A stretch of DNA of 41,365 bases, taken from assembly GCA_016875015.1 (NCBI GenBank), contig VGSJ01000020.1:1-41365 (forward strand). Direction: 5' to 3'. The notes beneath the pieces are model-generated. The model was not told where the DNA came from. It made no database searches and saw nothing but the letters and a program-made list of their open reading frames with translations. The translations under genes were made by a program, and so were the position numbers. The DNA is from Deltaproteobacteria bacterium (GTDB lineage Bacteria; Desulfobacterota; Desulfobaccia; Desulfobaccales; 0-14-0-80-60-11). Numbering within the stretch: the first letter of the stretch is position 1; each line of letters starts with the position of its first letter. Shown here piece after piece: positions 1-41,365 of this stretch.

Positions 1-92
1 CCCCATTGGGGGAGAGGGAATAAAGAAGGATATCCGGTAATTCTCCCTCTCCCCCCGGCGGGGGGAGAGGGCTGGGGTGAGGGGGGGCGTCC
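1..92. repeat. Edge copy of a CCCTCTCCCC inverted-repeat element
   Basis: The window opens inside a G/C-rich fold-back repeat: GGGGGAGAGGG near base 8, then CTCCCTCTCCCCCC near 43-56, and GGGGGGAGAGGG followed by a G-rich tail near 60-90. The same words recur around 9352-9490 inside a 288-bp element. It is non-coding and can form strong hairpins. The left boundary lies outside the window. Confidence 0.6.
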
Positions 93-480
93 TCGCCCCA
101 GCAACCCATCGAAATAGCCAAACCTTAAGTGAACCGTATTACCCCTAAAATCCCCCTTTAGGAAAGGGGGACTTTAAAAGAGCTTTTGGGAAGTCCGGGC
201 AAAATAATTGCCATACAATTTATGAAGCATAACACTATGGAGGCCGGGTCGTAAATCAATGGTGTATGCGGCCAACCGAAGGGCGATGCTGCCCAGGCTC
301 GAACAAACCAATTTATTTTCTTAAAATATTGGACTATCATATTCCCCATCAGCAGGGCTTCCTTGGGGCAGTGACGTTGGCGGGTTTAAGCCGGGGACAA
401 GAGGTTCGAATCGTCAACTTTGGACCGGCGCCCCCTTGGGTGGGCCTGGTTCATACAACATAACGGCTTGAGGTGACTTG
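93..480. other. Non-coding stretch upstream of the RNase gene
   Basis: No convincing gene is seen. Bases about 148-172 form a small hairpin of the AATCCCCCTTT/AAAGGGGGACTT type found elsewhere in the window. The next gene has a clear ribosome binding site, GAGGTGA at 470-476. I see no strong sigma-70 promoter. Confidence 0.5.
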
Positions 481-1887
481 ATGCAGATCAGTTTTCACGG
501 CGCCGCCCAGACGGTAACCGGTTCTCAGCATTTGATCCGGGTGGGCGGCAAGAGCCTCCTCCTTGATTGCGGCCTGTACCAGGGCAAGCGCGACGAGGCC
601 CGCATACGGAACCGGGATTTCGCCTTTGATGCCAGCGGCGTTGATGCCGTGGTCTTGTCTCACGCCCACATTGATCACTCGGGTAATATCCCCAACTTGG
701 TGAAGCAAGGTTTCCGGGGCAAGATTATTTGCACCACGGCCACGGCTGACCTCTGCGGCGCCATGCTCCTCGATAGCGGCCATATTCAAGAGGAGGACGT
801 GGAGTATGTTAACCGGCAGCGGCGGAAGCATGGCGAGCGGCCGGTTTTGCCGATCTACACCCGAAAAGACGCGGCTGAGGCCCTGCAGTATTTTGAGGGA
901 ATCGAATATGAGCGGCGATACCCTCTGTGGCCCGGCGTTACTTGTACTCTGTACGATGCCGGCCATATGCTGGGCTCAGCCATCGTGGGGCTCGATTTCT
1001 CGTCCGGAAAAGGCGATCCCGCCCGGCGCCTGGTCTTTACCGGTGACCTGGGCCGGCCTCATGTGCCGCTGTTGTGCGACCCTACTCTTCTGGAGACTGC
1101 CGACATCCTGCTCATCGAGAGCACCTATGGCAGTCGGACCCACCCGCCCATAGAGGGGTCGGCGGAAGCTCTCAAAGAGACGATCAGACGCACCAGTAAG
1201 CGCGGCGGCAAGGTAATCATTCCGGCCTTTGCCGTCGAGCGCACCCAGCTTCTGGTATACCTCCTGAACAAGCTTTATAACCAAGGCGAGTTGCCTGATA
1301 TCCCCATCTACGTGGATAGTCCTCTGGCGGTCAATGTAACCGATATTTTCCGTCGGCATACGGCATATTTCGACGCCGGAACCCAGGACTATCTGCGTGG
1401 GGACCCCGACCGCGATATCTTTGGCTTCAAGCGATTGAAGTACATTCGGGACGTGGAGCAGTCCAAGCAGCTTCACAGCCTGCAAAGCCCCTGTGTGATC
1501 ATCAGCGCTTCAGGCATGGCCGAGGCCGGGCGCGTCCAACACCACTTAAAAAACAATATTGAGGATCACCGCAATACGGTCCTGATTGTCGGCTGGCAGG
1601 CCCCCAACACCCTGGGCCGCCGCCTGGTGGAGCGGACTCCGATGGTCAGGATCTTTGGGATGGAATACCACCTGGAAGCTGAAGTGGTGACCCTGAACGG
1701 CTTTAGCAATCATGCCGATCAGCCGGGTCTCTTGAGTTGGGCCCAGGCTTTCAAGCAGCCCCCGGCGCGGACCTTTGTCGTGCACGGCGATCCCGAAGCA
1801 GCCCAGGAACTGGCCACCCGTCTGCGCCACGATTTGGGTTTCCAAGAGGTGATGATTCCGGCCCTGCACCAGACGGTTGAAATCTAA
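481..1887 (+). CDS. MBL-fold beta-CASP RNA-processing exonuclease family protein
   Basis: A 468-residue metallo-beta-lactamase-fold protein of the beta-CASP (CPSF73/YSH1-like) group. These enzymes are zinc-dependent endo/exoribonucleases acting on RNA in the cytoplasm. The Zn-binding motif HAHIDH is at residues 61-66. Further metal-site residues are H162 in AGHMLGS, D189 in GDLGRP, H411 in SNHAD and H435 in VHGDP. The beta-CASP segment includes STYGSRTH, PAFAVERTQ and ISASGMAEAG, all typical of the family. The full set of motifs and the usual length of about 450-470 residues suggest an active enzyme. ATG 481 is chosen over an adjacent TTG at 478 because GAGGTGA (470-476) is then correctly spaced. 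The RNA substrate cannot be told from sequence. Confidence 0.93.
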   Translation: MQISFHGAAQTVTGSQHLIRVGGKSLLLDCGLYQGKRDEARIRNRDFAFDASGVDAVVLSHAHIDHSGNIPNLVKQGFRGKIICTTATADLCGAMLLDSGHIQEEDVEYVNRQRRKHGERPVLPIYTRKDAAEALQYFEGIEYERRYPLWPGVTCTLYDAGHMLGSAIVGLDFSSGKGDPARRLVFTGDLGRPHVPLLCDPTLLETADILLIESTYGSRTHPPIEGSAEALKETIRRTSKRGGKVIIPAFAVERTQLLVYLLNKLYNQGELPDIPIYVDSPLAVNVTDIFRRHTAYFDAGTQDYLRGDPDRDIFGFKRLKYIRDVEQSKQLHSLQSPCVIISASGMAEAGRVQHHLKNNIEDHRNTVLIVGWQAPNTLGRRLVERTPMVRIFGMEYHLEAEVVTLNGFSNHADQPGLLSWAQAFKQPPARTFVVHGDPEAAQELATRLRHDLGFQEVMIPALHQTVEI

Positions 1888-2070
1888 ACAATAATTTCGG
1901 TCACGGCATATCCGTTGCAATTTTTGTCGACGTGTACATAATTTGGTATAAAGAACTTGTTCCGTGGCTGATCCGCCCTGGCGCCGTTATGGTCGCCATT
2001 GAGCTGAATTCCTTGCCGGAGAGCCACCTTCCCTATATTTACATTCCACCGTGAGGCAGGAGGGGGTATG

Positions 2071-2679
2071 ATGCGCATGATACTGATATTATTGGTGTTT
2101 ATGCTTTTGGTGGGCCATGACGGGACGGCCCTGGCGGCGAGCGCCAAGGCAACGTCATTGCGGCAAGCCAACGCCCTGACCGCTTTTACCCCGCCCGAGA
2201 AGTTCCTGGCCGGCAATTTCGTGGCCGACGAAATGAACCCCGGGGTCATTTTCGGTTCGGTGAAAGCCTTTGCCGCCTCTCGCCAATGCCCCACGACCTG
2301 GCTCATCGAGGCGGGTGATAAAAACCGCCCGGCCGGGCCAGGCGCCCCGGACAAGCCCGTGGAGTATACCCTCTACCTGGAGGAGGACTGCCCGGACCGG
2401 GTGGTTTATTACGTCTTCATCGACCAGAGCGGCTTGACCCCCCAGCAATGGATCGAATGGCGGGAAAAATTCCACCGGAGTAAGGCGGAACCGCAGTATG
2501 GCTCAACCAAATCTAACCTGGACCAGGCCTGCGCGGATGGCTGCGGGGTTGGCGCCGAACTGCGTTTCATCCAGAAGGACGGGGAACTCATGGCCAAATC
2601 TCCGGAAGCGGTCTTGCGACACGATCTCAAAATTGCCCCGATCTATGATTTGAACCATAAGAAGAAAATCTCCCCCTAG
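2071..2679 (+). CDS. Exported protein of unknown function
   Basis: About 202 residues starting with a hydrophobic signal peptide (a run of I/L/V/M, then a likely cleavage after ALAA near residue 23). No family is recognised. The mature part is soluble-looking, with two paired cysteines in a CADGCGVG segment and single cysteines in RQCPTTW and EEDCPD, so disulfides in the periplasm are possible. AGGAGG at 2058-2063 fits ATG 2071 best (7-nt spacing); ATG 2068 and 2077 are alternatives. The gene ends 21 bp before the DUF6599-like gene on the same strand, so it may belong to the same transcript as the redox cluster. Confidence 0.8.
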   Translation: MRMILILLVFMLLVGHDGTALAASAKATSLRQANALTAFTPPEKFLAGNFVADEMNPGVIFGSVKAFAASRQCPTTWLIEAGDKNRPAGPGAPDKPVEYTLYLEEDCPDRVVYYVFIDQSGLTPQQWIEWREKFHRSKAEPQYGSTKSNLDQACADGCGVGAELRFIQKDGELMAKSPEAVLRHDLKIAPIYDLNHKKKISP

Positions 2680-2700
2680 GCTGGCCCCTTTGGAAGATTT

Positions 2701-3714
2701 ATGGCACGACGAAAGGCAAAGGTGGGCGCGGCCCAGAAGCTGACCGGTTACGGGATTTTAGCCGTGCTGGGCTTGATCGCCGTCGGACTGCTCATCCAGC
2801 AGTCCCGCTTCAACCCCGCGGTGATCGTGGCCATGCGCGGCCCTGAGCTTACGGGCCGGCCCCAGGCCGCGTCCACCCAGGCCCAGGCCGCCACGGCCGC
2901 GCTTATCCCCGAGGTCTCCGGATTCACCCCCCTGGCCCCCACCCAGAGCTACGGCCCGGAAAACCTCTCCGACAAGATTGACGGCAAGGCCGATCTCTAC
3001 CTCGCCGCGGGCTTCAAAGAAATGTCCTGCCGCAGCTTCGGCCTGGGCGCCGTAGAGGGGGCGCACGTGGAGGTGTTCCTCTACGATATGGGTTCAGCCC
3101 CCAATGCCTTTGCCGTGTTCAGCGGTCAACGCCGTTCCGGTTCCCCCAGCAGTTCCCTGACCGCCAATGCCTATGCCACGACCAATGCCTTGTTCTTCAC
3201 CCAGGGGCGGTTTTACGTGGAAATTGTGGCCGACCGGGCCTCGGAGACGCTGCAAAAATCCCTGGAGGCTTACGCCACCGCGCTTCTGGCCAAAATTCCC
3301 GCCGAGGGCGAAACCAAGGACGCGGCCGCCCTCTTTCCCAAGGAAGGCCTGGTGCGGGAAACCGTCCGCCTGTGCGCCGCCGACACCTTTGGTTGTGAGG
3401 GTTTGAATAACATGCTCACCGGGGAATACAGCCTGAAGAGCGGTAAAGCCACGGCCTTTGTCGCAGTCCGCGACACCCCGGAACTGGCCCAGGCGGAGGC
3501 GCGGCGCTACCTGGATTTTCTGGCCGCCAACGGTTACCGGAAGGTTCAGACCCCGGGCTCGCCGGGAGACATCCCGGCGCTCGTCCTGGATAACTCGTTT
3601 GAAATGGTCTTTGTCGAGGGCCGGACTTTGGCCGGGGTGCATGATGCGACCACGCTGGAAGCCGCTCTGGAACTCGCCGCCAAATTGCGGAACGAACTCA
3701 AGGAGAAGCCATAA
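2701..3714 (+). CDS. DUF6599-like membrane-anchored protein
   Basis: A 337-residue protein with a cytoplasmic N-terminus rich in Lys/Arg and one transmembrane anchor (about residues 16-34, GILAVLGLIAVGLLIQ). A large extracytoplasmic part follows. The segment around residues 85-105 (ENLSDKIDGKADLYLAAGF) matches what I know of the DUF6599 family, where an ENLY-x-IxG-A-ELY motif recurs. Two halves of similar alpha/beta character follow. Function is unknown. In deltaproteobacteria such proteins occur beside DUF362 and 4Fe-4S proteins, as here. It probably sits on the outer face of the membrane with the Tat-exported partners encoded downstream. A weak GGAAGA sequence precedes the ATG. Confidence 0.72.
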   Translation: MARRKAKVGAAQKLTGYGILAVLGLIAVGLLIQQSRFNPAVIVAMRGPELTGRPQAASTQAQAATAALIPEVSGFTPLAPTQSYGPENLSDKIDGKADLYLAAGFKEMSCRSFGLGAVEGAHVEVFLYDMGSAPNAFAVFSGQRRSGSPSSSLTANAYATTNALFFTQGRFYVEIVADRASETLQKSLEAYATALLAKIPAEGETKDAAALFPKEGLVRETVRLCAADTFGCEGLNNMLTGEYSLKSGKATAFVAVRDTPELAQAEARRYLDFLAANGYRKVQTPGSPGDIPALVLDNSFEMVFVEGRTLAGVHDATTLEAALELAAKLRNELKEKP

Positions 3715-3866
3715 ACAACGATAAAGTTAAGCTCCTCATAAGTGCAATGGTTTGCATAATATTGATGAGTTGCGGGATACTATTCTGGCCTACACTTTAT
3801 CGCTACGACGGCATGAGAGATGGTAAAAAGACAATACCAGTACCTAATACGTCATCGTATTTATGA
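3711..3866 (+). pseudogene. Relic of a small single-span membrane protein gene
   Basis: An A+T-rich open frame overlaps the end of the DUF6599-like gene and ends in TGA overlapping the ATG of the DUF362 gene (ATGA). Read from an ATA at 3711 it encodes about 51 residues: a short charged N-terminus (NNDKVK), a hydrophobic span (LLISAMVCIILMSCGILF), then WPTLYRYDGM and a tail ending VPNTSSYL. WPTLYRY followed by a PVRINR-type segment is a recurring small-protein pattern in proteobacteria, and here the tail stops after the first few residues of it. The only ATG lies inside the membrane span at 3747. Without a normal start and with a truncated tail, I read it as a decayed gene. Base composition differs sharply from both neighbours. 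Confidence 0.45.
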
Positions 3867-4888
3867 AATTGACCACTAAGGAACAAGAACGGCTACAAAC
3901 CCGCGAGTTGAACCGCCGGGATTTCCTCAAGCGGATAGGGTACGCCTCCGCCCTGGCCCTGGCCACCGGCGGCCTGGGCCTGGCCCTGTATGACCCGAAA
4001 GGCCCCGCCCCGGCCGAGGGACAGAAGGCGTTGACCGGATTGGGGGATTTCAGCCGGCGCGCCATGGCCCCGGGGCAGGCAAAAATGGCCATCATCCGGG
4101 GCACGGACCGGGCGGTGATGGTCGAGCGGGGGGTCAAGGCCCTGGGAGGGATGGAGTCCTTTATCGGCAAGGGCGACCGGGTGCTCATCAAGGTCAACGC
4201 CGCGTTCGCCACCCCGGCCTCCCTGGGGGCCACCACCCACCCGGAGACCCTCGCCGCGGTGGCCGGCCTGTGCTTCAAGGCCGGGGCGGCCCAGGTGCTG
4301 GTGACGGACAATCCCATCAACAATCCCGACAGCTGCTTCGAGATCACCGGGCTGGCCGGGGCGGCCCGGGCCGCCGGGGCCAGGGTCATCGCCCCCCGGC
4401 CCGCCCTGTTTGCGCCCGTCAGCCTGCCCGGGGCGAAGCTCCTCCAAAACTGGCCGGTCATGGCCGGGGCCTTCACGGGCGTGACCAAGGTCATTGTGGT
4501 CTCCCCGGTCAAAGACCACCAACGCGCCGGGGCCTCCATGACCCTCAAAAATTACTATGGTTTCCTGGGCGGGCGGCGCAACGTGTTCCACCAGGACATC
4601 AACGGCATCATCACCGAGCTGTCCCAGTTGCTCAAGCCCACCCTGTGCGTCCTGGACGGCACGGTGAGCATGATGACCAACGGCCCCACCGGCGGGTCCC
4701 TGTCCGATCTGAAGGACACCGGCACCATGGTGGTCGCCACCGACCCCGTGGCCGCGGACGCGGTGGGGGTGGAACTGTTGGGGCGCACCCTGGCCGACGT
4801 CCCCTACATTCTTATGGCTGAGAAAGCCGGGGCAGGGCAGGCCGACTATCGCCGGCTCAACCCGGTGCTGCTTAACACCAGCGCTTAA
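3863..4888 (+). CDS. Tat-exported DUF362 domain protein
   Basis: A 341-residue DUF362 protein. A twin-arginine signal is plain at residues 17-23 (NRRDFLK), followed by an alanine/glycine/leucine-rich hydrophobic region to about 42. The protein should therefore fold in the cytoplasm and be exported, probably with a cofactor or partner. The DUF362 core spans about residues 75-330, including VLIKVNAAF, THPETLAAVAGL, VSPVKDHQRAGASMTLKNYY and ATDPVAADAVG. Its reaction is unknown; members are often fused to or encoded beside ferredoxins. No Shine-Dalgarno sequence precedes the ATG, and its start overlaps the stop of the relic ORF, so translational coupling to that frame is possible. The next gene starts 17 bp downstream, indicating an operon. 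Confidence 0.85.
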   Translation: MKLTTKEQERLQTRELNRRDFLKRIGYASALALATGGLGLALYDPKGPAPAEGQKALTGLGDFSRRAMAPGQAKMAIIRGTDRAVMVERGVKALGGMESFIGKGDRVLIKVNAAFATPASLGATTHPETLAAVAGLCFKAGAAQVLVTDNPINNPDSCFEITGLAGAARAAGARVIAPRPALFAPVSLPGAKLLQNWPVMAGAFTGVTKVIVVSPVKDHQRAGASMTLKNYYGFLGGRRNVFHQDINGIITELSQLLKPTLCVLDGTVSMMTNGPTGGSLSDLKDTGTMVVATDPVAADAVGVELLGRTLADVPYILMAEKAGAGQADYRRLNPVLLNTSA

Positions 4889-4905
4889 GTCACGGGCAAC
4901 CCCTC

Positions 4906-6639
4906 ATGCGCATCGTCACCGTCCGCCGCATCAGCCAAATCTTCTTCCTGGTGATCTTCCTGTGGTTCTGCGTCACCGCCACCCTGGGGGCGAATTGGTG
5001 GCAGTTGCGCGGCTGGCCCATCAACTGGATCCTGGACCTGGACCCCCTTACGTTCCTGGCTACGGTCCTGGCCACCGGCACGCTCTATGCGTCCCTCACC
5101 TGGGCCCTGGTCGTCATCGGGCTGACCCTGTTCGTGGGCCGGTTCTTCTGCGGCTTTGCCTGTCCCCTGGGCACGATCAACCAGGCAACCGGCTGGGTGG
5201 CGCGGCGGGGGCTTAACCTGGCCGGCCGGATGGAGGCCAATCGCCACCGCCGGCTGCAATCCTTGAAATACTACTTCCTGGCCTTCCTGCTGGCCCTGGC
5301 CTGGATGGGGTCGGTGCAAACCGGGATTATTGACCCGCTGCCCCTGCTGCACCGCAGCGTCAACCTGGCCCTGTTCCCCTTAGCCGATAACGGTTTGGGC
5401 GCGCTCAGCGACGAGCCGCGCGCTTACGCCTCGGCCTGGCTCATCGGGGTCGTGTTCCTGGGGGTGGTGGGCCTGAACCTGGTCCTGCCCCGGTTCTTCT
5501 GCCGATTCATTTGCCCTCTCGGGGCGCTGTTCGGCTTGTTGGGCCGCTTTTCCCCCTGGCGCATCGGTAAAACCGAGGATAACTGCGGCGATTGCCAAAT
5601 CTGCGAGCACTACTGCGAAGGGGCCTGCCGTCCCTCGGGAACCTTCATCGGCGGCGAGTGCGTGTTGTGTATGAACTGCATGAATCGCTGCCCTGCCGGA
5701 CGGGTCACTTTTGCAGGTTTCCCCTCCGCGGCCGGGGAAGTCGGGCTGCCGGATCTGTCCAGACGCGGCTTCATCGTGGCCGGGGCCGGGCTGCTCGTGG
5801 CCTCCATGTGGGAGGTCGGCGGGCTGGCCGGGGCGGGCCGCGACCCCGGCCTCATCCGTCCACCCGGGGCCCTGGACGAGGGCCGCTTCCTGGCCCGCTG
5901 TATCCGGTGCGGCCAATGTATGCGCATCTGCCCCGGCAACATCATCCAGCCCGCCCTGTTGGAGGCCGGGGTGCAGGGCCTGTGGACCCCCGCGGTCAAC
6001 TACCGCATCGGCCGCAGCGGCTGCCAGCCCAACTGCATCGCCTGCGGCCAGGTCTGCCCCACCGCGGCCATCCGCCCCTTAAGCCTTGATGAGAAGCAAG
6101 GCACCGGCGATTTCGCGGCTCAGGGGCCGATCCGTATGGGCACGGCCTTTGTGGACCGCGGCCGCTGCCTGCCATGGGCCATGGACCGGCCCTGCCTGGT
6201 CTGTCAGGAATTGTGCCCGGTGAGCCCCAAGGCCATCTTCACCCGCACCGGGTTCGAGGCCATCCGGGACGGCGAGGCCCTCCAGGCCAGGGTTGAGGGC
6301 TCGGGGGTGGACCTGGAGGCCGCCATCCCCGCCGGGGCGAACCTGGCCAGCGGGGACTACTACCTGCGCCCGGCCGGGCAGCCCGAGGCCGCGCTCCGGC
6401 GCATCACCGGCGTGTCAGGAACCAGGCTGACCCTGGAGCGTCCCCTGGCCGCCGACGGCCTGGCGGCAGACAAGGCCCGGGTGGATATCGTGGTGCGCTT
6501 GGCGCGGCCTTTCGTGGACGCCGCCAGGTGCATCGGCTGCGGCATGTGCGAGCATGAATGCCCGGTATCGGGCCGGCGCGCCATCCGCGTTTACAGTGAA
6601 AACGAATCCCGTTCACGCTCGGGGCGCATGCTCATTTAG
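4906..6639 (+). CDS. NapH/NapG-like polyferredoxin membrane fusion protein
   Basis: A 577-residue membrane iron-sulfur protein. The N-terminal half resembles NapH/MauN: several membrane spans (about residues 10-26, 50-76, 120-140, 175-200) and the two family motifs C82xxxCP and C199xxxCP. A cysteine-rich stretch (residues 227-265) contains CGDCQIC and CVLCMNCMNRCP. At 284-300 there is a second twin-arginine-like signal (SRRGFIVAGAG, arginines 286-287). After it come NapG-type ferredoxin motifs: CIRCGQCMRICP, CIACGQVCP, CLVCQELCP and CIGCGMCEHECP. Family knowledge: NapH/NapG pass electrons from quinol to periplasmic reductases. The gene context suggests a similar relay to the exported DUF362 and aldo/keto-reductase proteins; the acceptor is inferred. 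Confidence 0.85.
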   Translation: MRIVTVRRISQIFFLVIFLWFCVTATLGANWWQLRGWPINWILDLDPLTFLATVLATGTLYASLTWALVVIGLTLFVGRFFCGFACPLGTINQATGWVARRGLNLAGRMEANRHRRLQSLKYYFLAFLLALAWMGSVQTGIIDPLPLLHRSVNLALFPLADNGLGALSDEPRAYASAWLIGVVFLGVVGLNLVLPRFFCRFICPLGALFGLLGRFSPWRIGKTEDNCGDCQICEHYCEGACRPSGTFIGGECVLCMNCMNRCPAGRVTFAGFPSAAGEVGLPDLSRRGFIVAGAGLLVASMWEVGGLAGAGRDPGLIRPPGALDEGRFLARCIRCGQCMRICPGNIIQPALLEAGVQGLWTPAVNYRIGRSGCQPNCIACGQVCPTAAIRPLSLDEKQGTGDFAAQGPIRMGTAFVDRGRCLPWAMDRPCLVCQELCPVSPKAIFTRTGFEAIRDGEALQARVEGSGVDLEAAIPAGANLASGDYYLRPAGQPEAALRRITGVSGTRLTLERPLAADGLAADKARVDIVVRLARPFVDAARCIGCGMCEHECPVSGRRAIRVYSENESRSRSGRMLI

Positions 6640-6691
6640 CCTTGAGGACCGAAGTCGCCATCGTGAAGCCGATAGGCACGGGAGTAACTAT

Positions 6692-7162
6692 TTGGAAGCA
6701 ATTACAAAACACTCAGCAGCCAGAGCGGCCGAAGAAGCTGTTGTCCTTTGGAGTCTCGCAAGTACGCAGTTTTCGAAAAATAATGCACTCTTCCTGGAAG
6801 AAGCTTCGGCGTGCATGATTGAGGTAGTAAGTGCTTTTGCGCTTAATGCACGTCGCATGATAGAATCTGTTGAAAACAGGCCAAAGTTTTTGCTCTCTCA
6901 GAAGCGCTGGAGATGGAAGCCTACCAAGAAAGGGGTGGTAGTTTCAGAGCTGTGGGACGCTCTGAACAGGATAATTCATGCCAAGAAGCTCTTGGTTGGC
7001 TTTGAGTCGTTGCCAGACAATATTTCTGTTATAGATGGTGGTGCTGTTGTAATACCTTATATACAGGCTGAAACCGACAGGCGTGATCTCGCATTTATTG
7101 ATCCTTTCGCGTGTGCTCATGCATATTTATATGAGGTGTATCCGCTCGTATTCAGGACTTAA
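6692..7162 (+). CDS. A+T-rich orphan protein of unknown function
   Basis: An open frame of about 156 residues if it starts at TTG 6692, which has GGGAG at 6680-6684 with 7-nt spacing. An upstream ATG at 6554 would overlap the polyferredoxin gene and gives an unnatural N-terminus. The protein looks soluble and mostly helical. A segment SELWDALNRIIHAKKL contains an NRxIH-like helix seen in some uncharacterised HEPN-like proteins, but I would not assign it. Codons are visibly A+T-rich compared with both neighbours, which points to recent acquisition. It interrupts the redox cluster between the polyferredoxin and aldo/keto-reductase genes. Confidence 0.5.
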   Translation: MEAITKHSAARAAEEAVVLWSLASTQFSKNNALFLEEASACMIEVVSAFALNARRMIESVENRPKFLLSQKRWRWKPTKKGVVVSELWDALNRIIHAKKLLVGFESLPDNISVIDGGAVVIPYIQAETDRRDLAFIDPFACAHAYLYEVYPLVFRT

Positions 7163-7210
7163 TGATATGGACATTAAGGTATTAGCATAGGAACCAGAAA
7201 AGCCATGATT

Positions 7211-7301
7211 TTTACCCCCCTTTTCTAAAGGGGGGCAGGGGGGATTAAATAAGCACTTAATAATCCCCCTAAATCCCCCTTTAAAAAAGGGGGACTTTGG
7301 T
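7211..7301. repeat. Fold-back repeat, copy 1
   Basis: About 90 bp of two hairpin modules (CCCCCTTTTCTAAAGGGGG and AATCCCCCTTTAAAAAAGGG) joined by ATTAAATAAGCACTTAATAAT. A near-complete copy lies inverted at 16161-16243, a half copy at 26733-26790 and a short relative near 148-172. It is a dispersed non-coding element that may also terminate transcription. Confidence 0.75.
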
Positions 7302-7352
7302 TCCACAATATTTGGTTCGTATTATTCTCTATTACGATAGGAGGTGTCTAAC

Positions 7353-8585
7353 ATGACCCGGAAGAAGGAAGAAACTGGCTTTACCCGCAGGGATTTCGTC
7401 AAGACCGTCGGCCTGGCCGGCCTCGCCGTGGCGGGGTCTGGCGTGACTGGGGCCATGGCCGCGCCGGAGCCGCCGGCCGGCGCGGCCAAGGCCGCGACCA
7501 TGCCCAAACGCAAGCTGGGCAAAACCGGGGTGGAGGTGTCCATCCTCAACCTGGGCTGCATGTTCGACACTATCAACAACCAATTGCTCCTCAAGCAGGC
7601 GATGAAATGGGGCGTCACCTTCTGGGACACGGCCGAGGCCTACGGCAACGGTCTGAGCGAAGAGGGTCTGGGCCGCTTCTTCGCCCGCAACCCCGAGGCC
7701 CGGAAAGAGATCTTCCTGGTCACCAAGCTCGTCCCCAAGGAAGGCAACCTCACCGAGCGCTTGAATAACAGTCTCAAACGGCTGCAGACGGAATACGTGG
7801 ATCTTTTCTTTATCCACGCCATCACCGGCATCAACGACATGACCCCGGCCTTCAAGGCTTGGGCTGCGGAGATGAAGAAGGCCGGCAAGATAAAATTCTT
7901 CGGGTTCAGCACCCACACCAACATGGAGGATTGCTTGCTGGGCGCGGCCAAGCTGGACTGGATCGACGCGGTGATGATGACCTACAACTTCCGGGTCATG
8001 CACGCCCCGAAGATGCAAGAAGCCTTGAACGCCTGCGAGAAGGCCGGGATCGGGTTGGTGGCCATGAAGAGCCAGGCCGGCGGGCCGGGGGCGAAGAAGG
8101 AAGCCAGCGAGGCCAAGCTGGATATGGCCGAACGCTTCCTGGCCCGGGGGTTTACGGACAAGCAGGCCAAGCTCAAGGTCGTGTGGGAGAACCCCCAAAT
8201 TGCCAGCCTCTGCTCCCAGATGCCCAACCTGACTATCCTTTCGGCCAATGTGGCCGCAGCCCGGGACCAGGTCAAACTGGCCCGGGAGGAGTTCGATTCC
8301 CTGCGCCAGTATGCCCTGGGGACCCAGGCCGACTACTGCGCCGGCTGCAGCAACCTCTGCCAGGAGGCCGTGGGCGGGGCCGTACCCGTGAGCGAAGTCA
8401 TGCGCTGCCTCATGTACCACCGGTACTATGGGGAGCCGGAGCTGGCCAGGCAGACCTTTACCGGGCTGCCCGAGGCGATTCGGCAGCGGTTGACCGAGGT
8501 GGACTACTCCCGGGCTGAACAGGCCTGTCCGCAACGGTTGGCCATCGCCCAACTCATGCGCCAGGCCAAGGAGATGTTGGCCTAA
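7353..8585 (+). CDS. Tat-exported aldo/keto reductase with C-terminal 4Fe-4S motif
   Basis: A 410-residue protein. Residues 11-16 (TRRDFV) plus a hydrophobic Ala/Gly stretch to MAAP form a twin-arginine signal. The aldo/keto reductase barrel spans about residues 55-320 and keeps the full catalytic tetrad: D92 and Y97 (FWDTAEAYG), K125 (VTKL) and H155 (FIHA). The C-terminus carries C329xxC332xxxC336 and C392-P, the 4Fe-4S arrangement of iron-sulfur AKRs. Most AKRs use NAD(P)H in the cytoplasm. An exported one with a cluster more likely exchanges electrons with a membrane partner, for which the polyferredoxin encoded upstream is the obvious candidate (inference). AGGAGG at 7339-7344 sets the ATG at 7353. 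The substrate is unknown. Confidence 0.88.
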   Translation: MTRKKEETGFTRRDFVKTVGLAGLAVAGSGVTGAMAAPEPPAGAAKAATMPKRKLGKTGVEVSILNLGCMFDTINNQLLLKQAMKWGVTFWDTAEAYGNGLSEEGLGRFFARNPEARKEIFLVTKLVPKEGNLTERLNNSLKRLQTEYVDLFFIHAITGINDMTPAFKAWAAEMKKAGKIKFFGFSTHTNMEDCLLGAAKLDWIDAVMMTYNFRVMHAPKMQEALNACEKAGIGLVAMKSQAGGPGAKKEASEAKLDMAERFLARGFTDKQAKLKVVWENPQIASLCSQMPNLTILSANVAAARDQVKLAREEFDSLRQYALGTQADYCAGCSNLCQEAVGGAVPVSEVMRCLMYHRYYGEPELARQTFTGLPEAIRQRLTEVDYSRAEQACPQRLAIAQLMRQAKEMLA

Positions 8586-8651
8586 AACTGCCACGTGACA
8601 GTTGTGCCTGGCCTGAAAGAAGTGGTGGAAAATTTTTCAAGGGAGCGTCTT

Positions 8652-8753
8652 ATACCGTGTTCCCTTTGAAATGAAACAAACCATCCAGATAACCTATTGA
8701 TATCTCTCGTAGGGGCGGGTTTCAAACCCGCCCCTACAAAACGAACACGGTAT
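8652..8753. mobile_element. 102-bp MITE-like element, copy 1
   Basis: A 102-bp element bounded by perfect 11-bp inverted repeats, ATACCGTGTTC and GAACACGGTAT. Near the right end it holds a perfect GTAGGGGCGGGTTT palindrome with a one-base centre. Identical copies lie at 16034-16135 and 37435-37536. The TA at each end would fit TA target duplication of an IS630/Tc1-type transposase, which is inference. It has no coding capacity of its own. Confidence 0.85.
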
Positions 8754-8793
8754 TACGCACCACTTGACTGTACTTGGCAGGGGAGGTGAATCG

Positions 8794-8997
8794 ATGCGAG
8801 GGAAAAATCCCTGGCGCAATATTGGTCTGGTTATCCTGGCCCTGGCCGTTTCTTCAGCAGGCTGCGCCCAGACCCCAACCTTTCTCCAGGAAGATGGCGC
8901 CGCTTACCAACGACATGAACAAATGATCATGTCGCCGGAGCCTTCCGGCCAATCAACCGACCAGTCTCTCTATATGGACATGGAAGGTGGAGGTTGA
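8794..8997 (+). CDS. Small lipoprotein
   Basis: A 67-residue protein with a basic N-terminus (MRGKNPWR), a hydrophobic span and a lipobox-like SSAGC, giving lipidated Cys at about residue 24. The mature part is only about 44 residues, Gln/Ser/Met-rich and acidic. No family is recognised. GGAGG at 8782-8786 is 7 nt before ATG 8794. Its gene starts 40 bp after the MITE, which probably separates it from the aldo/keto-reductase transcript. It may be an outer-membrane-attached peptide of unknown role. Confidence 0.6.
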   Translation: MRGKNPWRNIGLVILALAVSSAGCAQTPTFLQEDGAAYQRHEQMIMSPEPSGQSTDQSLYMDMEGGG

Positions 8998-9243
8998 CGG
9001 CCAGGCCAGGCTTGAGAAAGATGAGAGCGCTGATCCTGATGGCAAGACCGGCGGCCCGGGCGACTACAAGGCCGGGGGCGCCCTGCATGACCTTACTTGT
9101 CAGCCTGGATGCACCTCGTTCAGTTCTCCTTAGAGCCAGGTAGGGCCGCCAAACCTGGCGGCGGCAGCAAAAGGGGGAATCATTGACGCTGATTTTGAGG
9201 TGCCGTGTCTGCGGGAGGGGGGCCGGGGGACGCTTATAAAAAA
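8998..9243. other. Non-coding spacer after the lipoprotein gene
   Basis: No convincing reading frame is seen. A short GCCGCC-loop-GGCGGC hairpin lies at 9145-9162 without a T-run. Nothing else is recognised. Confidence 0.4.
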
Positions 9244-9531
9244 ATCAACGGTGTCCGGTAAGGTTTTTGCATTAGAGGAAGCTCGTTATCCTTAGCATAA
9301 CAGTCCATAAATTCGCCAAGGTATTTCTTAACGCGGTGAAGATTACTTCCCCCTCACCCTAACCCTCTCCCCCATTGGGGGAGAGGGGAAAAGATGGAGC
9401 CGATTTAAGGCTCTACGGCCATGAAGCCCGACGACGTAACCTACCCCCTCTCCCCCCGTTTCGGGGGGAGAGGGTTGGGGTGAGGGGGGGCAGAACCACC
9501 GCATGCAATTTCCTAACCGGACACTGCTGAT
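9244..9531. mobile_element. 288-bp non-autonomous element with GTGTCCGGT ends
   Basis: The ends are inverted: the left 20 bases (9244-9263, containing GGTGTCCGGTAAGG) match the reverse complement of 9512-9531 (containing CCTAACCGGACAC) at 17 of 20 positions. Both ends abut ATAAAAAA, a possible 8-bp target duplication. Inside, CCCTCACCCTAACCCTCTCCCCC near 9352 is inverted again near 9443-9490, forming long hairpins. There is no coding capacity. It is probably mobilised by a transposase encoded elsewhere. Confidence 0.6.
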
Positions 9532-9577
9532 AAAAAATACGAAAAAACGACCCCCCCCGGCTCTCCCCTGAAAAACT

Positions 9578-9970
9578 CTAAGCGCGCCACTCCTTTTTCG
9601 CTGCGATGGCGTCGATTTCCACGGACACTTTCCGGGGCAGGCCCGCCACCTGGATGGTGGTGCGGGCCGGGGGGTGTTGGGGGAAGAACTCGCCGTAGGC
9701 CCGGTTCATTTCCTGAAAATCGGCCAGATCCGCCAGGTAGACCGTGGTTTTCACCACATCCTTCAGGGTCAGTCCCACGGCCGCCAGAATGGCCTTGAGG
9801 TTCGCGATCACCTGGACGGTTTGCACCACGATATCTCCTTCCACCAGGCGCCCGTTGGCGTCCAGGGGGATTTGTCCGGAGATGAACACGAAAGGGCCGG
9901 CGGCCAGGGCCTGGGTATAGGCGCCGCTGGGGGCCGGGGCCTGGTCGGTCTCAATGACAATTTTCTTCAT
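9578..9970 (-). CDS. ridA: RidA family enamine/imine deaminase
   Basis: A 130-residue RidA (YjgF/YER057c/UK114) protein, which hydrolyses reactive 2-aminoacrylate and related enamines or imines formed by PLP enzymes, in the cytoplasm as a homotrimer. The family signature is intact: SGAYTQA near residue 15, FISGQIPLD, and the C-terminal PPARTTIQVAGLP with catalytic-site R103 followed by VSVEIDAIA. Length is typical. GGGAGG precedes the ATG on the minus strand. The gene stands alone, divergent from the zinc-ribbon gene. Confidence 0.93.
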   Translation of the reverse strand: MKKIVIETDQAPAPSGAYTQALAAGPFVFISGQIPLDANGRLVEGDIVVQTVQVIANLKAILAAVGLTLKDVVKTTVYLADLADFQEMNRAYGEFFPQHPPARTTIQVAGLPRKVSVEIDAIAAKKEWRA

Positions 9971-10096
9971 GGTCGTTTTTGCCTCCCGTCATAGTTTTAC
10001 CGGTGCGATAGTTAGCTGAACAGCCGGGCAAACATAAATTGCTTGAAGAATCGGTGACGTTTTGCTAAAGCTATGGGAAAACCTTGGAGGTAAATG

Positions 10097-10390
10097 ATGG
10101 GGTTGTGGTTGAAATGCCCGGGGTGCCAAGCGCAAAATCCCCTTCCCTTGAGGGTTTGTCCCCATTGCGGGCAAGACCTGGACAAGCTTCCCGCGGCACA
10201 GCGGGTCTATGTGATGGGCCCAGCCGCGGCGCCTTCCCCGGCGCCATCTCCAAAAACTCCCCCGGCAGCCGGCCCGGCCGAATCCAAGCCGGCGGCTGCC
10301 GCCAGCCAGTCAATGACGCCGTCCCCTGAGGCCAGCGCTGCTCCCAAGCCTGCCAAGAAACCCAAAAGGACGACAAAAAAGAAAAGGTAA
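10097..10390 (+). CDS. Zinc-ribbon protein with a low-complexity tail
   Basis: About 97 residues. The N-terminus has a rubredoxin-like zinc ribbon, CPGC followed 12 residues later by CPHCG, near residues 8-26. The rest is Ala/Pro/Ser/Lys-rich and ends in a strongly basic KPAKKPKRTTKKKR tail, so it may bind nucleic acid or another acidic partner. GGAGG at 10086-10090 favours ATG 10097 over ATG 10094. The function is unknown. It is convergent with the purine nucleoside phosphorylase gene, only 12 bp away. Confidence 0.65.
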   Translation: MGLWLKCPGCQAQNPLPLRVCPHCGQDLDKLPAAQRVYVMGPAAAPSPAPSPKTPPAAGPAESKPAAAASQSMTPSPEASAAPKPAKKPKRTTKKKR

Positions 10391-10402
10391 CCGCGGTCAT
10401 GG

Positions 10403-11251
10403 TCAGGAATCTTCCTGAAGCACTCCCAGCAACAACTCCACCAGTTGGGGTTCGGCCCGGGCCACGGTGTCGATGATGGTCTCAATGGCGATGGGGGCCA
10501 TGGCATCCGGCAGATTGAGATTGCTGAGCACCGAGATTCCCAGGACCCGGAGACCGGCATGAACCGCCGCGATGACTTCGGGCACCGTGGACATGCCCAC
10601 CGCGTCGGCGCCGATCTGGCGCAGGAACCGGGTTTCCGCCGGGGTCTCGAGGCTGGGGCCCTTGACCGCCACGTACACCCCCTGGCGTAAGCCGATGCCC
10701 AGGCGGCGGGCCACGGTCTCAGTTTTCTCCCGCAGGCGCCGGTCATAGGCCTGGCTCAGGTCAGGGAAGCGGGGGCCCCAGGCGTCGATATTTTCTCCCG
10801 CCAGGGGATTGTCCCCCATCAGGTTGATGTGGTCGCAGATGAGCATCAGGTCGCCGGTCTTAAAGAGCGGATTGAGGCCGCCGGCGGCATTGGTGACGAT
10901 GAGGGTCTTTACTCCCAGGCTCGCCATCACCCGCACCGGAAAGGTCACCTGGCGCAGGGAATAGCCTTCGTAGGCATGGAAGCGGCCCTGGCAGACCATG
11001 ACCTCTTTACCGGCTACTTGGCCCCAACCCAGGCGGCCGGCGTGGCTGGGGCTGGTGGCCGGCGGGAAATGGGGCAATTCCTGGTAGGCCAGGCCGCCCC
11101 CGCCCTTAAGCCGGGCGGCCCAGACGCCCTGCCCGGTTCCCAGGATAATCCCCCATGAAGGCGGCGCCGTCAGGCGCGGCCCGATGAATCGGACGCATTC
11201 TTCCACCTGCTCCTGGTAGGTGCGGCTCAACCCCAACTCCTTTTCGACCAT
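10403..11251 (-). CDS. Purine nucleoside phosphorylase
   Basis: A class I (trimeric) purine nucleoside phosphorylase of about 275-282 residues. It splits purine (deoxy)nucleosides with phosphate in salvage. The motifs are in order: GTGQG phosphate loop near residue 38, GRFHAYEG, TNAAGGLN, GPSLETPAE (purine-site Glu), DAVGMSTVPE and the SNLN segment. Two points differ from the textbook family: GTGQG instead of GSGLG, and SNLNLPDAMAP where an AAG follows the Asn in many enzymes. An MTA or other purine preference cannot be excluded. ATG 11251 has no spaced ribosome site. TTG 11230, 6 nt after GGAG, is a credible alternative start. Confidence 0.88.
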   Translation of the reverse strand: MVEKELGLSRTYQEQVEECVRFIGPRLTAPPSWGIILGTGQGVWAARLKGGGGLAYQELPHFPPATSPSHAGRLGWGQVAGKEVMVCQGRFHAYEGYSLRQVTFPVRVMASLGVKTLIVTNAAGGLNPLFKTGDLMLICDHINLMGDNPLAGENIDAWGPRFPDLSQAYDRRLREKTETVARRLGIGLRQGVYVAVKGPSLETPAETRFLRQIGADAVGMSTVPEVIAAVHAGLRVLGISVLSNLNLPDAMAPIAIETIIDTVARAEPQLVELLLGVLQEDS

Positions 11252-11413
11252 TCCCGATCAAATTCCGGTTATAGGGGCGGGGGGTAGCCCCGCCCCCCCG
11301 TCAATACCCTTAATTCCATATCCGGTGGGAGAATAACCTCGTGTTCTAAGCATAAGTCGCCGGCCCCGGTTCGTCAATGGCTGGAATGTCCCGGGGGGAT
11401 TTTCGCTTTATCC

Positions 11414-11442
11414 TTGACAGTTTGCCGGATTACCTTAAGAAT
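11414..11442 (+). promoter_or_regulatory. Sigma-70-type promoter for the DUF134 gene
   Basis: TTGACA at 11414-11419 is a perfect -35 box. After a 17-bp spacer, AAGAAT at 11437-11442 matches the -10 consensus at four of six positions. Transcription would begin near 11449, about 19 nt before ATG 11468. Confidence 0.5.
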
Positions 11443-11467
11443 ATAGCATCACGGATGAGGTAAAAAA

Positions 11468-11875
11468 ATGGGCAGACCCAAAAAGTGCCGGTGGGTGGAA
11501 ACTGAGCCGGGGGTGACTTTTTTTAAACCCCGGGGCATTCCCCTCAGATCCCTGCAGCAGATAGTGATCACGGTGGACGAACTGGAGGCCATGCGCCTGG
11601 CCGACTTCCTGGAAATGACCCAGGAAGATGTGGCCCAAAGGATGCAAGTTTCCCGGCCTACCGTAACCCGGATGTTGTCCCGGGCCCATCGGGCGGTGGC
11701 CGAGGCGCTGGTCCACGGCAAAGCGATTTGTATTCAGGGGGGAGATTACCGGGTGGGACAACATTGCCAAGACTGCGGGCAATGGTCGATCCAGGGATCG
11801 GGGGAGACGGACTCGGAAGGGTGCCCCTGCCGGAGTCCCGAAACCGATGAGGAGCAGCCGGAGACGAAAAAGTAA
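11468..11875 (+). CDS. DUF134 (UPF0251) DNA-binding family protein
   Basis: A 135-residue member of the DUF134/UPF0251 family. It opens with the diagnostic GRPKKCRWV, then FKPRGIPL and a helix-turn-helix (about residues 40-80, with LEAMRLADFLEMTQEDVAQR and VSRPTVTRMLSRAR-like). The C-terminus has a possible metal site, HCQDCG and CPC. Family members are thought to be DNA-binding regulators, but no target is known. GATGAGG 7 nt before the ATG is a good ribosome site, and a promoter lies upstream. purM starts 66 bp downstream, though the link may be only positional. Confidence 0.9.
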   Translation: MGRPKKCRWVETEPGVTFFKPRGIPLRSLQQIVITVDELEAMRLADFLEMTQEDVAQRMQVSRPTVTRMLSRAHRAVAEALVHGKAICIQGGDYRVGQHCQDCGQWSIQGSGETDSEGCPCRSPETDEEQPETKK

Positions 11876-11941
11876 TCGCGGCGTTTTTTCTCAAACATCT
11901 CAGAGAATGGCCCGAACACCTTTGAGGGGGAGACCAGGGGG

Positions 11942-12985
11942 ATGGGGGACATCAGCACCTATAAGGATGCCGGAGTCGATATCGATAAAGCGGACGCCTT
12001 TATCAACGGTATCAAGACCCTGGTGAAATCCACTTACCGCACCGGGGTCCTGGGGGAGATCGGCTCGTTTGGCGGTATGTTTCATTTGGGGGCGAACCGG
12101 TATCGCGACCCGGTGCTGGTATCCGCCACCGACGGAGTGGGGACCAAGCTTAAGATCGCCATCCTGATGAACCGCCATGACACCATCGGCATCGACCTGG
12201 TGGCCATGTGCGCCAACGACATCGTGACCCACGGCGCCACCCCCTTGTTCTTCCTGGACTACCTGGCCGTGGGGCAGTTGTCCCCGGAAATCGCCACATC
12301 CATTATCGAAGGCATCGCCAACGGCTGCAAGCAGGCCCGGTGCTCCCTGATCGGCGGGGAGACCGCGGAGATGCCCGGCCTCTATCAGCCCGCTGATTAT
12401 GACCTGGCCGGCTTTGTGGTGGGGGTGGTGGAACGGGATCAAATTATCGACGGCTCAAGTATCGCCGTGGGCCACCGGTTAATCGGCCTCGCCTCCAGCG
12501 GCCTCCACGCCAACGGCTACTCCTTGGTCCGCCAGGTGCTTTTGGAGCGCCACCGCTACCGGGTGGAGGACGAGATCCCGGAATTGGGCGGCCCCTTGGG
12601 AGAGGAACTCCTCAAACCCACCCGCATCTACGTAGAAACGGTGCTCAACCTGCTGCGGGATTTTCCCTTGAGCGGCATCTGTCATGTTACCGGCGGCGGC
12701 TTGACCGACAATGTGCCCCGCATTCTGCCCAAGTCCTGCCAGGCGGTCGTGCACCGGCAGTCATGGCCCGTGCCCCCCATCTTCCACCTGCTGATGGACA
12801 AGGGCAATATCTCCGAAGCGGAAATGCTCCGCACCTTCAACAACGGCATCGGCCTGGTAGTGGCGGTGGGTAATGAATATGTGGCCGACGTGCTGCTTCG
12901 CCTCCAGGGCTTAAACGAACAGGGGTATGTGATCGGCGAGGTCGCGGCGCGCAAAAATGACGATCCGCCCCTGGTGTATCTATAG
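11942..12985 (+). CDS. purM: Phosphoribosylformylglycinamidine cyclo-ligase (AIR synthetase)
   Basis: A 347-residue PurM, which closes the imidazole ring of FGAM to AIR using ATP in de novo purine synthesis. Characteristic segments are YKDAGVDIDKAD, GGMFHLG, VSATDGVGTKLKIA (nucleotide site), VAMCANDI with THGATPLFFLDYLA, IGGETAEMPG and the C-terminal HVTGGGLTDNVPRILP. The length is normal and no residue appears to be missing. The ATG at 11942 follows AGGGGG directly. The gene is followed by repeats rather than another pur gene, so the pathway is dispersed in this genome. Confidence 0.95.
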   Translation: MGDISTYKDAGVDIDKADAFINGIKTLVKSTYRTGVLGEIGSFGGMFHLGANRYRDPVLVSATDGVGTKLKIAILMNRHDTIGIDLVAMCANDIVTHGATPLFFLDYLAVGQLSPEIATSIIEGIANGCKQARCSLIGGETAEMPGLYQPADYDLAGFVVGVVERDQIIDGSSIAVGHRLIGLASSGLHANGYSLVRQVLLERHRYRVEDEIPELGGPLGEELLKPTRIYVETVLNLLRDFPLSGICHVTGGGLTDNVPRILPKSCQAVVHRQSWPVPPIFHLLMDKGNISEAEMLRTFNNGIGLVVAVGNEYVADVLLRLQGLNEQGYVIGEVAARKNDDPPLVYL

Positions 12986-13146
12986 CGGTTGCCACAAATT
13001 CTTGCCGCTTCCTGATGCCTAAATCCCCCTTTTTCAAAGGGGGACTTTCAAAGGAATTCCGCTAAGTTCCCCCCTTTGGAAAAGGGGGGGTAGGGGGGAT
13101 TTCGGTTCTTGGAGCATGTGCCATCGCGGAAAAACTTTTGGCAATT
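12983..13146. repeat. ~160-bp dispersed repeat, copy 1
   Basis: A block starting TAGCGGTTGCCACAAATTC and ending near AACTTTTGGCAATT. It contains two CCCCCTTT/AAAGGGGG hairpins around GGAATTCCGCTAAG. A diverged second copy in the same orientation is at 37549-37722. It starts on the last three bases of the purM gene. Confidence 0.75.
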
Positions 13147-13163
13147 GCTAGATGATAGCAACC

Positions 13164-13193
13164 CATGTGGGGGCGGTTCGCGAACCGCCCCAC
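13164..13193. repeat. REP-like palindrome
   Basis: A near-perfect 29-30-bp palindrome, TGTGGGGGCGGTTCG / CGAACCGCCCCACA. It is of the same style as the hairpin inside the 102-bp MITE. It lies downstream of the tauE-like gene and could end its transcript, but there is no T-run. Confidence 0.6.
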
Positions 13194-13232
13194 AATTGGA
13201 TAGTTACTTGTTTGACGGCATCTTGGTATCAG

Positions 13233-14006
13233 TCAGATCAGACCGCTCCCCAGGGCCGCGGCAATGCCCAGGAGCATCAGGGCCACCAGGAGTTGCACCA
13301 GGCGCAGGGTCACTTTGGTCAGCAAGCGGTTTCCGAGCCAGGCGCCGCCGAAGGCCGCCAGGACCGCGGCGGCGATCAGCAGGCGGTGATCGCCCAGGTG
13401 CAGCCCCGGCAAACTGACGCCGTACATGACGATCCGGGGGATATCCACCAGGAGGGAGATGACCACCCCGGTGGCGATGAAGCTCTCCTTGGTCAGCCCC
13501 GCCCTGATGAGAAAGGCGCTGCGCAGCGCCCCCTGATGTCCCGACAGGCCCCCGAAAAAGCCGCTCAACATCCCGCCTAAGGGGAGATACCGGGGCGTCA
13601 GGGCGAGGGGGGCGCGCCGCGGCGCCAGTTCCAGCAGGGCAAAAACCACCATCAGGACCGCCACCACCAGCTTCACCGGCATGATGCAGGCTTCCCGGCC
13701 CAGCACCTGGTAATGGAGCAGCGGCTGGAGGTCGGACAGATACAGGAGCACCCGGGCCCCCAGGAGGGCGGCGAGGATGGCGGGGAGGCCGAATTTCAGG
13801 ACCACGGCCCCATCGGCGTGGCGGCCCAACAGCCAGCACTTGAAGCCATTGTTCAGGGCGTGGACCACCGCAGTGAGGGCGATGGCCAGGTCCACGGGGA
13901 AAAACAGCAACATGACCGGCAACAAGATGGTCCCCAGACCGAATCCGGAAAACAGGGTCAAACCGGAGGCCAGGAACGCGGCCAGACAGATGATGAGGTA
14001 ATTCAT
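13233..14006 (-). CDS. TauE/SafE family membrane transporter
   Basis: A 257-residue polytopic membrane protein of the TauE/SafE (DUF81) family, which includes sulfite, sulfoacetate and other anion exporters. Seven to eight hydrophobic spans are visible, with the family signature SGFGLGTILLP near residue 20 and a second half-repeat with GGMLSGFFGGLSGHQGALRSAFL near 150-175, as expected for the internal duplication. A sulfur-anion substrate would suit a sulfur-metabolising anaerobe but is not shown. No Shine-Dalgarno sequence precedes the ATG. Instead a GCTGAAAGCTGACTGC-type repeat abuts it. The gene lies 66 bp after oppF on the same strand. Confidence 0.88.
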   Translation of the reverse strand: MNYLIICLAAFLASGLTLFSGFGLGTILLPVMLLFFPVDLAIALTAVVHALNNGFKCWLLGRHADGAVVLKFGLPAILAALLGARVLLYLSDLQPLLHYQVLGREACIMPVKLVVAVLMVVFALLELAPRRAPLALTPRYLPLGGMLSGFFGGLSGHQGALRSAFLIRAGLTKESFIATGVVISLLVDIPRIVMYGVSLPGLHLGDHRLLIAAAVLAAFGGAWLGNRLLTKVTLRLVQLLVALMLLGIAAALGSGLI

Positions 14007-14034
14007 AGCTATCAGCAGTCAGCTTTCAGCCAAG
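14007..14034. repeat. CTGACTGCTGAAAGC-type repeat at the tauE start
   Basis: On the plus strand, AGCTATCAGCAGTCAGCTTTCAGCC. On the minus strand this places GCTGAAAGCTGACTGCTGAT directly before the start codon of the transporter gene. Relatives lie near 17739, 19346, 19487 and 34035. Confidence 0.65.
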
Positions 14035-14072
14035 ACCCGGGATAGGAAAGGTAGACCGAATCCTCCTGCCCC

Positions 14073-15041
14073 TCACCGGAAATGGCAGGCCACCCAGTGG
14101 TCCGGGGCGGTTTTTCGTAATTTTCGTAAGAGGGGGACGGACTCCCGGCAGAGGGGCAATTGGGCCTCGGGGCAGCGGGGGTGAAAGGGGCAGCCCGGGG
14201 GGACGTTGACCGGGCTGGGCGGCTCCCCCTTGAGGGCCGGGGGGTTGAAGGTCCGCTCCGGGGTGGGCCGGGGCACCGCGGCGAGCAAGGCCTCGGTGTA
14301 GGGGTGCAGCCGGCCGGCGGCCAGGACCGAACGTTCGGCCATTTCCAGCAGCCGGCCCGCGTACATCACGGCCACCCGGTTGCTGATCTGGGAGATGACC
14401 CCCAGGTCGTGGGAGATGAAAAGATACGTGAGGCCGTGGCGCTGTTGGAGCTCCGCCAGGAGATTCAAAATCTGGGCCTGGATGGAGACGTCGAGAGCGC
14501 TGACGGGCTCGTCCGCCACGATGAGCCGGGGTTTCAAGGCCAGGGCCCGGGCGATCCCTAAGCGCTGGCGCTGGCCGCCGCTGAATTCGTGGGGATAGCG
14601 GTCGGCGACGTCAGGGGTCAGCCCCACTTCCGTGAGCAACTCCTCCACCCAGACCCGGCGCTCCTTACGTCCGCCCAGGTTATGGATGACAAAGGGCTCT
14701 TCCAGGATCTGGCCCACGGTCATGCGGGGGTTAAGCGAAGAATAGGGGTCCTGGAAGATGATCTGGATCTGGCGCCGCAGCTCTTTCAAGCGTTGGCGGG
14801 AGACCCGGGCCAGGTCTTCCCCGGCGAAGACGATGCGGCCCCGGGTGGGAGGTAAAAGGGCCAGCGCCAGGCGGCCCAGGGTGGACTTGCCGCATCCGGA
14901 CTCCCCCACCAGCCCGAGGGTCTCCCCGGGCATCAGGTCAAAACTCACCCCGTCCACCGCCTTGAGCACCGGCCCCCGGCCCCAGGCGCCGGCCAGGCGG
15001 AAGTAGCAGCTTAGGTCCTGGGCGGATAAAAGTTCAGACAT
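14073..15041 (-). CDS. oppF: Oligo/dipeptide-type ABC transporter ATP-binding protein, OppF-like
   Basis: A 322-residue ABC ATPase of the OppF/DppF subfamily. The motifs are Walker A GESGCGKS (about residue 47), Q-loop FQDPYSSLNPR, signature FSGGQRQR, Walker B LIVADEP and the H-loop ISHDL. The C-terminal oligopeptide-transporter extension has GCPFHPRCP with further cysteines, the region that binds a 4Fe-4S cluster in some DppD/OppD proteins. It would energise import of peptides, nickel or a similar solute together with OppD. Its start overlaps the oppD stop by 8 bp, indicating translational coupling. No permease or binding-protein gene is in the window, so the transporter is incomplete here and the substrate unknown. 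Confidence 0.92.
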   Translation of the reverse strand: MSELLSAQDLSCYFRLAGAWGRGPVLKAVDGVSFDLMPGETLGLVGESGCGKSTLGRLALALLPPTRGRIVFAGEDLARVSRQRLKELRRQIQIIFQDPYSSLNPRMTVGQILEEPFVIHNLGGRKERRVWVEELLTEVGLTPDVADRYPHEFSGGQRQRLGIARALALKPRLIVADEPVSALDVSIQAQILNLLAELQQRHGLTYLFISHDLGVISQISNRVAVMYAGRLLEMAERSVLAAGRLHPYTEALLAAVPRPTPERTFNPPALKGEPPSPVNVPPGCPFHPRCPEAQLPLCRESVPLLRKLRKTAPDHWVACHFR

Positions 15042-16035
15042 AATTCCAACAGCGCACCAAATGTCCGGGGCTCACCTCCACCCCAGGGGGTTCTTCCCGG
15101 CAGCGGTCGCGGGCCAGGGGGCAGCGGTCCCGAAAGAGGCAGCCCGAGGGGGGCTCCGCCGGCAGGTGGCCTGCGATGGCCGAGAGGATTTCCCCGGGCG
15201 GGTGGCTGAAATCCAGCCGGGGCACGGAATTGAGCAGCCCCACGGTATAAGGGTGGCCGGGATGCCGAAAGAGCTCCGCGGTGGGGGCCTGCTCCACCAT
15301 GAGCCCGGCATACATCACCGCCACCCGGTCGGCGGTCTGGGCCACGATCCCCAGGTTGTGGGTAATGAACAACACCGCCAGCCCCAATTCCGCCTTGAGT
15401 CTGGCCAGCAGGGCCAGGATTTGGGCCTGAATGGTCACGTCCAGGGCGGTGGTGGGCTCGTCGGCGATGAGCAGTTCCGGGTCGCAGGCCAGGGCCATGG
15501 CCATGAGGGCCCGCTGGCGCAAGCCCCCGGAGAGTTGGTGCGGATATTGCCCCAGGCGGTGGGAGGCGTCGGGGAAGCCTACCCGGGCCAGGGCCGCGCC
15601 CGCCTCAATCCAGGCCTCCGGGTGGGACAGACCCCGGTGGAGACGCAGGGCCTCGGCCACCTGCTCGCCGATGGTGAGGACCGGGTTCAGGGCGGTCATG
15701 GGTTCCTGGAAGACCATGGCGATGCGGTCGCCCCGGATCTGGCGCATGCGGGTCTCCGGGCAGCGGGTCAGATCTTCCCCCTGAAAGCGGATCACGCCGG
15801 TCACCGCCGCCGGGGGAGACTGGAGGAGCCGCAGGATGGACAGGGCGGTGACGGTCTTGCCGCAGCCGGACTCCCCCACCAGCCCTAAGGTCTCGCCGGG
15901 CGCCAGGTCGAAACTCACCCCGGCCACGGCCCTGACCTGGCCCCGGGCCACGTCGAAGTTTACCGTGAGATCGCGCACTTCCAGCAACGGGGCGGCGTCC
16001 GGCTTGACCGCCAAATTATTTGCCTGATAACTCAT
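15034..16035 (-). CDS. oppD: Oligo/dipeptide-type ABC transporter ATP-binding protein, OppD-like
   Basis: A 333-residue ABC ATPase of the OppD/DppD subfamily, partner of OppF. Walker A GESGCGKT, Q-loop FQEPMTALNP, signature LSGGLRQR, Walker B LLIADEP and H-loop ITHNL are intact. The C-terminal extension contains GCLFRDRCPLA and two more cysteines, a possible 4Fe-4S site. The start is unusual. Its ATG (16035-16033) uses the first two bases of the 102-bp MITE, and the only ribosome-site-like sequence, AAAGGGA about 8 nt upstream, is element DNA. The frame stays open through much of the element, so an automatic start call could add about 24 spurious residues. Confidence 0.92.
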   Translation of the reverse strand: MSYQANNLAVKPDAAPLLEVRDLTVNFDVARGQVRAVAGVSFDLAPGETLGLVGESGCGKTVTALSILRLLQSPPAAVTGVIRFQGEDLTRCPETRMRQIRGDRIAMVFQEPMTALNPVLTIGEQVAEALRLHRGLSHPEAWIEAGAALARVGFPDASHRLGQYPHQLSGGLRQRALMAMALACDPELLIADEPTTALDVTIQAQILALLARLKAELGLAVLFITHNLGIVAQTADRVAVMYAGLMVEQAPTAELFRHPGHPYTVGLLNSVPRLDFSHPPGEILSAIAGHLPAEPPSGCLFRDRCPLARDRCREEPPGVEVSPGHLVRCWNYV

Positions 16036-16135
16036 ACCGTGTTCCCTTTGAAATGAAACAAACCATCCAGATAACCTATTGATATCTCTCGTAGGGGCGG
16101 GTTTCAAACCCGCCCCTACAAAACGAACACGGTAT
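16034..16135. mobile_element. 102-bp MITE-like element, copy 2, at the oppD start codon
   Basis: Identical to the copies at 8652 and 37435, with the same 11-bp inverted ends and internal palindrome. Its left end provides two bases of the oppD ATG and all of the sequence immediately upstream. Any former oppD leader and promoter now lie at least 102 bp farther away. Confidence 0.85.
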
Positions 16136-16160
16136 TAAAGGTTGGGAACGGAGGTTTTAA

Positions 16161-16243
16161 GTCCCCCTTTCTTAAAGGGGGATTTAGGGGGATTATCAAG
16201 CGCTTATTTAATCCCCCCTGCCCCCCTTTAGAAAAGGGGGGTG
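16161..16243. repeat. Fold-back repeat, copy 2 (inverted)
   Basis: The reverse complement of the 7211-7301 element, with the ATTATCAAGCGCTTATTTAAT centre between two CCCCCTTT/AAAGGGGG hairpins. With the adjacent MITE it fills the space between the histidine kinase and oppD genes. Confidence 0.75.
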
Positions 16244-16340
16244 ATTCTTTCCCAACTTAAGCTCCCTCGGTTGATTCAAAATGACGCGGAAAATCGGTTA
16301 TGAAATGACTTATAGTGAGGAGCCTGGGGGCCCTCCGCGA

Positions 16341-17732
16341 TTATCCCTCCACCAGGGGCGCCGCCTCCAGGGGCAGCTGAATGGTAAAGGTGGTCCCCTG
16401 GCCCGGGGTGCTGTCCACCAGGATGACGCCGCCGTGCTCGGAGATGATGCCCTGGCAGATGGCCAGCCCCAGGCCGGTCCCCTTTTCCTTGGTGGTGAAA
16501 TAGGGCTGAAAAATCTTGCCCGCCACCTCGGGAGCTATCCCCGCGCCGGTGTCGGCGATGCTGATTTCGGCGTTGGCCCCCTTGACCCGGCTGGTGACGG
16601 TGATCTCCCCGCCTTGGGGCATGGCCTCCAGGGCGTTTTTGAACAGATTGATCAGGACCTGGTGCACCTGTTTGGGGTCGAAAGTCACCGGCGGCAAAGG
16701 CGTCTCCTCCACCCGGCGCACCGTGACCCGGTGGTCCGCCAAGGTATCCTGGAACAGTTCCAGGGCGGCGGTGAGAGCGGCGCCAATCTGCCCCGGACGC
16801 TTCTGGGCCGGCGGGCGGCGGACAAATTCCCGCATTTCGGCCACCATCTCCTCCAGGTGGCCCACCGCTTCGGCGATAATGGACAGCTTGTGGCGGGACT
16901 TGTCGTCCAGTCCCGGGAGCTTGATCAGCTGCCGGGCGAACCCCCCGATGATGAGCAGGGGGTTTTTGATTTCATGGGCGATATGGGTCATGGTATTGCC
17001 CACCGCGGCCAGGCGTTCGGTATGGAGCACCCGGTCTTCCATCTCCTTATATTCGGTGAGATCGCGGATGATGCCGGTGAAATAGAGGTTGTCCCGAATC
17101 TCGGCCACGGAAAAGGAAATGCTGATGGGGAATTCGCGGCCGTCCCGGCGCTGGGCGCTGAGGCGGGCGTGCTTGCCGATCATCCGGGCCTCCCGGGTGG
17201 CCACATAGCGGCGCACGTAAGCCCGGTGTTCGGCCTTATAAGGCGGCGGAATCACGATGGTCAAGTCCTGGCCCAGGGCTTCGGTCCGGGTATAGCCGAA
17301 CATCTGCTCCGCCCCGCGGTTGTAACCGACAATCACGTGGTCCTCGTTGATGGTGACAATGGCGTCGGTGGCGCGGTTGATAATGCCGGAGTTGATTTCC
17401 TGCTCCTGGCGCAACTCCTGGAACTGGCGCACCAGCCCGTTCAGGAAACGGGCGGCGGGACCGGTGATGAGGTTGTCCGCCTGCTCCGGCGAAAAATCGG
17501 GGAGCCCGGCGGTTATAAACTGGCCGTCCAGGATGAGGTCGAAGGCCCCGGGATCTAAATCGGGTAAGGGGTTCACCTGACAGCCGGCCGCGACCTCGGG
17601 TTTGGCGCCGTACAGGACCAGGTCCACCGGCGGGTAACCTTCCAGGGAGAAGGGCAGCGTAACCGCGTGGCAGATGAATTCCTGCCCGTTTAAGACGATG
17701 GCGATGCGGATGGGTTTGGGTGCGGTGGTCAT
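16341..17732 (-). CDS. PAS sensor histidine kinase, tandem paralog A
   Basis: A 463-residue kinase without membrane spans. Residues 1-112 form an N-terminal domain I do not recognise (RIAIVLNGQEFICHAV, FSLEGYPPVDLVLYG). A PAS domain (about 117-235) follows, then HisKA with the phospho-acceptor H253 (HIAHEIKNPL) and a HATPase_c domain (about 340-460) with an N-box around LFKNALEAM, then DTGAGIAP and GTGLGLAI. It should sense a cytoplasmic signal and autophosphorylate. No response-regulator gene is adjacent. It is about three-quarters identical to the gene just upstream (paralog B), which suggests tandem duplication. No ribosome site is seen; a CTGACTGC-type repeat lies about 10 nt before the start. 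Confidence 0.88.
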   Translation of the reverse strand: MTTAPKPIRIAIVLNGQEFICHAVTLPFSLEGYPPVDLVLYGAKPEVAAGCQVNPLPDLDPGAFDLILDGQFITAGLPDFSPEQADNLITGPAARFLNGLVRQFQELRQEQEINSGIINRATDAIVTINEDHVIVGYNRGAEQMFGYTRTEALGQDLTIVIPPPYKAEHRAYVRRYVATREARMIGKHARLSAQRRDGREFPISISFSVAEIRDNLYFTGIIRDLTEYKEMEDRVLHTERLAAVGNTMTHIAHEIKNPLLIIGGFARQLIKLPGLDDKSRHKLSIIAEAVGHLEEMVAEMREFVRRPPAQKRPGQIGAALTAALELFQDTLADHRVTVRRVEETPLPPVTFDPKQVHQVLINLFKNALEAMPQGGEITVTSRVKGANAEISIADTGAGIAPEVAGKIFQPYFTTKEKGTGLGLAICQGIISEHGGVILVDSTPGQGTTFTIQLPLEAAPLVEG

Positions 17733-17738
17733 TTTTTC

Positions 17739-17761
17739 AGTGAGCAGTTAGGACTTTCAGG
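17739..17761. repeat. CTGACTGC-type repeat before kinase A
   Basis: On the minus strand it reads CTGAAAGTCCTAACTGCTCACTG, a diverged member of the repeat found before tauE and kinase B. It ends 6 nt before the ATG. The rest of the spacer to 17922 shows no gene, only GGGCGGGC/GCCCGCC-type inverted words near 17850. Confidence 0.45.
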
Positions 17762-17922
17762 AACTAACGGCAGATTGCTCATGGCAATTCAGCCAACCGG
17801 TTAAGTTTCTCAGGTCCGTCCTGGGCGTGCCCCGCATTTGATTGACCTGTCGGGCGGGCACGGCCCGCCATCAATATAGTCGATGATATCTAGGCCATGG
17901 CGAGCGTCCACGGCCCGCCATG

Positions 17923-19344
17923 CTATCCATGGTTTTCCTCTGGGGGCGACGCGCCCGCAGCCGGGGAGGTCTCCTTTAGGGGCAGTTGGATGGTAAAGGT
18001 GGCCCCCCGGCCCGGTGGGCTGTCGGCAAAGAGGCAGCCGCCGTGCTCGGCCATGATATTCTGGCAGATGGCCAGCCCCAGGCCGGTCCCCTTAGTCTTG
18101 GTGGTGAAATAGGGCTGGAAAATATTGCCCGCCACCTCCGGGGCTAGCCCCACGCCGGTATCGCTGACGCTGATTTCGGCGTTGGCCCCCTTAACCCGGC
18201 TGGTGATGGTGATCTCCCCGCCTTCGGGCATAGCCTCCAGGGCGTTTTTGAACAGGTTGATGAGCACCTGGTGCACCTGCTTGGGATCGAAGCTCACTGG
18301 GGGCAGCGGCGTTTCTTCCACCTGGCGCACCTTGATATGATGCTCCCGAAAAGTATCCTGAAACAGTTCCAGGGCTTCTTCCACCACCGCGGTGATCTGC
18401 CCCTGACGCTTCTGGGTCGGCGGACGGCGGACAAAATCCCGCATTTCGGCCACCATCTCCTCCAGGTGGCTCACCTCTTCAGCGATGATGGACAATTTCC
18501 GGCGGGCCTGGTCGTCAAATTCCGGGGCCTTGAGCAGCTGCCTGGCAAACCCCCCGATGATGAGGAGGGGATTTTTGATTTCGTGGGCAATGTGGGCCAC
18601 GGTATTGCCCACCGCGGCCAGGCGTTCGGATTGGAGCACCCGGTCTTCCATGGCTTTATATTCGGTAATGTCCCGCATGATGGCGGTAAAATACAGGTTG
18701 CCTTGAATTTCGGCCACGGAAAAGGAGATGCTCAGGGGGAATTCCTGTCCGTCCCGGCGCCGGGCGGTGAGGCGCCGTTGCCGGCCGAGCACGCGGGCTT
18801 CCCGGGTGGCCAGATAGCGCCTCAGGTAGTCCACGTGGACTTCTTTATAAGGCGGCGGAATGATGAGTTTCAGGTCCTGGCCCAGGGCTTCGGCGCGGGT
18901 GTACCCGAACATCTGCTCCGCCCCGCGGTTGTAACCGACAATCACGTGGTCGGCATTGATAGTGATGAGGGCATCGGCGGCGCTCATGGTGATGCCGGAG
19001 TTGATTTCCTGCTCCTGGCGCAACTCCTGGAGCTGGCACACCAGGGTTTTCAGGTAGCGGGCGGCGGGGCCGGTAACGAGGTTGCCCACCTGCTCCGGGG
19101 AAAAATCGGGGAGCCCGGCGGTCATAAACTGGCCGTCCAGGATGAGGTCGAATCCCTCCGGGTGCAAATCCGGCAGGGGGTTTACCGTCAGGCCGGGAGC
19201 CGGGGCTTCGGGTTGGCGGCCGTACAAGACCAGGTCCACCGGCGGGTAACCTTCCAGGGAGAAGGGCAGCGTAACCGCGTGGCAGATGAATTCCTGCCCA
19301 TTCAAGACGATGGCGATGCGGATGGGTTTGGGTTCGGTGGTCAT
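17923..19344 (-). CDS. PAS sensor histidine kinase, tandem paralog B
   Basis: A 473-residue kinase with the same architecture as its downstream neighbour: unknown N-terminal domain (about 1-113), PAS, HisKA with H254 (HIAHEIKNPL) and HATPase_c. The first 42 residues match paralog A at 41 positions while the PAS and linker regions differ more, so the N-terminal domain is under stronger constraint or was homogenised by gene conversion. Divergence in PAS suggests different signals. ATG 19344 is chosen because both paralogs then begin MTT-PKPIRIAIV; a longer frame would start inside repeat DNA. No ribosome site or cognate response regulator is visible. Confidence 0.87.
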   Translation of the reverse strand: MTTEPKPIRIAIVLNGQEFICHAVTLPFSLEGYPPVDLVLYGRQPEAPAPGLTVNPLPDLHPEGFDLILDGQFMTAGLPDFSPEQVGNLVTGPAARYLKTLVCQLQELRQEQEINSGITMSAADALITINADHVIVGYNRGAEQMFGYTRAEALGQDLKLIIPPPYKEVHVDYLRRYLATREARVLGRQRRLTARRRDGQEFPLSISFSVAEIQGNLYFTAIMRDITEYKAMEDRVLQSERLAAVGNTVAHIAHEIKNPLLIIGGFARQLLKAPEFDDQARRKLSIIAEEVSHLEEMVAEMRDFVRRPPTQKRQGQITAVVEEALELFQDTFREHHIKVRQVEETPLPPVSFDPKQVHQVLINLFKNALEAMPEGGEITITSRVKGANAEISVSDTGVGLAPEVAGNIFQPYFTTKTKGTGLGLAICQNIMAEHGGCLFADSPPGRGATFTIQLPLKETSPAAGASPPEENHG

Positions 19345-19345
19345 T

Positions 19346-19380
19346 ATCAGCAGTGAGCGCGCAGCTTTTAGCAATCAGCC
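19346..19380. repeat. CTGACTGC-type repeat before kinase B
   Basis: TCAGCAGTGAGCGCGCAGCTTTTAGC on the plus strand ends two bases from the kinase B start. It is a diverged member of the same family as 14007-14034. Confidence 0.5.
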
Positions 19381-19486
19381 ATCAAAAAGTGGCAATTGGG
19401 TCATAAAGGGGCGCAATAAAAGGCACCCCCGCATTTTTAATACAGAGGCAAGGCTTGTCGTGGCCTTACACTTCGCTTCCGCCTCT

Positions 19487-19514
19487 AAGAGCTGACTGCT
19501 GAAAGCTGATAGCC
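19487..19514. repeat. CTGACTGCTGAAAGC repeat downstream of fabF
   Basis: GAGCTGACTGCTGAAAGCTGATAGCC on the plus strand, in the opposite orientation to the copy at 19346. The two flank a spacer of about 105 bp with no gene, so this spacer is bounded by inverted copies of the repeat. Confidence 0.6.
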
Positions 19515-19526
19515 GCCTGCTAGTTT

Positions 19527-20843
19527 TCAGTCTTCATAGCGCTTGAACACCAGGGCCGCATTGGTGCCGCCGAACCCGAAGGAATTGGACAGGACATGGC
19601 GGATATCGGCGGACCGGGCCTTCCCCGTGACGATATCCAGCCCGGCGCAGTCCGGGTCCAGGTCATCCAGGTTGATGGTGGGCGGCACCTTCCCGTCCCG
19701 GATCGACAGGGCGCAAAAAATGCCCTCCACCGCCCCGGCCGCGCCCAGGAGGTGGCCGGTCATGGATTTGGTGCCGCTCACCAGCAGCCGTGAGGCGCGA
19801 TCGCCAAAAATCTCTTTCAAAGCCAGGGTTTCGTTGCGATCGCCCACCGGCGTGGCCGTGGCATGGGGGTTGACGTAATCAATGTCGGCGCCGGTGACGC
19901 CACCGTCTTTCATGGCCTGCTGAATGCAGCGCTTGGCACCCTCCTTATCCGGATCGGTAATGTGGTGGGCGTCGCCGGTCATCCCGAAGCCGATGATTTC
20001 CGCGTAGATATCGGCGTTGCGGGCCAGGGCGTGGTTCAGTTCCTCCAGCACCAGGATGCCGCAGCCTTCGGACATGACAAAACCGCTGCGCTTGACATCA
20101 AAGGGACGGCTGGCGGCCTCGGGGTGGTCATTGCAACCCATGGCCAGGGCCCCCATGCGGTAAAAGGCCGTCATGGTCAGGATCGTCACCGCGGCCTCGG
20201 TGCCCCCCGCGGCCATGAGGTCCGCTTCCCCCATTTGGATGGAACGGTAGGCCAGGCCGATGGCATGGGCCCCGGCGGCGCAGGCGGTGGACAGGGCAAT
20301 ATTGGGACCCTTAGCTTTAAAGCGGATGGAGACGTTGCCCGCGGCCAGGTTGGGAATCATCTTGGGCACCAGGAAGGGGGAAACCCGCCGCACCCCTTCG
20401 GCCAAGAGTTTCTGGACCCCATCCTCCCACGAACTGACCCCGCCCATGCCACTGGCAATAATCACCCCGGCCCGCTCCGGGTCCTCCACCTCCAGGTTGA
20501 GACCCGAGTCATGCACCGCCTCCACGCTGGCGGCCAGGGCAAACTGGGTAAAACGATCGGTGTACTTGATTTGTTTCAAGTCTTCCTTGGTGACTTCCTT
20601 TTTGCGGGCCTGCAAAATTTCTTTCAGATCAAAATTCTCGATCGCCCCGCCGATGACGGGAAAATCCTCCGGAATGCGGTAGCGCTCTACGAGTTCGGCA
20701 TTAAAGCGGTTCAGACGTCTCACCCCGGATTCACCGGCCAGCAGGCGATTCCACACGGTGGGCACATCGAGCCCCAAGGACGTCACCATACCCACGCCGG
20801 TGATCACTACCCGCCTTAATTGCATCATTTTCGTTAAAACCAT
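19527..20843 (-). CDS. fabF: Beta-ketoacyl-ACP synthase II
   Basis: A 438-residue condensing enzyme of the KAS II (FabF) type, which extends acyl-ACP with malonyl-ACP in fatty acid synthesis. The catalytic triad is present: C188 in STACAAGAHA, H327 in VNPHATATP and H364 in MTGHLLGAAGA. The C-terminus SNSFGFGGTNAALVF is typical. ATG 20843 is chosen because GGAAAGG lies about 9 nt upstream; ATG 20828 is a common alternative that fits the family N-terminus (RRVVITGVGMV). No acpP or fabG gene is adjacent. It is the first gene of a minus-strand run that continues into the two kinases. Confidence 0.94.
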   Translation of the reverse strand: MVLTKMMQLRRVVITGVGMVTSLGLDVPTVWNRLLAGESGVRRLNRFNAELVERYRIPEDFPVIGGAIENFDLKEILQARKKEVTKEDLKQIKYTDRFTQFALAASVEAVHDSGLNLEVEDPERAGVIIASGMGGVSSWEDGVQKLLAEGVRRVSPFLVPKMIPNLAAGNVSIRFKAKGPNIALSTACAAGAHAIGLAYRSIQMGEADLMAAGGTEAAVTILTMTAFYRMGALAMGCNDHPEAASRPFDVKRSGFVMSEGCGILVLEELNHALARNADIYAEIIGFGMTGDAHHITDPDKEGAKRCIQQAMKDGGVTGADIDYVNPHATATPVGDRNETLALKEIFGDRASRLLVSGTKSMTGHLLGAAGAVEGIFCALSIRDGKVPPTINLDDLDPDCAGLDIVTGKARSADIRHVLSNSFGFGGTNAALVFKRYED

Positions 20844-21089
20844 GAATAATAACCTTTCCGCCGGGCAACGAGATATATTATCCGGGCGCCTCTCATCGGG
20901 CATTGATTGTCGGCTTCCCAGGGGGAGCCAAATACACAATTACGTTAATGATTCATTGCCATTGTAAATTACTCGTGTTACGATTGCAACGGGTTTCCGG
21001 CCTGCAACCGAGAGCCGGCGCCGGCTGGGATTTCAGGGGCGGACACCAGCCCGGTTTTTCTCAGCAGCGCTTTAACCAGCCACTGATCA

Positions 21090-21335
21090 ATGAATTGCCG
21101 GGTAGAGACATACTCCGGGTTTCGACTCCATGAACGCCCCCGGCGTTTTACCTGGGGGGGGACCTGGCTGGAAGTGCACCAGGTCATGGACCAGTGGGTG
21201 GCGCCAGGTCATCTCTGCTTCAAGGTCAGGGTGGCGGATCGCGCCTATCTCTTAAAATACCATCACGCTCAGGATGTCTGGGAGGCAGAGCTGGTAAGGT
21301 CCGGAACCATTCCCCCGGCCTCCGGAGAAAATTAG
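21090..21335 (+). CDS. Small conserved hypothetical protein
   Basis: An 81-residue protein. Its pattern, ETYSGFRLHERPRRF then WLEVHQVMDQW and FKVRVADRAYLLKYHHAQDVWEAE, resembles a small protein family common in deltaproteobacteria and related anaerobes (YSGYRxxERPRxF...G...EV...W...FRVR..DG..Y.L...E....W). I recall it only from pattern, not by a firm family name. No signal peptide or metal motif is seen. No Shine-Dalgarno sequence stands out. It lies divergent from fabF and upstream of the methyltransferase gene. Confidence 0.6.
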   Translation: MNCRVETYSGFRLHERPRRFTWGGTWLEVHQVMDQWVAPGHLCFKVRVADRAYLLKYHHAQDVWEAELVRSGTIPPASGEN

Positions 21336-21443
21336 AGATTTACTTTTCAACGGCTTATAGGGTAAAATTGGATATTTTTAGCCGGTTCGCCTGAGATTTT
21401 TTACTAGCCCGGCCACTCAACCTATACCCTGAAAGGATTTCAT

Positions 21444-22076
21444 ATGAAATGTAAAGTCAATCCGCGTTATATGGAACAATTATATTCGTTTTATTCGCCA
21501 TTCTATGAATACGTTTTCGGCAAACTCCTGGGCCCCGGCCGCCGCAAGGCCTTTAAATACATCCCCCGGCTGCCTCACCAGAAAGTCCTGGAGATCGGCG
21601 TGGGCCCAGGCTCCACCCTGGATTTTTACCCCCCGAGGACCAGTCTGGTGGGAATCGACATCTCCCGGGCGATGATCGAACGGGCTCGGGAAAAAGCCGC
21701 CAAAATCAACAGCGGCTGCCGCTTCGACTTTCACGTCATGGACGCCGCCCACCTGAATTTTCCCGACAATTATTTCGACCTCGTCATGGCCGTGTACGTG
21801 ATCACCACGGTCCAGGACCCCCTTAAGGTGTGCCGGGAGATTCACCGGGTAGTCAAGCCCGGCGGCCAGATCATTGCGGTTAATCACACCCGCTCTCAGA
21901 ACGGCAGCCTCTGGGGTCGCGTCGAGGACGTGATGGCCCCGGTCTTTGTCCGCATCGGCTTCACCACCGACCTAGACGTCATCCGGGTCATGAAAGACGT
22001 GGGCATTGCCGTGCACAAGACGGTGCCGTGCAATCTGCTCAATACCGGCCGGATCATCATGGGCACCAAACCTTAA
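21444..22076 (+). CDS. SAM-dependent methyltransferase, PmtA-like
   Basis: A 210-residue class I methyltransferase. The N-terminus (MEQLYSFYSPFYEYVFGKLLGPGRRKAF) and motif I VLEIGVGPGSTLDFYP (residues 48-63), then GIDISRAMIERARE, match the Rhodobacter-type phosphatidylethanolamine N-methyltransferase (PmtA) group, which makes phosphatidylcholine precursors from PE with SAM. Other small-molecule substrates such as quinone precursors cannot be excluded. AAAGGA 6 nt before the ATG is a good ribosome site. It is followed 104 bp later by the FKBP gene on the same strand. Confidence 0.82.
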   Translation: MKCKVNPRYMEQLYSFYSPFYEYVFGKLLGPGRRKAFKYIPRLPHQKVLEIGVGPGSTLDFYPPRTSLVGIDISRAMIERAREKAAKINSGCRFDFHVMDAAHLNFPDNYFDLVMAVYVITTVQDPLKVCREIHRVVKPGGQIIAVNHTRSQNGSLWGRVEDVMAPVFVRIGFTTDLDVIRVMKDVGIAVHKTVPCNLLNTGRIIMGTKP

Positions 22077-22180
22077 AGGAGAGCCGCTCCCAGCCCCTGA
22101 TTGGGAGGCGGAGGTTCTGCAATTAATGCATTTTACTCCCGACTCAAGGGGTGGAGTGCTTTTTTTCTCAGGAGAACACT

Positions 22181-22684
22181 ATGCACATAGATAAGAATTC
22201 TTTTGTTACCATTGATTATCTCATCAACCTGGGTGGGGCGGAAACCTATCCCCCCGATGGGAAGGCCGAGGAGATTTCTTTCTGCATGGGCGGGGGGGCG
22301 ATGCCTCCGGGTCTGGAAGAAGCCCTGATCGGCATGAAAGTAAATGACGCCAGCGTAATCAACCTCTCGGCCGAACAGGCCTACGGCGAATTTGACGACG
22401 AACTGCTCATGGAAGTTCCCCGCTCCGATTTTGGGCCGGAGGCGGAGTTACGCCCGGGCCTGGTATTCGAGACCGAGAACGAAGACGGTCAGGCGGTGTT
22501 TTTCATCGTGCAAGAGGTGCGGCCCGAATCAGTGCTCATCGACTTTAACCATCCCCTGGCGGGCAAAGACCTGGAAGTTTCCTTTACCATCCGCCAGGTG
22601 CGGGAGGCCACCCCTGAGGATCTCAAAGAGCTTGAAGGCTGTACCTGCTCTGCATGCCAGGAAGGAGGCTCCCACCAGCATTAG
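22181..22684 (+). CDS. FKBP-type peptidyl-prolyl isomerase, SlyD-like
   Basis: A 167-residue SlyD-type FKBP: FKBP halves around an insert-in-flap chaperone domain (about residues 65-125). Landmarks are VTIDYLINL, GGGAMPPGLEEALIGM, EQAYGEFDDELLMEVPRSDF and NHPLAGKDLEVSFTI. The C-terminal tail CTCSACQEGGSHQH is short but Cys/His-rich and could bind Ni or Zn, as in longer SlyD tails used for hydrogenase maturation. It should act in the cytoplasm as prolyl isomerase and chaperone. AGGAG precedes ATG 22181 at normal spacing. The acyl-CoA synthetase gene starts 12 bp downstream, suggesting one transcript. Confidence 0.92.
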   Translation: MHIDKNSFVTIDYLINLGGAETYPPDGKAEEISFCMGGGAMPPGLEEALIGMKVNDASVINLSAEQAYGEFDDELLMEVPRSDFGPEAELRPGLVFETENEDGQAVFFIVQEVRPESVLIDFNHPLAGKDLEVSFTIRQVREATPEDLKELEGCTCSACQEGGSHQH

Positions 22685-22696
22685 AGGAGGGCAATG

Positions 22697-24376
22697 ATGA
22701 CCTCTCCCTGGGCGCCGCACTATGACCCGGGAGTGCCTCTCACGGTGGGGCCGGTCACCACTTCTTTGCCCCGGCTGTTGCTGCAAGCGGCGGAACAATC
22801 TCCCCAGGCCCCGGCTTTGGTGTTTTTCGGCCGGACCACCACGTATGGCGAACTCAACACCCAGACCGCCGGTCTGGCCAGCGCCCTGCAGAATCTGGGC
22901 CTGGCCCCCGGGGAACGCCTGGGCATTTTCCTCCCCAATTGCCCCCAACTGGTGATGGCTTACCATGCCGCCCTGCGCCTGGGCGCCGTGGCGGTGATGC
23001 TCAATCCCCTCCTCAGCCCCAAAGAACTGGCCCATCAACTGGCCGACTCCGGCGCCCAGCGGCTGGTGCTCCTGGACCACTTCCTGCCCCGGCTAAAAAA
23101 AATTCGGGATCAGGTTGATCTGACCCATATCATCATCACCAGTCTGGCGGAGGCTCTCCCCTGGCCCCTTTCCTGGCTCTATCCCGTGAAAGCCCGGCGG
23201 GAAGGCCTGGCCACGGGGTTTGAACCGGGGCCGAACCGGTATTCCTTCCGGAAGTTGCTGAAACATCCCATCCGGGCCACCCCGCCTCTGCCGGAACCCG
23301 GGGACCTGGCGGTGCTGCAATATACCGGCGGCACCACCGGCGCCCCCAAGGCGGTCAGGTTGACCCACGGCAACCTCATGGCCAACGTGGCCCAGATCAG
23401 CGCCTGGCTGCCCCAGGTGCGGTACGGCGCCGAACGCCTCATGGGCCTGCTCCCCTTTTCGCACTCCTTCGGGCTTACTGCCTGTCTCAACTGGCCCATG
23501 TCCCAGGGGGCCATGATCATCGTGCTGCCCCGCTTTGAAATCAGCAGCTTTATCAAGGCCATGCAGAAATACCGGCCCACCATGCTGCCCGGGGTCCCCA
23601 CCCTCTTTGTGGCCCTGATCAACGACCCCCGCCTGCCCAAGCTCGACCTGTCCGCCCTCTGGGCCTGCATCAGCGGGTCGGCGCCTTTGCCCCTGGAAGT
23701 GCGGGACCGCTTCGAGGCGCTGAGCGGCTGCACCATAATGGAGGGCTACGGCCTGACCGAAGCCGCACCCGTGACCCATTTCAATCCTGTCCGGGGGAGG
23801 CGGCCGACCGGCAGCATGGGCATTCCCCTGCCCAGCACCCAGGCAATGGTGGTGAACCAGGAGACCGGCGGCCGGGAACTCCCGCCCGGCGAAGTGGGAG
23901 AGCTAATCATCCAGGGCCCCCAGGTCATGGAGGGGTACTGGGAGAACCCTGAAGAGTCCGCTCTGGTCCTGAGGGACGGCTGGCTCCACACGGGGGATTT
24001 GGCCCGCATGGATGAGGACGGCTATTTTTATATCGTGGAACGCAAGAAGGATCTGATCATCGCCGGGGGCTACAAAATCTATCCCCGGGAGGTGGAAGAG
24101 GTGCTCTATCAGCACCCGGGGGTGAAAGAGGCTGCGGCCCTGGGAGTGCCAGATGCTTACCGGGGGGAAACGGTGAAAGTGGTGATCGTGCCCCAGGACG
24201 GGGCCGCGCTCACCGCGGCCGACATCGAGGCCCACTGCCGCGGCTTGCTGGCGGTCTACAAGGTCCCCAAGATCATCGAGTTCCGCTCCGAGTTGCCCAA
24301 GAGCGCGGTGGGCAAGGTGCTGCGCCGGGAGCTCAAGGGGGCCGGGACCGGCACCGGCCAGGCTGTGTCCCCGTAA
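22697..24376 (+). CDS. Long-chain acyl-CoA synthetase (AMP-forming)
   Basis: A 559-residue acyl-adenylate-forming enzyme of the FadD type, which activates a fatty acid with ATP and CoA. The P-loop-like YTGGTTGAPKAV is near residue 213, the A5 motif MEGYGLTEAAP near 351, the A7 motif LHTGDLARMDEDGYFYIVER near 430 and the catalytic A10 lysine in LPKSAVGKVLRREL near 535. Length is normal. GAGGAGG at 22684-22690 fits ATG 22697 better than 22694. It could feed beta-oxidation or lipid turnover. Chain-length preference is not readable from sequence. Confidence 0.9.
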   Translation: MTSPWAPHYDPGVPLTVGPVTTSLPRLLLQAAEQSPQAPALVFFGRTTTYGELNTQTAGLASALQNLGLAPGERLGIFLPNCPQLVMAYHAALRLGAVAVMLNPLLSPKELAHQLADSGAQRLVLLDHFLPRLKKIRDQVDLTHIIITSLAEALPWPLSWLYPVKARREGLATGFEPGPNRYSFRKLLKHPIRATPPLPEPGDLAVLQYTGGTTGAPKAVRLTHGNLMANVAQISAWLPQVRYGAERLMGLLPFSHSFGLTACLNWPMSQGAMIIVLPRFEISSFIKAMQKYRPTMLPGVPTLFVALINDPRLPKLDLSALWACISGSAPLPLEVRDRFEALSGCTIMEGYGLTEAAPVTHFNPVRGRRPTGSMGIPLPSTQAMVVNQETGGRELPPGEVGELIIQGPQVMEGYWENPEESALVLRDGWLHTGDLARMDEDGYFYIVERKKDLIIAGGYKIYPREVEEVLYQHPGVKEAAALGVPDAYRGETVKVVIVPQDGAALTAADIEAHCRGLLAVYKVPKIIEFRSELPKSAVGKVLRRELKGAGTGTGQAVSP

Positions 24377-24385
24377 TCTTTTCCC

Positions 24386-24892
24386 ATGGCCCTGCGACGC
24401 GTCCTCCGCTACCACTGGCTGAAATTCCGCCGCCTCCAGGAGGATCCCCGCAAAATCGCCGGGGGTATGGCCCTGGGGGTGTTCATCGGCATCACTCCCA
24501 CCATTCCTTTCCATATGGTAGGGGTTTTGGCCCTGGCCGCCCTCTTGCGGGTCTCTCCGGTTACGGCCTTTATCGGCATCCAGATCGGCAATCCTTTGAC
24601 CATCGTGCCCCTCTATATCGCCGCCTACAAGGTGGGGCAATTCCTGCTGTATAGCGGCAAGCCCCTGGTGTTTCCGGAGACCTTCAGTTTCAAAGCCTGG
24701 ATTTCCGTGCTCTGGCAGGGGGAGGTAGCTTTGCAGGTGGGGGGGGTTATCCTGGCCATTCCCCCGGCCATCGTGGCCTATTTCTTGACCCTGTGGATCG
24801 TCCAGCGCTATCACCGGCGCAAAGCGAAAAAGGCTCTCAGTGCCCTGCGAATCTCCCAAAACCCTCCTGCACCGTCTGGGTCTGAGGCCTAA
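24386..24892 (+). CDS. DUF2062 membrane protein
   Basis: A 168-residue integral membrane protein with the DUF2062 hallmark: a basic N-terminus, then DPRKIAGGMALGVFIGITPTIPFHM and later IGIQIGNPLTIVPLYIAAYKVGQ. Three or four spans are visible and the C-terminus is basic (YHRRKAKKALSALR). Function is unknown; the family is often found with glycosyltransferases or lipid genes. It starts 9 bp after the acyl-CoA synthetase gene, and its last 53 bp overlap the start of rsmA. Confidence 0.88.
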   Translation: MALRRVLRYHWLKFRRLQEDPRKIAGGMALGVFIGITPTIPFHMVGVLALAALLRVSPVTAFIGIQIGNPLTIVPLYIAAYKVGQFLLYSGKPLVFPETFSFKAWISVLWQGEVALQVGGVILAIPPAIVAYFLTLWIVQRYHRRKAKKALSALRISQNPPAPSGSEA

Positions 24893-25700
24893 GAAGGCCC
24901 TGGGGCAGCATTTCCTGCTCCACCCGCACCAGGCCCGGCGCATTGTCGCGGCCTTGCACCTTACCGGCGAAGACACCGTGGTGGAGATCGGCGCGGGTCT
25001 GGGGGCCCTCACCAGCTGGTTGGCGCTGGCCGCCCGCCGGGTGATCGCCCTGGAGCGGGACCCGGAACTGGCCCGGTTTCTTAAAGAAGAGCTTTTGGTC
25101 GAGCCCCCCGGGGTCGAGGTCATCTGTCAGGACGTACTCAAGTTCGACTTCCCCGGGGCCGCCCGGGACGCGGGCCGGCCCCTAAGCGTGGTGGGGAACC
25201 TCCCCTACCAGATCACCTCGCCGTTGCTGTTCACCTTGATTCGGGAAAGTGCGGCCATCTCCCAGGCCGTGCTCATGATGCAGCAGGAGGTGGGGACGCG
25301 GCTGTTGGCCTCGCCGGGCCCCAAGGATTACGGGATTCTGTCGGTCCTGGGGCAGTACTATTTCCGGGTGACCCGCCTCTTTGCCCTGTCACCGGGTAAT
25401 TTTTATCCCCCGCCCCAGGTGGATTCGGTGGTGCTGCGGCTGGTCCCGGAGACCCCGGCCCCGGCGGCCCTCGACCAGGCCTTGCTGCACCGATTGGTCA
25501 AGACCGCCTTCGGCCACCGCCGCAAGACCTTAAACAACACCCTGGTTTCCGGGGCCGCGGCCTTCGGGCTGACCCCGGAGGCGATGCGCGTCCTCCTGGC
25601 TCAGTTGGGCATCGACCTCAGGCGCCGGGGAGAAACCCTGAGCGTGGCGGAATTTGTGGAAATTAGCAACCAGGTGGCGCGGTTGAGGGGAGTAATGTAG
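24840..25700 (+). CDS. rsmA: 16S rRNA (adenine1518/1519-N6)-dimethyltransferase
   Basis: A 286-residue RsmA/KsgA enzyme, which dimethylates two adjacent adenines near the 3' end of 16S rRNA with SAM during 30S assembly. The motifs are KKALGQHFLLHPHQARRIV, motif I VVEIGAGLGALT, ALERDPELA, catalytic NLPYQITSPLL and the C-terminal KTAFGHRRKTLNNTL. The start is unusual: the most plausible codon is GTG 24840, with AGG 6 nt upstream, inside the DUF2062 gene. No later ATG/GTG/TTG precedes the conserved KALGQHF region, so the 53-bp overlap seems real. Confidence 0.93.
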   Translation: MPCESPKTLLHRLGLRPKKALGQHFLLHPHQARRIVAALHLTGEDTVVEIGAGLGALTSWLALAARRVIALERDPELARFLKEELLVEPPGVEVICQDVLKFDFPGAARDAGRPLSVVGNLPYQITSPLLFTLIRESAAISQAVLMMQQEVGTRLLASPGPKDYGILSVLGQYYFRVTRLFALSPGNFYPPPQVDSVVLRLVPETPAPAALDQALLHRLVKTAFGHRRKTLNNTLVSGAAAFGLTPEAMRVLLAQLGIDLRRRGETLSVAEFVEISNQVARLRGVM

Positions 25701-25759
25701 GCGGGCATTGCCCGCCATCAGGGGGCTGCCTCCCCCCAAAAAAACGAAGAAGCAGCGAT

Positions 25760-26644
25760 ATGGGCATGGGGACCTGGTTGGCTTTAGGCCTGGGCGCGGC
25801 CCTGGGAGATTCCGGCGCCGACGTCGTGACCAAGCGGTATTTCGTCCAGCCGTCGCCCTACGGCATGGCCTTGGTGCGGTTGCTGGCGGCCGTCCCGTTT
25901 CTGGCCCTGGTGGGTCTCGGCCTCAGTCTGCCGGAATTGTCGCCCCCTTTCTGGTTCATCGTGGCCGCCATGCTGCCTCTGGAGGCGGCCGCCCTGCTCC
26001 TTTACATGCAGGCCTTGCGTGTCTGCCATCTCTCCCTGTGCGTCCCCTTTCTGGCCTTTACCCCGGTTTTTCTCATCTTCACCGGCTGGTTGGTGCTGGG
26101 CGAACGCCTGAGCCGGTGGGGAGTAGCGGGCACCGTGCTGATCGCCCTGGGGAGCTACATTCTAGGTCTGGGGGCCGATGGTAACGCGAAAACCGGGTTC
26201 CTGGCGCCGCTCAAAGCCCTGGCCCGAGAGCGCGGCGCCCGCCTCATGCTGCTGGTGGCGGCCATCTACTCCTTGACCGCCGCCCTGTACAAATCAGCCA
26301 TCCTGCACTCCGCGCCGGCCTTTTTCGGGGTGATGTATCCCCTGGTGTTCACCGGGCTTATGGTGACGGGGTATCCCTTAAACCGGGTGCCGCTCCGGCC
26401 CGCGATTAAGGGCCATCTGGGCTGGTGGCTGATCCTGGGCTTCTGCTTTGCCTTGAGCAGCCTCACCCTGGCGGGGGGCATGGAACTGGCGCCCGCCGCC
26501 TATCTGGTGGCCGTCAAACGGCTGAGCCTCCTGTTGAGCGTCCTCCTGGGGGGGCTATGGCTCAAGGAGCGGCCCTTCTTGCCGCGGCTCATCGGCGCCG
26601 GCTTGATGTGTGCCGGGGTGGGGCTCATTGCCCTCCGGGGTTAA
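25760..26644 (+). CDS. EamA/DMT-family transporter
   Basis: A 294-residue membrane protein of about ten spans in two EamA half-repeats (drug/metabolite transporter superfamily). Typical features are TGWLVLGERLSRWGVAGTVLIALG closing the first half and LLSVLLGGLWLKERPFLPRLIGAGLMCAGV closing the second. These proteins export amino acids, nucleosides or other metabolites; the substrate is not predictable. ATG 25760 or 25766 may be used, and the ribosome site is weak. A small GCGGGCATTGCCCGC hairpin lies in the gap after rsmA. Confidence 0.88.
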   Translation: MGMGTWLALGLGAALGDSGADVVTKRYFVQPSPYGMALVRLLAAVPFLALVGLGLSLPELSPPFWFIVAAMLPLEAAALLLYMQALRVCHLSLCVPFLAFTPVFLIFTGWLVLGERLSRWGVAGTVLIALGSYILGLGADGNAKTGFLAPLKALARERGARLMLLVAAIYSLTAALYKSAILHSAPAFFGVMYPLVFTGLMVTGYPLNRVPLRPAIKGHLGWWLILGFCFALSSLTLAGGMELAPAAYLVAVKRLSLLLSVLLGGLWLKERPFLPRLIGAGLMCAGVGLIALRG

Positions 26645-26732
26645 GGTCTTCAGGGTGTTGATCATTTAGGAAGGTGCTCGTGCCTAGTGATTGATTGCAT
26701 TAATCTAACGCCTATTAAAGGTGGGGGAAAAT

Positions 26733-26790
26733 TCCCCCCTTTTCTAAAGGGGGGTAAGGGGGGATTAAATAAGCGCTTGATAAAACAAGC
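26733..26790. repeat. Fold-back repeat, half copy
   Basis: CCCCCTTTTCTAAAGGGGGGTAAGG followed by GGATTAAATAAGCGCTTGAT matches the left half of the 7211-7301 element. The second hairpin is absent. Confidence 0.65.
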
Positions 26791-26845
26791 ATTGCCGCCA
26801 TAACTGGGTATTTATTGCTACTCCCAACTGATTTGCCCTCAGCCC

Positions 26846-26874
26846 TTGACAGCCGGGCGGCAACCGCATAAAAC
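26846..26874 (+). promoter_or_regulatory. Possible promoter for the phenylacetate-CoA ligase gene
   Basis: TTGACA at 26846-26851 is a perfect -35 box. A 16-17-bp spacer leads to ATAAAAC (26868-26874), a weak -10 element. Start of transcription would be near 26882, about 37 nt before the proposed GTG start. Confidence 0.35.
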
Positions 26875-26918
26875 GTCGGGAGCCGAAATTTTTGGGCAAA
26901 ACCACCTGGAGATGTGCC

Positions 26919-28208
26919 GTGTATTGGGATGCCAACCTCGAAACCTTACATCCGGCGGCGATGCAAGAGCTGCAATTGAGCCGCCTGCGGCAGACCGTGG
27001 AGCGCGCCGCCCACAGTCCCTTTTATGGCCGGCGCTTGAAAGAGGCGGGCGTTGCCGCCGCCAACCTCCGGTCCCTGGAGGATATCCGCCGGATTCCTTT
27101 TACCGCCAAAGACGATCTTCGGGCCCACGGTGAGGAGATGCTGACCCTGCCGCTGGACGACATGGTGCGGCTCCACGCCTCCTCCGGGACCACGGGCCAG
27201 GCCACGGTGATTTATTATACCCGCGCCGATATCGAGACCTGGGCGGACCTGGTGGCGCGTTCCCTTTACATGACCGGGATGCGGGCCTCTGACGTGTTTC
27301 AGAACATGATGGGCTACGGCCTGTTCACCGGAGGGCTGGGGTTCCATTACGGCGCTGAGCGGCTGGGGGCCCTGACCATCCCCATCGGGGCCGGCAACAG
27401 CCAGCGCCAGTTACAGCTGATGCAGTTGTTTGCCACCACCGCGATCCACATTATCCCCAGCTATGCCCTGTACCTGCTCCAAACCTTTGCCGCGCACGGC
27501 CTGGACCCCCGGGATTTGCCGCTGCGCCTGGCCTTTCTGGGGGCCGAGCCCCACTCCGAAGATATGCGGCGGCGCATCGAGGCGGCTTACGGGGTTAAGG
27601 CCTACAATTCCTATGGGCTCTCCGAAATGAACGGCCCCGGGGTGGCGTTCGAGTGTCAGGAGCAGAACGGCATGCACGTCTGGGAAGACGCCTTCTGGTT
27701 GGAGGTGTTGGACCCCGAGACCTTGACGCCGGTCCCGCCGGGCGAGCCGGGCGAGCTGGTCTTTACCAACCTTACCCGGCAGGGTATGCCGCTGTTGCGC
27801 TATCGCACCCGGGACCTGGCCTCCTTTGACGACTCACCCTGTCCCTGCGGCCGCGGCTTTAGGCGCCTCTCCCGGATCGTGGGGCGCACCGATGACATGG
27901 TGATCATCAAAGGGGTCAACATCTTCCCCCTGCAGATCGACAAGGTGCTCATGGCCATGCCGGAGGTGGGCACGCAGTACCTGGTGGAATTGACCCGGCA
28001 GGATTACCGCGACCAGATGCTGGTCAAGGTGGAGGTGCAACAGAACTTTTTCCAGGAGGACCTCAGGTATCTCAAGCAGCTGCAAAAACGGATCACCGAG
28101 GCCCTCAAAAGTGAACTGCTGGTCACGCCCCGGGTGGAACTGGTGGAGCCCAACACCCTGCCCCGGACCGAAGGCAAGGCCCAGCGGGTCGTGGATAAGC
28201 GGACCTGA
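26919..28208 (+). CDS. Phenylacetate-CoA ligase family protein
   Basis: A 429-residue adenylate-forming ligase of the PaaK family, which activates phenylacetate or a similar aryl acid to its CoA thioester. Landmarks are the start YWDANLETLHPAAMQELQLSRL, the P-loop SSGTTGQATVIYY near residue 90, YNSYGLSEMNGPGVAFEC near 230, RYRTRDLA and a C-terminal domain with GRTDDMVIIKGVNIFP and PRTEGKAQRV. GTG 26919 is chosen because GGAGA lies 6 nt upstream and the N-terminus then matches the family; a TTG at 26892 would add an unconserved lead. No other paa genes are nearby, so an indolepyruvate-linked or fermentative role is also possible. Confidence 0.9.
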   Translation: MYWDANLETLHPAAMQELQLSRLRQTVERAAHSPFYGRRLKEAGVAAANLRSLEDIRRIPFTAKDDLRAHGEEMLTLPLDDMVRLHASSGTTGQATVIYYTRADIETWADLVARSLYMTGMRASDVFQNMMGYGLFTGGLGFHYGAERLGALTIPIGAGNSQRQLQLMQLFATTAIHIIPSYALYLLQTFAAHGLDPRDLPLRLAFLGAEPHSEDMRRRIEAAYGVKAYNSYGLSEMNGPGVAFECQEQNGMHVWEDAFWLEVLDPETLTPVPPGEPGELVFTNLTRQGMPLLRYRTRDLASFDDSPCPCGRGFRRLSRIVGRTDDMVIIKGVNIFPLQIDKVLMAMPEVGTQYLVELTRQDYRDQMLVKVEVQQNFFQEDLRYLKQLQKRITEALKSELLVTPRVELVEPNTLPRTEGKAQRVVDKRT

Positions 28209-28291
28209 GGGGGGAGGACTGACAACTCCAGCCAGGCCCCGCCGGGGCGGGTTTAAAACCAGCCCCTACGCATGTATTAAGGCCCCTTTCC

Positions 28292-28320
28292 TTGACAACA
28301 CCTGATCCCGGTGTTAAAAA
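28292..28320 (+). promoter_or_regulatory. tRNA-Ser promoter
   Basis: TTGACA at 28292-28297, a 17-bp spacer, then TAAAAA at 28315-28320 (four of six consensus bases). The tRNA begins at 28331, the distance expected for a short leader. Confidence 0.6.
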
Positions 28321-28330
28321 TTCAAAATGT

Positions 28331-28416
28331 GGAGGGATGGCCGAGTGGTTTAAGGCAGCGGTCTTGAAAACCGCAGACCGGAAGGTCCGTGGGTTCGAAT
28401 CCTACTCCCTCCGCCA
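28331..28416 (+). tRNA. tRNA-Ser (anticodon TGA)
   Basis: An 86-nt tRNA with acceptor stem GGAGGGA/TCCCTCC, discriminator G and an encoded CCA. The anticodon arm GCGGT-CTTGAAA-ACCGC places TGA as anticodon. The long variable arm (CAGACCGGAAGGTCCGTG region) and T-loop GGTTCGAATCC are typical of serine tRNA. The 3' end is immediately followed by a transposase remnant. Confidence 0.97.
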
Positions 28417-28567
28417 TCAAATCCTGTTCGCCGAAGCGGTGGCATACGCCCAATCCTTAGCCCGTCAGCATGAAAAGCTCACCTGGAACGGCTTCCGGGT
28501 GTATGCCATTGACGGCGCCAAGAAAAACTGTACCGCATCCGGTTTTCTGGACACAAGTTTTTATTAA
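28417..28567 (+). pseudogene. IS4-like transposase fragment at the tRNA-Ser 3' end
   Basis: An open stretch of about 50 codons without its own start. It includes AYAQSLARQHEKLTWNGFRVYAIDGAKKN, which resembles the first catalytic-Asp region of IS4-family transposases (a W-x-G-(F/Y)-R-V-x-A-(I/V)-D-G pattern). The reading frame ends after an unrelated-looking tail. Both ends of the transposase are missing, so this is a decayed insertion next to a tRNA gene. The remaining gap to the kinase gene (28568-28768) holds a TATGAT word near 28673 but no clear promoter. Confidence 0.5.
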
Positions 28568-28768
28568 GCCGCTCGCGCGAGTGAGGCTTGGGCGCAACCC
28601 CCCGCCGCTTATCTTGTCTGGCCCTCACCCCTTGAACCATGCCGGCCTCTTCCTGCAAGCGGCCTATTTCTGATATGATGGTTACGTCGGTCATCCTACC
28701 TGATGGGCAAACTTCCGGGAAACCGATACCCATCACCGCAGCCACAGGACACCCAAGGAGGCCTGGGA

Positions 28769-31252
28769 ATGGCGGAAGAGGCAGCCGTAGTCGCCATGGA
28801 GAAACTGGATCAGCCGGAATCGGGGGAGAAGGAACACCGCCGGGAACTGCACCTGTTTAACCAAATCGCCACCATTACCGCGCACACCCTGGATCTCCAG
28901 GAGATCATCGACGCGGTTCTCTCGGCGGTTTTGGAGTTCTTCCGGATTGACGCCGGCTTTTTGCTGTTGTGGGACCAGGAGCGCCAACGCCTGACCTACG
29001 CCGCCTCCCGGGGCTTGCCCCAGGAGTACCTGGGCCAGTTCTCCGGCGGGGCGCTGGAAGGCCTTATGGAGTCCAACCGGTCCCATGCCGTCGACCCCTT
29101 GATCATTAAGGATATCCGCGATGATCCGCGCCTGTTCTCTTCCACCTTTACCGATCTGATCCGGCAAGACCCCGCGTTCCGGGCGGTGGCCAGCATTCCC
29201 TTGAGATATCGGGACGATATTATCGGGTTCCTCAATCTGGCGGCGAAAAGTGCCCGGCCCTTCCGGTCTTCCCGGCGACAGAAGTATTTCCTCGGCATCC
29301 TGGGGAACCAGATCGGCCTGGCCATTGAAAACGCCCGCCTCTATCACCAGCTGCGGCGCTCGGAGAGGCGCTACCGCCGCATCTTTGAAGGTTCCAAGGA
29401 CATGATTTTCGTCACCGACCGGGAGGGCCGCCTCCTGGACCTCAACCCGGCGGGAGTGGAACTCTTGAAGTTTTCCTCCAAGGCCGAGGCCCTCAGCCTG
29501 TCCCATCTCAGGGAAGTCTTTCAAGAGCCGCGCGACTGGGAGCGGTTTCAGCTCAAAGTGGAAGTGGAGGACTACATCCGGGACCTGGAATTGACCCTGA
29601 AACCGCAGACTGGCGGCCAGGTCTACGCCCTGCTCACCGGCATCGTGCGCCGGAATAAGGAGGGCCGCATCACCGGTTACGAAGGCATCTTGAAAAATAT
29701 CAACGAACGCAAGCTCAAGGAATGGGAGCTCCTGCGGGAGAAGAAAACCACCGAAGGCATTCTGGAAGGCCTGCCGGTGCCCACCTTCGTCATCGACCGC
29801 ACCCACCGCATCATCTACTGGAACCGGGCCTGCGAAGAACTGACCGGGTTTTCCCGGCATGAAATGGTGGGGACCTACCGCTACTGGCTGCCCTTCTACA
29901 CCCATGAGCGGCCGTCCATGGCCTCCCTGGTGGTGGAGCAAAACATCAAGGCCCTGGAAAAGTTTTTCGGGGACAAAAACCTCAAACCATCCCCCAACCT
30001 GCCGGGGGCCTATGAGGCCTACGAGTATTTCCCCAACTTCCGGGGCCGGGAACGCTATCTCTATCATACCGCCTCCCCCATCTATGATGATGAGGGCCGC
30101 ATCCAGGGGGCGGTGCAGGTCATCCTGGACATGACCAAGCGGGAACAGCTGGCCCGGGAACTGACGGATTCCGAAGATAAGTTCCGCCGCCTGGTGGAAA
30201 CCTCCCTGGACGGCATCGTCCTGCACCGCAATATGAAGCTCCTGTACGTGAACCGGGCCTGCCTGGAGATGTTCCATTACCAGGAACCCGCCCAGATGCT
30301 GAACCGATCGCTTCTCAGGTTTGTGGACCCCCAATACCACCAAGTGGTGGAGCGGTGGCAGACGCAATTGCAGCGCGGGGCTTCCACCCCCCGGATCTTT
30401 GAAATGAAGGGGGTCAAAAAGGACGGCAGCAAATTCGACATAGAGGGCGTCTCGTTCCCCACCACCTACGAAGGCCGGCCCGCCATCCAGACCCATATCC
30501 GGGACATCACCCACAAGAAGCACCTGGAAGAGCACCTGAGCCGCACGGAAAAGTTGGCGGCCCTGGGACAGCTGGCCGCGGGGGTGGCCCATGAAATCAA
30601 TAATCCCCTGGGGGGCATCCTGGTTTACAGCTACCTGCTCCTGGAGGACCTAAACCCGGAAGCGCCGGAGCGGACCCAGGTGGAGAAGATTGTCCGGGAA
30701 GCCACCCGCTGCAAGGAGATCGTCCAAGGACTGTTGGAGTTCTCCCGGCACATGCCCTCCAAGATGGTGCCCCTGAATATCAACGCCGTCCTGGAAGAGG
30801 CGATCTCCCTGGTGGAGGATCATCTCATGTTCCAGGGCATTCGGCTGGTTCAGGAACTCGATCCGCACCTGCCCCCCGTCTTGGGCGACAAGAACAAACT
30901 TGAGCAGGTGTTTATCAATCTGTTGATGAACGGCGGGGAGTCCATGCAGGGCGAGGGCCAGCTTTCCGTCAGCACCGAGGTGGCCAAAGGTGGCGACCTG
31001 GCGCTCATTCATTTTAAGGACACCGGGCCCGGCATCCCGGAACACTTGCTCAGCCGACTCTTCGATCCGTTCTTCACCACCAAGGAAGTGGGTAAGGGCG
31101 TGGGCCTGGGATTGTCCATCAGCTATGGCATCATTCAGAAACACCTGGGCCGGATCTACGTGGAACGGACCGGGACAGAAGGGACCGCCTTTGTCATCGA
31201 ACTTCCGGTTCACCGGGAATCGCCGGGCGCCACCCTGGAGAATCAGACTTAG
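28769..31252 (+). CDS. GAF and triple-PAS sensor histidine kinase
   Basis: An 827-residue cytoplasmic kinase. Domains in order: GAF (about residues 28-190), PAS (about 200-320), a larger PAS (about 325-465) with an insert around TYRYWLPFYTHERPSM, a third PAS (about 470-595), HisKA with phospho-acceptor H608 (GVAHEINNPLGGIL) and HATPase_c (about 700-815) with INLLMNGGESM, DTGPGIPE and GVGLGLSI. ATG 28769 is preferred over 28703 because AAGGAGG lies 7 nt upstream. There are no transmembrane spans, so it should sense a soluble or redox signal. No response-regulator gene is adjacent. Confidence 0.9.
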   Translation: MAEEAAVVAMEKLDQPESGEKEHRRELHLFNQIATITAHTLDLQEIIDAVLSAVLEFFRIDAGFLLLWDQERQRLTYAASRGLPQEYLGQFSGGALEGLMESNRSHAVDPLIIKDIRDDPRLFSSTFTDLIRQDPAFRAVASIPLRYRDDIIGFLNLAAKSARPFRSSRRQKYFLGILGNQIGLAIENARLYHQLRRSERRYRRIFEGSKDMIFVTDREGRLLDLNPAGVELLKFSSKAEALSLSHLREVFQEPRDWERFQLKVEVEDYIRDLELTLKPQTGGQVYALLTGIVRRNKEGRITGYEGILKNINERKLKEWELLREKKTTEGILEGLPVPTFVIDRTHRIIYWNRACEELTGFSRHEMVGTYRYWLPFYTHERPSMASLVVEQNIKALEKFFGDKNLKPSPNLPGAYEAYEYFPNFRGRERYLYHTASPIYDDEGRIQGAVQVILDMTKREQLARELTDSEDKFRRLVETSLDGIVLHRNMKLLYVNRACLEMFHYQEPAQMLNRSLLRFVDPQYHQVVERWQTQLQRGASTPRIFEMKGVKKDGSKFDIEGVSFPTTYEGRPAIQTHIRDITHKKHLEEHLSRTEKLAALGQLAAGVAHEINNPLGGILVYSYLLLEDLNPEAPERTQVEKIVREATRCKEIVQGLLEFSRHMPSKMVPLNINAVLEEAISLVEDHLMFQGIRLVQELDPHLPPVLGDKNKLEQVFINLLMNGGESMQGEGQLSVSTEVAKGGDLALIHFKDTGPGIPEHLLSRLFDPFFTTKEVGKGVGLGLSISYGIIQKHLGRIYVERTGTEGTAFVIELPVHRESPGATLENQT

Positions 31253-31468
31253 AGAAAAAAAGCACAAATTCTGAGGCCCGTCTCGGCCCCGGAGGCCGCC
31301 GCCCGGCCGGGGGCCTGATATAACCGGCACATATTTATAGGCAATCCGGTTCAAGGTTTTCTCCTCACCTTTTTGCCAAAAAATATTGACTATGAGGCGG
31401 GGGTATGATAGGTAGGCACATGTGAAAAGAATCTTTTTCTTTGGGGGGATTACCCTGGCGGACCGGCG

Positions 31469-31702
31469 TTGAAGGAAGACACCAAAAAATTTTTACGAGA
31501 GCTTTTTTCCGGGGGTTACCGGGCTAGCTCCATCGGTTTGTCTCTGGTGTTCGCCATTTTTATCGGCGCCTTTTTGGGCTATTTGCTCGATAACTACTTT
31601 GACACCGGCTATCTGTTCAAAATCATCGGTTTGATTTTTGGCATTATCGCCGGTTTTCGCAACGTCTATATTTTGGGTAAGAAATTCCAGGACCAGAAGT
31701 GA
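31469..31702 (+). CDS. atpZ: AtpZ/AtpI-type small ATP synthase accessory membrane protein
   Basis: A 77-residue protein with two membrane spans (about residues 18-42 and 49-68) and the family pattern SSIGLSLVFAIFIGAFLGYLLD followed by IIGLIFGIIAGFRNVY. AtpZ/AtpI proteins are encoded at the head of F0 operons and help c-ring assembly or Mg/Ca transport. The start is TTG 31469, with no strong Shine-Dalgarno sequence, so expression is probably low. The stop lies 8 bp before the next gene's ATG. Confidence 0.8.
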   Translation: MKEDTKKFLRELFSGGYRASSIGLSLVFAIFIGAFLGYLLDNYFDTGYLFKIIGLIFGIIAGFRNVYILGKKFQDQK

Positions 31703-31710
31703 GGGGCGCG

Positions 31711-32142
31711 ATGGATATCACCTTACCCCGCCACTTGAAAATCGCCAACTGGTCGGTTTTGGCGGTGCTGGTCCTGGCCGGGTTCTTCTGGCGCGGCCGG
31801 GAATTTGCCCTGGGAATCCTGGTGGGGGGGCTGGTGATCGGCATCAACTTTCACCTCCTCCATTATGCCCTGCGGGGCACCCTGGAGCAGCTGGCCCAGG
31901 ATCCCCAGGAGGGCTCAAGCCGGGCTAAGGCCTGGTTCGCCGGCCGGCAGTTGCTGCGCTTTTTGGCGCTGTTGGTGATTATTTTTCTGTTAGTCAGTTT
32001 TGGCTGGGTCAATATCTTCGGGCTGTTGGTGGGCCTGTCCACCGTAGTCCTGACCTTGATGCTGGCCGCGCTTCACGAAACGATCAAGCTCAAGAATAAG
32101 GAGGCAAACCCGTCCCATGGAACACCCCATTCTATTTCTTGA
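31711..32142 (+). CDS. atpI: ATP synthase subunit I
   Basis: A 143-residue membrane protein of the ATP_synt_I type, with four spans (about residues 11-27, 33-50, 80-100, 103-122). In F0 operons this protein is thought to assist c-ring assembly. GAGG at 31701-31704 fits ATG 31711; GTG 31699 is in frame but overlaps the previous stop. The last 26 bp overlap atpB, pointing to translational coupling. Confidence 0.82.
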   Translation: MDITLPRHLKIANWSVLAVLVLAGFFWRGREFALGILVGGLVIGINFHLLHYALRGTLEQLAQDPQEGSSRAKAWFAGRQLLRFLALLVIIFLLVSFGWVNIFGLLVGLSTVVLTLMLAALHETIKLKNKEANPSHGTPHSIS

Positions 32143-32794
32143 CCTACTCCAGGAATTTTTTAAGACCCATATCCCGCCACACGTCACCTACGCCTGGCTC
32201 ATCATGCTCCTATTGATGGGTTTGGGGCTCCTGGCCAGCCGGCAGATTTCCCTGGTGCCCAAGGGCGCCCAGAACGTCTTTGAACTGATCATCAGCAGCC
32301 TGGAAGAGTTTATGGTGGAGATTACCGGCGAAGAAGGCCGCGCCTTTTTCCCCTATATCTGCACCGCGTTCCTGTTCATCGCCTGCTGCAACCTCATCGG
32401 CCTGCTGCCGGGGTTCTTGTCCCCCACGGCCAATATCAATACGACCCTGGCTTTAGCCCTGTGTACCTTCGTATTCACCCACTACCTGGGAGTCAAGTAC
32501 CACGGGGTCAAGTATGTCAAGCACTTCCTGGGACCCGTTCCGGCCCTGGCGCCGCTGTTCTTCCCCATCGAGATCATCGGGCACTTCGCCCGGGTGCTCT
32601 CCCTGACCTTGCGTCTTTTCGGCAATATCATGGGGGAAGATCTGGTCCTGGCGATCCTCTTGTTCCTGGCCGGGCCGTTCCTGGCCCCGTTACCCATGAT
32701 GTTCCTGGTGGCCTTCACCAGCGTCATGCAGGCCTTTGTTTTCACGTTGCTGTCCATGATGTACTTTGCCGGTTCCATGGAGCACGCTCATTAA
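32117..32794 (+). CDS. atpB: F0F1 ATP synthase subunit a
   Basis: A 225-residue subunit a, the ion-channel part of F0. The essential arginine is R166 in LSLTLRLFGNIMGED. Other conserved pieces are LVPKGAQNVFELI, NLIGLLPGFLSPTANINTTLALAL and HYLGVKYHGVKYVKHF. Five to six membrane spans are visible. The ribosome site AAGGAGG is 12-13 nt upstream, inside atpI, which is a little distant. The gene forms an operon with atpZ, atpI and atpE; the b, b', delta and F1 genes are not in the window. Confidence 0.94.
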   Translation: MEHPILFLDLLQEFFKTHIPPHVTYAWLIMLLLMGLGLLASRQISLVPKGAQNVFELIISSLEEFMVEITGEEGRAFFPYICTAFLFIACCNLIGLLPGFLSPTANINTTLALALCTFVFTHYLGVKYHGVKYVKHFLGPVPALAPLFFPIEIIGHFARVLSLTLRLFGNIMGEDLVLAILLFLAGPFLAPLPMMFLVAFTSVMQAFVFTLLSMMYFAGSMEHAH

Positions 32795-32802
32795 TAACGA
32801 TG

Positions 32803-32855
32803 TAGCCGCAGGCTTTAGCCTGCGCCCGCACAGGCTGGAAGCCTGTGCCACTAAA
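32803..32855. repeat. Paired stem-loops between atpB and atpE
   Basis: Two adjacent hairpins, GCAGGCTTTAGCCTGC (32814-32829 region) and GCACAGGCTGGAAGCCTGTGC (about 32828-32850), followed by CACTAAAATCT. The second matches repeats near 38395-38468 and 39754-39775. They sit in the atpB-atpE gap and may affect relative expression of the c subunit. Confidence 0.7.
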
Positions 32856-32910
32856 ATCTTGGAAGAAGGCCAATTCACATATCTCAACATCATTTAAGGA
32901 GGTTTTAGCA

Positions 32911-33285
32911 ATGAGAAAATCCCTGGTTCTTGGACTGAGCATGCTGGTAACCCTGCTCTGGGCTTCCCTGGCTTTGGCGGCTGAGCCCGCAGGCAGTTCT
33001 GCCGCTAGCTTGGGCGGCTTTTTCAGCTATGCGGTGATGGCCGCCGGCTTCGCTATCGGCATTGCCGCTTTCGGCACCGGCATCGGCCAGGGCCTGGCCA
33101 TTAAGAGCTCGGTGGAAGGCATCGCCCGTAACCCCGAGGCTTCCGGAAAAATCACCGTCACCATGCTGATCGGTCTCGCCCTGATCGAGTCTCTGTGTAT
33201 TTACGCTCTGGTCGTCGCCCTGATCATCCTGTACGCGTACCCCATGACCAAACCCATTGCCACGGCTCTGGGCTTCAAGATGTAA
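32911..33285 (+). CDS. atpE: F0F1 ATP synthase subunit c with signal peptide
   Basis: A 124-residue c subunit, longer than the usual 75-90 because of a cleavable-looking N-terminal signal (residues 1-23, [21 protein letters not shown], cut near ALAA). The mature hairpin has helix 1 with GIGQG (Q60), the loop ARNPEAS and helix 2 with the ion-binding E93 in [12 protein letters not shown]60, E93, S94 and Y98 line up with Q32, E65, S66 and Y70 of the Na+-binding c subunit of Propionigenium/Ilyobacter; position 95 is Leu rather than Thr. A strong AAGGAGG site precedes the ATG, suiting the high c:a stoichiometry. Confidence 0.95.
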
Positions 33286-33300
33286 GTAACTGAAAGTCGG

Positions 33301-33326
33301 AAGGGGGGCCTGGCGCCCCCCTTTTT
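33301..33326 (+). terminator. Rho-independent terminator after atpE
   Basis: The arms AAGGGGGGC and GCCCCCCTT enclose a short loop and are followed by a T-run, ending the F0 operon 16 bp after the atpE stop. Confidence 0.85.
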
Positions 33327-33337
33327 ACCGAGCAGCT

Positions 33338-33355
33338 TTGTGTAAAAATCCACAA
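33338..33355 (+). promoter_or_regulatory. Rex operator upstream of rex
   Basis: TTGTG-N8-CACAA, 18 bp in all (TTGTGTAAAAATCCACAA), exactly fits the known Rex consensus. It lies 60 bp before ATG 33398 and just after the atpE terminator. It should mediate NADH/NAD-sensitive autoregulation of rex. The -10/-35 elements are not obvious. Confidence 0.75.
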
Positions 33356-33397
33356 ATAGAGCAGGGCCCTCGTAACAGCTAACTTATGCGGTCAGCG

Positions 33398-34033
33398 ATG
33401 AAATTCTCCAAAATTCCCGCCGCCACCATTACCCGTTTGTCCATTTACTCCCGCTATCTCGAGACCCTGGCCCAGGAAGGGGTCAAAATCATCGCCTCGG
33501 ACAAGCTGGCCCAGAAGTGCGGCATCAACCCCGCCCAGATCCGCAAGGACCTGGCTTACTTCGGGGAGTTCGGCATCCGGGGGGTGGGCTATTTTGTTAA
33601 GGAGCTGCTCTTCGAGATCAGGCGCATCCTGGGCCTCAACAAGATCTGGAAGATGGCTCTGGTGGGGATCGGGAACCTGGGGTCGGCGCTGCTGGCCCAT
33701 CAAAATTTCATCCGCCAGGGCTACGAGTTCGTGGCGGTCTTCGACGTCGACCCGGCCAAGGTGGGACGCCGGGTGCCCAGCGGCCAGATCATCCACTCCG
33801 TGGACGACCTGGAGACGGTGGTCAAGGACAAAGGAGTGGAGATCGGGGTCATCGCCATCCCCGCCGCCAAGGCCCAAATGGCGGCCTTGCGCCTCATCAC
33901 CTCCGGCGTCAAAGCCATCCTCAATTTTGCCCCCACCCAACTCCAGGTCCCGGAAGGCATGGCAGTGGAAAACGTCGACTTCACCGTCAAACTGGACAAC
34001 CTGGCCTACAACCTCACCATGGGTGAGGGGTGA
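33398..34033 (+). CDS. rex: Redox-sensing transcriptional repressor Rex
   Basis: A 211-residue Rex: an N-terminal winged helix (KIPAATITRLSIYSRYLE, ASDKLAQKCGINPAQIRKDLAYFGEFGIRGVGY) and a Rossmann domain with the NAD(H) motif VGIGNLGSAL near residue 89. The C-terminal swapped helix ends DNLAYNLTM. Rex releases DNA when NADH rises, so it derepresses anaerobic or respiratory genes. ATG 33398 matches the family N-terminus; ATG 33386 would add four residues. Neither has a clear ribosome site. A Rex box upstream implies autoregulation. Confidence 0.95.
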   Translation: MKFSKIPAATITRLSIYSRYLETLAQEGVKIIASDKLAQKCGINPAQIRKDLAYFGEFGIRGVGYFVKELLFEIRRILGLNKIWKMALVGIGNLGSALLAHQNFIRQGYEFVAVFDVDPAKVGRRVPSGQIIHSVDDLETVVKDKGVEIGVIAIPAAKAQMAALRLITSGVKAILNFAPTQLQVPEGMAVENVDFTVKLDNLAYNLTMGEG

Positions 34034-34034
34034 A

Positions 34035-34085
34035 GCTAGCCGTCAGCAGTCAGCTTTCAGTAGTCAGCTTTCAGTAGTCAGCAAA
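34035..34085. repeat. Tandem CAGTCAGCTTTCAG repeats
   Basis: The words GTCAGCAGTCAGCTTTCAG, TAGTCAGCTTTCAG and TAGTCAGCAAA occur in tandem directly after the rex stop. They belong to the repeat family seen before tauE and the two kinases. Confidence 0.75.
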
Positions 34086-34152
34086 TAAGCCCGCGCCCAA
34101 TTATCCGTCGCCGAAAATCAGTTTTCGATTTAATCAGAGGTTTTGTTGGTGG

Positions 34153-34177
34153 CACCGGCATCTTGCCGGTGTTTTTT
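34153..34177 (+). terminator. Terminator downstream of rex
   Basis: A perfect 8-bp stem CACCGGCA/TGCCGGTG with a 3-base loop, followed by TTTTTT. It ends rex transcription. The stretch 34178-34418 shows nothing else I can identify. Confidence 0.85.
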
Positions 34178-34418
34178 GGTTTGGCGGGGGCCGAGAGCGT
34201 GTCGGCCTTTAAAATTTTGAGGCCAGGATAGGCAATTAAATCCGAACGTCGCTCATCTGCCGCGGTGAACGTCCATCATAAACCCCAGCACAGGCAGACA
34301 GAGCCTATACTTTCAGGCAATTCTGGGGGATAAAATCCGAGGTTGACCGGGGGTTGACCGAGATGATCGAACCAAAATTTTCAGGGAAGGAAAATGAGGG
34401 CCAACTACCTGGAATAGC

Positions 34419-34493
34419 TGGAGGCGGCATCCGGATTCGAACCGGAGAATAACGGTTTTGCAGACCGCTGCCTTACCTCTTGGCTATGCCGCC
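34419..34493 (-). tRNA. tRNA-Cys (anticodon GCA)
   Basis: A 75-nt minus-strand tRNA including encoded CCA. The acceptor stem is GGCGGCA/TGCCGCC with discriminator U. The anticodon loop CTGCAAA gives GCA. The T-arm is CCGGTTCGAATCCGG. It lies 2 bp after tRNA-Gly in the same transcript. Confidence 0.96.
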
Positions 34494-34495
34494 TC

Positions 34496-34570
34496 TGGAG
34501 CGGGAAACGGGATTTGAACCCGCGACTTCGACCTTGGCAAGGTCGCACTCTACCGCTGAGTTATTCCCGC
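34496..34570 (-). tRNA. tRNA-Gly (anticodon GCC)
   Basis: A 75-nt minus-strand tRNA including CCA. The acceptor stem is GCGGGAA/TTCCCGC with discriminator U. The anticodon loop TTGCCAA gives GCC. The T-arm is GCGGGTTCAAATCCCG. It is the first gene of a Gly-Cys tRNA operon. Confidence 0.97.
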
Positions 34571-34579
34571 TCGCTCTAT

Positions 34580-34609
34580 TTATGTCTTAAAAATCGGCCC
34601 ACTTGTCAA
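34580..34609 (-). promoter_or_regulatory. Promoter of the tRNA-Gly/Cys operon
   Basis: On the minus strand TTGACA (34609-34604) is followed by about 17-19 bp and then an A/T-rich GACATAAAT region at 34580-34587 as a -10 element. The tRNA begins about 10 nt further on. Confidence 0.5.
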
Positions 34610-34758
34610 GGGGAAAATTGCCTGCCGGCGAAGAAGATAGATCAAAAGGGGGGTTAGCCGGGGCGCCCCCCGGCTTCCGGGGTCCTCCAAGCCTTTTGCC
34701 TGGGCCGGCCATCACTAAATCCCTTCCCCGAGCGCCAGGACCGCGATACAATGCCGTT

Positions 34759-36015
34759 ATGGCGGCGTTATTAGAAGAGATCAAAGCCCGGGCCCAGGGT
34801 CTGGAAGCTGAATTGGTGGCCCGGCGCCGGGAGTTGCATCAACACCCGGAGCTCTCTCACCAGGAGGAGCGCACCGGGAAGGTGGTAGCGGCATATCTCC
34901 GGGATTTGGGCCTCAGGGTAAAAACCGGCATCGCCGGCCACGGGGTGGTGGGGGTCCTTGAGGGGGGCCGCCCCGGGCGGGCGGTGGCCTGGCGGGCCGA
35001 CATGGACGCCCTGCCCATCGCCGAGAAGGTTAATCTTCCCTGGCGCTCACAGGTGGAGGGCGTCATGCACGCCTGCGGGCATGACTTTCACGTGAGCATC
35101 GCCCTGGGCGCGGCCCGGCTGCTCAGCGAGTTCAAAGACCGCCTGGCCGGGCACTACGTCTTTATCTTCCAGCCCGCCGAAGAGGGCCCGCCCGTGGGCG
35201 ACAGCGGCGCCAAGGGAATGGTGGCCGCCGGCGTCCTTTCTAACCCCAAGGTGGCCGCGGTGTGCGCCCTCCACGTGGCCCCTAACCTGGATGTGGGCCA
35301 CATCCGCTACGGTCCGGGAGTGGTGATGGCCGGGGCCGACCGCATTATCCTGACCGTCACCGGCAAGTCGGTCCACGGCGCCACGCCCCACCGGGGGGTG
35401 GATCCAATCCTGGTGACGGCCCAGGCGCTCAACCAGATTCAGGGCTTCCTGGCCCAGCAGATCGACGCCCGGTCCCCCAAGATCCTCACCTTCGGCCGCA
35501 TTCAGGGGGGCAACCGCTTCAATATCCTGGCGGATGAGGTCACCCTGGAAGGCAGCCTCCGCTATCTCCAGGAATCAGTGCGCCAGGAGGTCTTAAACGG
35601 CCTGCGGCGGCAGTTCGCGGGGCTCTCCCAGGCCACCGGGGCCGAGATCAATCTCACGGTGGAACCCCTGTTCCCCATGCTCAAAAACGACCCGGAGCTC
35701 ACGGACCAGGCGGAACAGGTGCTCCGAACCCTGCTGGGCGCGCCGCGCCTCAAACTGCTGCGCCCGGCTATGGGCAGCGAGGACTTCCCCTACTTTGCCG
35801 CCCGGGCGCCGGGCTTCTATTTTTTCCTGGGGGTTCGCACCCCCGGGGGCCGGGCCCAGGCCCTGCACTCGCCCCACTTCAATCCCGACGAAGCCGCTCT
35901 GCCCTGCGGCCTCACGGCCGCGGCGGGGCTGCTGGCCTGCCTGGCCGAACCGCAGTTTCCCCTCCGGCGGTCTGCAGGTCCGGTGACTCAGGAAGAAGAG
36001 CCGGGGGTTATGTAG
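34759..36015 (+). CDS. M20 family amidohydrolase
   Basis: A 418-residue metallo-amidohydrolase of the M20D group (hippurate hydrolase, N-acyl-amino-acid or IAA-conjugate amidohydrolase type). It cleaves an N-acyl or amide bond. Metal ligands are visible: C106 and H108 in HACGHDFH, the EE pair in FQPAEEGPPVG, H in ALHVAP, and the C-terminal MGSEDFPYF. The dimerisation domain spans about residues 190-305 (GKSVHGATPHRGVDP). ATG 34759 is chosen because family similarity begins there; the open frame upstream to 34603 is Pro/Gly-rich and unconserved. A TACAAT word ends 7 nt before the ATG, so a leaderless mRNA is possible. Confidence 0.9.
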   Translation: MAALLEEIKARAQGLEAELVARRRELHQHPELSHQEERTGKVVAAYLRDLGLRVKTGIAGHGVVGVLEGGRPGRAVAWRADMDALPIAEKVNLPWRSQVEGVMHACGHDFHVSIALGAARLLSEFKDRLAGHYVFIFQPAEEGPPVGDSGAKGMVAAGVLSNPKVAAVCALHVAPNLDVGHIRYGPGVVMAGADRIILTVTGKSVHGATPHRGVDPILVTAQALNQIQGFLAQQIDARSPKILTFGRIQGGNRFNILADEVTLEGSLRYLQESVRQEVLNGLRRQFAGLSQATGAEINLTVEPLFPMLKNDPELTDQAEQVLRTLLGAPRLKLLRPAMGSEDFPYFAARAPGFYFFLGVRTPGGRAQALHSPHFNPDEAALPCGLTAAAGLLACLAEPQFPLRRSAGPVTQEEEPGVM

Positions 36016-36160
36016 TCCGGCCGGATCTTAACCGGGCCATGATGAAAGATTTCCAGAGCGCCAAGGTTGGCGTATAATCTCGGTTAAGGGAACCCGGCTC
36101 CTCACCTTTCCGCAGAGCGAGCCCCGGGTTGCGCCGCATATTTCATTCAAGGAGTGCTTC

Positions 36161-37330
36161 GTGACGTACCCGTGTTTTCGATTGTCCACCCGGATATTTG
36201 TCCCCCTGCTGGCGACCGTCTTCGCTTTGGCGCTCATCCTGGCAGGCTTCCCGAACGACCGGCCCCGCAACCTCAAGGCGGCCGAGAAGGCGACGAGCGA
36301 ACCCGCAGCCCCGGCGCTGGCCCCCGACGCCGCCACCCCGCCGCAGGCTCCCAGCGCCGCCCCGCAGGGTCCTCCGGCCAAAACCAAGAAAGTTGCTAAG
36401 GGCAAGAAGGCCGCCAAGCAGGCCAAATGGCAACAGGCCCCACCTCCCGGGAAAATAGCCCCCCCGGGGAAATATAACGCCGGCGAGGACCCCGAGTATG
36501 CGGAACGGTGCGGCTGGCCGGTGAAATTCCCGCCGCCGCTGCCGGGTTCGATCCTGCCGGAGAAGCGGATCGTCGCCTATTACGGCAACCCGCTGTCCAA
36601 GCGGATGGGGGCGCTGGGCGAGTACCCCAAGGACGAGATGCTGCGGCGGCTGAAGGGGGAAGTGGCCAGATGGGAGGCGGCGGATCCGTCGCTGCCGGTA
36701 CAGCCAGCCCTCCACCTGGTCACGGTAGTGGCGCAGGGAGAGCCGGGTAAGGCCGGTAAGTACCGGATGCTTATGCCGGACAAAGTCGTCAACCAGGTGC
36801 ACGACTGGGCCAAAGAGGCCAACGCCATCCTGTTCATCGACATCCAGACCGGCCATGACAACATCCGCACTATCCTGCCGCGCTTCGAGTGGATGCTGAA
36901 AAATCCGGACGTGCACCTGGGGATCGACCCGGAGTTCAACATGATCAAGAGCGGCAAGAAGCCGGGGTCCAAGATCGGCACCTATGACGCGGCGGACATC
37001 AACTTTGCCTCCGGCTACCTCCAGGACCTGGTGAAAAAGTACAATATCCCGCCGAAGGTGTTCGTAGTGCACCGCTTTACTCGCAACATGGTCACCAATG
37101 CCAAAAGTATCGTGGTCCGTCCCGAAGTGCAGATCGTCATGCACATGGACGGCTGGGGCGCCCCCTGGCTGAAGCGGGATTCGTACCGGGATTACGTTGT
37201 GGCCGAGCCGGTTCAGTTTACCGGCTTTAAGCTCTTCTATCACAACGACACCAAGAAAGGCGACCCGCTGATGACGCCGCAGGATATCCTAAAGCTGAAC
37301 CCCAAGCCGATTTACATCCAGTACCAGTAA
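36161..37330 (+). CDS. Secreted TIM-barrel-like protein of unknown function
   Basis: A 389-residue exported protein. It has a signal anchor or peptide at residues 8-28 (FVPLLATVFALALILAGF), then a low-complexity Ala/Pro/Lys linker (about 38-105) and a globular domain (about 120-389). That domain resembles a family common in Gram-positive lipoproteins: RIVAYYGNPLSKRMGALGEYP, then PALHLVTVVAQGEPG, ILFIDIQTG and VHLGIDPEFNM. Strand/helix alternation and carboxylates after strands suggest a glycosidase-like barrel, but no activity is known. GTG 36161 is preceded by AAGGAG at 6-nt spacing. Confidence 0.7.
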   Translation: MTYPCFRLSTRIFVPLLATVFALALILAGFPNDRPRNLKAAEKATSEPAAPALAPDAATPPQAPSAAPQGPPAKTKKVAKGKKAAKQAKWQQAPPPGKIAPPGKYNAGEDPEYAERCGWPVKFPPPLPGSILPEKRIVAYYGNPLSKRMGALGEYPKDEMLRRLKGEVARWEAADPSLPVQPALHLVTVVAQGEPGKAGKYRMLMPDKVVNQVHDWAKEANAILFIDIQTGHDNIRTILPRFEWMLKNPDVHLGIDPEFNMIKSGKKPGSKIGTYDAADINFASGYLQDLVKKYNIPPKVFVVHRFTRNMVTNAKSIVVRPEVQIVMHMDGWGAPWLKRDSYRDYVVAEPVQFTGFKLFYHNDTKKGDPLMTPQDILKLNPKPIYIQYQ

Positions 37331-37362
37331 GAGCGGGTCGAATGTAGTCGGAAAGCCAAAAG

Positions 37363-37394
37363 AGGGGAGGCCGCCTTGCCAGGGCGGCCTTCCC
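37363..37394 (+). terminator. Probable terminator after the TIM-barrel-like gene
   Basis: The arms GGGGAGGCCGCC and GGGCGGCCTTCCC form a strong GC stem 33 bp after the stop. There is no T-run, so it may act as a stabilising hairpin instead. Confidence 0.5.
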
Positions 37395-37434
37395 GTTACA
37401 TTTCAGCGTTAATTACCTCCGGCATGACCGGGTA

Positions 37435-37536
37435 ATACCGTGTTCCCTTTGAAATGAAACAAACCATCCAGATAACCTATTGATATCTCTCGTAGGGGCG
37501 GGTTTCAAACCCGCCCCTACAAAACGAACACGGTAT
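37435..37536. mobile_element. 102-bp MITE-like element, copy 3
   Basis: Identical to the copies at 8652 and 16034, in the same orientation. It lies between a hairpin and the second copy of the ~160-bp repeat, in intergenic DNA. Confidence 0.85.
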
Positions 37537-37548
37537 AAGCCGCAGTTA

Positions 37549-37722
37549 TAGCGGTTGCCACAAATTCTTGCCGCTTCCTGATGCCAAAATCCCCCGCAAG
37601 CCCCCTTTTTCAAAGTGGGACTTTCAAAGGAATTCCGCTAAGTTTCCCCCTTTGGAAAAGGGGGGTCGGGGGATTTTGGTTTGTGGAGCAGGCGCCGTAA
37701 CGGAAAAAACTTTTGACAATCG
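37549..37722. repeat. ~160-bp dispersed repeat, copy 2
   Basis: It starts TAGCGGTTGCCACAAATTC and matches 12983-13146 with several substitutions and a short insertion near CCCCCGCAAGCC. It ends near AACTTTTGACAATC. Confidence 0.75.
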
Positions 37723-37782
37723 CCCTAGTTGCGGTAAATTCCGGTGGGGCGGGCCTCCGGGCGGGCCGGCGATATGAGTCTG

Positions 37783-38319
37783 TCAGTCTGACGGGGGCCT
37801 GGAGCGTTTCAGCCAGGCCGGGGTGACCGCCTCGGGGATGGCGTCCCCGTCGGGGATGTAGGGTTTCAGGTCCAGGATGGGGGTGCCGTCGTGCGCGTCC
37901 AGGTCCGCCACCTCAACGACGTTGCCCTCCACCTTGATGATGCGGCAGGCGGTGAAGCCGATGAGGTTGGGGCGCACCGGGGCCCGGCAGGCGAAGACGC
38001 CGGTCAGGGGGTTGGCCGGGTCCCGGCGGGGGTGCACCTGGAGGGTCCGGCGCTCCTCCGGGTTGTCGTTTTCGTGGAACCAGTAGAACACCCAGAGGTG
38101 GGAAAAATCCTGGAGGCCGGTGAGGGCCGGGGCATATTCCGGGAACACCGAAAGCCAGGCGCGCTGGCCCTGTTTCTTGACCACGCCGACCGGAGAGAGA
38201 CAGATGGATTTGATGGCGGTTCTCCTTGCGTCTTTAAGCGTTGGGCCGGGTTCTTCAGCATAGAGGGGGGCTGAACCGAGTAATACTCCGATCACGCCGC
38301 AAATCGCTAAAAACCGCAT
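37783..38319 (-). CDS. TrmO/TsaA-domain protein with a signal peptide
   Basis: A 178-residue protein. Residues 1-21 (MRFLAICGVIGVLLGSAPLYA) form a classical signal peptide with cleavage after LYA. The rest is a UPF0066/TsaA (TrmO) domain: SPVGVVKKQGQRAWLSVFPEYAPALTGLQDFSHLWVFYWFH, GVFACRAPVRPNLIGFTACRI, VEVADLDAHDGTPILDLKPYIP. Cytoplasmic TrmO methylates t6A37 of tRNA with SAM. An exported version cannot do that, so this one must have another role or the signal acts as an anchor. GGAG about 10 nt before the ATG is a weak ribosome site. It stands alone, convergent with the 36161-37330 gene. Confidence 0.85.
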   Translation of the reverse strand: MRFLAICGVIGVLLGSAPLYAEEPGPTLKDARRTAIKSICLSPVGVVKKQGQRAWLSVFPEYAPALTGLQDFSHLWVFYWFHENDNPEERRTLQVHPRRDPANPLTGVFACRAPVRPNLIGFTACRIIKVEGNVVEVADLDAHDGTPILDLKPYIPDGDAIPEAVTPAWLKRSRPPSD

Positions 38320-38394
38320 GGTCGCTCACTCCAAGACTCAATGAGCAGATGTTTTTCTGGTGTCCAAGCTCCTGTTCCAAAAAGTTCTTTAAAT

Positions 38395-38468
38395 TGGTGG
38401 CACAGGCTTTCCAGCCTGTGTCAAGGAAGCAGGTTAGCCGTGCACAGCCTGGAAAGGCTGTGCCACCA
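38395..38468. repeat. Large inverted stem-loop repeat
   Basis: The 26-bp arms TGGTGGCACAGGCTTTCC... (38395-38420) and ...GGAAAGGCTGTGCCACCA (38443-38468) pair with two mismatches around a 22-bp loop, and each arm folds on itself as well. Each arm is a member of the ACAGGCTGGAAAGCCTGT family. The rest of 38320-38618 contains no gene. Confidence 0.75.
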
Positions 38469-38618
38469 GCCAATACCAGCTTTTCATGCTTTACGGGTGT
38501 GCCAAAGGCTCATGAGTTACTGCTTGGACACGAGAATGGCATTATCGGGGCCCCCGCGGCCCAGGTGTTCCGGCCACAACCCCCTTTTACGGGGTTTGGG
38601 GGAGGGCGGCAGGGGCGC

Positions 38619-39725
38619 TTACGAAAAGCCCCTGGCCCCCTCCCCCAATATCTTTCCCAGCACCGCCGCCACCAGGTCCAAGGGCACCCCGTCCCGGATT
38701 ACGGTTGCGCCCAGGCGGGGGAGCAGGACAAAGGGCACGCCGGTTTCCTGGCGCTTCTTGTCCAGGCGCAGGGCCGCCATCACGGCTTCCGGGTTGAGTT
38801 CCGGCAGGGGGCGGCAGAGGTCGAAGCCGCAAATGAGCCGGCGGCCCCACTCGGCCTCGGCCGGGGCCAGGCCCGCCAGACGCTCCGACAGGGTCAGGGC
38901 GGCCACCATGCCCCAGGCCACCGCCCGGCCGTGGGGCAGACGGAAGCGGGAAGCCTGTTCCAGGCCGTGGCCCAGGGTGTGGCCGAAGTTGAGGATGCGC
39001 CTGAAATCGGACTCCCGCTCGTCTTGGGACACCACCTGGGCCTTGATGGCCGCGGCCCGGTAGATGGTGTCGGTCAATTCGGCCTCATCGCCAAAAACCC
39101 CGGCGCCGGCGGCGTCAAGCCGCGCCAGCAGGTCCCGGTCTCGGATGAACCCGGCCTTGAGCACTTCGGCCAGGCCGTTGAGCCGCTCGGCCCGGGGCAG
39201 GGTGCGCAAAAATTCGGGGTCGATGACCACCATCCGGGGCTGGTGAAAGGTGCCCAGGAGGTTTTTCCCTTCGGGCAGATTGATGGCGGTCTTGCCCCCG
39301 ATGGCCGCGTCCACCATGGCCAGCAAGGTGGTGGGCACCTGGATAAAGGGCAGCCCCCGCATGAAGATGGAGGCCAGAAAGCCGGCGAGGTCCCCCACCA
39401 CGCCGCCTCCCAAGGCGATGACCGGGGTGCGCCGGTGGGTTCCCCGGGCCAGGAGTTCCCGGGCCAGGCGCGGCACTACGCCCCAGGCCTTGGCCCGCTC
39501 GCCGGGAGGCGTGGTCAGAAGCACGGGGGTGAGTCCGGCCGCGGTAAGAGAGCCCAGCACCTCGGCGCTGTAGAGGCGGGCTACCCGGCGGTCCGAGATC
39601 ACCACCACCTGGGGAGGGAACCGGAAGGGGCTGAGAAGGGGTCCCAGCCGATGACGCAAGCCCGGTTCGATCACCAGCCGGTAGCTCAGGTCCCGGCCGG
39701 GGAGCGGCAGCTCAATCTCGCGCAT
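38619..39725 (-). CDS. aroB: 3-dehydroquinate synthase
   Basis: A 368-residue AroB, the NAD+- and metal-dependent second enzyme of the shikimate pathway (DAHP to 3-dehydroquinate). Conserved parts are PPGERAKAW, ALGGGVVGDLAGFLAS, QVPTTLLAMVDAAIGGKTAINL, KNLLGTFHQP, the metal-site NGLAEVLKAG (Glu), and FGHTLGHGLE plus LPHGRAVAWGM (His ligands). ATG 39725 overlaps an in-frame GTG at 39728. The ribosome site is poor because the junction with aroF has been duplicated and separated by a stem-loop insert. It is co-directional with aroF, 70 bp downstream. Confidence 0.95.
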   Translation of the reverse strand: MREIELPLPGRDLSYRLVIEPGLRHRLGPLLSPFRFPPQVVVISDRRVARLYSAEVLGSLTAAGLTPVLLTTPPGERAKAWGVVPRLARELLARGTHRRTPVIALGGGVVGDLAGFLASIFMRGLPFIQVPTTLLAMVDAAIGGKTAINLPEGKNLLGTFHQPRMVVIDPEFLRTLPRAERLNGLAEVLKAGFIRDRDLLARLDAAGAGVFGDEAELTDTIYRAAAIKAQVVSQDERESDFRRILNFGHTLGHGLEQASRFRLPHGRAVAWGMVAALTLSERLAGLAPAEAEWGRRLICGFDLCRPLPELNPEAVMAALRLDKKRQETGVPFVLLPRLGATVIRDGVPLDLVAAVLGKILGEGARGFS

Positions 39726-39809
39726 CACCAGCCCCGGTATCGAGACAAGGGACCACAGGCTGGAAAGCCTGTGCTACTGAAGAAAATCTCCCGCATCACC
39801 AGCCTCCGG
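39714..39809. repeat. Duplicated aroF/aroB junction around a stem-loop insert
   Basis: About 24 bp at 39714-39737 recur at 39785-39809 (core CGCATCACCAGCC, with AATCTC before and CCGG after). One copy covers the aroB start and the other the aroF stop. Between them lie about 47 bp with the hairpin CACAGGCTGGAAAGCCTGTG. On the minus strand both copies read GGCTGGTGATGCG-GAGATT. Confidence 0.75.
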
Positions 39810-40800
39810 GGCGCAGGGTGCGAATTTCCTCCATCAAGGCTTGAAACTGGTCGGGATAGAGGGACTGGGCACCATCGGACATGGCCTTATCCGGCTCATG
39901 ATGGACTTCGATCATCAGCCCGTCCGCGCCCGCCGCCACCGCGGCCCGGGCCAGCGGGGCCACCAGGTCCCGGCGCCCGGCGGCGTGGCTGGGGTCCGCG
40001 ATGATGGGCAGATGGCTCTCCCGGCGCACCGCCGGGATGGTGGCCAGGTCCAGGAGATTCCGGGCATGCTCGCCAATGGTCCTGACGCCCCGTTCACAGA
40101 GAATCACCTGGGAGTTGCCCTCCGACATGATATATTCCGCCGCCATGAACCACTCATCCAGGGTGGCGTACATGCCCCTTTTGAGCATCACCGGCTTCTT
40201 GGTCCGGCCGGCGCAGCGCAGCAGGGTGAAGTTCTGCATATTCCGGGCCCCGATCTGAATGATGTCGGCATATTCGGCCACCAGTTTCAGGGACTCCTGG
40301 TCCACGGCCTCGGTGACGATGAGCAACCCCGTCTCCTCCCGCACCTTCTTCAGAATCTTCAGGCCGGCTTTCCCCATACCCTGGTAGCTATAGGGGGAGG
40401 TGCGGGGCTTGTAGGCGCCGCCCCGGAAGATGCGGGCCCCGGCGGCCTTGACGCGCCGGGCGATGGTCAGGACCTGGGTTTCGCTTTCCACCGCACAGGG
40501 ACCGGCGATGACCACGAAATGCCTCCGGCCCAGGTCCAGGCCGGGCAGGTGGATGATAGTGTCTTCCCGCTTCATTTCCCGGCTCACCAGCTTATAGGGC
40601 CGGGAGACCGGAATGGCCTGGATAACCCCGGGCATATCCACGAACCCGGCCGGATCCACCGGACCGGGATTGCGCAAGATGGCGATGGCCACCCGTTCCC
40701 CGCCGGGCATGGGTTGGGCCTCGAAGCCCAGGGATTCGATCTTCGCCACCACCGCCTGGATATGGGCGTCGGTGGCGTCCTTGTCCATTACGATGAGCAT
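39796..40800 (-). CDS. aroF: 3-deoxy-7-phosphoheptulonate synthase (DAHP synthase)
   Basis: A 334-residue type I-beta DAHP synthase, which condenses PEP and erythrose-4-phosphate in the first shikimate step. An N-terminal ferredoxin-like regulatory domain (about residues 1-70, MLIVMDKDATDAHIQAVVAKIE) precedes the barrel, as in the Thermotoga enzyme, where it mediates Tyr/Phe inhibition. Catalytic landmarks are VIAGPCAVES, RGGAYKPRTSPYSYQGMG, QIGARNMQNF, KPVMLKRGM, CERGVRTI, ADPSHAAGRRDLV and IEVHHEPDKAMSDGAQSL. GGGGAGAG precedes the ATG. The gene symbol aroF follows common usage and does not imply an E. coli-type isoenzyme. Confidence 0.95.
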   Translation of the reverse strand: MLIVMDKDATDAHIQAVVAKIESLGFEAQPMPGGERVAIAILRNPGPVDPAGFVDMPGVIQAIPVSRPYKLVSREMKREDTIIHLPGLDLGRRHFVVIAGPCAVESETQVLTIARRVKAAGARIFRGGAYKPRTSPYSYQGMGKAGLKILKKVREETGLLIVTEAVDQESLKLVAEYADIIQIGARNMQNFTLLRCAGRTKKPVMLKRGMYATLDEWFMAAEYIMSEGNSQVILCERGVRTIGEHARNLLDLATIPAVRRESHLPIIADPSHAAGRRDLVAPLARAAVAAGADGLMIEVHHEPDKAMSDGAQSLYPDQFQALMEEIRTLRPGGW

Positions 40801-41213
40801 GGTAGCTCTCCCCTAAGCGCCACGGTAAAGATGCGGATGCCAGGGCCAGCCACCATGGTAGGCTGACGAGAGGTTGACGGCCGGGATGGCCCACACCTGC
40901 AAGGGAAAAATCAGCACCCTGCGCCTTTTTTACCAGGGATCAGGGCCAAAAGCAACCAGAGGGGATAAATGCTCCCGGCCGGAGGGAAAAGCGGCTTCTC
41001 TTCTCATGGATAAAGGGATCAAGGGAATAATCGGTCGCGCCCCTCAGGGGAGGGGGAGTTCTCAGGAAAGGTTCACGAGTCGTTGAGCCAGACGCCGGCA
41101 GAGCCCGATCATCCCCAAGGCCATGGCCGACCCCTGGTGTTGTGCTTCATAACGGATGTTCCATTTTAAGGTGATTAAAAATATCCTATAACCTGTTGAA
41201 ATACAAATATATA
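40801..41213. other. Intergenic region upstream of aroF
   Basis: No gene is convincing. A 70-codon plus-strand frame (40874-41086) has no ribosome site or family pattern. A minus-strand frame without a start (41062-41235) is open in the -1 frame relative to the transposase end. The segment 41160-41220 is A+T-rich and may be the end of an insertion sequence. Confidence 0.4.
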
Positions 41214-41365
41214 CTATTTCATTGACAGTTTTTTTCTAGTGGCTGCATGGGTTTTCCTCAGGGGCAGGGTGTCCGGCAATTTAACCTGGGCGGCGGCCAA
41301 CAATTCCTGGTTGAGGCCGGTGGGCTGGGGGACTTTCTGGCACTTGACGTTGGCGATGGCCAGTT
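41214..41365 (-). CDS. C-terminal fragment of a probable transposase (cut by the window edge)
   Basis: About 50 codons of coding-like sequence running off the right edge, ending LPLRKTHAATRKKLSMK and TAG at 41216-41214. The segment NVKCQKVPQPTGLNQELLAAAQVKLPDTLP with a closing ATRKKL resembles the C-termini of IS4/IS1634-type transposases as I remember them; this is pattern memory only. The last codons include A-AAA-AAA, a classic slippery heptamer. Confidence 0.4.
   Translation of the reverse strand, partial: LAIANVKCQKVPQPTGLNQELLAAAQVKLPDTLPLRKTHAATRKKLSMK

Follow-up and report, generated by a model that had tools for sequence, protein, structure and literature searches.

Conserved linkage of a candidate Tat-exported aldo/keto reductase with a NapH/NapG-like polyferredoxin, a DUF362 protein and a DUF6599 protein in several bacterial phyla

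Aldo/keto reductases (AKRs) are considered NAD(P)H enzymes of the cytoplasm. The Tat system exports folded, cofactor-loaded proteins, and glucose-fructose oxidoreductase (GFOR) is the textbook case. Known membrane ferredoxin systems include the NapGH/MauMN quinol-dehydrogenase modules and the polyferredoxin (PFD) of the delta proteobacterium MLMS-1 (Q1NSB0), a NapH-NapG fusion whose membrane region was shown experimentally to be Sec/Tat dual-targeted (Tooke et al. 2017, PMC5449189). That study of the PFD family concerns membrane insertion only, and its text contains none of the terms 'aldo', 'DUF362' and 'operon'. DUF362 is included in Pfam clan CL0471, the LarA or nickel-pincer-nucleotide racemase superfamily (PMC11770544, PMC12611868). 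In the full-text library, the examined papers matching the name DUF362, at least one of them through a longer DUF number, say nothing on its function, and no paper there pairs the name with 'polyferredoxin'; the name DUF6599 is absent from the literature searched there.

Here, we analysed a stretch of 41,365 nucleotides (the window) from a Deltaproteobacteria bacterium in whose genome TatC was found. An earlier note, made from the letters of this DNA, had described four ORFs in order on one strand, and all of them were found again (Table 1). It had also stated that no pathway of this composition was described: the four-gene composition indeed appears undescribed, whereas its NapGH-like part was already known. 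The linkage, Tat motifs, tetrad and cysteine conservation, changed dinucleotide-site residues and LarA-like predicted fold reported below are computational results.

Table 1 Features of the locus in the window.
Feature	Coordinates	Strand	Evidence
up203, secreted-protein gene	2068..2679	+	signal-like N-terminal hydrophobic segment
DUF6599 protein (PF20244)	2701..3714	+	Pfam E 8e-50
DUF362 protein, Tat signal	3863..4888	+	Pfam E 3e-38
Tat motif NRRDFLK, DUF362 protein residues 17-23	3911..3931	+	TIGR01409, RR conservation
NapH-NapG fusion polyferredoxin	4906..6639	+	Pfam Fer4_5 and several Fer4 dicluster models
Internal Tat motif SRRGFI, polyferredoxin residues 285-290, before last TM helix	5758..5775	+	
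ORF of no known family, between polyferredoxin and AKR	6554..7162	+	
G/C-rich inverted repeat adjoining ORF 6554-7162	about 7208-7310		
Tat-signal AKR, 410 aa	7353..8585	+	Pfam Aldo_ket_red (PF00248) E 7.5e-33
Tat motif TRRDFVK, AKR	7383..7403	+	TIGR01409; RR conservation in linked homologues

Co-occurrence of the four families, which the earlier note had suggested searching for, proved to be conserved across several phyla, so the absence of linkage that would have spoken against that note's reading was not observed. The four genes are adjacent, in identical order and strand, in 32 of 32 complete loci spanning Desulfobacterota, Planctomycetota, Verrucomicrobiota and Sumerlaeota/BRC1; L103 appears to deviate only because of an artefact in its stop-to-stop ORF. 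Cultured hosts of the cluster include Solidesulfovibrio aerotolerans and S. alcoholivorans. Within a sample of 297 genomes, orthologues of the AKR and the DUF362 protein were found together in 20 genomes, against 1.8 expected. Co-occurrence p values were 4e-25 and 4e-23, and divergence was correlated among all four proteins (rho 0.71-0.81, compared with <=0.39 in permutations). The arrangement is not due to chance (class-level co-occurrence p = 1e-4, phylum-level p = 4e-25). Other lineages have the genes co-localised but shuffled, as AKR-DUF6599-DUF362-PFD (L146) or DUF6599-AKR-DUF362-PFD (L153-L155). The AKR was also observed without the remaining genes (G209, G312, G097:C34, L102 and L108), and G060 contains DUF6599-DUF362-PFD with the AKR not adjoining. 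AKR-DUF6599 pairs exist without DUF362 and polyferredoxin, and almost all genomes of the class contain these last two in the absence of the AKR. DUF6599 specifically accompanies the AKR, and DUF362 and the polyferredoxin form a second module.

The start of the AKR was assigned to ATG 7353 rather than GTG 7344 because GGAGG sits at 7340-7344. Positions are given hereafter in the 413-aa frame used for the analysis, in which D95/Y100/K128/H158 and C332/C335/C339/C395 equal D92/Y97/K125/H155 and C329/C332/C336/C392 of the 410-aa frame from ATG 7353; the latter are exactly the tetrad and the added cysteines of the earlier note. The AKR barrel matched profile positions 24-244 of 291 of PF00248. The tetrad was invariant in 48 of 48 linked AKRs, and the four C-terminal cysteines, like the twin arginine of the Tat motif, were kept in 46-47 of the 48. 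The signal of the window AKR scored 18.9 bits with TIGR01409 (cut-off 16.7). Export of the AKR by Tat, which had been proposed before, is well supported by the Tat-type signal carried by nearly all linked homologues. SpiR (PMC13079761), considered as a possible cluster-AKR, turned out to be unrelated.

The two halves of the polyferredoxin were recognised by NCBIfam models as resembling NapH/MauN and NapG/MauM, in agreement with the earlier assignment, with scores far below the curated cut-offs (NapH, 70 of 213-234 bits; NapG, 54-67 of 179-269 bits). Unlike NapGH/MauMN, the window polyferredoxin is fused and has no adjoining nap or mau enzyme genes, its partner being the AKR. The NapH-like membrane part has CX3CP motifs and cysteine motifs at the cytoplasmic side, and the NapG-like part has four cysteine motifs. 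The cluster cysteines and R286/R287 of the internal Tat motif were invariant in 24 homologues. As in the MLMS-1 PFD, cysteine motifs lie on both membrane sides of a NapH-NapG fusion and a Tat motif precedes the last transmembrane (TM) helix; on sequence grounds, the protein belongs to the Sec/Tat dual-targeted PFD family, and its last TM helix may depend on Tat, as shown by experiment for that of the MLMS-1 PFD (PMC5449189).

Taken as a whole, the gene set points to an undescribed way of carrying out carbonyl/alcohol chemistry outside the cytoplasm. Our preferred reading, in which belief and doubt are about equal, is that the four genes together specify a single redox unit outside the cytoplasm, exchanging electrons via the polyferredoxin and the AKR cluster. 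The physical complex, electron path and cofactors that we infer for the unit would be as follows. The polyferredoxin would hold iron-sulfur clusters at the cytoplasmic side and four more outside, in a domain delivered by Tat, and so could carry electrons along the membrane or through it. The AKR would fold, receive a cysteine-bound cluster, probably one [4Fe-4S], and then be exported by Tat; outside, it would perform carbonyl/alcohol chemistry at its normal tetrad, and its cluster would trade electrons with the polyferredoxin's outer domain, with no turnover of diffusible NAD(P)H. The DUF6599 protein would serve as a membrane-anchored AKR partner in docking or assembly, and the DUF362 protein would be a Tat-exported LarA-fold protein paired with the polyferredoxin, possibly carrying a nicotinate-derived cofactor. 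That the polyferredoxin delivers electrons to the AKR is a plausible proposal. Against it, a [4Fe-4S] cluster performs single-electron transfer, whereas hydride transfer is the usual mode of the AKR tetrad; an AKR in a polyferredoxin-linked scheme still needs a hydride-carrying cofactor. If true, the preferred reading would add a membrane-tied branch of periplasmic carbonyl/alcohol metabolism, encoded by a widespread operon of sulfate reducers and of Planctomycetota, Verrucomicrobiota and Sumerlaeota. This operon would give a functional context to the Sec/Tat polyferredoxin family, which is experimentally orphaned, and would also make DUF362 and DUF6599 testable proteins.

The best explanation with the direction fixed is a respiratory dehydrogenase, in which the AKR would oxidise an alcohol or the hydroxyl of a sugar in the periplasm, with the polyferredoxin passing the electrons to the menaquinone pool or the cytoplasm; we consider it a serious contender, though short of probable. 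Sequence does not fix the direction in which NapH/NapG-like modules work, and, if the unit is quinone-linked, alcohol oxidation feeding menaquinone is downhill and thermodynamically easier than the reductive direction of the earlier note. In addition, in L141, L145 and L148, from three genomes that all belong to one family, a distant AKR-DUF6599 pair adjoins aldehyde:ferredoxin oxidoreductase genes, which suggests aldehyde chemistry. However, this neighbourhood was seen in a single lineage and not beside the complete cluster, and characterised NapGH moves electrons from quinol outward.

The NAD(P)H-contact residues of the AKR were assigned via sequence alignment to AKR1B1, not on a structure of the window AKR. 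Several canonical contacts were replaced in this pocket, which the earlier note had singled out for inspection, and the tetrad was intact. Position 211 (AKR1B1 Q183) was Met in 45 of 48 linked AKRs and Gln in 18 of 18 cytoplasmic relatives; position 292 (K262) was Gln in 39/48 versus Gly in 18/18, position 298 (R268) mostly Ile/Leu/Val versus Gln/His, and position 242 Lys in 48/48 versus Glu in 19/19. The E271 equivalent was mostly replaced. Because S189 (S159 equivalent, 48/48) and N302 (N272 equivalent, 47/48) were retained, the AKR may still bind a nucleotide. Cytoplasmic ferredoxin-tailed AKRs (COG1453-like; L118-L135, from Clostridia and relatives) have the AKR barrel, tetrad and C-terminal cluster cysteines in common with the exported group, but mostly lack a Tat signal region, and they conserve the Q183 equivalent, the loop Gly and Glu242, all replaced in the exported group. 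Alteration of the NAD(P)H site is well supported by these alignments, and we place the protein in the AKR superfamily by its fold and tetrad, not among the NAD(P)H-dependent AKRs.

A tightly bound nucleotide could possibly be co-exported by Tat, as this route carries folded, cofactor-loaded proteins. The exported AKR would then hold a self-regenerated NAD(P)(H), like Zymomonas GFOR, and the cluster would be structural or would re-oxidise the nucleotide. We find this explanation doubtful. It is consistent with the retained tetrad, S189 and N302, with the conserved Lys242 near the pyrophosphate position, which could hold a phosphate, and with the more distant DUF6599-linked AKRs, where the loop Gly is mostly kept and position 301 is often acidic. 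Yet the operon group has other residues at the carboxamide contact (Q183) and at the adenine/2'-phosphate contacts (K262, R268 and E271), the Q183, K262 and R268 equivalents differ sharply from those of cytoplasmic relatives, and the conserved neighbours DUF362 and polyferredoxin are left unexplained.

The Tat signal of the DUF362 protein, also predicted earlier, scored 16.7 bits with TIGR01409, equal to the cut-off, and its twin arginine was present in 31 of 31 homologues. Residues H219, K229 and H243 were invariant. By sequence, neither this protein nor the DUF6599 protein had a relative of known structure, the matches being to the signal peptide or due to chance. The DUF362 structure model (pLDDT 89.6) gave six fold matches in the PDB with E <0.001, all LarA-related (4nar listed by UniProt name only); the best had E 8.5e-5 and probability 1.00, with TM-scores of only 0.36-0.45. 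Profile-profile comparison with LarA gave a probability of 10% and E 0.003, and in this unguided alignment K229 and H219 fell on LarA Lys184 (NPN-binding) and His174 (catalytic). H243 lies 14 residues past K229, compared with 16 for His200 in LarA, and is matched by spacing only. All 44 DUF362 proteins and all 17 LarA homologues had the H-x9-K motif; H-x9-K-x(13-15)-H, corresponding to His174-Lys184-His200, occurred in 41/44 and 17/17, respectively, versus 2/159 unrelated proteins. Published single-histidine LarA homologues (PMC11770544, PMC12611868) lack His174, the one that the DUF362 protein retains. The DUF362 protein differs from LarA in its predicted Tat export, its smaller size and the lack of equivalents of Arg75 and His108 at the aligned positions, and its cofactor is putative. 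LarC and LarE are present in the window genome; this was dropped as support for a nickel-pincer role because LarC occurs in 252 of the 297 sample genomes. A LarA-like (nickel-pincer racemase) fold is predicted, which describes the protein better than the redox or assembly partner of the earlier note.

The DUF6599 protein has one N-terminal membrane anchor, as expected (TM-like segment 14-32), and, outside the cytoplasm, a domain containing an internal alpha/beta repeat. Its structure model (pLDDT 87.6) had no confident fold match in the PDB; weak matches to the periplasmic non-enzymes TP0453 and RseB (TM about 0.2) were not used as fold relatives. This faint resemblance, together with the specific association of DUF6599 with the AKR, would suit an improbable alternative, in which the other three proteins would not be electron-transfer partners of the exported AKR but would mature or repair it, through cluster insertion or refolding. 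Two observations instead favour an electron-transfer role for the polyferredoxin itself: its cluster motifs are strictly conserved, and it occurs with DUF362 in genomes that lack such an AKR. Even less probable in our view is an extracytoplasmic hydride/electron relay, in which DUF362 with a nickel-pincer or related nicotinate-derived cofactor, the polyferredoxin and an NAD(P)H-free exported AKR would couple carbonyl/alcohol hydride chemistry to membrane electron transport.

The gap of ~0.7 kb between the polyferredoxin and AKR genes in the window, which contains ORF 6554-7162 and the inverted repeat, is found only in two near relatives, and the two genes are ~30 bp apart in G011. The ORF is a lineage-specific insertion outside the conserved unit. 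Although this insertion would suit a chance or neutral neighbourhood of unrelated redox genes side by side in one MAG, the linkage data already refute that idea, since order is conserved across phyla, divergence is correlated and co-occurrence is strong, and it retains next to no probability.

Both the gap and up203 were overlooked in the earlier note. Apart from up203, no further neighbour of the cluster recurs, the apparent families being antisense shadows, histidine kinases or ABC ATPases. ORF 478-1887, matched by an NCBIfam Cas14 model at 408 bits (cut-off 800), is an ordinary beta-CASP ribonuclease, and its CRISPR reading was rejected. The up203 gene lies directly upstream of the DUF6599 gene, with a 21 bp gap, and its product has no Pfam or NCBIfam match. 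Homologues were found in 9 loci, beside the four-gene cluster or beside the AKR alone; in L073 and L108, where the remaining three genes do not adjoin the AKR, up203 is directly upstream of it. In some lineages, up203 is a fifth member of the cluster.

All four neighbouring genes that the earlier note had placed on one strand were recovered as ORFs and matched to their families with Pfam and NCBIfam. The window corresponds to contig 20; its genome measures 3.1 Mb, is 99.96% complete, and, to judge by relatives that carry names, belongs to the Desulfobaccales. A GGAGG ribosome-binding site at 7340-7344 puts the start of the aldo/keto reductase (AKR) at ATG 7353, and with this start the residue numbers previously assigned to the enzyme are exact; AKR residues below follow the 413-aa frame from GTG 7344. 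The secreted-protein gene upstream of DUF6599 is a cluster member in several lineages: it was kept beside AKR in Desulfobaccales, Solidesulfovibrio, and Syntrophobacteraceae, and homologues adjoined AKR even without the other three genes alongside (loci L073 and L108). The gap of ~0.7 kb between the polyferredoxin (PFD) gene and AKR holds an insertion that was found elsewhere in near relatives only, with a related full ORF solely in L056 and L072. The ~1 kb 3' of AKR (8595-9577) contained no ORF of at least 80 aa and no Rfam match.

Features of the cluster and of a related gene pair
Feature	Position	Strand	Basis or remark
Secreted-protein gene, family not recognised	2068-2679		21 bp upstream of DUF6599
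DUF6599 gene	2701-3714	+	ORF call; Pfam/NCBIfam
DUF362 gene	3863-4888	+	ORF call; Pfam/NCBIfam
NapH-like + NapG-like polyferredoxin	4906-6639	+	ORF call; Pfam/NCBIfam
Insertion: ORF of no known family + G/C-rich inverted repeat (about 7208-7310)	6554-7310		between polyferredoxin and AKR
AKR	7344/7353-8585	+	ORF call; Pfam/NCBIfam
Second DUF362 + polyferredoxin pair	L136:7333-10128		no AKR

Throughout the 29 genomes of the class, the four genes kept one order and strand wherever contigs permitted (e.g., G011:C230, G012:C22, G016:C95, G019:C72, and G024:C29). Scanning a species-genome collection with the AKR alignment yielded 80 loci, 32 of which held all four genes, mostly within 4.8-6.6 kb. 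The order DUF6599-DUF362-PFD-AKR on one strand was observed in 32/32, so that the linkage on which the earlier proposal depended is conserved in related genomes. An apparent exception, L103, was an artefact of its stop-to-stop ORF, and additional genes preceded AKR in L088 and L098. The hosts of complete loci were several Desulfobacterota groups, Sumerlaeota/BRC1, Planctomycetota, and Verrucomicrobiota, and a Rhodothermota contig (L111) carried DUF362, PFD, and AKR. The four proteins diverged in step (rho 0.71-0.81; permuted values reached 0.39 at most). Among 297 genomes sampled evenly across the phylum, strong orthologues of AKR and DUF362 occurred in 24 and 22, respectively, and together in 20 vs 1.8 expected; DUF6599 was present in 38/40 genomes with any Tat-type AKR (E <= 1e-40) vs 80/297 overall. 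By hand count from the tables, 18 of the 24 strong-AKR genomes had the cluster on one contig, three had it cut by contig ends, and three (G097, G209, and G312) had AKR without neighbours. A genome from a different family of the same taxonomic order included a 3.4 kb contig (G023:C359; L003/L056) whose AKR was 100% identical to that of the window; this contig is probably mis-binned.

In other lineages, the four families stayed together at rearranged loci, with the orders AKR-DUF6599-DUF362-PFD (L146) and DUF6599-AKR-DUF362-PFD (L153, L154, and L155). AKR-DUF6599 occurred without the other two genes at L140-L145, L147, and L148, and almost every one of the 29 class genomes carried DUF362-PFD without AKR (L136, L137, and L139). 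Therefore, the cluster combines two pairs, AKR with DUF6599 as the enzyme pair and DUF362 with PFD for electron transfer. At L141, L145, and L148, in three genomes of one family, AKR-DUF6599 adjoins a histidine kinase and a tungsten-type aldehyde:ferredoxin oxidoreductase, a weak hint of aldehyde chemistry.

The catalytic tetrad (Asp/Tyr/Lys/His) was invariant among 48 operon-linked AKRs; C332/C335/C339 were kept in 47/48, C395 in 46/48, and the twin arginines in 46-47/48. Because the pattern C-x2-C-x3-C with a distant C-P resembles half a ferredoxin site, the site likely holds one [4Fe-4S] cluster. The nucleotide site was compared with that of 18-19 cytoplasmic relatives, at positions that contact NAD(P) in classical AKRs, mapped to AKR1B1 numbering by sequence motif. 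The Q183 equivalent was Met in 45/48, differing from the cytoplasmic relatives; that of K262 was Gln in 39/48 (Gly in the relatives), and that of S210 was Lys in 48/48 (Glu in the relatives). Ile/Leu/Val occupied the R268 position and mostly Ala/Ser the E271 position, whereas the S159 and N272 equivalents were retained. More distant DUF6599-linked AKRs kept the tetrad, Tat motif, cysteines, and Lys242; they mostly had Leu at the Q183 position, yet usually kept the loop Gly. Judged from these residues, the site is altered and not proven empty, since the contacts have changed but the S159/N272 equivalents and, in the distant AKRs, the loop Gly persist. The main rival explanation is that AKR is exported while holding its nucleotide tightly. 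An AKR relative lacking the Tat motif (G312:C52:4460-5542; L150) had all four cluster cysteines, with Glu and Ile replacing the tetrad Asp and Tyr.

PFD shares the architecture of a described NapH-NapG fusion with five transmembrane segments, seven predicted 4Fe-4S clusters, and a twin-arginine motif immediately preceding the fifth and last segment (Tooke et al. 2017, PMC5449189). The membrane region of the MLMS-1 member was shown in E. coli to be inserted by Sec and Tat together, and no partners of it were found in that paper (PMC5449189). Cluster cysteines and R286/R287 were invariant across 24 PFD homologues.

The AlphaFold2 model of DUF362 (pLDDT 89.6) had six significant PDB matches, all LarA-related proteins (best E 8.5e-5, probability 1.00, TM 0.36-0.45), and DUF362 and the LarA domain share one Pfam clan (PMC11770544). 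A profile comparison with LarA, weak overall (E 0.003, probability 10%), placed H219 on His174 and K229 on Lys184 unguided. All 44 DUF362 proteins (44/44) had H-x9-K, with the next His 13-15 residues on in 41 and 12 residues on in three; the motif with 13-15 spacing was shared by 17/17 LarA homologues, against 2/159 among unrelated proteins. In LarA, His174, Lys184, and the following His bind and use the nickel-pincer nucleotide. Arg75 and His108 of LarA have no equivalent in DUF362. We regard a nicotinate-type cofactor as a lead and not as established. DUF6599 carries a single membrane anchor, and its extracytoplasmic domain has no confident known fold.

In the best-supported picture, AKR would lie outside the cytoplasm, wired via its cluster to the transmembrane PFD; DUF6599 would be the membrane-bound partner of AKR, and DUF362, with its LarA-like predicted fold, would partner PFD. 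Computation shows the linkage, the Tat motifs, the conservation of catalytic and cluster residues, and the change in the nucleotide site, and from these we infer a complex, the path and direction of electrons, and the cofactors. Delivery of electrons to AKR, as proposed earlier, is not favoured by the potentials if menaquinol is the donor, but a low-potential donor in the cytoplasm would make it workable. Of these parts, the NapGH-like module is already known; the four-family composition appears undescribed in the literature searched. Outside the cluster, 478-1887, considered as type VII CRISPR Cas14, scored 408 bits against a cut-off of 800 and is an ordinary beta-CASP metallo-hydrolase RNase.
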